In this document: piece after piece, positions 1-42,498 of the stretch | Numbering within the stretch: position 1 is the stretch's first letter | Layout: each line of letters starts with the position of its first letter | DNA from: Candidatus Polarisedimenticolia bacterium | GTDB lineage: Bacteria; Acidobacteriota; Polarisedimenticolia; Gp22-AA2; AA152 | NCBI GenBank assembly: GCA_035764505.1 | Contig: DASTZC010000112.1 | Location: 1 to 42,498, forward strand | Length of the DNA stretch: 42,498 bases | Direction of reading: 5' to 3' | The notes under the pieces: generated by a model | What the model was told of the DNA's origin: nothing | The model's database searches: none | What the model saw: the letters and a program-made list of their open reading frames with translations, nothing else | Position numbers and translations under genes: made by a program

Positions 1-186
1 GCCCCAGGAATCGCCGTCGTCGATCTCCAGGTTGTCGACCCCGGAGGTGTCGAAGTCGTTGAACTCGCCCCCCAGGCGATAGCCGTAGTAGGGAGTCACC
101 TCGAACGAGCCGGCATGCAGGGGAAGGATCCCCAGGATTGCCGCCGCGCCCGCAATCACCAGCCACTTCGTCGAAGAGTGCCGCAT
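1..186 (-). CDS. Outer-membrane beta-barrel protein, N-terminal part (truncated by window edge)
   Basis: The reading frame starts with the ATG at 186 and runs off the left edge after 62 codons. It opens with a typical Sec signal peptide: a short basic start (MRHSSTK), a hydrophobic core (LVIAGAAAILGILPL) and a likely cleavage site near HAGS. The mature part begins FEVTPYYGYRLGG, an alternating aromatic/polar strand pattern common at the start of small outer-membrane beta-barrels, followed by a very acidic stretch. The start codon overlaps the first possible ATG of the divergent gene on the other strand, so one of the two annotated starts is probably further in. The family cannot be fixed from 62 residues. 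Confidence 0.7.
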   Translation of the reverse strand, partial: MRHSSTKWLVIAGAAAILGILPLHAGSFEVTPYYGYRLGGEFNDFDTSGVDNLEIDDGDSWG

Positions 187-1927
187 GCCGAATCTCTCCC
201 GTGCCGGAATCGCCGCCACCCCATGTGGCGGGGCGGACGATAGCCCGGTTTCCCCCGGACCCGCAAGAGAAAAAACCGGCAAGGTCGCTCTCCCGGTGCC
301 GCTTTCGCTCATTATCTGCGTGATCCTTGCCGCCCTCTCGCTTTCCTGCCGCCAGGATTCTCCGTCGCCGCCGCGGCCGAAGCTGGTGGTGCTCATCGTC
401 GTCGACCAGCTGCGCGCCGATCTCCTCGACCGCTACGACACGATCCTGAAAGGCGGCTTCCGCAGGCTGCGCGACGAGGGGTATCGCTTCTCGCGCGCCA
501 CGGTGGACCATGCCGTCACCCTGACTGCGCCGGGTCTGGTCACGCTCGCGACGGGCACCCATCCATCGCGGCACGGCATCGTCGACGCTTTCTTCTACGA
601 AGGCCCATCGGGAAGCCGGCGCCTGGTCGCGGCCCTTGCCGACGAATCGGAGCCGATCTTCGAAGGCCGAGGTGAGCCGGGAGTCTCGCCGCGCCGTATC
701 CTGGAGCGCACCCTCCCCGAGTGGCTGGCCGCGTCCGATCCGGCGGCGCGCGTCGTCGTCCTCGGATCGGGAGAGACTTCGGCCGCTTACCTCGCGGGAG
801 CCTTCCGGGGGGATGTCTTCTGGTACTCGCCGGCCGCCGGCGGCTACGTCACCTCGGCTTATTACCGCAAGGAAGCTCCCCAATATCTGAAGAGCTTCCA
901 GCGCGAGAAGCTGCCGCGCCTCCAGGAGGAATCCAATCCCTGGGTGGAGCAGGTTCCGGACGAGGGGAAGGCGATGGCCTTTCCCGACATGATGAGCTTC
1001 GAGGCCGACGGGATTCATGTCGTCTTCCCGCACCGGATGGAATCGGAATCCGCGCCGGAGGGCGCCGCCGGAGGCGCCGGACTTGGTGGCTGGCTCGCCC
1101 GGACTCCCGACCTCGACAAGGCCACGCTGCAGCTGGCCGGCGGAGCGGTCGAAGCGCTGGGAATGGGGAAGCGGGAAGGAACTGACCTGCTCCTCCTGGA
1201 GCTGTCCCAGGTCGAGGCCATCGGCAGGCGCTTCGGCCCCTTCAGCCTGGAGCAGCTCGATGGCCTCCTGAAGCTGGATCGCGAGCTGGGGAGTTTTCTC
1301 TCGCTGCTGGAGCGTCAGGCGGGCGGCGGTGGCGTCCTGGTGGCGCTGACATCCTCGCACGGCGTCGCCAACGTCCCCGAGCACGAGCGCGAGCGCGGGC
1401 GCGCCGGCCGGCGGCTATCCGTGGAGCAGGCGCGCGCGGCGCTGGATGCGATGCACCGCGCCGCACCGGGCCCGGGCGCCGCCCGGCCGTCCCGGGATGA
1501 GCAGGAGGCGTTGGGCCGCCTCGATTTCATCGCCGAGGCGATGACGCCCGAGATCCTCACGGGCGGCGAGACGTGCGATGAATTCACCTCCCTTTATCGC
1601 AACTCCTATCGGGCCGATCGGGTCCCGGCCTTTCCCTTCTCCGCGATGGCGGAGGAAGGTGTGGGAAGCGAAGGAATCGTCGTGCGACTGACACGCGAGA
1701 CCCTGGTGGGGAGCGATGCAGCCGCCGGCGGATCGCCTTATGAATATGACCGCTGGGTGCCGCTGATCTTCTGGGGAGCCGGGATCCCGCGCGGGATGTC
1801 GGATCAGCGCGTCCGCACCGTGGACCTTGCACCGACCCTGGGATGGCTCGCGGGCGTGCCGGTGCCCCCGGGGCGCGACGGACGTCCCCTGCGCGAAGTT
1901 CTTTCCGGCATCCCGGCTGTCCGCTGA
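185..1927 (+). CDS. Secreted alkaline-phosphatase-superfamily (PafA/type I phosphodiesterase-like) protein, probable pseudoenzyme
   Basis: The open frame encodes 580 aa. A hydrophobic segment ending in LSLSC (about residues 38-54) looks like a lipoprotein signal. Because the first ATG overlaps the divergent gene, the in-frame GTG at 296 may be the real start. The fold is recognisable: [10 protein letters not shown] with the first metal Asp (D74), a TLTAPG segment with the Thr nucleophile position (T114), [19 protein letters not shown] and a C-terminal IFWGAGIP. The other positions that bind metal or substrate in PafA-like enzymes are changed: the usual Lys/Arg pair reads GETS (E197, S199), the usual SxxDxxGH reads SQVEAIGR (E344, R348), the DHG reads SHG (S391) and the last His is W524. 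The fold is therefore kept but zinc-dependent hydrolysis is unlikely. Numbering is from the ATG at 185. Family call is firm; inactivity is inferred. Confidence 0.8.
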
Positions 1928-2018
1928 ACGCGCGCCGGGCAACATCGCCGGGCCCTCGCTTGACGGCGAGGTGTCCGAAGGCATAGAACGGACCTCTCCC
2001 TCGATCGGAGCGCATCCG

Positions 2019-4664
2019 ATGTCCTGTCCCGAAGAACTCGCCGGCGCCGCTCCCACCGCCGCGGGCAAGCGTCTGACGGTGCAGTACGCCACGGCCCTGG
2101 CGCTGTCCGAATCAGCCTCGCTCACCGACGCCGCGCCGCGCATCCTCCAGGCCATCTGCGAGGTCCTCGGCTGGGAGTATGGCGCCCTGTGGGGCGTGGA
2201 CACGGCCTCCGAATGCATCGCCTGCCTGGAAGCCTGGCACCCGTCCGGATCCTGCCGGGAGTTCGAAGCCTCCAGCCGCGCCAGCCGCTTCCGTCCCGGC
2301 ATCGGCCTCCCCGGAAGGGTCTGGTCGTCGGCATCGCCCGCCTGGATCCCCGACGTCACGCGCGACGCCAACTTCCCGCGCTCCGATTCGGCCGCCCGCG
2401 AAGGTCTGCATGGCGCGTTGGGTTTTCCGATCGTCCTCCAGGACGAGGTCCTCGGGGTGATGGAATTCTTCAGCCGTGAGATCCGTGAGCCGGACGAGGA
2501 CCTGCTGCGCATGCTGGCCACGGTGGGGAGCCAGATCGGGCAGTTCATCGAGCGCCGACGTGCCGAGGAGGCGCTGTGCCGCTACACCGAGGAGCTGGAA
2601 GTCGCCCGCCAGACCGAGGAGGAGAATGCCGCGCGGCTGGCGCAGCTGGTCAAGGAGCTGGAGGGAGCGAAGCGGCGCGCCGAGGAGGCGACCCGCGCGA
2701 AGAGCGAGTTCCTCGCCAACATGAGCCACGAGATCCGCACGCCGATGAACGCCATCATCGGAGTCACCGAGCTGGCCCTGGGGACGCGCCTCAACCGCGA
2801 GCAGCGGGAATATCTCAACACCGTGCGCGACTCGGCCGATTCGCTGCTGGCGCTGATCAACGACATCCTCGATTTCTCCAAGATCGAGGCGCGCAAGCTG
2901 CGGCTGGAGGAGGCCCCCTTCGACCTGCGTGACGCGCTGGCCGATTCGCTGAAAGCGCTGGCCCTCAGGGCGCAGCAGAAGGGGCTCGAGCTGGTGTGGC
3001 ACGTGCGTCCCGACGTCCCGGAGATGCTGGTCGGCGATCCGGGCCGGCTGCGCCAGATCCTCCTCAACCTGGTGGGCAACGCCATCAAATTCACCGAGCG
3101 CGGCGAGGTGGTGGTGCGCGCCGAGGCGGAGTCGCTCGACGGCCGCGAAGTGGTGCTGCGCTTCTCGGTGAGCGACACCGGCATCGGCATCCCGCAGGAT
3201 CAGCAGCAGCGCGTCTTCGAGGCCTTCGCGCAGGCCGACGGCTCCACCACGCGCAAGTACGGCGGCACCGGGCTGGGCCTGGCGATCGCCTCCGAGCTGG
3301 TGGGGCTGATGGGTGGGAAGCTGTGGCTGCGCAGCACGCCGGGGGAGGGAAGCACCTTCGGGTTCACCGCGCGCTTCGGGCGCGCGGCGCGCGCCGCCAC
3401 GCCGCCGGGTAGCTCTGCGGCCAAGGACCTGCACGGCATGCGCATCCTGGTGGTGGACGACAACGCCACCAACCGCTGGATCCTCGAGGAGATGCTGGCG
3501 GGCTGGAAGCTGCGGCCGCAGACGGCCGGGGGCGGAGCCGCCGCCCTGACGGCGCTGCGCGAGGCGCAGCGCACGGGTCGCCCCTTCTCGCTGGCGCTGC
3601 TCGACGGCCACATGCCGGAGATGGACGGGTTCGATCTGGCCGAGAGGATTCGCAACGACCCGCATGCTTCCGACACGCCGCTGCTGATGCTCACCTCGGC
3701 CGGGCGGCCCGACGAGGTGAAGCGCTGTCGCGAGCTGGGGCTGGCGGGGTACCTGACCAAGCCGATCAAGCAGTCGGATTTGTGGGACGCCATCGTCACG
3801 GCGCTGGGCGCGGGGGAGTCCCGCCGTCAGGAGCCTGCCGTGAGCGGCCGTCCGGGGCCCGGGCGGCTGAAAATCCTGGTGGCCGAGGACAACCGGGTCA
3901 ATCAGGAAGTGGCCCGCAAGATTCTCGAGAAGCGCGGGCACGCCGTGGTGATTGCCGCGGACGGATTCGAGGCGGTGCGCGCGATGGAGGAGGCGATCGA
4001 GGTCCCCTTCGACCTGGTTCTCATGGACGTGCAGATGCCCCGCATGAGCGGGCTGGAGGCGGCACAGGCGATCCGCCAGCGCGAGCGCGGCACCCGGCGG
4101 CGGGTGCCGATCGTCGCGCTGACCGCCCATGCGATGCAGGGGGACAAGGAGCGCTGCCTGGAATCGGGCATGGACGAGTATCTCTCCAAGCCGGTGCATG
4201 CCGCGCAGCTGCTGGAGACGGTGGGCCGCCTGGCGGTGCGCAAGGCGAAATCGACGAAGCGCTTCGCGCTCCGCTCGACCCGCGGCAAATCGTTCGACGA
4301 GGCGCTGCTGAAGGAGAGGGTGGAAGGGGACCTGCCGCTGCTGCGCCGCATGGTGCGGGCCTTCCGCTCCGACTACCCGGAGACCCTGGAGCACATCCAT
4401 GGGGCGCTCGACGCGAGGGACGCGGAAGCCCTGCGCAACCATGCCCACGCCATCAAAGGCGCCGCCGCGACCCTGGCCGCTCCCGCCGCCGCCGAAGCCG
4501 CCTTCCGCCTGGAGAAGCTGGCCCGCACCGGAGAGCTCAAGGGGGCGCGCGGCATGTTCCATCAGCTGGTCACCGAGATCCGCAAGCTGGATCGATCCCT
4601 GGAAACCCTGGTCCCCCGCAAGAAGGTCCGGCCGCTCGCGGCCCGAAGGAGAGCGCGTCCATGA
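2019..4664 (+). CDS. Hybrid sensor histidine kinase, GAF-HisKA-HATPase-REC-REC-Hpt
   Basis: An 881-aa cytoplasmic hybrid kinase. Order of parts: GAF-type sensor (about 25-175), a charged coiled coil (about 175-228), HisKA with MSHEIRTP and phospho-acceptor H237, HATPase_c with N-box GNAIKF, G1 box DTGIGIP and G2 box GGTGLGLA (about 280-455), a first receiver (phospho-Asp D529), a second receiver (D670) and a C-terminal Hpt domain (HAIKGAA, H810). It can thus carry a complete His-Asp-His relay in one chain and needs only an external receiver, which the next gene supplies. No transmembrane segment is visible, so the signal is probably cytoplasmic and read by the GAF domain. The open frame extends upstream to 1827, but the ATG at 2019 follows a GGAG motif and avoids overlapping the previous gene. 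It overlaps the next gene by ATGA, indicating translational coupling. Confidence 0.93.
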
Positions 4665-5494
4665 ACTCGATTCTGGTGGCGGAGGATGATCGTCCGACCC
4701 GCCTGCTCCTGCGCGAGCGCCTCAGGGCGGCGAACTTCACCGTCTCCACGGCGAAAGACGGCGCCGAGGCGCTCGCCAAGCTGAAGCGCAAGACATTCGA
4801 TCTCCTGCTTCTCGACATCTGGATGCCGCGCATGAACGGCCTGGAGGTGCTGGCGCACCTGAAGGACTGGTCCTCCAGCCCGCGCGTCGTGGTCATGACC
4901 TCCGACAGCACGCCGGAAACGCTGCTGCGGGCGGTACGCGAGCAGGCCTACCAATACATCACCAAGCCGATCGAGCCGAAGGCGCTGGTGGAGATGCTGC
5001 GCGACATGGCCTCGCACACCCCCACCATGCTGCCGATCGAGGTTCTCTCGGCGCGGCCCGAGTGGCTGGAGCTGCTGGTCCCGTGCACGCGCGAGGCGGC
5101 GGCCCGCATCGAGGGGTTCATGGGGCACCTCGACGCCGACCTGGCCCCCGAGGTCCGCGAGTCGGTCGGCTACGCCTTCCGCGAGCTGCTGCTGAACGCC
5201 ATCGAGTGGGGCGGGCAGCTCGATCCGAACCGCAAGGTGCGGATCGCCTACGTGCGCGCCAGGAAAATGCTCCTCTACCGCATCGCCGATCCCGGCCCCG
5301 GCTTCAGCTTCGATAACCTGAAGCACGCGGCCGTCGGGCACCCGGAGGGCGCGAGCCCGATGGACCACATGATTGTCCGGCTGGAGAAGGGGATCCGTCC
5401 CGGAGGCTTCGGCATCCTGATGGCGCGCGCCAAGGTCGACGAGCTGATCTACAACGAGTCGCGCAACGAGGTCGTGTTCGTCAAGTACCTGTGA
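4661..5494 (+). CDS. Response regulator with RsbW-like (anti-sigma kinase type) ATPase output domain
   Basis: A 277-aa protein. Residues 1-120 are a receiver (acidic pocket AEDD, phospho-Asp D52 in [13 protein letters not shown], Thr in MTSD, Lys in TKP). The C-terminal half (about 135-277) is a GHKL ATPase of the RsbW/SpoIIAB type: N-box [13 protein letters not shown]1-like DPGPGFSF and a terminal [15 protein letters not shown]. This output is a serine kinase or anti-sigma/antagonist binding module rather than a DNA-binding domain. It directly follows the hybrid kinase, whose Hpt domain is the likely phosphodonor. The partner, such as a STAS anti-anti-sigma protein or a sigma factor, is not next door; the ECF-type sigma gene 3.3 kb away is only a speculative partner. 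It converges on the cytochrome gene with a 9-bp gap. Confidence 0.87.
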
Positions 5495-5503
5495 GCGCGC
5501 GTC

Positions 5504-6781
5504 TCAGCCCCCCGTGCGATCGAGCTCCTTCACCTTGATGAACAGCGCGGCGATCACGGCCCCGATCACCAGAAGCGACAGCCCCAGACCCACCCGGCGG
5601 AAGCGCAGCTCGCCGAAGGCGCGGCGGGCCGCTGCCACCCCCTGATCGGCGGTGGTGATCCCGGCGGTCGCCGCCGTCATGAAGCGCTCCAGATCGAAGG
5701 AGTGGGCCAGGACGCGCGATTCCACCAGGCTGTCCTTGGCCTTCTGCAAGGCGAAGCGATCCTCGCTAACCTCCATGCCGGCGCGCTCCGCCCGCTCGAG
5801 CAGCAGCGAGGCTTCCTGGTGGCGCGCCTGCAGCGTCGCGACCGATTGCGCCATCTTGGCCGCCGCGGCATAGCCCGCGTCCCCCTCGCTGTGGCAGCCG
5901 GTGCAGGTCGATTCCTTGCCCACCCCGAGCATCTCGTCGCGCGGGGCCTGCACGGCGTGGTTGCTGTGGCACACCACGCAGCGGATGCAGGGCTCGAGAT
6001 CAATCTTTTTCTTCGCCTCGGTCTCGCGAAACATCGTCGCCTCGCGCGGATGGCAGCTGCCGCACACGCTGGTGACGCTCTCCACTCCTGGAGGCACGGC
6101 GCCGTGGCTCCCGTGGCAGTCGTTGCAGGTCGGGGCGGCGAGGTCCCCCCCATCCACCAGGGCGTGCGCATGGACGCTGGTGCGGTACTGCTCGACCTGG
6201 CCGGTGGGCAGCCCGTAGGACTGCATCTTCTTTTCGTCGGCGTGGCAGCGGCCGCAGGTGGCGGCGACATTAGGCGCGTAGACGGGGGAGCGCGGATCCG
6301 ACACGGCCCGGATTCCGTGCACGTTGTGGCAGTCCACGCATACCGCGGTGCCTTCGTCGCCGCGCGCGTTCTTCTGGCCGTGCACCGAGGTGCGGTACTC
6401 GCTGAGCTGATCCACGCGCGCGTGCGGATTGAAGCGCTTCATGAAGACTGCGTCGGAATGACAGCGGGCGCAGAAATCGGGGATCTGCAGGCGTGAGGGC
6501 TTCTTCCATCCGCGGCGGGGGTCGTGGGAAGCCTCCATGTCGTCGATGGCGGTCGGATTGCCGCCGTGGCAGTCATGGCAGGAGAGCCCGCGCTGGAAAT
6601 GGACGTCGTCGGCCGCGTTCTTGGTGGGCTCGCCTTCCAGCGTCGCGTGGCACAGGAAGCAGCTCGTCTCGGTGGGTCGCAATCCGGCCGGCTCGTGCGG
6701 CGGCTCCGCCGCCCGTGCCGCCGCGGCGGCCGCCGTCAGGATCAGGATCACCAGGCACAGCGCAGACGGACCCCGCTTCAT
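5504..6781 (-). CDS. Nine-haem membrane-anchored cytochrome c (third gene of a Rieske/cytb operon)
   Basis: A 425-aa protein with an N-terminal signal peptide (LCLVILILTAAAAAARA) and nine CxxCH haem-binding motifs: CFLCH, CHDCH, CARCH, CVDCH, CGRCH, CNDCH, CGSCH, CVVCH and CTGCH, all within the first three quarters. The remainder is a helical, charged region (about 300-390) followed by one transmembrane helix (LGLSLLVIGAVIAALFI) and a short basic tail, so the haem domain sits in the periplasm on a C-terminal anchor. Only one base separates the cytochrome b stop from this start, so it is translated from the same message. It probably takes the place of cytochrome c1/f as electron exit from the Rieske/cytochrome b unit. 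Its final acceptor is unknown. Confidence 0.9.
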   Translation of the reverse strand: MKRGPSALCLVILILTAAAAAARAAEPPHEPAGLRPTETSCFLCHATLEGEPTKNAADDVHFQRGLSCHDCHGGNPTAIDDMEASHDPRRGWKKPSRLQIPDFCARCHSDAVFMKRFNPHARVDQLSEYRTSVHGQKNARGDEGTAVCVDCHNVHGIRAVSDPRSPVYAPNVAATCGRCHADEKKMQSYGLPTGQVEQYRTSVHAHALVDGGDLAAPTCNDCHGSHGAVPPGVESVTSVCGSCHPREATMFRETEAKKKIDLEPCIRCVVCHSNHAVQAPRDEMLGVGKESTCTGCHSEGDAGYAAAAKMAQSVATLQARHQEASLLLERAERAGMEVSEDRFALQKAKDSLVESRVLAHSFDLERFMTAATAGITTADQGVAAARRAFGELRFRRVGLGLSLLVIGAVIAALFIKVKELDRTGG

Positions 6782-6782
6782 G

Positions 6783-7892
6783 TCAGCTCCTCTGAGGCAG
6801 GTAGACCAGAAGGGTCATCACTGCCATGAACGCAAGCGCCAGCCATCCCGCCACGGTGAAGGCGCGGCTCACGCGATCTCCCGGAACGGAAGAGCGATCC
6901 AGGAAGGGCACCAGCAGCCAGACCACCGCCGCGGCGCCGATCGCCAGCACTCCCAGAAGCTCCCCTTCGATTCCGAGCACGTGCGCCGGGAGAAATTTCA
7001 GGCTCTGGAACATCCAGGCGAAGTACCACTCGGGCCGGATTCCGGCCGGGGCCGGCGCGAAGGGATCGGCCTTCTCCCCCAGCTCCCAGGGGAAAAGCGC
7101 CGCCAGCGCCGCCAGGACGCCGATCGCCGCGCTCCATCCGATGGCGTCGCGCAGCAGGAAATGGGGCCAGAACGACATGCTCTTGCGCGTCTCGCCGGAA
7201 GCCTGCCGGCGCGCCTGCACGGAGGGGGGTTCGCTCATCCCGTGCTTCTGGACCATCAGCAGATGCAGGCCCACCAATGCGGTGGTCAGGGCGGGCAGCA
7301 CGGCCACGTGCATTCCGTAAAAGCGCGTCAGCGTGCCTCCGGTCACCTGGTCTCCGCCGCGCAGGAAGCGCAGCGCGAAGTGTCCCACCCCCGGCAGCGA
7401 CCCGGCGATGTCGGTGCCCACCTGCGTGGCGAAGAAAGCCAGCTTGTTCCACGGCAGCAGATAGCCGGAGAAGCCGAAGGCGAGCATCAGGAACAGGAGG
7501 AACGCGCCGCTGAACCAGGTCAGCTCGCGCGGACGCCGGTAGGCCTTCATGAAGAAGACGCTGAACATGTGCACGAACAGCACGAAGATCAGGAGGTTCG
7601 CCGACCAGGAATGGATGGAGCGGATGAGCCAGCCGAACGGCACCTTGGCCATGATGAACTGCACGCTCTCGAAGGCCTCCTCGGCCGAGGCCCGGTAGTA
7701 CAGGAGGAGCAGAATGCCGGTGGCCACCTGCACCGAGAACAGGAACAGCGTCATGCCGCCCAGGTAGTACCAGAGGGTATGCCGGTGTCTCGGCACCTGT
7801 TTATGGCGGCCCAGCTCCAGCAGGAAGGACCAGCCCGAGCGCTCCTCGATCCAGTCCAGCACCGCCCTTCCGCGCCCCTCGCCCGCGCTCAT
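6783..7892 (-). CDS. Fused cytochrome b6/subunit IV-type cytochrome b
   Basis: A 369-aa integral membrane protein with the core of a quinol:cytochrome c oxidoreductase. The two haem-ligand His pairs are visible: H94 and H108 (13 residues between) and H195 and H210 (14 between). The 14-residue spacing in the second helix is typical of cytochrome b6 rather than mitochondrial cytochrome b. The Qo-site PEWY motif (RPEWYFAWM) lies in the C-terminal part, which corresponds to subunit IV, so the b6 and IV parts are fused. The LLPWN segment also matches cytochrome b. The start at 7892 overlaps the Rieske stop by ATGA; a longer open frame exists upstream but lies over the Rieske gene. Confidence 0.93.
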
Positions 7893-8323
7893 GTCCGCGA
7901 CACCACGACTTCGCCATTGGCCACGTTGACGGTGTACTCCTCGAGGGGCCGCGGCGGGGGCCCGGAGAGATTCTTGCCGGTCAGGTCGTAAGTGCCGTTG
8001 TGGCAGGCGCACCAGATCTGCCGCGTGTCATCCCGGTACTGCACGGTGCAGTTGAGGTGCGTGCAGGTGGCCGAGAAGGCTTTGTAGCTTCCGTCCGCGC
8101 TCCGTACCAGCAGGCCCGGTAGGCTGCCGAACCGGAAAATCTTTCCGGCGTTGGGCTTCAGCTCGCCGTCGCGCGCGGCGACCACGCGATCGGTGGCGGC
8201 CTCCGGAATGTCGGGAGGGGAGATATAGCGCGACACGGGATAGAGGACCGAGGCGGCCATGGCTCCCAGCGAGGTTCCCAGGAACCAGTTGATGAAGCGG
8301 CGTCGCGTGGGTTGCTGGCTCAT
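7889..8323 (-). CDS. Rieske [2Fe-2S] iron-sulfur protein
   Basis: A 144-aa Rieske subunit. The N terminus [14 protein letters not shown] resembles a Tat-type signal that stays as a membrane anchor. The cluster-binding loops are CTHLNC and CACHNG, holding the two Cys and two His ligands; the second box has Asn where Gly-Ser is common (CPCHGS). It is the first gene of a three-gene minus-strand operon with fused cytochrome b and a nine-haem cytochrome c, so it should carry electrons from the quinol oxidation site to the haem domain. No second oxidoreductase subunit or oxidase is visible in the window. Confidence 0.93.
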
Positions 8324-8795
8324 GATGGCGGTGCCCCTTTCAGTTGGCGGTGAAGCGGCGCCCGCAGGAATGGCCCGGCGGCGGGCGATACGATATGGAA
8401 GGAAAGCGCGGCGGATGGTCGAAGCGCGCCGAAGCGCCGGCAGGGAATGATCTGGCCGGCGATCCCTGGTGCGCCCGCCGATGGAAGCTCGCGTCCGGAC
8501 GGGCTGCGATCGCCGACGCCTGATGAGTGCAGCAGAGCGATTCTCCGGGACGATGTCGGGTCACCAGGCGAGGGTGGCCGCGATCCATCGCTCTTGGTCC
8601 CTGGGGGAGACCGGCAGGGGGGATTGTAACTCCATTCGTGCCGGAAAATCCGGGCGAGGCAGCCGACCCGCCGCATCGAAAACGCTCCCGCGTATGTCCT
8701 GGCGGCATCCATCGCGAAAATCTCTTGACAGGGTCCCGACGGCGGGGCGTACGATGCGATCGGCTGTCCCGGGGGGAAGCTTGGGCCGGGTGTGA
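8324..8795. other. 472-bp gene-free region between divergent Rieske operon and sigma-factor gene
   Basis: No convincing gene is visible on either strand; the open frames here are short and compositionally like shadows. It must hold the promoters of both divergent transcription units. The plus-strand candidate is listed separately. For the Rieske operon I see only a minus-strand TACAAT hexamer (8628 down to 8623) without a good -35 box. Confidence 0.5.
8725..8755 (+). promoter_or_regulatory. Putative sigma-70 promoter of the ECF sigma gene
   Basis: A perfect TTGACA at 8725-8730 is followed after 19 bp by TACGAT (8750-8755), about 40 bp before the GTG start at 8796. The spacer is 1-2 bp longer than ideal. 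This is a prediction from sequence only. Confidence 0.4.
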
Positions 8796-9392
8796 GTGCC
8801 GAAATCTGCCTTCCCCGATGACCGGACTCTGATCGAAGCCTACCTCCTCGGCGAGCCCGCCGCGCTGCAGACCATCGACCGCTGGATCGACGCCGCCCTT
8901 CGCCGCCGCTTCCTCGCCTTCGACGCGCTCGACGATCTCCGCCAGGACGTGCGCATGCGCCTGGTCAAGAGCCTGCGAGCCGGCAGCTTCCGCGGCGGAG
9001 CCTCGCTGAAGACCTACGTCCACCAGGTTGCCCACAACGCCGAAGCCGACTTCCTGCGCCGCGTCCAGGGACCTCCCGCGCTGCCCCTCGTCCATGAAGC
9101 GAGCGAAGCCGGCGCCGCGGAGAAGGGCGCCATCGCCGAGGAGCTGGTGCGCCGGGTCCTGCGCGGTCTTTCGGAGATCGATCGCAAGCTCATGGCGATG
9201 TTGTTCGAGGAGCGCTGCAGCTATGAAGAGACCGCCCGCCGGCTCGGGAAGTCGGTCGGGGCGATCAAGGTGAGAGTGCACCGCTGCCGCAGGAAGATCC
9301 GCGAGCGCTACGGCGATCTCGCCGCCGAGCTGCACGATGGGCGAGCGGGCCCGGGTGGGATTCCTCCCAGGACGAAGCCGCGCAAAGAGTGA
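8796..9392 (+). CDS. ECF-type RNA polymerase sigma factor
   Basis: A 198-aa sigma-70 family protein with region 2 (about 10-85; DDLRQDVRMRLVKSL and SLKTYVHQVAHNAEADFLRR resemble the -10 binding helix) and region 4 (about 120-180; LSEIDRKLMAMLFEERCSYEETARRLGKSVGAIKVRVHRCRRKIR, a helix-turn-helix for the -35 box). Region 3 is missing, as usual in ECF factors. The start is GTG at 8796; no strong Shine-Dalgarno motif is visible. No anti-sigma gene follows. The downstream neighbour, an S9 peptidase, is 282 bp away and has its own promoter candidate, so this looks like a single-gene unit. Confidence 0.87.
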   Translation: MPKSAFPDDRTLIEAYLLGEPAALQTIDRWIDAALRRRFLAFDALDDLRQDVRMRLVKSLRAGSFRGGASLKTYVHQVAHNAEADFLRRVQGPPALPLVHEASEAGAAEKGAIAEELVRRVLRGLSEIDRKLMAMLFEERCSYEETARRLGKSVGAIKVRVHRCRRKIRERYGDLAAELHDGRAGPGGIPPRTKPRKE

Positions 9393-9532
9393 GAAGAAGG
9401 AAAAGAACCGGGGCCGCCGCGCGGCATGAGGGCGGCGTCTTGCGCCGCGGCCGCGGGACGGAGGGGTTCGTCCCGCATGCACGGATGGACCGGACGGCGG
9501 CTCCCGGAGGGCTGCTACCCACTTCTAATAGT

Positions 9533-9552
9533 CTTGAGGGCTGCGTCTCAAG
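9533..9552. repeat. Small inverted repeat in the intergenic region before the S9 peptidase
   Basis: CTTGAG and CTCAAG form a 6-bp stem with an 8-base loop about 140 bp downstream of the sigma-factor stop. No T-run follows, so it is not a clear terminator. It might be an operator or chance. Confidence 0.25.
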
Positions 9553-9595
9553 TTACATCAGATTTCGCCAAGGCGGCCGGGAAGATGCGGCAAGG

Positions 9596-9625
9596 TTGAC
9601 GCGGCATCGGAGCGGGGCCTATTCT
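9596..9625 (+). promoter_or_regulatory. Putative sigma-70 promoter of the S9 peptidase gene
   Basis: TTGACG (9596-9601), an 18-bp spacer and TATTCT (9620-9625) lie about 50 bp upstream of the ATG at 9675. An AGGAG motif precedes the start. Sequence-only prediction. Confidence 0.45.
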
Positions 9626-9674
9626 TTCGCCCCTGAAAACAGCGATTCAGGCCCCCTCATCCAGGAGAGCGTCC

Positions 9675-11753
9675 ATGCGACTCACGACCTGTGCGGCTCT
9701 CGCCCTGTGCGTGCTGCCGGCCGTCTTTGCCGGCACGCCGGCGATGGCCGCCGCTGCCGAATCCCATCCTTTCTCGGTCCACGACATGATCGCGATGGAC
9801 CGCATCTCCGATCCGCAGGTGTCGCCCGACGGGCGGCGCATCGCCTTCGTGGTCAGCGAGCTGGATCTGGCGGCCAACAAGCGCCGTACCGACATCCACC
9901 TGGTGAGCCTGGACGGCACGGGGCTGCGCAAGCTGACCTCCAACGACGCCTCGGACTCCTCGCCGCGCTGGGCCCCCGACGGGAAGACGATTTTCTTCCT
10001 GTCGACGCGCGGCGGCTCCTCGCAGGTATGGAAGCTGTCGATGGATGGCGGTGAATCGGCCCAGGTCACCCATCTCCCGCTGGATGTCGGTGCCTTCCTG
10101 GTCTCCCCCGACGGCCGCAGTCTGGCCGTCGCCATGGAGGTCTTCGCCGACTGTGCCAATCTGCAGTGCACGACGAAGCGCCTCGAGGACACCGCGGCCC
10201 GTAAAGCCACGGGGCAGATCTTCGATCAGCTGATGATCCGACACTGGGACACCTGGGCCGACGGGCGGCGCTCCCACTGGTTCGCCCTGCGCATCGAAGG
10301 AGGCTACCCGCTCGATCTGATGAAGGGCATGGAAGCCGACAGCCCCAGCAAGCCCTTCGGGGGATCCGAAGAGGCCGCCTTTTCCCCCGACGGACGGACC
10401 CTGGTCTTTACAGCCAAGAACGTGGGGCGCGAGGAGGCCTGGTCGACGAATTCCGACCTGTTCGCCGTACCGGTGGATGGATCGGCGGAGCCGAAGAACC
10501 TGACCGAAGCCAACAAGGCGACCGATACCGCCCCCGTCTTCTCCCCCGACGGCAAGACCCTTGCCTACCTGGCGATGTCGGTTCCGGGGTACGAGGCCGA
10601 CCGCACCCGTATCATGCTGATGCTCTATCCTTCCGGGACGCCGCGCGTCCTGGCGGAAGCGTGGGATTTCGCCCCTTCCTCCATCGCCTTCGCTCCGACC
10701 GGCCGGACGATCTACGCCCCCGCCGACAACCGCGGGCAGAAATCGATCTTCGCGATCGACATCGCCAGCGGCCGTGCTTCGGCGATCGTCAAGGAAGGCA
10801 CGGCCGACAATCCCTCGCCGGCCCAGAATCGTCTGGTCTACCTGCTCGACAGCCTGACCTCCCCGGCGGAGATCTACTCCAGCAAGCCGGATGGCACCGA
10901 CGCGCGGCCGATCACCCACTTCAATCACGCGCGCATGGCGGCGGCCCGCATCGGCAAGCCGGAGCAGTTCAGCTTCAAGGGATGGAACGACGAGACGGTC
11001 TACGCCTACGTCGTCCCGCCGGCCGATTTCGATCCTTCCCGGAAATACCCGGTGGCCATGCTCATCCACGGCGGGCCGCAGGTGTCCATGGGGAACCATT
11101 TCCATTACCGCTGGAACCCGCAGGCCTATGCCGGGGCTGGCTATGCCGCGCTGGTGGTGGAGTTCCACGGCACGCCGGGATACGGGCAGGCCTTCACCGA
11201 CTCGATCCAGTCGGATTGGGGAGGCAAGCCGCTGGAAGATCTGAAAAGAGGGCTGGCCGCGGCGCTGGAGAAATACCCCTGGATGGACGCCGGCAACGTC
11301 TGCGCGCTGGGCGCCTCGTACGGGGGCTACATGATCAACTGGATTGCCGGGAACTGGCCCGACCGGTTCAAATGTCTGGTGGCCCATGACGGCAACATTG
11401 ACGAGCGCATGGCCTATTACGACACGGAGGAGCTCTGGTTCCCGGAGCGCGACCACAAGGGGACGCCCTGGGACAACCCGAAAGGGTACGAAGAGCAGAA
11501 TCCCGCGAATTTCGTGAAGAACTGGAAGACGCCGACGCTGGTGATCCATGGCGGTAAGGACTACCGCGTGGTGGAAACGCAGGGATTCGGCACGTTCAAC
11601 GCGCTGCAGCGCCGCGGCATTCCGAGCCGCTTCCTCTATTTCCCCGACGAGAACCATTGGGTCCTGAAGCCCGCCAACAGCGTTCTCTGGCACGAGACCG
11701 TCCTCGAATGGCTCGATCGCTGGACCAAGAGCGCCCGCGCCGGCGGCCATTAG
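9675..11753 (+). CDS. Secreted S9-family serine peptidase (acylaminoacyl/dipeptidyl peptidase type)
   Basis: A 692-aa exported prolyl-oligopeptidase-family enzyme. Residues 1-25 are a signal peptide ending near AMAAAAE. Residues about 30-420 contain WD40-like propeller repeats with several SPDG signatures ([30 protein letters not shown]). The C-terminal alpha/beta-hydrolase domain has the nucleophile in GASYGG (S548), the acid in GGKDYRV (D629) and the His in ENHW (H661), so the triad is complete; HGGP (about 460) supplies the oxyanion region. These enzymes cleave short peptides and probably work in periplasmic peptide uptake. The sigma-54 activator gene starts 17 bp downstream and may be co-transcribed. 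Confidence 0.93.
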
Positions 11754-11769
11754 GAGCGCGCGACAAGGC

Positions 11770-13308
<1,539 letters not shown>

Positions 13309-13311
13309 AGC

Positions 13312-13327
13312 TCGACATATTGGTCGA
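13312..13327. promoter_or_regulatory. Dyad 1 of 4 (TCGACA-N4-TGTCGA type), candidate activator site
   Basis: TCGACA, TATT, GGTCGA: five of six arm positions pair. It begins 3 bp after the activator stop codon and its start is exactly 30 bp before that of dyad 2. Confidence 0.55.
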
Positions 13328-13341
13328 AACATTCGAAGTTC

Positions 13342-13357
13342 TCGACAATGGTGTCGA
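13342..13357. promoter_or_regulatory. Dyad 2 of 4, perfect arms
   Basis: TCGACA, ATGG, TGTCGA with perfect 6-bp arms. Paired with dyad 1 at 30-bp spacing (about three helical turns), about 285 bp upstream of the -24 element. Confidence 0.6.
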
Positions 13358-13480
13358 CCCGTTAGTCTGCCTGGGACTCGTTCGCCGCCTCCAAGCTCCC
13401 GCTTGGCTCGCCCTCCATCGTCCGGACATCTTCCCTTTCACCACCAGGTTTCAGCCTGTCTACCCCCGAAGGCATCAGGA

Positions 13481-13496
13481 TCGACATCAATGTCGA
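13481..13496. promoter_or_regulatory. Dyad 3 of 4, perfect arms
   Basis: TCGACAT, CA, ATGTCGA: a 7-bp perfect dyad of the same 16-bp architecture. Paired with dyad 4 at 30-bp spacing. Confidence 0.62.
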
Positions 13497-13510
13497 AAAC
13501 TCTGGACTAT

Positions 13511-13526
13511 TCGACACCTTCGTCGT
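13511..13526. promoter_or_regulatory. Dyad 4 of 4, weaker right arm
   Basis: TCGACA, CCTT, CGTCGT: the left arm is perfect and the right arm matches at four of six positions. It ends about 100 bp upstream of the -24 element, a normal distance for an enhancer-binding protein. Confidence 0.5.
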
Positions 13527-13627
13527 ACCTTTCCCGGGCTCACGCCAGATTTTCGATTGGGTTAAGTCCCGAAGTTTGTAGGGGCTGGAGCTTCCCGGAG
13601 GCAAGCTGTCGAGCCTGCCGACGGGCA

Positions 13628-13643
13628 TGGTACGCGCCTTGCC
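13628..13643 (+). promoter_or_regulatory. Sigma-54 (-24/-12) promoter of malate synthase
   Basis: TGGTACG-CGCC-TTGCC: the invariant GG (13629-13630) and GC (13641-13642) are exactly 10 bp apart, as the sigma-54 consensus requires. Transcription would start near 13654, leaving a leader of about 32 bases that contains GAGGAG (13670-13675) before the ATG at 13686. Confidence 0.72.
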
Positions 13644-13685
13644 TCTCCAACGACCCGCGTCCTACTGCTGAGGAGCACCGCAACG

Positions 13686-15281
13686 ATGAATGAAACGCCG
13701 CTTTCGAGCTCCGAATCCGGATCGTTTGCCGCGAAGCCGCCTGCCGAAGGCCTGCCGGAGGGCTTTCATGCCCTCCTGGCTTCCCTGCGTGAGCGCTTCG
13801 AGGCGAGACGCGCCGCCATTTTGAAAGCACGTGAGGCCGCCCTCCGGGCGGCGCACTTGGGAAAGCCGGTCGACTATCTCCCGCAGGGGGAGGCGAGCTC
13901 CGACTGGAGAGTCGAGCTTCCCGAATGGCTGCGCGATCAGCGCAACCAGATCACCGGCCCCGCCGACAACCCCAAGCTCCTGATCGCCATGTGCAACACC
14001 AAGGATCCCGGCTGCATGCCCGATGGCGAGGATTCGATCACCACCGACTGGGACCATGTCCGCGCCGCCCAGCAGAACACCGTCGCCGCGATCCGCGGCG
14101 AGCTGCGGTGGACCGACCCCGCCACCGGAAAGACCTCGGAGATCCGTCCGGGCCCGCAGGCCTGGTTCTACCGGCCCCGCGGATTGCGATTGTCCGAGCG
14201 GCATCTTTTCCCGGGTGACCCGGTGTCGGCGTCGCTGTTCGACCTGGCCATGGTCTTCTTTCAGACGGCCCGGCAGCGCCGGGCGGCGGTCGGTGATCCG
14301 ACCTTGCAGCGCAAGCTGGGCTTCTATCTCCCCAAGTCGGAGTCGGCGGAGGAGGCGGGATGGTGGAGCGACGTCCTGGCCGCCATGGAGGAGGAGATCG
14401 GGATCCCGGTGGGCACGACCAAGGTGATGTTCCTGATCGAGTCGCTGCCCGCCGCCTACCAGGTCGAGGAGATCCTTTACGCCGCGCGGCGCCACGTCGT
14501 CGGATTGAACCTGGGACGCTGGGACTACATGGCGAGCCTGATCCACTTCAAGCTCGCCGATCCGGAATGGATCCTGCCCGACCGGAACACCATCCCGCAT
14601 GACATCCCTTTTTTCCAGAACGTGCGGCTGCGGCTGGTGGACTGCTGCCATCGCCACGGCGCGCTCGCCATCGGCGGCATGACCGCGCTGTTCCCCGATC
14701 GCAAGAACGAAGAGCTCAACGCCGTCGCCCTGCAGCGGCTGGCGGTGGACAAGAAGAACGAGGCGGCGCTGGGATTCGACGGCGCCTGGACCGGGCATCC
14801 CGACCAGTGCGATACGGCGGTCGGGCAGTTCCCGGAGCCCAACCAGCTGACGGTCACGCATCCGGAGGCGCCCCAGCGTCCCGATCTCACGCCCAACCCG
14901 CGCGGCATCGGTGCCATCACCCACGCCGGCACGCGGGACGCGGTGCGCACCGTGATCGAGTACCGGTACGGGGTGTTGTCGGGGCTCGGCGCGCGCCTCA
15001 TCAAGGGATACGACCGCGACGGCAAGCTGATCGGCGGCTTCATGGAGGACCTGGCCACCGACCGGATCTACCGGCTGATGCTGGCCCAGCGTATCCGCCA
15101 TGCGGTGGAGACGGAGGACAAGGTGAAGATCACGGCGGAATTGGTCGGCCGCCTGTTCGACGAGGAGCTGGAGAGGATCCTGGACGAGCAGCGCTCGGCC
15201 GAGGGGTTCGACGCGGTCAAGGACCGTTACCGAAACGCCCGCGCACTGTCGGAGGGGATGATCCGCCGGGGCGAATTCTAG
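13686..15281 (+). CDS. aceB: Malate synthase (A-type family)
   Basis: A 531-aa protein, the length of malate synthase A. It condenses glyoxylate and acetyl-CoA to malate in the glyoxylate shunt. Recognisable segments are MPDGEDSITTDWDHV (family: MADFEDSxxPTWDN), YRPRGLRLSERH with the glyoxylate-binding Arg, MFLIESLPAAYQVEEI with the metal-binding Glu region, GLNLGRWDYMAS, ALAIGGMTALFP, GFDGAWTGHPD and, near the C terminus, FMEDLATDRI with the conserved E-D pair that carries the catalytic base. The sequence is clearly divergent from the enterobacterial enzyme. The ATG follows GAGGAG and sits behind a sigma-54 promoter. Isocitrate lyase follows after 22 bp. Confidence 0.9.
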   Translation: MNETPLSSSESGSFAAKPPAEGLPEGFHALLASLRERFEARRAAILKAREAALRAAHLGKPVDYLPQGEASSDWRVELPEWLRDQRNQITGPADNPKLLIAMCNTKDPGCMPDGEDSITTDWDHVRAAQQNTVAAIRGELRWTDPATGKTSEIRPGPQAWFYRPRGLRLSERHLFPGDPVSASLFDLAMVFFQTARQRRAAVGDPTLQRKLGFYLPKSESAEEAGWWSDVLAAMEEEIGIPVGTTKVMFLIESLPAAYQVEEILYAARRHVVGLNLGRWDYMASLIHFKLADPEWILPDRNTIPHDIPFFQNVRLRLVDCCHRHGALAIGGMTALFPDRKNEELNAVALQRLAVDKKNEAALGFDGAWTGHPDQCDTAVGQFPEPNQLTVTHPEAPQRPDLTPNPRGIGAITHAGTRDAVRTVIEYRYGVLSGLGARLIKGYDRDGKLIGGFMEDLATDRIYRLMLAQRIRHAVETEDKVKITAELVGRLFDEELERILDEQRSAEGFDAVKDRYRNARALSEGMIRRGEF

Positions 15282-15303
15282 ATAACGAAAAGGGGGTCGT
15301 GAG

Positions 15304-16494
15304 ATGAGCTCGAGAGAAGTCGGAACGCTGGAGCCGGAAGCCGCGGTGGTCGCGGAGCCGGCGAGAAAGACCTGGAAGTATCCCGCGCTGGAGGTAGGCA
15401 AGCTGTTCGCCCCTCCGGAGGAAATCCACCCGTCATTGAAGCTGCGAATACTCCTGCGGGAGCGCTTCGCGCAGCGCGCCAGCCGGCCGGAGCAGAGCTA
15501 CCTGCACACCGCGGGTGCCTACGACGCCCTGACCGCCTCGATGATGACCCGCCTGGGCTTCGATGCCCTCTACGCCAGCGGCTGGCAGCTGGCCGTGGCG
15601 CACAGCATGTACCCCGACATCGGCATCTATCCGTCCCATTCGATGGTGGAGCTGGTGCGCGAGCTGACCCGCGGCATCGAGGGGACCCGTGACACCCACT
15701 TCTACGACAGCGGCGGCGAGGTGCTCAACGTGCCGCCCATTTTCGCCGACATCGAGGCCGGCTTCGGCGGGCCCACCCAGACCTTCACCCTGACGCGCGA
15801 GCTGATCCGCGCCGGCGCGGCCGGCGTCCACCTGGAGGACCAGGATCCGGCCGAGCGCACCTGCGGCCACGTCATCGCGCACCACGGCAAGAAGCGGCCC
15901 AAGGTGCTGGTGTCGACGCGCCGCTGGATCGAGAAGCTGATCGCCGTGAAGGCGGCGGCGCAGGCGACCGGCATCGACGCGGTCGTCATCGCGCGCACCG
16001 ACGCCGTCGACGGGGCCGAGCCCGGCGGACGCGAGGCGGGCATCGATAACGCCATCGACCGCGGACTGGAAGCGGCCTCGCTGGGAATCGACGTGCTGTG
16101 GCCGGAGTTCAACGACACGCTGATCGACGGCCCGCAGGAATTCGCGGAGGCGATCCACAAGTACTATCCGCAGCAGATCCTCGGCTTCAACCTGTCGCCC
16201 TCGCTGCACTGGGGCAAGGCGAAGAGCGCCGGGACGCTCCTGACCTGTGCCCAGCTCGGCAGGCTCGGCTACACGATGCAATTCTCCACGCTCCTGGCGT
16301 TCCGCTCCACCGGGCTGATGCTGGAAAGGGTCCTGAAATCCTTCCGCGGCATCGGGCTGGAGGCCCTGGCGGATCTACAAAACCTCGAGGTGGCGGGGCC
16401 GGATCCGGAGCCGGTGACCCGCAAGCATCAGGTCTTCTGCGGCACCAATCGCTGGCTGAGCCTGGAGAAGATCGCCAAGGAGGCGGGCGAGTAA
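15304..16494 (+). CDS. aceA: Isocitrate lyase (short, divergent form)
   Basis: A 396-aa member of the isocitrate lyase/PEP mutase superfamily. It splits isocitrate to glyoxylate and succinate, feeding the malate synthase encoded just upstream. Conserved parts are AYDALTASMMTRLGFDALYASGWQ (family: SGWQVA), YPSHSMVELV, metal-binding VLNVPPIFADIEAGFGG and VHLEDQ, then CGH with the catalytic Cys, VIARTDA and NLSPSLHW. The usual KKCGH box is ERTCGH here, so both Lys are replaced, and a short insertion (VIAHHGKKRP) follows; SPSFNW reads SPSLHW. Oxaloacetate hydrolase or another superfamily activity cannot be excluded from sequence alone, but the pairing with malate synthase favours isocitrate lyase. 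A strong terminator follows. Confidence 0.85.
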   Translation: MSSREVGTLEPEAAVVAEPARKTWKYPALEVGKLFAPPEEIHPSLKLRILLRERFAQRASRPEQSYLHTAGAYDALTASMMTRLGFDALYASGWQLAVAHSMYPDIGIYPSHSMVELVRELTRGIEGTRDTHFYDSGGEVLNVPPIFADIEAGFGGPTQTFTLTRELIRAGAAGVHLEDQDPAERTCGHVIAHHGKKRPKVLVSTRRWIEKLIAVKAAAQATGIDAVVIARTDAVDGAEPGGREAGIDNAIDRGLEAASLGIDVLWPEFNDTLIDGPQEFAEAIHKYYPQQILGFNLSPSLHWGKAKSAGTLLTCAQLGRLGYTMQFSTLLAFRSTGLMLERVLKSFRGIGLEALADLQNLEVAGPDPEPVTRKHQVFCGTNRWLSLEKIAKEAGE

Positions 16495-16520
16495 GAGTCC
16501 GAGCCGACGCGAAACGACGA

Positions 16521-16562
16521 CGCCCCCGGCGCCCGCAGGTGACGCCGGGGGCGTTTTTGCTT
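16521..16562 (+). terminator. Rho-independent terminator after aceB-aceA
   Basis: An 11-bp perfect GC stem (16521-16531 with 16543-16553), an 11-base loop and a T-rich tail (TTTTTGCTTTT) end the glyoxylate shunt operon 27 bp after the aceA stop. Confidence 0.9.
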
Positions 16563-16572
16563 TTGCGAGGGC

Positions 16573-16797
16573 TTAAACGCCGAGCGGCACGCAGTTCTTG
16601 GCGTGGTGCTGCTCCGCGTAGCACAGGTTGGGATAGGTCTTACCGCCGTCACAGATCACCGGCGCATAGACCGCGGGGCACCTGGAATCGATCGTCGGCT
16701 GCCCGGCCTGCGGATCGACCGGCCCCTTGCCAGGGTGAAGGACGATGGCCGACATCAGTCCGAGCGCGATTCCGGTCACGATCAGAAAGCGTGTCAT
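16573..16797 (-). CDS. Small secreted Kazal-like protein
   Basis: A 74-aa protein with an N-terminal signal or anchor (FLIVTGIALGLMSAIVL) followed by about 50 residues that contain a Kazal-type core: CPAVYAPVICDGGKTYPNLC, matching the family pattern CPxxYxPVC...GxTYxNxC, and a last Cys in KNC. Only four Cys are present, fewer than the six of classical Kazal inhibitors. In animals the domain inhibits serine proteases; the bacterial role is unknown, but two secreted serine peptidases are encoded in this window. The ATG at 16797 follows AGGAG at good spacing. It lies 48 bp after the two-TM gene and is probably co-transcribed with it. Confidence 0.75.
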   Translation of the reverse strand: MTRFLIVTGIALGLMSAIVLHPGKGPVDPQAGQPTIDSRCPAVYAPVICDGGKTYPNLCYAEQHHAKNCVPLGV

Positions 16798-16845
16798 CGG
16801 AAGCTCCTCTTGGAAGAGTTGACGAGGGCGATTGCCGAACGGCTT

Positions 16846-17076
16846 TCAGCGCTTGCGCAACCCCAGGCCCACCAGGACGGCGCCCGAGGTCAGGAGGAGG
16901 CCGCTGGTCCACGCCCGCGCGTGCCCCGGCTCGGGCAACTCGACGCTCGCATCGAAGGCGCCGAGCTCCAGCTGCCTATCCTGCTGCGAGTAATAGCCGA
17001 ATGCGCCGAAGACGAGCACCAGCACGCCGACGAGGATGAGGCCGAGCCCCAGATAGGCGATCCGCTTCTTGATCAT
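16846..17076 (-). CDS. Small two-helix membrane protein (resembles DUF3185)
   Basis: A 76-aa protein with a basic start (MIKKR), a first transmembrane helix (IAYLGLGLILVGVLVLVFGAF), a polar loop of about 25 residues and a second helix (TSGLLLTSGAVLVGLGL) ending in RKR. The two-helix layout with a short extracytoplasmic loop resembles DUF3185 proteins, but the match is by eye only. The open frame extends further upstream to 17286, where it overlaps the divergent CHRD gene, so the ATG at 17076 is preferred. It precedes the Kazal-like gene on the same strand. Confidence 0.65.
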   Translation of the reverse strand: MIKKRIAYLGLGLILVGVLVLVFGAFGYYSQQDRQLELGAFDASVELPEPGHARAWTSGLLLTSGAVLVGLGLRKR

Positions 17077-17104
17077 GGTGCCGTAGGATAGGAATTCCTT
17101 CGAG

Positions 17105-17659
17105 GTGCTGTCAAGACTGCGCCAAGATGACGATGCCTCTATGCGACGACCCCTCTCTTCTCCCGGGAGCGCGGCACCCAAAGGGGTGGAGTTCAGCGCG
17201 AAGCTGATTGGTGCGAACGAGGTCCCTCCACGCACCACCGACGCGGTCGGCAAGGTGCTCTTCCGGCTGAGCGCCGACGGAACCACGCTCAGCTACAAAC
17301 TCATCGTGGATGACATCGACAACGTCATCGCCTCGCACATCCACATCGGACTGGAAGGGGTGAACGGGCCGGTCGTCCTCTTCCTGGCGGGGCCGCTGGC
17401 GCCCGGCGGTGGTCCGTCGAGCGGCATCCTTTCCCAGGGAACCGCCACGGCGGCCAACCTGGTCGGGCCCCTCGCCGGCCAGAGCCTCTCGGTCCTCCTG
17501 GAATCGATGCGCAACGGCGGGGCCTACGTGAACGTCCACACCAACGACGGGATCGATCCCCAGAACACCGGTGCGGGCGACTTTCCCGGCGGCGAGATTC
17601 GCGGGCAGATCCGGACCCACGGCCGCAACGACGTGGATCCGGGCGAGCCGACTCCCTAG
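17105..17659 (+). CDS. CHRD-domain protein
   Basis: A 184-aa frame from GTG 17105, or 172 aa from ATG 17141. Most of it is one CHRD domain, a fold first seen in chordin and common in secreted bacterial proteins: FSAKLIGANEVPPRTTDAVGK, LSYKLIVDDIDNVIASHIHIG, and the C-terminal GAYVNVHTNDG...FPGGEIRGQI. CHRD proteins normally carry a signal peptide, but neither candidate start yields one; the N terminus is polar and Arg-rich. Either the export signal has been lost or the true start has been disrupted. It is divergent from the two-TM gene. Function unknown. Confidence 0.8.
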   Translation: MLSRLRQDDDASMRRPLSSPGSAAPKGVEFSAKLIGANEVPPRTTDAVGKVLFRLSADGTTLSYKLIVDDIDNVIASHIHIGLEGVNGPVVLFLAGPLAPGGGPSSGILSQGTATAANLVGPLAGQSLSVLLESMRNGGAYVNVHTNDGIDPQNTGAGDFPGGEIRGQIRTHGRNDVDPGEPTP

Positions 17660-17831
17660 TCCCTGACGCTCTGCTCCATCCGCTCAACCCGCCGGCGGGC
17701 GTCTGGTCGCACAGGCGCTCCGCCGGCGGCTTGCCTTTCCGGTTCCCCCCGGGTTAACGTCAGCGGTCCGCCACCGCTCCGGACGCCCCGCCCAGCCCGG
17801 GACGAGGCGCCGGGCCCCTCGCGAGGGCTCC

Positions 17832-19055
17832 TTGCGCCTCAAGTCTCTCCTGTTCGCACTGCCGGTGCTGCTGCTGGCTGCTCCGGCCACTTCGCAATCT
17901 CCGGGCGACGACGAGGTCGCGGTCCGCCTCCAGAGCGCGGCCCACGGTAGCCGGGTCATCCTGGAATTCGCCGGCCGGCCGCACTACGAGGTCCGCCAGG
18001 ACTCGGGGCACGTCATCGTCACCGTCATGGGTTCCTTCAAATCGATACCGTTCAAGTCGAAGCGGGTCGACGAGCCGGCGCTCGATCACTTCAAGCTGGA
18101 TCGCGGCTCGCGTCAGACGGAGCTGATCTTCACGACCGGCCCCGAGTTCGCCTCCGTCAGCAGCTTCGAGATGAGCGCCCCCTTCCGCCTGATCCTCGAG
18201 TTCCAGAGGAAGACCGCCGCCGCGGCGGATTCGCCCGACGCGGAGACGCCACCCACCCGCGCGCCCGCTCCGGCGGCTCCGCCGGCCGGGACAATCGACC
18301 AGGTTCAACCGCCCGGCTCCGAGCCCGCGCCCCGAGGACCGGTTTCGGTTCCGTCCCGGGCCCCCGGAATCCAGGTCATCGTGGTCGATGCCGGGCACGG
18401 AGGATCGGAGAACGGAGCCAAGGGCCCGACGGGACTGCTCGAGAAGGACGTGACCCTCGACATGGCGAAGCGCATCCAGGCGGGGCTGCTGAAACGCCTG
18501 GGGGTGCACGTCATCCTGACGCGCGACACCGACCGGCAGGTCGGCCTCGACGACCGCACCGCGATTGCCAATCACGAACGCGCCGATCTCTTCCTGTCGA
18601 TCCACGTCAACGCCTCTCCGGCCAACAAGGCGCGCGGGGCGGAGACCTATTTCCTTTCCTATCAGGCGACCGACGACGAGGCGCGCGCCGCCGCGGCCCT
18701 GGAGAACAACACCCTCGGCGTGGAGAATCCGAAGACCGACACCGCGCTGGGCATGGTGCTGTGGGACCTCGCCCAGTCGCAGTACCTCGCCGAGAGCAGC
18801 CGGCTGGCGGAGGCCATCCAGCAGAATCTCAATGATCTGCTGCGCATCGAGAGCCGCGGCGTGAAGCAGGCCCCCTTCAAGGTGCTGATGGGGGCCACCA
18901 TGCCCGCGGTGCTGGTGGAGATCGGCTTCATCACCAACCCCGAGGAGGAGGATCGTCTCAAGCAGGACGGCTACAAGGACCGCATCGCCCAGGCGATCGT
19001 GGACAGCGTGGCCGCCTTCAAGGAGCGCTCCGAGAAACAGCTGGGGATCCGATGA
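17832..19055 (+). CDS. N-acetylmuramoyl-L-alanine amidase (AmiC type: AMIN + Amidase_3)
   Basis: A 407-aa periplasmic cell-wall hydrolase that removes peptides from peptidoglycan during division or remodelling. After a signal peptide (LKSLLFALPVLLLAAPATS) comes an AMIN-type beta domain (about 28-125), which localises such enzymes, then a Pro/Ala-rich linker (about 128-175) and the Amidase_3 catalytic domain (about 178-400). The zinc ligands and catalytic Glu are all present: H189 in DAGHGG, E204 in GLLEKD, H258 in SIHVNA and E363 in VEIGF. The start appears to be TTG at 17832, preceded by GAGGG. It begins a long operon and overlaps the next gene by ATGA. Confidence 0.92.
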   Translation: MRLKSLLFALPVLLLAAPATSQSPGDDEVAVRLQSAAHGSRVILEFAGRPHYEVRQDSGHVIVTVMGSFKSIPFKSKRVDEPALDHFKLDRGSRQTELIFTTGPEFASVSSFEMSAPFRLILEFQRKTAAAADSPDAETPPTRAPAPAAPPAGTIDQVQPPGSEPAPRGPVSVPSRAPGIQVIVVDAGHGGSENGAKGPTGLLEKDVTLDMAKRIQAGLLKRLGVHVILTRDTDRQVGLDDRTAIANHERADLFLSIHVNASPANKARGAETYFLSYQATDDEARAAAALENNTLGVENPKTDTALGMVLWDLAQSQYLAESSRLAEAIQQNLNDLLRIESRGVKQAPFKVLMGATMPAVLVEIGFITNPEEEDRLKQDGYKDRIAQAIVDSVAAFKERSEKQLGIR

Positions 19056-19681
19056 GGTGGTCGGGAAAGTGGGTGCTCCTGACCGCGGCCGGAATCTCCG
19101 TCCTGCTGGTGGGGATGTCGCTCTTCTGGCGCAAGGACTCGCGGCGCGCCGCCAACCCGCCGCCCGCGGCGACCGGTGCCGAGGCCGCCTCGCCCGAGAC
19201 ACCGGCGCTGTCCCGCAGCCCCGCGCCCGCCGAGGAAGGCAACCAGCGCGAGATCACCCTTTTCTTCCAGTCGCCCGACGGCGAGGACCTGGTGCCGGAG
19301 ACCCGCAAGATCTTCCTGACGCCCACGGTGACCGACCAGGCGCGGCAGGCGGTGCGCGAGCTGGTGGACGGGCCCAAGACCGATCTCTTCCCGACCCTGC
19401 CCGCGGCATCGGAGGTGCGCGAGATCTTTCTCGGTCCGGACGGAACGGCCTACGTCGATTTCTCGCGGGCCTTCGTGGACGGCCATCCCGGCGGCTCGGC
19501 GGCGGAGATTGCCACCGTCTTCTCCCTGGTCGACACCCTCACCTTCAACTTCCCCGAGATCCGGCGCGTCAGGATTCTGGTGGAAGGCGAGGAGCGCGAC
19601 ACCTTGAAAGAGCACCTCGACTTGCGGCGCAGCTACGCCCCCGACATGTCGCTCGTGAGCCGCGGCACGGCGGGACATTGA
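19052..19681 (+). CDS. GerMN-domain membrane-anchored protein
   Basis: A 209-aa protein with one N-terminal transmembrane helix (VLLTAAGISVLLVGMSLF), a Pro/Ala-rich linker and a GerMN (sporulation/spore germination-like) domain at about 65-190: ITLFFQSPDGEDLVPETRKI, a RQAVRELVDGP segment, TAYVDFSRAF and a final VRILVEGEE. In non-sporulating bacteria GerMN proteins often accompany cell-wall amidases, as here, and probably assist envelope remodelling. It is translationally coupled to the amidase gene (ATGA) and its TGA lies just before the murI GTG. Confidence 0.83.
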   Translation: MRWSGKWVLLTAAGISVLLVGMSLFWRKDSRRAANPPPAATGAEAASPETPALSRSPAPAEEGNQREITLFFQSPDGEDLVPETRKIFLTPTVTDQARQAVRELVDGPKTDLFPTLPAASEVREIFLGPDGTAYVDFSRAFVDGHPGGSAAEIATVFSLVDTLTFNFPEIRRVRILVEGEERDTLKEHLDLRRSYAPDMSLVSRGTAGH

Positions 19682-19683
19682 GC

Positions 19684-20496
19684 GTGGATTCGCGTCCCAT
19701 CGGGGTGTTCGACTCGGGAATCGGGGGGCTGACGGTGTTCGGTGCGCTTTCGGCCCGGCTGCCCGTCGAGCAGATCTTCTACCTGGGCGACACGGCGCGC
19801 GTTCCGTATGGGACCAAGTCGCCCGAGACGGTCACGCGCTACACACGCGAGTCGGCGCGCTTTCTTCTGCAGCGCGGCATCAAGGCGCTGGTGGTCGCCT
19901 GCAATACCGCCTCGGCCCTGGCGCTGCCGGCGCTGGAAGGCGAGATCCCGGTCCCCACGCTCGGGGTGCTGCAGCCCGGAGCGCGGCGCGCCTGCCGGCT
20001 CAGCCGCGGCGGGAGGATCGGCGTCATCGGCACCGAGGCCACGATCCAAAGCGGCGCCTACGCCGACGCGATACGCCGGCTGCGGCCCGAGGCCCACGTC
20101 GTCTCGGCCGCCTGCCCGCTGTTCGTGCCGCTGGCCGAAGAGGGCTGGTCCGAAGGGGAGGTGGCCCTGCTGACCGCCCGCCGCTATCTGGCTCCTTTCG
20201 CGGGCGAGGGAATCGACACGCTGGTGCTGGGGTGCACGCACTACCCCTTGCTCAAAGGGGTGATTGGCTCGGTGCTCGGCGGCGACATCGCGCTCGTCGA
20301 CTCGGCGGAAGCCGCGGCGGAGGAGACGGCAGGGCTGCTCGAGGCGAAGGGGCTGCTGGCGCCGCCGGGTCCCGCCCATGCCGGGCATCATTTCTATGTC
20401 ACCGACTCGTCGAGGCGCTTCGCCCAGGTCGGGTCGCGCTTCCTGGGAAGGCCCCTCGAGCGGCTGGAGCAGGTTGAAATCACGGGAGAAGGCTGA
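19684..20496 (+). CDS. murI: Glutamate racemase
   Basis: A 270-aa cytosolic enzyme that makes D-glutamate for peptidoglycan. It starts MDSRPIGVFDSGIGGLTV, with the conserved DSGIGG. The two catalytic cysteines are C73 in ACNTAS and C184 in GCTHYP. YLGDTARVPYGTKS is also a family signature. GTG at 19684 is the best start; a TTG two codons earlier overlaps the previous stop. The last base of its TGA is the first base of the rph ATG. The placement next to an amidase, a GerMN gene, rph and rdgB is a recurrent bacterial arrangement. Confidence 0.95.
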   Translation: MDSRPIGVFDSGIGGLTVFGALSARLPVEQIFYLGDTARVPYGTKSPETVTRYTRESARFLLQRGIKALVVACNTASALALPALEGEIPVPTLGVLQPGARRACRLSRGGRIGVIGTEATIQSGAYADAIRRLRPEAHVVSAACPLFVPLAEEGWSEGEVALLTARRYLAPFAGEGIDTLVLGCTHYPLLKGVIGSVLGGDIALVDSAEAAAEETAGLLEAKGLLAPPGPAHAGHHFYVTDSSRRFAQVGSRFLGRPLERLEQVEITGEG

Positions 20497-21239
20497 TGTA
20501 TCAGCGAAAAGACACGCGCGCCCCGGGACAGATGCGGGAGCTGCGCATCGATCCGTCGGTCAACAAGTACGCCGAAGGCTCCGCCCTCATCACGCTGGGC
20601 GACACCAAGGTGATCTGCACCGCCAGCGTCGAGGACCGGGTGCCGCAGTGGCTGCGGGGCCAGGGGCAGGGCTGGGTCACCTCCGAATACGGAATGATCC
20701 CGCGGGCCACCGACGTACGCACGCAGCGGGAAGCCTCGAAGGGGAGGCCTTCGGGCAGGACGCAGGAGATCCAGCGCCTCATCGGGCGATCGCTGCGGGC
20801 CATCACCAACCTGACGACCTTCGGAGAGCGGACGATCTGGGTCGATTGCGACGTGATCCAGGCCGACGGGGGGACGCGGACCGCTTCGATCACCGGCGGC
20901 TTCGTGGCCCTGGCGCTCGCCTTCCGCAAGATGAAAGAGCGCGACCAGCTCTACAAGAAGCCGCTCGCGGGGCTGGTGGCGGCCATCTCCGTCGGCATCG
21001 TGGAGGGAACGGCCTGCCTCGACCTGCGCTACGAGGAGGACTCCCGCGCCGAGGTGGACATGAACATCGTCCGCACCTCCGCGGGCCGCTACGTCGAGGT
21101 GCAGGGGACGGCGGAGAAGACCCCCTACACGCAGGAGGAGATGCTGAAGATGCTGGAGCTCGCCAACGACGGGATCGACCGGCTGTTCGAGGCGCAGCGC
21201 AAGCTGCTCTCCGCCTTCCTCCCCGCGCTGATGGAATGA
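20496..21239 (+). CDS. rph: Ribonuclease PH
   Basis: A 247-aa phosphorolytic 3'-5' exoribonuclease that trims tRNA 3' ends. Family segments are clear: LRIDPSVNKYAEGSALITLGDTKVICTAS, GWVTSEYGMIPRAT, the substrate-binding RTQEIQRLIGRSLR, IWVDCDVIQADGGTRTASITG with catalytic acids, and DLRYEEDSRAEVDMN. Length is standard. It overlaps murI by one base and rdgB by ATGA. Confidence 0.96.
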   Translation: MYQRKDTRAPGQMRELRIDPSVNKYAEGSALITLGDTKVICTASVEDRVPQWLRGQGQGWVTSEYGMIPRATDVRTQREASKGRPSGRTQEIQRLIGRSLRAITNLTTFGERTIWVDCDVIQADGGTRTASITGGFVALALAFRKMKERDQLYKKPLAGLVAAISVGIVEGTACLDLRYEEDSRAEVDMNIVRTSAGRYVEVQGTAEKTPYTQEEMLKMLELANDGIDRLFEAQRKLLSAFLPALME

Positions 21240-21838
21240 AGCTTCTCGTCGCGACGCGCAATCCCGGGAAGCTCGCCGAGATCGCGGAGGCGCTCGTGCC
21301 GCTGCACTGGGAGATCCTCGGCGCCCTCGATTTTCCCGGAATTCCCGATTGCGTCGAGGGCAGCGAGAGCTACGAGGCGAACGCGCGGCTGAAAGCGCTG
21401 CACTACGCGAGCGCCACCGGGCTTGCGGCGCTGGCCGACGACTCCGGCCTCGAGGTGCAGGCGCTGGGTGGCGCCCCGGGAGTGCTGTCGGCCCGCTACG
21501 GCGGGGAAGGCCTCGACGATGCCGGCAGGAACCGGGAGCTCCTGCAGGCGATGCGTGATGTGCCGGAGGAGCGCCGGGCGGCGCGCTACGTGGCCGTCGT
21601 CGCGCTCGCCGCGCAGGGACGAATCGCCGCGACGTTCCGCGGCGAGGCGCAAGGCCGCATCCTGCGCGAGCCCCAGGGCGATCGCGGCTTCGGATACGAT
21701 CCCCTCTTCTACGAGCCGAATCTCCATCTCACTTTCGCGCAGATGCTGCCGGCCGTGAAGCGGCAGGTGAGCCATCGCGGCCGGGCCCTCGCCCAGGTCG
21801 TCGCCCTCCTGTTGCGCTCGCCGGGTCTTCTCGGGTGA
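21236..21838 (+). CDS. rdgB: XTP/dITP diphosphatase (non-canonical purine NTP pyrophosphatase)
   Basis: A 200-aa house-cleaning nucleotidase that removes inosine and xanthosine triphosphates. It starts MKLLVATRNPGKLAEI (family: xATxNxxKxxE) and carries SYEANARLKA, ALADDSGLEVQALGGAPGVLSARY, DRGFGYDPLFY and the terminal SHRGRAL. All catalytic motifs are present and the length is normal. It is coupled to rph upstream (ATGA) and to the STT3-like gene downstream (GTGA). Confidence 0.95.
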   Translation: MKLLVATRNPGKLAEIAEALVPLHWEILGALDFPGIPDCVEGSESYEANARLKALHYASATGLAALADDSGLEVQALGGAPGVLSARYGGEGLDDAGRNRELLQAMRDVPEERRAARYVAVVALAAQGRIAATFRGEAQGRILREPQGDRGFGYDPLFYEPNLHLTFAQMLPAVKRQVSHRGRALAQVVALLLRSPGLLG

Positions 21839-24093
21839 GGCGTCTCAAGCTCCTGGGCCGCGCCCTGATCGTCTACGGGGTGGCGCTCGCCCTGCGGCTG
21901 CGCAACGTGCGCGAGGTCCTGGTGGGCGACCGTGTGCTGTTCGGCTCCGACGATCCCTACTATCACCTGCGCAGGATTCTCCTCACGCTGCACCAGTTCC
22001 CGAAGACCCCCGCCTTCGATGCCTACGTGAATTTTCCGGCCGGGGCGGCCATCGTCTGGCCGCCCGGCTTCGACCTGCTGGTGGCCGCCTTCTGCTGGGT
22101 GGCCGGACTGGGGAACCCCTCGCCGCACCGCACCGAGGCCGCGGCGGCGTTGGTGATCCCGATCCTGGGGGCGGCCGGCGCGGTGGTGACGCTCCTTGTC
22201 GCGGAGGAGATCCTGGGGCGCGGCCGCTGGGAGGCCTTCGGCGCCGCGCTGCTGTTCGCTTTCCTGCCGGCGCAGCAGGCGGTCTCCACCGTCGGCCAGC
22301 TGGACCATCACGTGATGGAGATGCCGGCCTTCGGCTGCGCGATTCTGTTCTTCCTGCGCGCGTTGCGCGACGATCCCGGCAGCCGCTATTCGTTCTGGGG
22401 CGGGGTGGCGCTGGCGCTCGGTACCTTCTGCTGGACCGGATCGATCCTGTTCGCCGGTTTCATCGCCATCTTCGCGCTGGGCCAGATGACGCTGGATCGC
22501 CTGCACGGCCGCGGGGAATCGAGCGCCGGCCGCAGCGCGCTGCGCGTGCTGTTCTGGGGCTCGCTGCTGCTGGTGCCGCTGGTGATCGTCTCCCCCGGAG
22601 AAGGGCGCAGGACCTTCACCTTCCTGCTCCTCTCCTGGTACCAGCCGGCGCTGCTGGCGATCGCCACCTTCCTGATGCCGGCGCTGTCGGAAATCATCTT
22701 CGCCGCCGGGCGCCGCCGCGCCATCCTGCGCGCCTCGGGCGGAGCGGTGGCGGTGACGCTCCTGATGGGCATGGCGGTCTGGATCCTGCGAGCCGGCACG
22801 GCCGGCTTCCAGTTCCTGACGCGCCAGGACCGGGTGATCGCGCTGAAGGCCGAGTCGACGCCGATCTGGAAGCTGCCGCCGGGCACGATGGTGCAGTGCT
22901 TTTCGCTCCTGATCTACCTCGCGCCCCTCGCCCTGCTGCTCCTGACGCGCTTTCTGATACGCGACCGCTTCCACGACGCCCGGCTGAACTGCCTCCTGGC
23001 GCTGGTGCTTTTCACCGCCGCGCTGGGTGCCACGCAGGCGAGGTTCCTGAACTACCTGGCGGTCCCTTACTGCATCATGCTCCTGTGGGCGTTCCGTCGC
23101 GGGCTGGAGTCGGTGCAGCGCTGGTTCAAGCGGCCGGTGGCGCGCTGGAGCTGGGCGGTCCTGGCGACCGCGCTGTTCCTGGCCCCGCTCGCCCCGCTGC
23201 TGCGGGCCTCGATCCACTCGCTTCCCGGCGATCTCGACCCGGTCCTGGCGCGCATCACTCCGTCGCTGGAGTGGTTGCGGGACCGGACCCCTCCCACCTC
23301 TTATTATTGGGAGCCCGACAGGAAGCCCGAGTACGGGGTGCTGGCCGATTTTACCCTGGGCCACTGGATCACCGCGATCGGGCAGCGGCCGAACTTCTGC
23401 AACCCGTTCAGCCTCGCCCCGTGGCACGAGAAGCCGATCTTCGAATCGGCGCGCATCTTCCTGGCCGAAACCGAGGCCGAGGCGCGCGAGGCGATGGATC
23501 GCAACGTGCTGCGCTACGTCCTGATTCATGAAACCGGGAAGAAGCTTCCCGAGTATGCCCGCCTGATCAATGCCCCGCCGAAAGAGTACGTCCGCCGGTC
23601 CGCCGGAGGGCCCGCCGCCCTCACGCCGCGCTCCTATCGGACATTCGGGCTGAGGCTGGCGCTGGCCGATGGCTCCGAGAGCGAGGCCGCGGGTCAATTC
23701 GTTCCGGCGCTCGAAGGCTTCCGGATCGCGCACGAGTCGCCTGCGCCCGGGCGCGGCTCCGCGGCGGGAAGCGACGAGGACCTCCAGGACTCGACCGTGA
23801 AAATCTTCGAGCGCGTGCGCGGGGTCATCCTGGAGGGGAAGGTGGCTCCCGGAGAAGAGGTGAGGCTGCGCGTTCCGGTGACCACGAACAGCGGACGCCG
23901 CTTCGAATATCGCTCGCGCGCGGTGGCCGGCTCGGATGGCAGGTTCCGGCTGACCGTTCCGTATGCGACGGAGCCGGCGGGGACGATCAGCGCCGCCCCG
24001 GCCGCGCTCGAATCGCCCGGCTGCCGCATCGAGGTGGTCCTGTCGGAGGCGGAGGTCGTCGCCGGCGCGCTGCATCCGGTCCGATGCCGTTGA
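21835..24093 (+). CDS. STT3/oligosaccharyltransferase-like polytopic membrane protein with atypical WWD region
   Basis: A 752-aa GT-C type membrane protein. About a dozen hydrophobic helices fill residues 1-460, followed by a soluble periplasmic part. STT3/AglB/PglB hallmarks are visible: the first-loop acidic motif FGSDDPYYHLRR (about 37-48), the second QLDHHVMEMPAF (about 158-169), and an E after the fifth-loop position (ALKAESTPIW). The periplasmic signature YGVL..WDYGHWI..RP..NPF appears as YGVLADFTLGHWITAIGQRP, so the WWD triad that reads the +2 Ser/Thr of the N-glycosylation sequon is missing. It may transfer glycan to a different acceptor or act as another lipid-linked sugar transferase. 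The last 130 residues form an Ig-like beta region. GTG start coupled to rdgB; the end overlaps the next gene by 10 bp. Confidence 0.8.
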   Translation: MRRLKLLGRALIVYGVALALRLRNVREVLVGDRVLFGSDDPYYHLRRILLTLHQFPKTPAFDAYVNFPAGAAIVWPPGFDLLVAAFCWVAGLGNPSPHRTEAAAALVIPILGAAGAVVTLLVAEEILGRGRWEAFGAALLFAFLPAQQAVSTVGQLDHHVMEMPAFGCAILFFLRALRDDPGSRYSFWGGVALALGTFCWTGSILFAGFIAIFALGQMTLDRLHGRGESSAGRSALRVLFWGSLLLVPLVIVSPGEGRRTFTFLLLSWYQPALLAIATFLMPALSEIIFAAGRRRAILRASGGAVAVTLLMGMAVWILRAGTAGFQFLTRQDRVIALKAESTPIWKLPPGTMVQCFSLLIYLAPLALLLLTRFLIRDRFHDARLNCLLALVLFTAALGATQARFLNYLAVPYCIMLLWAFRRGLESVQRWFKRPVARWSWAVLATALFLAPLAPLLRASIHSLPGDLDPVLARITPSLEWLRDRTPPTSYYWEPDRKPEYGVLADFTLGHWITAIGQRPNFCNPFSLAPWHEKPIFESARIFLAETEAEAREAMDRNVLRYVLIHETGKKLPEYARLINAPPKEYVRRSAGGPAALTPRSYRTFGLRLALADGSESEAAGQFVPALEGFRIAHESPAPGRGSAAGSDEDLQDSTVKIFERVRGVILEGKVAPGEEVRLRVPVTTNSGRRFEYRSRAVAGSDGRFRLTVPYATEPAGTISAAPAALESPGCRIEVVLSEAEVVAGALHPVRCR

Positions 24094-26144
24094 GGAAGCT
24101 CCTCGAATCGCCGGCCGCGAGATCGGCGCTGCTCATCGTGCTGCTCTGCACGGCCTGCGTCCGTCGCGCCGCCGATCCGGCCATGCCGGCGCCGCCGGCT
24201 CCATCACCACCGCGGCCGGAGGGTGCCGAATCGCGCGTCGTCCCCCCGCCTCCCCTCGAAAGGAACCTGGTGCAAAACGGCGGTTTCGAAGTTGTCAACG
24301 GCGAGATGCCGTCCGGATGGACGGCGCCGCAGGATTTGCCAAAAGGAGCGCGCCTGCGATCCGTCGCCGTCCCGGGAGCGCCGGAAGGATCGCGCGTGGC
24401 CGAAATCACCCTGGCGCCGGAAGGTGAAGCGGGCTACGGCCTTCAGCTGGAGCAGTGGCTTCGCCTCGATTACCAGACGACCTACGACCTCTCCGTCTGG
24501 GTGCGAGGGATCAATCTGATCTCGCAAACGGCCTATCCCTTCGGTTTCGGACAGGAGTGCGGTCTGTTCTTCTGGATCTACCCTCCCGACGGGAACCAGG
24601 CCGGCCGTGGCTTTCCCTCGGGAGCCTACCCGGCTGCGGACGGAACGACCCGCTGGGCCCTGCGGACGATGCGCTTCACAACGCCCCCGCGCGAAGCCTA
24701 TGCGGGAGCCGCCGACGCCGGAGGCGATGCGCGGCTGAAGCTGATGCTTCTCGTCCAGCTTTTCGGGACCGGCACGATCCAGGTCGATGATCTGCGACTG
24801 GCACGCTCCAACGCGACGCCGCCTCCCGTCCGGCGGGACGCGGGAGAGCTGGCCTTTGCCATCCGGGCCGGCAAGCCCTTCTTCGGGCTGGGCCTGTACT
24901 GGCTGCCCGAGGGGATGACCTACCCAGGGCTGGCGGCCGAGCGCGTCTTCAATCTGGTAGGGGGCCCCCAGTTGATGGCGGAGAAGAAGGCGCTCGGTTT
25001 CAACGCCATGACCCTTCCGTGGATGGTGGATCCGGCCTGCACGCGGTGCGAGACGGCCGATCCTTCGGACTGCACCTACTGCAGGCTCTGTCCTGACTGC
25101 GGCTCGTACCATCCCGGCTACCTGCAGGAGCCGGGCGGCATGGTCTGGGTGGACGAGCCGAACGGTCATCCGCAGGTCCATGGAGACCTGGAAGACATGA
25201 TCGCCTCCACCCGCCGCATCCACCGCGAAGGAGCCCGCCTGCGCCCGGCGGAAGATCCGGTCCAGATCCTCGCGAGCGACATGCCGGGCGGCGTCTTTTA
25301 CAACACCTACGGATGGGACGACCTCAGGCGCTTCCACCGCTCTGAAGCCTTCGACATCGTGTCGGTGCTCCGGCGCGGGGGAAACGCGCCGCCGGGCGCG
25401 CTGGGGAGCGTCATGTCGATGTATCCGCAGACCAGCATCAACGGTATCCGCCATGAAGCGCGCCGTCTTTCCGACGACGTCGCCGGAGAGGGCGGCCGGC
25501 AGATCAAGCCTGTCTGGATGCTGGTCAACGGGGGAAGCGGCAAGATCGTTCTGGATAAGAATGACCCGCATTATCGCTTTGCGCCGCACAACGCCGCCGA
25601 GCTGCTGGCCATGCGTCCCAATCGTGATCAGCTCCGCTACATGCTCTTCGCATCGGTGGCCAACGGAGTCACCGGATTTCTCTTCTACCAGGACGGCGAA
25701 GACACCTTGCTGACGCCGGAGGATCCCTACTGGACCGGCGTCCTGCTCCCCGCGGCGGCGGAGCTGGCGACCCTGGAGAAACAGACCGGATTCCTGACCC
25801 GCGCCGAGTTCAACCCGCTGCGTTACCGCCTGACGGGCGAGGCGCAAGGAGTCGACTCGATTCTGAAGCGTGCCGGCGAGGGATGGATCCTGATGGTGGC
25901 CAACTCGTCGCCGCACCCGGTGGCGGGCGTGGAATTCCAGCTGCTATCGGGCGGGACGATCGAAGCGGCCGAGAAGCTGGTCTACCGGCACGATCGGAAG
26001 CCGGGCAAGCGTCTCTTCGCCGCGGCGCCCGCGAAGCTCGGGTCCAACCGGCTGGCGCTGGACCTTCCGGGGTATGGGGTGGGGATCTACCGCTTCCGGG
26101 TTGAGGGCGTTCCGGCGGCTACTCCGGCGACAGGCAGAGATTGA
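24084..26144 (+). CDS. Lipoprotein with carbohydrate-binding-like and glycosidase-like (TIM barrel) domains
   Basis: A 686-aa protein with a lipobox (LLIVLLCTAC) and a Pro-rich linker. Residues about 60-240 begin NLVQNGGFEVVNGEMPSGW, a typical opening of a CBM-like jelly roll, and end with GTIQVDDLRL, also typical. Residues about 255-590 look like a glycosidase-type TIM barrel (GKPFFGLGLYWLPEG at the start, GVTGFLFYQDGED near the end), and a small C-terminal beta domain follows. No catalytic Glu pair can be assigned with confidence. An unusual insert holds six Cys (C319, C322, C330, C333, C336, C339), a metal or disulfide cluster candidate. It overlaps the STT3-like gene by 10 bp, so a glycan-related role in the envelope is plausible. 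Its end overlaps the convergent PEGA gene by 26 bp. Confidence 0.68.
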   Translation: MPLRKLLESPAARSALLIVLLCTACVRRAADPAMPAPPAPSPPRPEGAESRVVPPPPLERNLVQNGGFEVVNGEMPSGWTAPQDLPKGARLRSVAVPGAPEGSRVAEITLAPEGEAGYGLQLEQWLRLDYQTTYDLSVWVRGINLISQTAYPFGFGQECGLFFWIYPPDGNQAGRGFPSGAYPAADGTTRWALRTMRFTTPPREAYAGAADAGGDARLKLMLLVQLFGTGTIQVDDLRLARSNATPPPVRRDAGELAFAIRAGKPFFGLGLYWLPEGMTYPGLAAERVFNLVGGPQLMAEKKALGFNAMTLPWMVDPACTRCETADPSDCTYCRLCPDCGSYHPGYLQEPGGMVWVDEPNGHPQVHGDLEDMIASTRRIHREGARLRPAEDPVQILASDMPGGVFYNTYGWDDLRRFHRSEAFDIVSVLRRGGNAPPGALGSVMSMYPQTSINGIRHEARRLSDDVAGEGGRQIKPVWMLVNGGSGKIVLDKNDPHYRFAPHNAAELLAMRPNRDQLRYMLFASVANGVTGFLFYQDGEDTLLTPEDPYWTGVLLPAAAELATLEKQTGFLTRAEFNPLRYRLTGEAQGVDSILKRAGEGWILMVANSSPHPVAGVEFQLLSGGTIEAAEKLVYRHDRKPGKRLFAAAPAKLGSNRLALDLPGYGVGIYRFRVEGVPAATPATGRD

Positions 26145-26511
26145 TCTCCTGCCCCGCCACGATGCGCAGCTTTTCCCGGTGCTCTTCCCCGGCGGGGGTC
26201 TTCAGCTCGAGGGTGTGGATTCCGGGGAGCAGGTAGAGCTTCGACGGCACGCCGTCGAAATCATCGCACTTGCCGCGCAGCGTCCCGTCCACCCAGACGA
26301 GCGTCTCGCGTGGCGCGACATCGAGATCGATCGCACCATGCGGGCGTCCTGCGATGAGAACGGGTGAGGCCATGGCCCGGGGACGCCTCACCACGATGAC
26401 GCGCCGCGCCGGATGGGAGGGAGTGGGGCGCCGAAACACCCCCATCGCCGCAGCGGGCGTCATGAAGCCCGCCAGCAGCACCGCTGCCGCCGCCATTTTC
26501 CGGATTTCCAT
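26119..26511 (-). CDS. PEGA-like domain secreted protein
   Basis: A 130-aa protein with a signal peptide (MAAAAVLLAGFMTPAAA), an Arg/Pro-rich linker and a C-terminal PEGA-type beta domain: TLVWVDGTLRGKC...LYLLPGIHTLELKTPAGEEHREKLRIVAGQ, matching the family rhythm of VDG, then LxPGxHxL, then a closing strand. Such domains are common on bacterial surface proteins and often bind polysaccharide or the cell wall. The gene converges on the lipoprotein gene and their coding ends overlap by 26 bp. The gene upstream on the same strand (GWxTD) ends 145 bp away. Confidence 0.75.
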   Translation of the reverse strand: MEIRKMAAAAVLLAGFMTPAAAMGVFRRPTPSHPARRVIVVRRPRAMASPVLIAGRPHGAIDLDVAPRETLVWVDGTLRGKCDDFDGVPSKLYLLPGIHTLELKTPAGEEHREKLRIVAGQEINLCLSPE

Positions 26512-26656
26512 CCTTCACTCCCGAGAACCGCTGGCGGCATTGCTCGCTGCCATGAGAAGAATGTATGCCCGTGACTTCTCCGGACAAGACCGAAGCCAGG
26601 GAAGGTCGGGTCAGAGGGGGTTGATTACGAAACGGACACCGGCGGATGGGTGGCGA

Positions 26657-28219
26657 TCACTGCACGACGTTGAACAGAACTTCCTGGGAGGCTTTGATCC
26701 CCTGGTTCCGGTCGGTCACCGTGATGCGCAGCTTGTACGGTCCCACCGGGAAGCGATCGAGGGGGAGAGAGTAGGCCTGCACGAGGGACGGCGAGGGACC
26801 GACATGGATGTTGCCCAGCGGCACGTCCCCCGAAGGCCGGATGGCGAAGTAGTCGTAATCGACATCCAGGCTCGCGGCCCCGGCGTCGTCTTTGCGGGCG
26901 TTGTAGACCTGGTAATAGAGGTTCAACGAGCCCGACTTCTTGAAGTCCTCGACGCCGGATTGCACGATCTCGAGAGCGCCGAAGCGGAAGGGGGAGAACT
27001 TCGCGGCGCTCTCCGCCGGCTCCCGCGAGACGGGTGAAAGCTTCTGCGCCAAGGTGACGCTGCTGAGGGCCAGCTTGTCCTGCGCCGAGAGATCCGGCAC
27101 GACGATCTGCTCCCGGAACGTCCCCACTTTTGCCGCCACGTTGTCGCGCGCTCCGTAGACCGCCAGATAACGCCCCGGCTTCAACGGCACCAGCGCCTGG
27201 AACAGCAGGTAGTCATCCAGCCCGGCATCGGCGTTCAGGGGAGCGGCGGCGAAGACGTCGTCGTCGGAGATGGCCACCTGGTTTTCCGGATGGTCCTGAT
27301 CGACGAATTTCCCGAACGGGTCGACGTCGGGCTGCTCCTTGGCGCCCACCTTCTGGTATTGCACCGAGGTCGTCCGGATCGCCAGGGTCACCGCAACCAG
27401 CGTCTGCTGCTGGTTCGGGGTCCGGAAGAAGGAGTAGCGGCTCCGGATCGGGAAGACCTCGAAGCTGGTCTTCGCCGTCACCACGTCGTGCAGGATCGCG
27501 GCATCCTTGGGCGGGAGCTGCTGCATGCGCCCGTAGATGAACTGGGTCTCGAACTCGCCCTGCGAGAAGGGAACTCCCTGCCCCAGGAGGAGCGGGTCCT
27601 TCCCGGCGACCATCAGGTAGTTGTTCTCCGGATCGGTGGCCTTCGGCCCCATCAGGCGGATGCCGTGCGCCACGTCCGAGTCCCAGGTCGGCCTGCTGCT
27701 GAGGACGTACTCACCCGTCGGGTCCTGCGCGAAGGCGATGACCGTGTTCGGCGCCAGGTCGGGGAAGGGGGGATTGCGGTAGATCCACATGACCGTGCCG
27801 CGATGGCTGCGGGCGACCCGATCGCGCACCATCTCGTCGGGAGGGCCGATGAGCATGTAGATCTTTCCCATGTCGGTCTTCCATCCCGGCATGGCAGTTT
27901 CCCCGTAAAGGCGAATGGCATCGAGGGCGCGGTTGCGGTAGCGCTCCTTGAACTCGTTGTAATCGGTCTCCGGCGTCGGGTCGCGACGCCTCCAGAAGAT
28001 GTCGATGAACTCCTTCCTCTGATCCTCGGTCTTCAGTGTCTTGAAGGCCTTGTCCTCGTCCTTGCTGATGATGTAGCGCACCGGACCTTCCCGCCAGTCA
28101 GGCGTCGGCTTGTCGACGTTGATCTCGTAGTCCTTGCCCCGGAGGGCGCCGGGGAAGGAAAGGGCGGCGAGCAGGAAACCCAGGAAGAGGGTCGATTCGA
28201 GGGTCGTTTTCCGGGACAT
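26657..28219 (-). CDS. GWxTD-domain secreted protein
   Basis: A 520-aa protein. The N terminus is a signal peptide (LFLGFLLAALSFPGALRG). The GWxTD domain occupies about 25-200, with FWRRRDPTPETDYNEFKERYRNR, the name motif in GWKTDMGKIYMLIGPPDE, and MWIYRN. The rest (about 230-520) is beta-rich and ends in a filament-like domain (GPYKLRITVTDRNQGIKASQEVLF). The family is strongly associated with Acidobacteriota and relatives; its function is not known. The open frame reaches 28270, but the ATG at 28219 is preferred because it lies just below the TATACT box and before the signal peptide. With that promoter the leader would be only a few bases and no Shine-Dalgarno is visible. Confidence 0.87.
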   Translation of the reverse strand: MSRKTTLESTLFLGFLLAALSFPGALRGKDYEINVDKPTPDWREGPVRYIISKDEDKAFKTLKTEDQRKEFIDIFWRRRDPTPETDYNEFKERYRNRALDAIRLYGETAMPGWKTDMGKIYMLIGPPDEMVRDRVARSHRGTVMWIYRNPPFPDLAPNTVIAFAQDPTGEYVLSSRPTWDSDVAHGIRLMGPKATDPENNYLMVAGKDPLLLGQGVPFSQGEFETQFIYGRMQQLPPKDAAILHDVVTAKTSFEVFPIRSRYSFFRTPNQQQTLVAVTLAIRTTSVQYQKVGAKEQPDVDPFGKFVDQDHPENQVAISDDDVFAAAPLNADAGLDDYLLFQALVPLKPGRYLAVYGARDNVAAKVGTFREQIVVPDLSAQDKLALSSVTLAQKLSPVSREPAESAAKFSPFRFGALEIVQSGVEDFKKSGSLNLYYQVYNARKDDAGAASLDVDYDYFAIRPSGDVPLGNIHVGPSPSLVQAYSLPLDRFPVGPYKLRITVTDRNQGIKASQEVLFNVVQ

Positions 28220-28230
28220 AGAATGGAAAA

Positions 28231-28236
28231 AGTATA
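28231..28236 (-). promoter_or_regulatory. -10 box of the GWxTD gene
   Basis: TATACT on the minus strand, with a weak -35 (GGTCAC, 16 bp upstream). The expected start point is about 28224, five bases before the ATG at 28219. It sits back to back with the pyrE promoter. Confidence 0.5.
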
Positions 28237-28250
28237 ACACCCGAAAAGGG

Positions 28251-28280
28251 TTGTGACCGCCCGCGGGCATCCGCTATAGT
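28251..28280 (+). promoter_or_regulatory. Promoter of pyrE, giving a near-leaderless message
   Basis: TTGTGA (28251-28256), an 18-bp spacer and TATAGT (28275-28280). The expected start point is about 28287, three bases before the ATG at 28290. No Shine-Dalgarno motif can fit. Confidence 0.6.
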
Positions 28281-28289
28281 ACGCCCGCC

Positions 28290-28829
28290 ATGACACCCCG
28301 CCAGCGCCTGAGGGACCTGATCGCGGAGAAGTGCGTCCTGCGGGGCGATTTCGTCCTCGCCTCCGGCGCCCGCTCCACCGTCTACTTCGACTGCAAGCGG
28401 GCCACCCTCCATCCCGAGGGAGTGTCGCTCATCGGAGAGCTCCTCTGGGAAGCGATCGGGGCGCTCGACGTCGAGGTGGCGGCGGTTGGAGGGCCGACGA
28501 TCGGGGCCGATCCAATCGTCGGGCACCTCACGGCCCTGTCCCACATGAAGGGCAAGCCGATCGCCGCCTTCCTGGTCCGCAAGGAGGCGAAATCGCACGG
28601 CACCCGCCGCGCCATCGAGAACCCTCCTCCCGCCGGCAGCCGCGTGGTCATCTTCGAGGATGTGGTCACCAGCGGCGGATCGACATTGGACGCCATCCGC
28701 GCCGTCGAGGAGGCGGGCCTCAAAGTCGCCGCTGTTTTCTGCCTGGTGGACCGCGAGCAGGGGGGAGCCGCCGCCCTGGCCGCCTACGACTACCGCCCCC
28801 TCTTCAAGAAGTCCGAGTTCGGCCTGTAG
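28290..28829 (+). CDS. pyrE: Orotate phosphoribosyltransferase
   Basis: A 179-aa cytosolic enzyme that makes orotidine monophosphate from orotate and PRPP in pyrimidine synthesis. The PRPP-binding loop VVIFEDVVTSGGST is intact (about 114-127). GDFVLASGARSTVYFDCKRATLHPEG, AVGGPTIGADPIVGHL and FLVRKEAKSHGT are OPRT signatures, the latter with the catalytic Lys/His loop. It stands alone, divergent from the GWxTD gene, with a promoter placed so close that the message is probably leaderless. The stop codon is followed at once by a structured repeat. Confidence 0.94.
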   Translation: MTPRQRLRDLIAEKCVLRGDFVLASGARSTVYFDCKRATLHPEGVSLIGELLWEAIGALDVEVAAVGGPTIGADPIVGHLTALSHMKGKPIAAFLVRKEAKSHGTRRAIENPPPAGSRVVIFEDVVTSGGSTLDAIRAVEEAGLKVAAVFCLVDREQGGAAALAAYDYRPLFKKSEFGL

Positions 28830-29012
28830 TGTCGCGTATCAGGAATCGAGTTACATTCGGCCGTCGATCCGTCCCACCTCGCTGCGTTGCGTCTCGCTCG
28901 CGTACCGCTTTGGGTACGCGGCACTTCGTCGTGGAGCGGCCATAGGCCGCGGCGCCTTGCGATCCGGGTGGCTCGACGCCTCGGTGTTAACTCGATTTCT
29001 GATACGCAACAC
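28829..29012. repeat. MITE-like structured repeat, copy 1, with 25-bp terminal inverted repeats
   Basis: Terminal inverted repeats at 28829-28853 and 28988-29012 match at 23 of 25 positions. Next to them, GGCCGTCGATCC (left) can pair with GGCTCGACGCC (right), lengthening the stem. Inside are two hairpins: GCGTACC/GGTACGC (28900-28919, 6-base loop) and GCGGCC/GGCCGC (28936-28950, 3-base loop). The core 28857-28994 recurs in direct orientation at 30196-30334, about 85% identical by eye. No open frame shows coding character. It starts on the last base of the pyrE stop codon. Confidence 0.8.
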
Positions 29013-29033
29013 AAGCAGCTTGGGTAACGGCGC

Positions 29034-30194
29034 ATGAGATCCCTTTCTACGTGGATGGGCATCGGATGCTGTCTGGCGGCCTTCTTCCTGTCGGGCGCGC
29101 GGCTCGAAGCGGAGGAAGAACCTGCCTCCGCCGCGAAGGAATCCAAGTTCCGCGATCCCGAAGACGGCTGGCTGGATGTCAGCGGCTTTCTCGACCGGCC
29201 TTATGGCTTCTTTCCGCTCCTGGTCCCGATCACCGAGCCGGCGGTCGGCTACGGGGCCGCGGGCGGACTGGCCTTCATCAAGAAGAATCCGGCGGACGAC
29301 CAGCCGGGCCTGGGACGTCCCAACGTCACGATGGTCGGCGGGCTCGCCACGCAGAACGATACCTGGTCCCTGCTCGCCGGCGACTTGCGCCGCTGGCACA
29401 AGGACCGGTTCGAGACTTTCGTCGGCCTCATGAAAGGCTCCATCAATCTCGATTTCTACGGCATCGGCGAGGACGATGCCCTGCGGGACGATCCGCTTTC
29501 CTACAACCTCGCCCCCGTCGGCGGGCTGGTGCGGGGCAAGTACCGGCTGGGCAATTCGCGCGTATGGGCGGGCATGACCTACGTCCTTGCCGACATGGGA
29601 GTCGAGTTCCGGGAGGCGGGCGGAGGATTACCCGACCTCGAGAATGTCTCCCGCATCGGCGGAATCACTCCGGCCGTCACCTTCGATTCGCGCGACAACC
29701 TCTTCACCCCCAACAAGGGCACCTTCTTCGAAGGCAGCGCGAGCCTGTACGACGATTCCCTGGGGAGTGATGCCGATTTCCAGCGTGTCGGCCTGATCCT
29801 GATCCACCAGTGGTCGCTGCGGTCCGACCTGACGCTGGGAGTGCGTGGCCGCGGAGTGTTCTCCTTCGGCGACACCCCGTTCTACATGCGCCCCTTCATC
29901 ACACTGCGCGGCGCGGCGGTGCTGCGCTATCAGGGAGAGGAGGTGGCGGATGTCGAGGCGGAGGCGCGCTGGCAGTTCTGGAAGCGCTTCAGCCTGATCG
30001 GCTTCGCGGGCTCGGGCGCCACCTGGAATGATTTCGAGAGCTTCGACAACACCCTTACGGTGGTTACCGGCGGGACCGGCTTCCGCTACGAAATCGCCCG
30101 CCGCTACGGGCTGCACGCCGGGCTTGACGTCGCTTTCGGGCCGGACAATCCGGCGATCTACGTCATCTTTGGCAGCGCCTGGCTGAGGCCGTAG
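29034..30194 (+). CDS. BamA/TamA-like outer-membrane beta-barrel (surface antigen D15 family)
   Basis: A 386-aa protein with a signal peptide (MGIGCCLAAFFLSGARLEA) and a beta-barrel typical of the bacterial surface antigen family, without POTRA domains. Strand-like repeats of alternating hydrophobic residues run from about 60 to the end. The pattern GGITPAVTFDSRDNLFTPNKGTFFEGSASLYD is a signature of the family barrel (TxDSRDNxxxPxxGxxxxxxxxxyd). The end GLHAGLDVAFGPDNPAIYVIFGSAW supplies the last strands. Lack of POTRA domains suggests a porin-like or specialised role rather than general barrel assembly. The gene lies between two direct copies of a structured repeat and looks like a single-gene unit. 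Confidence 0.83.
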   Translation: MRSLSTWMGIGCCLAAFFLSGARLEAEEEPASAAKESKFRDPEDGWLDVSGFLDRPYGFFPLLVPITEPAVGYGAAGGLAFIKKNPADDQPGLGRPNVTMVGGLATQNDTWSLLAGDLRRWHKDRFETFVGLMKGSINLDFYGIGEDDALRDDPLSYNLAPVGGLVRGKYRLGNSRVWAGMTYVLADMGVEFREAGGGLPDLENVSRIGGITPAVTFDSRDNLFTPNKGTFFEGSASLYDDSLGSDADFQRVGLILIHQWSLRSDLTLGVRGRGVFSFGDTPFYMRPFITLRGAAVLRYQGEEVADVEAEARWQFWKRFSLIGFAGSGATWNDFESFDNTLTVVTGGTGFRYEIARRYGLHAGLDVAFGPDNPAIYVIFGSAWLRP

Positions 30195-30195
30195 C

Positions 30196-30334
30196 TCGGC
30201 CGCCGATCCATCCCGCCTCGCTGCGTTGCGTCTCGCTTGCGTAGCCGCATGGATACGCGGCGCTTCGTCGTGGAGCGGCCATGGGCCGCGGCGCCTTGCG
30301 ATCCGGGCGGCTCCGCGGCCTGGTGTCAACTGGA
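30196..30334. repeat. Structured repeat, copy 2 (left end missing)
   Basis: Direct copy of the core of the 28829-29012 element, starting 2 bp after a stop codon. Hairpin 2 (GCGGCC/GGCCGC, 30275-30289) is identical in its stem; hairpin 1 (30239-30258) keeps GCGTA/TACGC and CC/GG around one mismatch although its sequence has changed. The flanking GGCCGC/GCGGCC pairing is also kept by changes on both sides. The left terminal repeat is absent and the right one is only partly recognisable. Confidence 0.75.
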
Positions 30335-30371
30335 TACACGATGCACCGTCGCGCCCTGGTCTTCGCAAAAG

Positions 30372-30400
30372 AAAAAAGCCGCCGGAGAGGCTCCGGCGGC
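30372..30400 (-). terminator. Rho-independent terminator of the DUF4382 gene
   Basis: A perfect 10-bp stem GCCGCCGGAG/CTCCGGCGGC (30378-30387 with 30391-30400), a 3-base loop and, on the minus strand, a run of six T (30377 down to 30372). It lies 24 bp beyond the end of the minus-strand gene. Confidence 0.9.
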
Positions 30401-30423
30401 TTTCCAGTGGTTGCCCTAGGGGA

Positions 30424-31053
30424 TCAGTCGTCCTCTCCGTGTGTATCGCAGTCGAAGTTGGGGAAGAAGTGGAAATCCCCGTCCACGTCGTCGAAGGCGT
30501 GATCCGGATTGAAGCGCAGCTCGATGACCGTGGTCTGCCCGTCGACGACTTCGAAAGTCTGCACCGGGATGATCTTCGTCCAGCCGCCGCCCGGAGGCGT
30601 CAGGTCGATCTTCGCACCGTCGGTGAACACGAACTGCACATGCGTGATCACCACGACAAACTGATCGTACATGCCTGCCGGCAGCGTGCCGGCGGGCAGG
30701 CTCACCTCGTGGCCGTTGATGACCGGAATCAGATCCACCGTCTGCGGCAGGGTGGTCGACAGATTGACCAGGTCGCCGTTCAGGTTGCGGGCCAGCAGGC
30801 TCGAGAAGGTGACGTTGGCCTGGGACAGCCGCGACAGCATGCCGCCGTCATCGTCGCCCCAGCTGCTCCCGCCCGCAGCCACGGCATCCGTCGTGGCGCC
30901 CGACACGACGCCCGTGGTGGCCGGTGCCGACGTGAGCATGACTCGCACGTTACCGGTGCGCGAATTCGACTCTCCGTGGTTGGAGGAGCAGGCGGCGACC
31001 GTCAACGCCAGGCTCAGGATGAGAAAGGTCCGGATCCAGCGGCTCGAGATCAT
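30424..31053 (-). CDS. DUF4382-type lipoprotein
   Basis: A 209-aa lipoprotein: signal peptide with lipobox LTVAAC, then GNVRVMLTSAPA, which resembles the opening strand of DUF4382 (xVxVxLTDAPx). Later parts also fit that beta-sandwich family: LVNLSTTLPQTVDLIPVINGHEVSLPAGTLPAGMYDQFVVVI, then VQTFEVVDGQTTVIELRFNPDHAF. The C terminus is acidic and His-rich (DDVDGDFHFFPNFDCDTHGEDD), which might bind metal ions. A Gly/Ser/Asp-rich loop near residue 62 replaces the usual calcium-like segment. Function unknown. It has its own terminator. Confidence 0.72.
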   Translation of the reverse strand: MISSRWIRTFLILSLALTVAACSSNHGESNSRTGNVRVMLTSAPATTGVVSGATTDAVAAGGSSWGDDDGGMLSRLSQANVTFSSLLARNLNGDLVNLSTTLPQTVDLIPVINGHEVSLPAGTLPAGMYDQFVVVITHVQFVFTDGAKIDLTPPGGGWTKIIPVQTFEVVDGQTTVIELRFNPDHAFDDVDGDFHFFPNFDCDTHGEDD

Positions 31054-31282
31054 CTAAGGGCCTCCTTGGCTGCGCGATGCTTGTGCGCGCTCCGACTCGT
31101 TGGAAGATCCCCTGCTTTCGGGCATCGAGGGATCGAGGGAGCTGGACGGCGGGAAGCGGCGCTCGGAGAGGGTCGAGTACGATGCGGTATCGCGCGAGCT
31201 GACCGGGGGCCTGCGGAAACCGGGGCGCACTTCGGGTCGGCGAAGCTCCAAAATCCACGTCAATTGCAGAGAATTCCAGGAG

Positions 31283-31311
31283 AGGCTACTCCAGCCCCCG
31301 GATCCTGTCAA
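31283..31311 (-). promoter_or_regulatory. Possible promoter of the DUF4382 gene
   Basis: A perfect TTGACA (31311 down to 31306) and, after 17 bp, TAGCCT (31288 down to 31283). The -10 is weak and the leader would be about 220 bases, so this is tentative. Nothing else is visible in the gap 31054-31333. Confidence 0.3.
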
Positions 31312-31333
31312 GAAAAGGTCGCTTGCAAAACAC

Positions 31334-31981
31334 TCAGGCGCCTTGCTTTTCCAGCTTCTTGCTCAGCCAGAACGAATAGAAGACCGGAATGCAGAGGGCG
31401 GCCGCAAAGGCGGCGAGGCACCAGACCGGCGACACGCCGGCGGCGATGGCCGCCGCGCCGAGGAGGCCGACCCCCATGAAGATCCGTCCGCCCAGCCGGT
31501 GCGTGCCGATCCAGACGGCGTCGCTCGCCAGGGCCCACGGGGTGCGGATGCCGATCCAGAAGTTGCGGCGGGTCTTGCCCAGGAGATTGCCCACCCAGGC
31601 GAGGAACAGGAAGATGCCACCGATCATCCAGCGTGCGTAGGATCGCTCCGGATGCAGCGCCGCCGCCAGCACGATCGCATGCATGTAGGCGAACAGCACC
31701 GCCAGGATGACCATGAGGTAGTTGAAGGAAGGACGGAAAGCGCCGACCTTGAAGTGGTCCGGCGACAGCCAGTCTCCGAGCAGCATGAAGAGCAGGGGAA
31801 GCGCGACCAGGCCGGGAAGGGCCAGCGAGGCGGAGGTCTTTCCCGACCAGTGATCGGGTTCTCCATGCAGGTTGAAATGCGTGGGCACCCGCTCGGGAAG
31901 CGAGGGATAGAAGATGACCGAGGCCGCAAGGGCGGCGCCCGTCACCGCCAGCACCAGGATCACCGCGGTTCTCGTGGACAT
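31334..31981 (-). CDS. sdpI: SdpI/DUF1648-family membrane protein
   Basis: A 215-aa polytopic protein of the SdpI family. The N-terminal DUF1648 part has the signature YPSLPERVPTHFNLHGEPDHWSGK between the first two helices; four further helices follow, with NFWIGIRTPWALASDAVWIGTHRLGGRIF, the SdpI C-terminal signature. In Bacillus SdpI gives immunity to the SdpC toxin and holds the repressor SdpR at the membrane. Here it follows an ArsR/SdpR-type regulator gene after 4 bp, so the pair is kept, but no SdpC-like toxin gene is nearby. It may work as a general envelope-stress sensor. The gene symbol is by family resemblance. Confidence 0.85.
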   Translation of the reverse strand: MSTRTAVILVLAVTGAALAASVIFYPSLPERVPTHFNLHGEPDHWSGKTSASLALPGLVALPLLFMLLGDWLSPDHFKVGAFRPSFNYLMVILAVLFAYMHAIVLAAALHPERSYARWMIGGIFLFLAWVGNLLGKTRRNFWIGIRTPWALASDAVWIGTHRLGGRIFMGVGLLGAAAIAAGVSPVWCLAAFAAALCIPVFYSFWLSKKLEKQGA

Positions 31982-31985
31982 GACG

Positions 31986-32270
31986 TTAACGCTCCTTTCT
32001 TCCGTTCTTGCGGAACATCTCGAACATCGTGGCCATCAGGTCCTCGACGACGCTCGTGTTGATCGAGTAGAGGATTTGCTGTCCCTCGCGCCGCTGCGAG
32101 ATCAGGTCGGCCGCCTTGAGGACGCTGAAGTGGTGCGATACCGACGGAGCCGTCATGTCGAAAACCTCGGCAATCTGCCCCGCGCTCATCTCCGGCCGCT
32201 GATGGAGCATGCGCAGAATCTCGCGGCGGGTGGGATCGGCCAGGGCCTTGAAGACGTCGCCGTTCGGCAA
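31986..32270 (-). CDS. sdpR: ArsR-family repressor, SdpR type
   Basis: A 94-aa winged-helix regulator: VFKALADPTRREILRMLHQRPEMSAGQIAEVFDMTAPSVSHHFSVLKAADLI is the classic ArsR helix-turn-helix, followed by the wing REGQQILYSIN. It has no Cys metal site, which fits SdpR rather than metal-sensing ArsR proteins. The best start is TTG at 32270, because an AGAGG motif lies six to seven bases before it and no other start fits. It is the first gene of the sdpR-sdpI unit; a palindromic operator lies just upstream and suggests autoregulation. Confidence 0.87.
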   Translation of the reverse strand: MPNGDVFKALADPTRREILRMLHQRPEMSAGQIAEVFDMTAPSVSHHFSVLKAADLISQRREGQQILYSINTSVVEDLMATMFEMFRKNGRKER

Positions 32271-32288
32271 CGGGCACCTCTTAGATAA

Positions 32289-32312
32289 TTAGACAACGGT
32301 CTAAATATAGAC
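32289..32312. promoter_or_regulatory. Overlapping palindromes upstream of sdpR (likely operator)
   Basis: TTAGAC-AACG-GTCTAA (32289-32304) overlaps GTCTA-AATA-TAGAC (32299-32312), giving three regularly spaced half-sites in an AT-rich patch 19 bp upstream of the TTG start. A minus-strand TCTAAT hexamer inside could be the -10 box, so binding would block transcription. Confidence 0.65.
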
Positions 32313-32463
32313 GACAGGCCCCCGCCTGTCAACCTCGCCGAGCTCTCCGCCTACCGGGGAGGCAAGATCGAGGATCTGTCTCGCGGAAGCTCCGTACTCG
32401 GAGGGTCCTTTTCCGGAGCTTCCTTTTTCGGCGGATCTTTCCTGGGTGGCTTTGACGTAGCGC

Positions 32464-32952
32464 TTATTTCCCCTGGGCCATCTTCTTTTCCCACTCCGCC
32501 TGCCGCTTCCGGATCTCTTCGGGAGAGGGATCTTCCTTGTGGGTGGCGATCCCCCAGTGATGCCCGAACGGATCCACGATTTTCCCGAAGCGGTCTCCCC
32601 AGAACATGTCGGTCACGGGCATCTTGACCTTGGCTCCGGCGTCGACGGCCTTCTTGAAGACGGCGTCCACGTCGTTCACGTAGAGAAAGGTCGATCCGGT
32701 GACGCAGCCCGCGGTCTGCGGCGATTTGTTCTCGGGCGCCATCTCGGGCGACTCGTCGGAGAGGAAAATCATCGAATCGCCGATCTTCATCTCGGCGTGC
32801 CCGACTCGCCCGTTCGCCATGGGCATGAGGACGGTCGTCTCGGCGCCGAAGGCCTTCTTGTAGAACTCGAGGGCGGTCTTCGTGTCCCGCAGGACCAGGT
32901 AGGCTGTGGCGGTGTGGTAACCGTCGGGGATGGGCTTCACGGGGGTGGCCAT
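32464..32952 (-). CDS. VOC-family (glyoxalase/PhnB-like) protein
   Basis: A 162-aa vicinal-oxygen-chelate superfamily protein: YLVLRDTKTALEFYKKAFGAET, MANGRVGHAEMKIGDSMIFLSDE, TFLYVNDVDAVFKKAVDAGAKV and the terminal DPFGHHWGIATHKEDPSPEEI. The His and Glu positions of the PhnB/YdeN type are present, but the substrate cannot be told. The start at 32952 (MATPVKP) follows AGGAGG at ideal spacing. The open frame runs upstream to 33081, but that extension translates a piece of a decayed P domain and is not part of this protein. Confidence 0.85.
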   Translation of the reverse strand: MATPVKPIPDGYHTATAYLVLRDTKTALEFYKKAFGAETTVLMPMANGRVGHAEMKIGDSMIFLSDESPEMAPENKSPQTAGCVTGSTFLYVNDVDAVFKKAVDAGAKVKMPVTDMFWGDRFGKIVDPFGHHWGIATHKEDPSPEEIRKRQAEWEKKMAQGK

Positions 32953-33021
32953 CGCGATTCCTCCTTGATTGAGTTTTTCGGCAGAAGGAACGCATTGTAG
33001 TCCACCTTTCCTCGACGTGGC

Positions 33022-33122
33022 CACGCGCATCCGCAGATCCGTTAGGGTCCCGCTGGCGAGAACGTTGATGGTGCTGGTCATCCCGGTCGTGGTGTTTGTC
33101 GGGAATCGCCAGCGCTGGCGCC
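33022..33122 (-). pseudogene. Frameshifted relic of a proprotein-convertase P domain
   Basis: On the minus strand this 100-bp stretch aligns with the second P domain of the subtilisin gene (36416-36517), about 80% identical by eye. It reads LAIPD, then after one extra base NTTTGMTSTINVLASGTL, matching LAIPDNNTTGVTSTINVAATGT of the intact copy. Homology stops abruptly at both ends. It is a fragment of a lost protease gene or a piece copied from one. Confidence 0.7.
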
Positions 33123-33245
33123 GCCGTTCGGCATGCGGACTCCGTGGGCGACCCGGCCGCGCGTGGCCGACTCCCAGGGGTCTGCACTTTCGAGGTGCAT
33201 GAGAAGCTAAGAAAATTCCTGGCGGGGATTTCGAATCGTCGTATA

Positions 33246-33257
33246 TTTGACGTCAAA
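33246..33257. promoter_or_regulatory. 12-bp perfect palindrome upstream of the FG-GAP gene
   Basis: TTTGACGTCAAA lies 57 bp before the ATG at 33314, in an AT-richer patch that also contains TATATT (33242-33247). It could be an operator. The rest of the 32953-33313 gap holds only the P-domain relic. Confidence 0.4.
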
Positions 33258-33313
33258 GGGATATTCCCTCGAAATCTCCAGTGTCAATACGGTCCGTCGC
33301 CGGAGGACAAGCC

Positions 33314-35941
33314 ATGAGACTGCGCAAGCCTATCCCGACCAGACTATCGTTCCTTATCTGCAGCGCCTTGACGGCCTTGGCGTTCTCCCCGGCCCTGATC
33401 GCCGCCCCCCAGTTCCCGAACCCGGTCTACCCGGTTGGCTCGAACCCTTGGGGCATGGCGAAGGCCGACTTCGACGGCGACGGAATCGATGACCTGATCG
33501 TCTCGAACCTCGGATCGTCAGCCCCGCCGGGTGAGCTGTCCTTTCTGCGTGGACGGGTGGACGGCACCTTCGCCCCGCAGGTCAAAATCCCGCTCACGCA
33601 GGCCCCCTTGGAGGTCTATGCGGGCGACTTCAATAACGATGGAAAACCTGATCTCGCGGTGTACTACCGCTTCACGGCCGCATTCCTGCTCAACCAGGGG
33701 CTGGGAATCTTCGGTCCGGAGACTCCTCTCCCAACGATTCTGAGCGTGCGCCAGCTCGAGATGGGAGATTTCAACGGGGACGGCATCGAGGACCTCGTCG
33801 TGTACGGCGACTTTTCAGGCCAGCACTTCTTTCAGGTGCTGGTCTTCGCGGGGACCGGCTTCTACGCGGGACCCGCCGTTCCGGCCGGGACCCACAATTT
33901 CAGTCCGAGCCCTTACCTTTCCATGAAGGCCGCCGATTTCAACGGCGACGGCAGGGATGACATCGCGGTCGTCACCACCATCTACGACGGTACCAGCGAC
34001 GTGATGATCTATTGCAGCGTCGGAGATGGCACTTTTTCGGCGCCTTTCATCTATACAACCCAGCGGGATGAGATCCTGTTGGTTTTCCCAGCGGAGCTCA
34101 ACAACGATGGCCAAATGGATCTGGTGTTCGAATCATCCTATTTTGTTGGCGGAAGCAGCCATTTCGAGAATGTGCTGATGTACGGCCGCGGGGACGGAAC
34201 CCTGGATCCAGGTCCGACCCTCTTCGTGTCCGCGGGAGCAGGCTTGCTCAATGCCATCGCGCCGGGCGATCTGAACCGGGACGGAATCCAGGACTTTGTC
34301 GCCGCGAGCGAATACGATTTCACGGTCTATCTGGGGCTGGGGGGTGGAAGCTTTGCACCGCAGCCGGTGAATTACCTTGGAAACGGCAACGCCAAGGCCT
34401 TGCTGACCGATCTCCAGGGGGACGGGCAGGCCGATCTGGTCATGCTTGGCAACAGTTCCGAGGCGGTTTTCACCATCTTGGGGAACGGGGACGGTAGCTT
34501 CGGACCTGCTCCGATCGAGGCCTTGCAGTATGCGCCCATCGGCGCCGCGGCGGTGGGAGATTTCAACGAAGACGGAAAACTGGACCTGGCCGCAGGCCGT
34601 GTCGACGCGAACCAGGTCTCGCTGCTGTTCGGAAACGGTGACGGAAGCTTCGGCTCTGAATCGAGGATTCCGGGCGGCGTGGGCGCCTTGGCCCTCGCCG
34701 CGGCCGACTTCGATTCCGACGGTCACGTGGACCTGGCGGAAGCGGTGTTGAATTGGCCCTATGTACGACCCAATCCCATTCCCCCTGGCACCCTCATTAT
34801 TTCGAAAGGCAACGGAGACGGCACCTTCGCGCCGCCGGACTCCTACGCGACGGGACCCTACCCTCTCCGCATGGTGGTGTCGGACTTCAATAGCGACGGC
34901 GTGCCCGATATAGCCGTCGCGGACGTGGGAAACCTCGTTGGCGTACTTTCAGACGTCAGGGTTTATCTGGGCAGTGTGGGAGGATCCATGTCCCCCGCAC
35001 TATCCAAGACGATTCCAACTTTGCCTTCGGACATGGCAGTCGGGGATTTCAATCTGGACGGGCATCCTGACCTGGTCGTCACCATTCGCAACGATCGAGC
35101 GCCCGGAACGGCCCTCATTCTCCTCGGAAACGGCGACGGCACCTTCCAGAACCCCATCACGCTGGCGACTTTTTCGCGGACCCTTAACGTGGCGGTCGCG
35201 GTATCGGACCTGAATGGCGACGGAAAACCTGACCTGGTGGTGGCCGACAGCGGGGACTCGCTGCCTCCACCGAATAATCCCGGAGCGGTGCATGTCTTCC
35301 TGGGACAGGGGGACGCGACGTTCGTTCCCGGAGTCACGTTCCTGGCAGGGTATGGGCCCTACGATGTGAGTCTCGCGGATTTCGACGGAGACTCGATCAC
35401 CGACCTGTTCGTGGAAACCTCCAACGGATACGAGTCCTTCTTCCCCGGCCTGGGCAATGGGACTTTCGGCACTGAAGAACGCTACGGCCTGTTCGGGACC
35501 CCGACCATCCTGGGAAGCTTCGACTTCAACGGCGACAATCTCGAGGATTTGCTCGCCTTCTCGAGCGCGGGCCTGTTTGTCATCGAGAGGCGTGCGCCTC
35601 GCATGACGAATATCCTCGATCCCAAGGCCCGGTTCTCCGCGGCCGGTGGCAGAAGAAAGGAAATCGTGGAGTGGAGCACGGACCATGAGGGGGACCTGAC
35701 CGGCTTCAACCTCGTCACCCTGACTCCGGGAGGCCACAGGGCACGAATCAATGCCCTGCCGATCGCATGCGCCGAGTGCACCACCGGAAGGGGACATTCC
35801 TATGCCGCCAGCTTGAGGGCGCCCGGAAAGGGTCGAACGATCTACATCGAAGTGCTCTACCGCGACGGTCACTCAGAGCTGTTCGGCCCGGCCGAAGGGT
35901 CCGTGCGACACAAGGGCGTGCCTTCGCTGCCGTCTCCTTGA
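33314..35941 (+). CDS. Secreted FG-GAP/VCBS repeat protein (14 repeats)
   Basis: An 875-aa secreted protein. A signal peptide (LSFLICSALTALAFSPALIA) precedes 14 FG-GAP/VCBS repeats that run from about residue 40 to 750. Each has a calcium-binding loop such as DFDGDGIDDLIV, DFNNDGKPDLAV, DLNGDGKPDLVV; the last two (DFDGDSITDLF, DFNGDNLEDLL) are degenerate. Fourteen blades would make two seven-bladed integrin-like propellers. The C-terminal 110 residues form a different beta domain with a Cys pair (CAECTTG). Such proteins are common on Acidobacteriota surfaces and may bind carbohydrate or protein. The ATG follows GGAGG. A longer open frame upstream lacks a signal peptide at its start and is rejected. 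Confidence 0.9.
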   Translation: MRLRKPIPTRLSFLICSALTALAFSPALIAAPQFPNPVYPVGSNPWGMAKADFDGDGIDDLIVSNLGSSAPPGELSFLRGRVDGTFAPQVKIPLTQAPLEVYAGDFNNDGKPDLAVYYRFTAAFLLNQGLGIFGPETPLPTILSVRQLEMGDFNGDGIEDLVVYGDFSGQHFFQVLVFAGTGFYAGPAVPAGTHNFSPSPYLSMKAADFNGDGRDDIAVVTTIYDGTSDVMIYCSVGDGTFSAPFIYTTQRDEILLVFPAELNNDGQMDLVFESSYFVGGSSHFENVLMYGRGDGTLDPGPTLFVSAGAGLLNAIAPGDLNRDGIQDFVAASEYDFTVYLGLGGGSFAPQPVNYLGNGNAKALLTDLQGDGQADLVMLGNSSEAVFTILGNGDGSFGPAPIEALQYAPIGAAAVGDFNEDGKLDLAAGRVDANQVSLLFGNGDGSFGSESRIPGGVGALALAAADFDSDGHVDLAEAVLNWPYVRPNPIPPGTLIISKGNGDGTFAPPDSYATGPYPLRMVVSDFNSDGVPDIAVADVGNLVGVLSDVRVYLGSVGGSMSPALSKTIPTLPSDMAVGDFNLDGHPDLVVTIRNDRAPGTALILLGNGDGTFQNPITLATFSRTLNVAVAVSDLNGDGKPDLVVADSGDSLPPPNNPGAVHVFLGQGDATFVPGVTFLAGYGPYDVSLADFDGDSITDLFVETSNGYESFFPGLGNGTFGTEERYGLFGTPTILGSFDFNGDNLEDLLAFSSAGLFVIERRAPRMTNILDPKARFSAAGGRRKEIVEWSTDHEGDLTGFNLVTLTPGGHRARINALPIACAECTTGRGHSYAASLRAPGKGRTIYIEVLYRDGHSELFGPAEGSVRHKGVPSLPSP

Positions 35942-36091
35942 CCGCGAAGGAAGCCTGCAAACCTTCTGATCGGCGGCAATCGGGAGTCAGCCGCTCCGCA
36001 GTCACCGCAGATGAACGGGGGCAGCGGGCGACCCTGCGGATCGCCGGCACGCCAGCTGGTTCCACGGCCCACCTGGGAAGTGCATCCTTCG

Positions 36092-36130
36092 AAAAAGAAA
36101 AGCCCCGGCCGCGTCCGCGCGGCCGGGGCC
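36092..36130 (-). terminator. Rho-independent terminator of the subtilisin gene
   Basis: A perfect 12-bp GC stem (36103-36114 with 36119-36130), a 4-base loop and, on the minus strand, TTTTCTTTTTC (36102 down to 36092). It lies 25 bp beyond the stop of the minus-strand protease gene. Confidence 0.9.
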
Positions 36131-36154
36131 GGGAGAAAGAGATCGGCTTCCGTT

Positions 36155-39100
36155 TCAGGGGGTGCGGAAGTCGATCTCCCAGGAGTTCAGCGTGCCGGTG
36201 TCGATCGCGGCGAGGTCCCGCACCTTGAGCTTCCAGGCTCCGGCAATCGCCTTGCCGGACAGTGCCGTCAAGGACTGTGCCGGAGCCGTCAGGTCGGGAT
36301 AGACGGTCACGATGTTGTCGGCGCTGCCTCCGGTCCGGTTGTGCAGGAGCACCGTCGTCCCATCGGGAGCGATGAGGGAGACCTCCAGGTCGCCGATGTA
36401 GGTGTGGGTGATGTTCACGCGCACCCTCAGATCGGCGACGGTGCCGGTGGCGGCGACGTTGATAGTGCTGGTCACCCCCGTCGTGTTGTTGTCGGGAATC
36501 GCCAGGCCGGGCGACGCCGTGTAATAGCCGTTGAAGGCGACTTTCCAGGAGTTGAGCGTGCCCACGTCTACGGCGGCCAGGTCGCGCACCTTGAGGGTCC
36601 AGGCGCCGGAGGTGTTCTTGGTGTTGAAGGCGCCGAGCGACTGATTGGAGCGCGTGGTGATGTTGTAGGTGGTCACGATATTGTCGGCGCTGCCGCCGGT
36701 CCGGTTGTGGAGCAGGACCGTGGTTCCGTCGGGGCCGATGAGGGAGGTCTCCAGATCGCCGATGTAGGTGTGGGTGATGCTGGTGTAGACGCTCACGCTG
36801 GTGATCGTCATCGAGGCCGGCACGTTGATCGTGCTGGTGATCCCGGTGGCGTTGTTGTCGGGAATCGCCAGGCCCGGCGAGGCCGAGTAGGTCAGGACCT
36901 GGTTGCCGCCCCCGGTGGCCTGCACCACCAGGGTCACGGAGGTGGAATGCGACAAGGCGCCGCTCGTCCCGGTCAGCGTCAGCGTGTAGCTGGCCGCCGG
37001 AGTGCTCGCCGAGGTGTTGACCGTGAGCGTCGATGCGGCGGAGCCACCCGCGGGGGGCGTGACCGGGTTGGGCGCGAAGGACGCCGTTGCGCCGGAGGGA
37101 AGCCCGCTGACCGACAGCGTGGTGGCGGCGCTGAAGCCGTTCACGCTTGTTACCGTCGCCGTGTAGCTGGTCGACCCTCCCTGCGTCACCGTCTGCGATG
37201 CCGGCGAAGCCGAGAGGGTGAAATCAGGGTTGGGCGCGGACTGCGTCCCGTTGTAGACGAACAGGGCGAAATCCTGATCGGTGGTGTCGGCATTGCCGGG
37301 AACGCCGTCGCCGTTGATGCCGGCGGCGCGCACGGTGATGGAGAAGCTTCCAGTGGTGCCGGCGGGGAGGAACACTCCCTCGGTGTTGTTGCGCGTGTCG
37401 GCGACGCCGCCCGTCACCGAGCCGGCTCCCGAGAAGACGTTCCCGAGGTAGAGCGTTCCGTTGACGGTGACCTCGAGGTTGAGGTCGTTGACCCAGGCGT
37501 TGCCGCTGGTGGCGCCCGGGGCGTCGCTGTAGGCCAGCATCACGCGGAACGGCCTCGACGAATCGGCGATGTTGCCGGTCACCGTGAAGGTCTGTCCGGC
37601 GGAACCGAAGGTCTGCGTCTCATCGACGCGGACGGCGGCGGTCCCGTCGAAGGCGCGGCCCAGGTCGAGACGGCCGTATCCCTGGTTGTTGGAGGGAAGC
37701 GTGTCGTTGGCGCCGACCCCGGTCATGTAGGTCGGGGTCGCCATGAGGAAAGCCTTGGTCATCGCGGGCGAGGGAGTGCCCCACCCCTGGTTCGCGAACC
37801 ACTGGCGGGTCAGCGCCGACGCGCCGGCGATGCCGGGCGTCGAATGGGAAGTCCCGGAAGACCAGGCGTACAGCGTCTGGCCCGTCGGCCAGTACTGGTT
37901 GCACACCCCGGAGCCGTTGTAGTTGGCGCTGCGCGAGGCGGCTCCCTGGATGTGCGTGCCGGGCGCCATCAGGTCGGGCTTCTTGCGCCCGTCGGAGGCG
38001 GGGCCGCGGCTGCTGAAGCTGATGATGTCCTTGGCATTGTCGGCGCCGGTGTTGCCGACGCCGCAGCCGTCGGTCCCGGTCATGCGGAAGTTCTCAGAGG
38101 CGCCCGCGGTCAGCACGTTTTTCCCGGTGCCGGGCGCGGAGACGGTGTTGGCGCCCGATCCGGCGTTGCCGGCGGCGAAGACGATCGCCATCTCCTGGTT
38201 TCCCGCGGTGCCCGAGACGGCGTCGCGCACCAGGATGTCGTAGCTGCGCGAGTCGGTGGTGTACAGGTTCGATCCCGTCCCGGTCAGGCCCCAGGAGTTG
38301 CTGCTGATCCTGGCCCCGTTGTTGTAGGCGTTGGCGATGATGGTCGAATAAGCCGTGGAGGTGAACCCGCCGGCATTGTTGAAGATCTTCGAGGCGCCGA
38401 CCCGGGCGTAAGGAGCAATCCCCAGCCCGTACCGGTAGCCGTTCGCGTCCTCGAAGGAGCTGTTGCCCTGAGTGTCATTGTACCCGCCGATGATGGCGGC
38501 GTTGATGTTGCCGTGGCCGCCGCCGCTGTCGCCCGAGGCGTCGGTGGTGTAGTTTGAGACATAGCTGACGCGCGACGTCCCGCCGGCGTCCTTGAAGTCC
38601 TGGTGCACGTCGGTCGTCGACCCGCGGTCCAGCCCGTCGTCCGATACGTCGACCGTAAAGGAGAAATTGGAGGTGAAGCCCTTGCCGTTGACCCAGGCCA
38701 GGTAGCCGGGGGCGGAGGGCTGGGTGCCCGTGCCGTCCAGGTTGGCGGCCATGATCTGCCCCTGGCGCTCGTCGAGGAGCTCTTTCGGGAGACAGGGCTC
38801 GATCCAGAAGACGTCGGGCTGCGCCGCCAGCAGCGGGATCCTCGCCGCCGGGATGCGGACGCGCACGTCGCGCATGCCGCCCAGCGAGACGTCGTCCATG
38901 AGCTGCTTGAAGGCCTGGACCTTCAGGTCGGCCACCGAGCGCTCGACCCCGGGGTGCTCGATGAACTGCACCACCACGTCCACCTGGCGATCATCGCGCG
39001 CGATGGAGTCTTCCAGTCCCGGGGCGATGCGGTAAGCCGGATGGTAGGCGCCGGCCCACTGCAGGGAGCTTCCGGGGCGCCCAACATCCGCCGACAGGCG

Positions 39101-39718
39101 CTTCCAGGCGGCCGGCGAAGCGAACACGGCGAAAGCATTGCTGGGGAGATAGGCCACGACATCGAGGTCGCCCTGGCCCTTCAATCCCGCGAGCCACTCG
39201 TCCTTCGCGGGACCGACGAACTGGACCAGATAGAGCTGGCGCTCGTAGACGCCGGGACGATCGAGGCGATTGACGGGAAGATCCCTGGGCTCGCCTTCGC
39301 GCGTGTCGAAGCTCCAGCGGTTCACGCCGACGAAGTCGAAATCATCGCGGACCTGGGCCCTGCCCAGCGCTTTTTCCGACAGCGCCGGCACGGCGCGGTC
39401 GCTCACTACCAGCAGCCGGAAGCTGCCGTAATCGATCTGGCGCTGCACCGCGCCCAGTCCCGCCAGCCGATCCATCGCCGCGCGATCCTCCGCCAGCACC
39501 AGAAGCTTGTGCGCGCCGGACGGATGCACCGTTGCCGCGGGATCCACGCCGCTTCCGTCCGATGAGGCGGGTCCTCCCGATCCGATCGCGAAAGCCAGCA
39601 TTGCGGAGAGTCCCGTCAATCCTGCAAGGCCGGTGAGCCACCTCCATCCGCGTCGCCTTCCCCGGCTTCCCTCCCTGCTTCCTCTATCCGGCGGGCGGTT
39701 CGATCCATCGGGACGCAT
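36155..39718 (-). CDS. Secreted subtilisin-family (S8) serine protease with tandem P domains
   Basis: An 1187-aa secreted protease. An Arg-rich start and one hydrophobic segment (WLTGLAGLTGLSAMLAFAIG, about 27-46) form the export signal. A prodomain-like region runs to about 330. The S8 domain (about 335-700) has D360 (VSDDGLD), H402 (GGHGN), the oxyanion Asn (FAAGNAG) and S624 (SSGTSHSTP), so the triad is complete. Then follow a PPC-like beta domain (about 705-860), an Ig-like domain (PDFTLSASPASQTVTQGGS, about 865-975) and two tandem P/homoB domains (about 985-1085 and 1087-1187), each with THTYIGDLE and NRTGGSADNIVT. P domains are usual in kexin-like proteases. The ATG at 39718 follows GAGGAGG; a start at 39757 is also open. 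It has its own promoter and terminator. Confidence 0.93.
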   Translation of the reverse strand: MRPDGSNRPPDRGSREGSRGRRRGWRWLTGLAGLTGLSAMLAFAIGSGGPASSDGSGVDPAATVHPSGAHKLLVLAEDRAAMDRLAGLGAVQRQIDYGSFRLLVVSDRAVPALSEKALGRAQVRDDFDFVGVNRWSFDTREGEPRDLPVNRLDRPGVYERQLYLVQFVGPAKDEWLAGLKGQGDLDVVAYLPSNAFAVFASPAAWKRLSADVGRPGSSLQWAGAYHPAYRIAPGLEDSIARDDRQVDVVVQFIEHPGVERSVADLKVQAFKQLMDDVSLGGMRDVRVRIPAARIPLLAAQPDVFWIEPCLPKELLDERQGQIMAANLDGTGTQPSAPGYLAWVNGKGFTSNFSFTVDVSDDGLDRGSTTDVHQDFKDAGGTSRVSYVSNYTTDASGDSGGGHGNINAAIIGGYNDTQGNSSFEDANGYRYGLGIAPYARVGASKIFNNAGGFTSTAYSTIIANAYNNGARISSNSWGLTGTGSNLYTTDSRSYDILVRDAVSGTAGNQEMAIVFAAGNAGSGANTVSAPGTGKNVLTAGASENFRMTGTDGCGVGNTGADNAKDIISFSSRGPASDGRKKPDLMAPGTHIQGAASRSANYNGSGVCNQYWPTGQTLYAWSSGTSHSTPGIAGASALTRQWFANQGWGTPSPAMTKAFLMATPTYMTGVGANDTLPSNNQGYGRLDLGRAFDGTAAVRVDETQTFGSAGQTFTVTGNIADSSRPFRVMLAYSDAPGATSGNAWVNDLNLEVTVNGTLYLGNVFSGAGSVTGGVADTRNNTEGVFLPAGTTGSFSITVRAAGINGDGVPGNADTTDQDFALFVYNGTQSAPNPDFTLSASPASQTVTQGGSTSYTATVTSVNGFSAATTLSVSGLPSGATASFAPNPVTPPAGGSAASTLTVNTSASTPAASYTLTLTGTSGALSHSTSVTLVVQATGGGNQVLTYSASPGLAIPDNNATGITSTINVPASMTITSVSVYTSITHTYIGDLETSLIGPDGTTVLLHNRTGGSADNIVTTYNITTRSNQSLGAFNTKNTSGAWTLKVRDLAAVDVGTLNSWKVAFNGYYTASPGLAIPDNNTTGVTSTINVAATGTVADLRVRVNITHTYIGDLEVSLIAPDGTTVLLHNRTGGSADNIVTVYPDLTAPAQSLTALSGKAIAGAWKLKVRDLAAIDTGTLNSWEIDFRTP

Positions 39719-40154
39719 TCCCCCCTCCTCGAGCAAGTGAGCCGGCGATCCAGGCACGGCCGGGATGTCCGGCTGTTGGTGTGGATGGCTTCCTTCACGA
39801 CGCGTCGGTGCATGAATCAGTGATCGGAGCGATCTCCGCGGCCGGGACGTTCGCCGCGTTTTCGTATCGGGGCGCCGGAATATAGCACGCGCACCGGTGC
39901 ATGCAAGAGAGTTTTCCGAGAGATTTCATCGTGTTTCCTGATGAAGCAAACCATCGAGCGCGAAAAATGGCGGGGCAGCATCCGGGATCGCTTCCGCCTC
40001 ATTTCCATTTCTGAAAAAACAACCGCATCCGGTTTTTCTGTCCGTTCAATCAAGGATGTGACATCGCGATCCTGCCGCATCCCGGCGCACTCCCTCGCCC
40101 GCGCCGGGCACGCGCCGGAGCGCCGGTCACCTCAATCACTCATAGGGGGGATCC
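39719..40154. other. Divergent intergenic region between the protease and the last gene
   Basis: No credible gene; the open frames here change composition with frame and lack ribosome sites. It contains a promoter with a palindromic spacer for the protease (listed separately) and an AT-rich centre (about 39860-40030). No good promoter hexamers were found for the plus-strand gene. Confidence 0.5.
39879..39906 (-). promoter_or_regulatory. Promoter of the subtilisin gene with a palindrome in the spacer
   Basis: Minus strand: TTGCAT (39906 down to 39901), a 16-bp spacer and TATATT (39884 down to 39879). The spacer contains the perfect palindrome GCACCGGTGC (39891-39900), a classic place for a repressor site. 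The leader would be about 155 bases. Confidence 0.5.
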
Positions 40155-42498
40155 ATGCGACGGAGGAGAGGGGCTCATCCAATTGTGAGCGTGGCGATGG
40201 CCTGGCTGCTCGGCGCGAGCATCGCGTCTCCGGCCCCGGTGCAGCAGGCCCGGGAGAGCAAGCCGAAGGTGAATCTGGATCGGCAGACGCGGCGTTTCGA
40301 GGTGGAGACCACTCCGGAAGGAGGGACGATCCGCAAGCGCTCCTTCAAGCAGGCCATCCCCTGGGAGGAATACCTCGAGGCGCTGGCGGCGGAGCAGGGG
40401 AACGTCGCTCCGGGAGGCCCGAGCCTGGACGAGATCATCATCGATCCCGGCGATGATCCGCCGCTCGGCGGAGGAGGCGGCGGGACGACCACGCCTCCGA
40501 CGTGCAATCCCCCCGCCGACGGCGATTTCGACGCCGACGGCTTCACGGCGACCACCACCCCGCCCGACGAGCGGCCGCTGCGCCAGGGCCCCTACGTGGC
40601 CGACCGCCCCCGCGTCACGGCCGATTTCACCAGCTACATCGAGCCGGGCGTCACCGTGAAGTACAACGACCGGGTCGACTTCACCTTCGAGTCGAACCGC
40701 TTCCATGAAGAGGACATCAAGGTCACCACCACCGTGCACGACCAGACGGAGATCACCAGCAAGTTCAACACCGGCAGCGGCATCAAGCTGTCGCTGGGGT
40801 TCAAGGACAAGAAACCGTTCATCTCGCTGGGGGACGTCAACATCGTGTTCGAGACGGAGCGCAACCGAACCTTCACCTGGACGCGCGACTCCTCGCGCAT
40901 CGTGGAGGACAAGTTCACCCAGATCAACAATCGGCGGGACACCGGATCGCTGACGGTGGAAGAGAACGCGGGCAAGGTGACCGGGCAGGTGACGCTGCAC
41001 AATCTGTCGGATTATCCGCTCGACCTGGATGTCTCCAGCGTGGTCATCGCCGTGGTCGCCTACAGCCCCTTCACCGGGGTCAAGCATGCCATCGGCGATT
41101 TCCACTTCACCGACGTCTTCCGTCTCGGGTACGGCGCCGGCAACGACACCGACTCCCGCACCCTGGTGATGTCGGGACTCAATTCCCTCGAGATCATGAA
41201 CGACATGGCCGAGGGTTGGGTCTTCGACTTCGAGCTGGCCGGGGGCTTCTCGGCGGTGGAGCGCGGCACGACCAACGACATCGCCACGCGCATCTCGCGC
41301 ATCAACGGCTCGAACGCCCGCATCTCGATCGTCTATGGCGACTCGACGCCGCGCCAGTGGGGCCAGGTGGCGGTCTTCCAGCCCAACAGCGCCTGCCTCA
41401 CCGCCAAGGACATGCTGATTCAGTACGTCGGCGCCGCCAACGTCGAGTTCGACCACATGCCCGACGGCACGCCGATCGTGAAGCGCATCAACCACAAGAC
41501 CAACGCCTACGCCGATCAGGACTTCGATTCGCTCACGCCGGCGCAGCAGGCGGCCTATGGCCGCTGGGTGGTGGGCTTCCGCTTCGCGACCCAGCCGCTG
41601 ACCCAGCTGAACCTGGAGACGACGATCCTTCTGCCGGAGGACCGCGTCTATTTCTACTACGTCACCGCCGACGATTTCCGCGATCTGGATCCTCCGCCCG
41701 ACGTGAAGCCGGCCTTCCGGGTGGGCAACGACGGGAGCGCGCCGCTGGAGCAGGTGGTGATCAACGGCGTGAACACCAACGACCGGCTGCAGATCCACGC
41801 CATCGGGCAATTCAAGATCGAGGAGGCCTACTCGCAGTACGTGGGAAACGTGGTGGCCTGCAACCGCGCCATCTATGGCGCCACCTATTACGGGCATCGG
41901 GTCAAGTACGACTCCCGCAACAACAACATCACCATTCCCAATGCCGACTACTACGGCGTGCAGGTGAAATTCGGCGGCATGAACTGGATGAACATCGCCG
42001 ACATCATGGCCGACCCCTCCGCCAAGGCGAAGATGCTCTCCTTCCGCGGCTACCCCTATTACGACTACCTGCTGGAGTTCCGCGCCAGCCCGGCCCTGCT
42101 GGGGAGCTACCCCACCCGCAATCTCCAGCTGCGCATGAACAAGGCGCGGCAAAGCTTCCCGCAAGTCGGGTACTCGGGCTATGACGTGGCGGGACGGAAG
42201 ACCACCTGCTTCCATCCCGAGGTCGGCGGATCGTTCGTGAGCTCGGGGGATGTCGGCGTCTGGTACCAGCTGAACAACGCCGACCTCGATCTGGATGGCT
42301 ACGCGGCGCTGGCGCGGACCGGCCTCGATTTCGACGATGCCAACGACCATCGCTTCCCGCTGGCCCCCGAGCACCTGGACGGGCTGGACAACGATGGGAA
42401 CGGACAGGTGGACGAGAATCCGCTCATCTGCCCCGCATCGCTGCTGAGCTTCGAGAGCGGGACCTGCACGCTCGACGATCGGATGGGATGGTACGGCG
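40155..42498 (+). CDS. Large secreted protein of unknown family (3' end beyond window)
   Basis: The frame opens at ATG 40155, after an AGGGGGG motif, and stays open to the window edge, 781 codons. An Arg-rich start and hydrophobic stretch (PIVSVAMAWLLGASIASPAP) form a signal peptide. After a Gly/Pro/Thr-rich linker with one Cys (about 100-125), the bulk is beta-rich and polar: VTADFTSYIEPGVTVKYNDRVDFTFESNRFHEEDIKVTTTVHD, long alternating segments, and Asn/Tyr-rich stretches such as RNNNITIPNADYYGVQVKFGGMNWMNIADIM. Near the edge, LDNDGNGQVDE resembles a calcium-binding EF-hand/dockerin-type loop. I do not recognise the family. The composition fits an extracellular or cell-surface protein, and it is divergent from the secreted protease gene. 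Confidence 0.75.
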   Translation, partial: MRRRRGAHPIVSVAMAWLLGASIASPAPVQQARESKPKVNLDRQTRRFEVETTPEGGTIRKRSFKQAIPWEEYLEALAAEQGNVAPGGPSLDEIIIDPGDDPPLGGGGGGTTTPPTCNPPADGDFDADGFTATTTPPDERPLRQGPYVADRPRVTADFTSYIEPGVTVKYNDRVDFTFESNRFHEEDIKVTTTVHDQTEITSKFNTGSGIKLSLGFKDKKPFISLGDVNIVFETERNRTFTWTRDSSRIVEDKFTQINNRRDTGSLTVEENAGKVTGQVTLHNLSDYPLDLDVSSVVIAVVAYSPFTGVKHAIGDFHFTDVFRLGYGAGNDTDSRTLVMSGLNSLEIMNDMAEGWVFDFELAGGFSAVERGTTNDIATRISRINGSNARISIVYGDSTPRQWGQVAVFQPNSACLTAKDMLIQYVGAANVEFDHMPDGTPIVKRINHKTNAYADQDFDSLTPAQQAAYGRWVVGFRFATQPLTQLNLETTILLPEDRVYFYYVTADDFRDLDPPPDVKPAFRVGNDGSAPLEQVVINGVNTNDRLQIHAIGQFKIEEAYSQYVGNVVACNRAIYGATYYGHRVKYDSRNNNITIPNADYYGVQVKFGGMNWMNIADIMADPSAKAKMLSFRGYPYYDYLLEFRASPALLGSYPTRNLQLRMNKARQSFPQVGYSGYDVAGRKTTCFHPEVGGSFVSSGDVGVWYQLNNADLDLDGYAALARTGLDFDDANDHRFPLAPEHLDGLDNDGNGQVDENPLICPASLLSFESGTCTLDDRMGWYG

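Follow-up and report, generated by a model that had tools for sequence, protein, structure and literature searches.

In PhoK (SPAP), two zinc ions are described as being held at M1 by His491, His304, and Asp300 and at M2 by His346, Thr89, Asp345, and Asp49 (PMC3145672). As set out in the same source, Asn110, Lys171, and Arg173 touch the phosphate, while His93 hydrogen-bonds the carbonyl of the nucleophile Thr89. The combination of Thr89, Asn110, Lys171, and Arg173 is given there as the signature of the PafA/SPAP class, and NPP-type phosphodiesterases are described as having a two-metal site with a nucleophile Thr and an Asn (Asn111; PMC3145672). A PafA variant engineered as T79S/N100A/K162A/R164A is represented in the PDB by entry 5too.

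In the literature searched, pseudoenzymes of the alkaline phosphatase superfamily are little described: one paper mentions the superfamily together with pseudoenzymes, and none combines pseudoenzyme, sulfatase, and alkaline phosphatase. The clearest case met is that of YejM (PbgA/LapC), whose periplasmic domain is reported to have an alkaline-phosphatase-superfamily scaffold without the catalytic residues and to act as a lipid A sensor (PMC13125744). The YejM pseudo-hydrolase (PMC13125744; also PMC7773988, PMC8745692) offers an earlier example of an envelope protein with such a fold being read as a pseudoenzyme. However, one group reports that it is a Mg-dependent phosphatase (PMC7576196). The inactivity of YejM is thus disputed, and that claim illustrates how a pseudoenzyme reading of this kind may be challenged.

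The locus considered here encodes a protein related to PafA and PhoK in which most of the metal site has been replaced. It is probably an exported, PafA-derived pseudoenzyme, dead or crippled as a catalyst and with a retained binding role, a reading to which sequence comparison and a structural model lend a probability of roughly 0.6. If the protein is a pseudoenzyme, it may work by analogy with the pseudo-hydrolase scaffold of YejM. The two differ in that YejM belongs to the arylsulfatase/LtaS branch, is an inner-membrane protein with five TM helices, and carries different residues.

The gene and its predicted fold

The window, which is the whole stretch of 42,498 nucleotides that was analyzed, is one whole contig (C112) of a genome of 4.46 Mb in 288 contigs. 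On its plus strand, a single open frame of 580 codons beginning with ATG at 185 runs throughout positions 185-1927, as seen from the ORF list and the translation, and GC by codon position in this frame is coding-like (0.736, 0.528, and 0.803). The start codon is uncertain. A divergent ORF on the minus strand (1-186), is cut by the contig end and has a signal-peptide-like start. Its ATG shares bases with the one at 185, casting doubt on the latter as initiation codon of the pafA-like gene. Alignments with homologues set in around residue 37, and a GTG at residue 38 provides an alternative start. Inspection of the sequence reveals a hydrophobic helix at residues 38-54 that precedes Cys55, and because of this arrangement the protein is probably exported. 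Scans of positions 1-2200 for promoters and terminators found none.

The product of 185-1927 matches the Pfam family Phosphodiest (E 6.7e-27) and the NCBIfam PafA model (E 3.9e-67), the latter with 227 bits against an equivalog cut-off of 650; its relatives and the genome's PafA paralogue on contig C180 likewise fall below this cut-off. Among solved structures, those closest in sequence are PafA, an alkaline phosphatase from Flavobacterium (E 5.4e-51), and PhoK/SPAP. An AlphaFold model (pLDDT 88.2, pTM 0.88) has its best PDB matches in the PafA entries 5too and 5tj3 (Z 47.1, rmsd 2.3-2.4 Å, 483/486 residues), with a Foldseek TM of 0.76 by query length against PafA and a Z of 42.4 to SPAP (3q3q). 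The model of an orthologue from the same family (G003) reaches a pLDDT of 94.2, with Z 55.8 to 5too (rmsd 2.2, 481 residues) and 54.7 to 5tj3. By sequence relationship and predicted structure, the window protein is a PafA/PhoK-type alkaline-phosphatase-fold protein, and it has its fold in common with PafA 5tj3 and PhoK/SPAP 3q3q over nearly the whole protein. The initial annotation had recognized a well-kept PafA-like scaffold, with D74 as the first metal Asp and T114 at the nucleophile position, and had named structure prediction as a check; alignments and the predicted fold bear this out.

Active-site residues in the window protein and its relatives

The active-site positions of PafA are D38, T79, N100, K162, R164, D305, H309, D352, H353, and H486. 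These numbers were tied to the window sequence by pairwise PafA and PhoK alignments together with the SPAP numbers given in PMC3145672, and four of them (T79, N100, K162, and R164) appear in the title of 5too. All codon positions below lie on the plus strand. Two of the six Asp/His zinc ligands are kept, both at M2: D74 (GAC, 404-406; PafA D38/SPAP Asp49) and H392 (CAC, 1358-1360; PafA H353/SPAP His346). The remaining four, comprising all three ligands of M1 and one of M2, are replaced. At M1, E344 (GAG, 1214-1216) takes the place of an Asp (PafA D305/SPAP Asp300), R348 (AGG, 1226-1228) that of a His (PafA H309/SPAP His304), and G515 (GGC, 1727-1729) that of the His in the 'HGSP' motif (PafA H486/SPAP His491), whose codon is CAC in the three closest relatives. 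At M2, S391 (TCG, 1355-1357) replaces an Asp (PafA D352/SPAP Asp345).

The class signature is similarly reduced to its Thr. The nucleophile position (PafA T79/SPAP Thr89) is occupied by T114 (ACT, 524-526), which is Ser in the three nearest relatives. The position of the phosphate-contacting Asn (PafA N100/SPAP Asn110) is A135 (GCT, 587-589), and Ala is found there in all four members of the clade. The site of the phosphate-binding Lys/Arg pair (PafA K162/R164), lost clade-wide, lies in G196-E197-T198 (770-778); aligning with PafA or within the family puts the pair at G196/T198, aligning with PhoK puts it one residue on at E197/S199, and the residues are non-basic in either case. At the position of SPAP His93, the window protein alone has Leu (L118; CTG, 536-538), with His in 126 of the 128 covering rows of the survey described below and Phe in one other. 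Judged from the sequence by these two features, the two-zinc site and the signature, the protein is a descendant of the PafA/SPAP class that stands outside the enzyme class.

Several of these substitutions had been called in the initial annotation. The changes of Asp to E344, His to R348, and Asp to S391 hold in the alignments and in the survey, whereas the proposed change of His to W524 (TGG, 1754-1756) was misplaced, the lost ligand being at G515. W524 is no ligand and occupies a variable column (H in 70, R in 40, and W in 9 of 130 rows), in which the eight other rows with Trp have intact ligands wherever covered. The assignment of the Lys/Arg pair to E197/S199 was right in that the residues are non-basic and follows the PhoK alignment, but the PafA and family alignments point to G196/T198. 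The retention of H392 and the changes of N100 to A135 and of H118 to Leu had gone unmentioned.

Type I sulfatases carry a C/S-x-P-x-R nucleophile motif for formylglycine. A sulfatase of this kind was rejected, as the nucleophile position of the window protein reads T114-A-P-G-L and offers no Cys or Ser. An NPP-type phosphodiesterase was rejected as well, with Ala135 at the Asn position and four of six metal ligands gone. Sequence comparison likewise speaks against a metal site rebuilt elsewhere: no new His or Cys was found in the active-site loops, and the new His residues at 126, 424, and 400 lie outside the active-site motifs, that at 400 being common with G003. The last 520 residues contain 8 His in the window protein, 16 in G003, and 15 in G018, against an outgroup median of 15 and minimum of 6.

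Another way to preserve activity would be a crippled or re-tooled enzyme with one metal, in which D74, T114, and H392, assisted by S391/E344 or water, might hold Mg2+, Mn2+, or Ca2+ at M2 while R348 supplied the charge of the M1 zinc, by analogy with the sulfatase-type and LtaS/YejM-type superfamily members that work with one metal. The retained nucleophile position and the two M2 ligands are consistent with such an enzyme, as is the report of activity in YejM despite a degenerate site, in which Arg451 occupies the place of a His in EptA and LtaS (PMC7576196). However, that activity is at odds with structures described as showing no metal site (PMC13125744, PMC8745692). In the window protein itself, the M2 Asp of the 127 other covering rows is Ser, H118 and the phosphate-binding Asn, Lys, and Arg are lost, the nucleophile offers no Cys or Ser for formylglycine, and the active-site loops have gained neither His nor Cys. 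A one-metal enzyme is thus unlikely.

Homologues were sought in 41 genomes of the class and in 396 genomes sampled evenly from a larger set of the phylum. Three close relatives were found: G003 (51% identity), G018 (45%), and G002, which is matched by two fragments lying at the ends of contigs (59 and 55%) that we infer to be one gene. G002 and G003 belong to the family of the window genome, and G018 shares only its class. The window contig is syntenic with contig C134 of G002, where the shared genes include the pafA-like gene, the hybrid kinase, the regulator, the S9 peptidase, and others, and with contig C42 of G003 further downstream. A search of the window genome's own contigs with the query returned only two far relatives; the second PafA of this genome, on C180, has a full ligand set.

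The ligand survey comprises 130 rows (the query and 129 others), which are sequences and not genes; two genes of G002 are each represented by two rows. A 44-row alignment, on which the tree and constraint tests were built, leaves out four relatives (L016, L045/L002, L023, and the L051 fragments), and these and eight more matches were added for the survey. Every covered ligand is intact in the 129 other rows. Column 344 has Asp in 126 rows and Glu in the query alone (3 gaps), column 348 has His in 126 and Arg in the query alone (3 gaps), column 391 has Asp in 127 and Ser in the query alone (2 gaps), and column 515 has His in 125 and Gly in the query alone (4 gaps), while no change at D74 or H392 occurs in any of the 128 rows that cover them. 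All six Asp/His ligands are kept in G003 and G018. The G002 pieces keep D74, D391, H392, and H515, the positions of D344 and H348 lying outside them. Conservation of E344, R348, and S391 in close homologues, which had been suggested as a check, is therefore not seen, as the nearest covering homologues keep Asp, His, and Asp. Since these homologues retain the Asp/His/Asp/His set, the loss is that of a single lineage rather than of a conserved pseudoenzyme family. Such a family is rejected for now, with no other row of lost ligands in the 41 class and 396 phylum genomes.

The three relatives share a different set of changes, with Ser at the nucleophile, Ala for the Asn, and Gly and Tyr/Phe for the Lys and Arg. 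The engineered PafA of 5too is the laboratory counterpart of this state, in which metals are intact wherever covered; the window protein differs from 5too in having Thr at the nucleophile and in also being without a metal site. It had been proposed that ligand and substrate positions changed together in the window protein, but the Asn/Lys/Arg changes are common to the three metal-intact relatives and the ligand changes are private to the window protein. The rows L039:5653-7284, L040:5092-6711, L041, and L053 make up a PafA-like clade that has natural Ser/Ala/Gly/Tyr(Phe) at PafA 79/100/162/164 with metals intact wherever covered. The PafA-like rows L135, L139, L140, and L123 have Asp for the phosphate-contacting Asn and keep the remaining site residues.

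Constraint and timing of the ligand loss

The 44-row set has 32 columns in which 38 or more of the 39 outgroup rows carry the same residue. Outside the active site there are 22 of these, all kept by the query; of the 10 within it, 7 have changed (H118, N135, K196, D344, H348, D391, and H515). Changes at the zinc ligands (4/6) against none at the 22 other near-invariant columns give a Fisher p of 7e-4. Among columns with one residue common to G003 and G018, the share at which the query differs declines smoothly with outgroup conservation, from 36/57 columns (below 30%) through 31/93 (30-60%) and 11/76 (60-90%) to 2/39 (at least 90%), and the ligand changes also exceed this last class (Fisher p 0.0014). 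At an 80% conservation cut (75 columns), changes number 17 in the query, 12 in G003, and 16 in G018; eight are found in the query alone (H118L, L327M, D344E, H348R, R363K, D391S, H515G, and A553G).

Identity to the G002 fragments at fourfold sites is 26/62 and 11/45, near saturation given a composition expectation of 0.35-0.41. All three bases of the R348 codon differ from CAT (G003) and CAC (G018), and all three bases of the S391 codon differ from GAT in G002, G003, and G018. The kept scaffold, the near-saturated fourfold sites, and the two ligand codons changed at every base fit poorly with plain decay or a very recent accident. The contention in the initial annotation that this is not simple decay gains support, with 22/22 non-active-site residues kept against 2/6 ligands.

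These codons also bear on the chance that a chimeric assembly or sequencing errors produced the odd residues. The gene does lie close to the beginning of a metagenome-type contig, with base 185 as the first of its ORF. An artefact would, however, have to alter four codons spread over about 500 bases, by 1, 3, 3, and 2 bases, while leaving the frame open throughout, in a contig that is syntenic with G002 and G003, and is most improbable.

The tree places the query sister to G002 (support 95/91), with an end branch of 0.61 against 0.17 for G002. In three-way counts with G003, private differences of query and G002 stand at 61:15 for the N-terminal and 31:16 for the C-terminal piece. Pooling seven neighbouring ORFs gives 304:207, two of them being skewed alone (78:44 and 110:72). 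Since the neighbours are also skewed toward the query, part of the acceleration is genome-wide. The excess over the neighbours has p 0.0004 for the N-terminal piece and 0.002 for both pieces, and is not significant for the C-terminal piece (p 0.44). The longer query branch could reflect relaxed constraint just as readily as the gain of a new role.

This leads to the alternative of an early pseudogene, in which an enzyme whose phosphate clamp had already gone became dispensable and is drifting, its frame open by chance and most of its scaffold conservation predating the loss. The accelerated branch, the confinement of the losses to one lineage, and the intact PafA elsewhere in the genome are in keeping with it, and the gene may be dispensable in that a search of the same-genus genome G001 gave nothing at E<=1e-25, although G001 is 89% complete and the neighbouring S9 peptidase is also absent from it at E<=1e-80. 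Drift does not readily explain why four of six ligands but none of 22 other near-invariant columns changed, nor the smooth constraint gradient along the query branch, the two ligand codons changed at all three bases, or the 580-codon open frame with coding-like GC by codon position. A pseudogene in the making is therefore rather unlikely. The ligand loss may have come late on the branch, and the scaffold constraint could therefore predate it. Selection after the loss of catalysis may lie behind the scaffold constraint along the branch and the multiply hit ligand codons, and it is likely that constraint persisted after the ligands were lost, as far as one sequence of the lineage can tell.

Proposed history and gene neighbourhood

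With the fold kept and the catalytic residues lost, the window protein has the structural attributes of a pseudoenzyme. Because four of six metal ligands are gone while the closest relatives retain them, it probably descends from a working enzyme and has been retained for a different function. The same conclusion had been drawn in the initial annotation; the confident fold, a loss of ligands exceeding that of other conserved positions, and the lack of new His or Cys in the loops agree with it, but the loss of the clamp preceded that of the metals. With M1 gone and M2 impaired, two-zinc hydrolysis of the PafA type would be excluded. E344 and R348, four residues apart at the old zinc-ligand places, could form an ion pair that replaces zinc, and the pocket may have been retained for binding, whether of another protein or of a ligand that is phosphorylated or anionic.

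The three relatives share the loss of N100, K162, and R164 yet keep the metals wherever covered, which argues that the clamp was lost first and the metals later. In the first step, the ancestor common to the window lineage, G002, G003, and G018 would have lost the Asn/Lys/Arg phosphate clamp and retained the metals; in the second, the window lineage would have lost the metals. Phosphatase duty could have fallen to the intact PafA on contig C180. As a metal-less member and metal-bearing orthologues exist in one family, single-residue swaps in a well-studied enzyme could probe which loss came first. The case also carries a warning for annotation, as a match to PafA can be inactive and counts of phosphatase genes by fold or profile only would include the window protein.

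A hybrid histidine kinase with the architecture GAF-HisKA-HATPase-REC-REC-Hpt is encoded downstream on the plus strand (2019-4664, start assumed), and its counterpart also follows the pafA-like gene in G002. It is followed on the same strand by a response regulator with REC and HATPase_c_2 domains (4661-5494), which overlaps the kinase stop codon. In its fullest form, the history would be a two-step decommissioning within one family, first of the clamp and then of the metals, that yielded an envelope ligand-binding pseudoenzyme with E344-R348 in place of zinc, perhaps reporting to the adjacent kinase and regulator pair. Taken as a whole, this scenario is doubtful, and the kinase link is its weakest part, as no membrane-spanning connection is evident and the pairing is seen in the window and G002 only. 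Further along the window, a cluster on the minus strand (5504-8323) encodes a multihaem cytochrome c, a cytochrome b, and a Rieske protein, and an ECF-like sigma factor lies at 8796-9392.

Follow-up and report, generated by a model that had tools for sequence, protein, structure and literature searches.

The 42,498-nucleotide stretch analyzed here (the window) contains two direct copies of a structured repeat, one on either side of a gene and each at the stop codon of the gene that precedes it. This arrangement raises the questions of whether the repeats are a signal belonging to two neighboring messages or copies of a mobile element and of why they lie so precisely where reading frames end. 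A preliminary description, made from the sequence alone, had proposed a MITE-like repeat with 25-bp terminal inverted repeats and had considered a hairpin-based mobile element, selection on the folded form, and a REP-like role.

Two structured repeats at gene ends

Copy 1 (28829 to 29012, plus strand) is a full-length element of a 184-bp form. Its left terminal inverted repeat, GTGTCGCGTATCAGGAATCGAGTTA (28829 to 28853, plus strand), is an IS630-type end, and the right one (28988 to 29012, plus strand) ends in CGCAACAC; each is 25 nt long, with 134 nt in between, and they are 92% complementary, so the terminal repeats proposed earlier are real. The copy folds at -104.3 kcal/mol (z = -6.7), as good a value being reached in 0 of 200 shuffles, and the shape is a single long imperfect hairpin spanning the whole element. 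In place of the two inner hairpins of the preliminary description, it contains one small extra hairpin, GCGGCC-ATA-GGCCGC (28936 to 28950, plus strand), inside the stretch that separates the 184-bp form from a 164-bp form and present in the former only. Cores alone fold far less exceptionally than full copy 1 (z = -0.9 to -2.3). The exchange of one pairing for another between copies, GTCGA/TCGAC against GGCCGC/GCGGCC, is present in the sequence as described.

Copy 2 (30196 to 30335, plus strand) aligns without gaps to positions 28857 to 28996 of copy 1 at 86% identity over 140 nt. It has lost its left terminal repeat, as the preliminary description had observed, and the right one is decayed. 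A search of the window with a 20-mer of the core, allowing up to 3 mismatches, returned only the two copy sites, with 0.02 expected.

Both copies adjoin stop codons in the manner first reported. The TAG (28827 to 28829) of a phosphoribosyltransferase gene, pyrE (28290 to 28829, plus strand), consists of the left target TA (28827 to 28828, plus strand) and the first G of copy 1, and the TAG (30192 to 30194, plus strand) of the second gene (29034 to 30194, plus strand) lies one base before copy 2. This second gene encodes a 386-aa protein with no Pfam match, which leaves its earlier label of BamA-like unsupported. No intrinsic terminator, that is, a hairpin followed by a T-run, was found at copy 1 or copy 2, and no sigma-70-like promoter was found at the element. 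The only strong intrinsic terminator is a separate site on the minus strand (30373 to 30405), with a 15-bp stem and a T-run, downstream of a DUF4382 gene (30424 to 31053); it overlaps a sub-threshold Rfam match to ctRNA_p42d.

A dispersed family

A covariance model search, listed by best strand, found 42 copies in the own genome (G000; 4.46 Mb in 288 contigs). There are dozens in a sister genus (G003) and fewer in G001, G006, and G396, contradicting the possibility, raised at the outset, that only two copies exist. Of 396 genomes examined in the phylum, only G000, G001, G003, and G006 carry the end pattern in multiple copies, and where a record with the core is named, it is an Acidobacteria MAG. 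Both the 184-bp and the 164-bp forms occur in the own genome, and every copy aligned from another genome is of the 164-bp kind. G003 carries a burst of about 30 near-identical copies, largely at contig ends, where recent repeats tend to fall in short-read assemblies. The repeats are a dispersed family of small noncoding mobile elements, not a local pair, with the features of MITEs: they are short and multicopy and have terminal inverted repeats, and a transposase gene is absent from the element.

Several copies depart from the full-length form. Decayed copies without the left terminal repeat include L202, L204, L206, L207, and L209 of G000, besides copy 2 of the window, and in several of these copies the core begins no more than about 10 nt from the stop of the upstream gene. 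A core-only mobile unit, considered on account of several decayed copies without either end, was set aside, as decay explains these copies and ascertainment favors the core. A second GC-rich repeat, GGCGGGTTGACCCGCGGCGGG...GCCGCCGGGTCCAAACC, lies within or adjoining the MITE ends at three loci of G003 (L151, from 327; L157, from 263; and L134), as if nested in the MITE or having the same termini. At L038 and L041 of G006 (element from 1501), the element stops at ...GATATTCGCCCT and is followed by unrelated sequence, different in each; the cause is either a recombination event at the hairpin or an assembly error.

Insertion into CTAG

The young copies of G003 are the most informative with respect to the target. 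In this burst, 34 of 36 junctions read CTA/GTG from the outside in, left and right alike, a recent copy being preceded by CTA and followed by TAG. A variant of roughly 107 bp in G006 has CTAG on both sides, so a target site duplication is present in both sets. The right TA has disappeared from most old copies, and TA persists chiefly where a stop codon includes it; evidence of the duplication thus comes from the young copies. These junctions place the insertion at the TA within CTAG, with TA (or CTAG) duplicated. HUH/IS200-type insertion, which one-sided TA flanks had brought to mind, was set aside, as young copies have TA on both sides.

Elements of the IS630 family duplicate TA (PMC2170065), and IS630 itself, according to Tenzen and Ohtsubo (1991) as cited in that paper, prefers TA in CTAG. 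Since CTAG is palindromic, flanks alone do not separate a 4-bp CTAG duplication, which would be IS5-like, from a 2-bp TA duplication, and the assignment to IS630 is made because the ends are alike.

Relationship to IS630 elements

In G233, a complete 1161-bp element (L188), TGTTGCGTCTCGGAAAT...ACGTCACA with CTAG on both sides, encodes a 371-aa IS630 transposase that scores 266 bits against NCBIfam NF033545 (cutoff, 100), and a 3' end of this kind also occurs in G146. The 3' ends of the two elements, which were found by searching for the MITE end pattern itself, match the consensus end at 16 of 22 positions, with a chance of about 5e-6 per site. Plasmids of Pseudomonadota (Pandoraea, Cupriavidus, Methylibium, Acidovorax, and Pseudomonas) carry five IS630 elements that were found via the protein and not via the ends; all start with CTAGTG at both ends, in keeping with the published target preference and TA duplication, and their ends match the MITE consensus at 11 to 15 of 22 positions. 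The reading frame of the G233 transposase ends in ...SETQH-stop, and the TAG at the junction serves as this stop; in the IS630 transposase genes of L188 (1501 to 2616; G233) and L190 (1501 to 1824; G146), the stop is made of the target TA and the first G of the end. The MITE thus shares with the IS630 family a GTGTYGCGTCTCNGAAAT-type terminal sequence, CTAG flanks on both sides, and an end completing a TAG stop, but it has no transposase gene, and its foldback interior is unlike a transposon interior.

A transposase with matching ends, one of the checks suggested by the preliminary description, was found in none of the MITE carriers, with none in G000-G003 or G006; these genomes are fragmented MAGs, and the like-ended element of G233 is in another genome of the phylum. 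Neither DDE_3 (PF13358) nor DDE_Tnp_1 (PF01609) has a match in the own genome, itself a fragmented MAG; multicopy insertion sequences are often missing from such assemblies. Among possible partners, the IS630 genes of G003 have ends that do not match the MITE, and an IS5/IS4-type partner (PF01609) is absent from the own genome, with none in G003 having matching ends. An end-pattern match at the stop of a DegP-like gene (G012, L162) lacks a partner end and appears fortuitous, and L191 adjoins an integrase-core (rve) transposase, not an IS630 gene.

Copy number, ends, target, recent burst, and likeness to IS630 ends directly support the mobile character first suspected, and we consider it highly probable that both repeats are nonautonomous transposons of the IS630 (Tc1/mariner-like) type, that is, MITEs. 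They constitute a new family whose mechanism is known in kind; judged by title and abstract, none of the few papers that a single literature search on Acidobacteria and MITEs brought up appears to describe such an element. For its movement, we infer a cut-and-paste step and a transposase supplied in trans, which would bind the terminal repeats and excise the element, to be inserted at a TA, preferably inside CTAG, with the TA duplicated. As both ends start with G, an element entering the TA of a stop codon would recreate TAG and leave the upstream protein intact in either orientation, and copies landing on stop codons may survive and then decay in place.

Why copies lie on stop codons

In many copies, the TAG of the gene combines the TA of the target with the G that opens the element. 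Placement on stop codons follows first of all from the target being CTAG: in the fetched DNA, 22 of 67 background CTAG sites lie at a gene-like stop, enough for the target by itself to bring many copies to stops. The pyrE locus offers an example of what such an insertion may do. The element-free pyrE of G003 ends in CTGTAAGC (CTG-TAA-GC), and the window reads CTG-TA-[element]-A-AGC. Given the three-base match beyond TA, copy 1 seems to have turned the TAA of pyrE into TAG, with the right TA duplicate having lost its T; the A at 29013 (plus strand) is probably its remnant, judging from the sister genus pyrE end, CTG-TA-AGC. For ISY100, insertions bordered by TA at one end and by A at the other have likewise been reported in vitro (PMC2170065).

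Alternative explanations

Two direct copies only 1.3 kb apart could suggest that one structured 3' end was recently duplicated on the spot, around the second gene; the preliminary description had allowed for a recent local duplication. Judged on cores, with flank identities left out as products of a forced alignment, copy 2 is 93.5% identical to L002 and 90.6% identical to copy 1, several copies elsewhere are nearer to it than copy 1 is, the nearest relative of copy 1 is L004 (95%), and the two fall on different branches of the core tree. A local duplication is therefore barely credible, and copy 2, by its greater nearness to other copies and its separate branch, is an independent insertion at the stop of the second gene that has lost its left end. 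It is equally hard to believe in a REP or REPIN element moved by a RAYT (Y1 transposase), the REP-like reading of the preliminary description: the element is palindromic, mostly intergenic, and of high copy number, but Y1_Tnp (PF01797) has no match in G000 while the controls respond, the element measures 164 to 184 bp, much more than the 20 to 40 bp of REPs (PMC3733652), and it has terminal repeats of 25 bp as well as a target duplication.

Another comparison is with a structured noncoding RNA family (riboswitch, sRNA, or attenuator) that is not mobile. The arms do covary, with changes on both sides in 13 of 53 pairs and a score of 0.117 against 0.066 for shuffled alignments, 0 of 500 being as high, so the absence of covariation contemplated earlier is contradicted. 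Covariation alone, however, does not establish an RNA function, because DNA-level processes can also produce it: both ends of an element must fit one transposase, palindromes can be corrected against themselves (quasipalindrome correction), and the covariation includes the terminal repeats. Selection for a transcribed fold would be expected to tolerate G.U and not A.C mismatches and to give better folding on the transcribed strand; the arms hold 83 G.U and 56 A.C mismatches, the former not clearly in excess, and in 21 of 27 copies it is the minus strand that folds better. These strand tests do not favor RNA selection on the fold, and the selection proposed earlier stays a conjecture. Rfam gave only sub-threshold matches here, with no family above the cutoff, and copies lie beside unrelated genes between CTAG target flanks; a nonmobile RNA family is thus very unlikely.

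A further alternative, compatible with a MITE origin, is that the element has been co-opted as a 3' untranslated hairpin, with selection keeping copies whose left end is at the stop because their transcribed hairpin would change how the message decays, is processed, or terminates. Its main evidence lies in orientation, with gene ends called by a simple codon score trained on the window genes. Stops exactly at the junction fall at the left and right ends in ratios of 9:2 for old G000 copies and 11:2 for old G003 copies (20:4 pooled), against 7:6 in the young G003 burst, and a second count gave similar figures. Across the unselected 42 own-genome copies, 19 have a stop at the left end only and 5 at the right end only (binomial P = 0.007), with a ratio of 12:1 for full-length copies (P = 0.003). 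ERIC elements located 3' of genes in Yersinia are reported to have effects that depend on orientation, and Correia elements to be processed by RNase III (PMC2229807, PMC10969869). Against co-option, degraded own copies alone give 7:4, and old G003 copies counted with a looser 45-nt window give 8:5, which is not significant. G396, as an independent replicate, has too few copies. The contrast of 20:4 with 7:6 is only suggestive, a hint of orientation-dependent retention of old copies. The strand tests described above and the lack of a T-run terminator at the element also argue against it, and an old bias in insertion orientation would give the same pattern. We regard co-option as possible but tentative.

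Relation to known elements and implications

The terminal sequence of the Correia elements (CREE, or NEMIS) of Neisseria differs from that of the present MITE. The two are otherwise alike in being MITEs with terminal repeats of about 25 bp and TA ends, in having two size classes, set apart by an internal stretch, and in a long hairpin transcript (PMC2229807); Correia elements belong to another host phylum and are reported mostly upstream of genes (PMC10969869), whereas the present element lies at 3' ends. The ERIC (IRU) elements of enterobacteria are likewise hairpin-forming MITE-like repeats, about 127 bp long with TA ends, and in Yersinia they occur at the 3' ends of genes, where orientation matters for mRNA decay (PMC2229807, PMC10969869), but their terminal repeats are short, at 7 bp. 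Apart from the prevalence of one orientation among its older copies, the family described here is of an ordinary kind.

A simple target-site rule explains repeats lying exactly on stop codons, a placement easily mistaken for a regulatory signal. On a more speculative reading, which we think doubtful, a transposon family that inserts into CTAG and restores TAG with its first base could colonize stop codons without harm to the protein, and filtering by orientation would then leave orientation-fixed 3'-UTR hairpins throughout the genome. If so, a selfish element would have turned into a genome-wide set of such hairpins. As a recent burst and old copies occur together in G003, the step from insertion to retention, in both orientation and end decay, is measurable within one genome.
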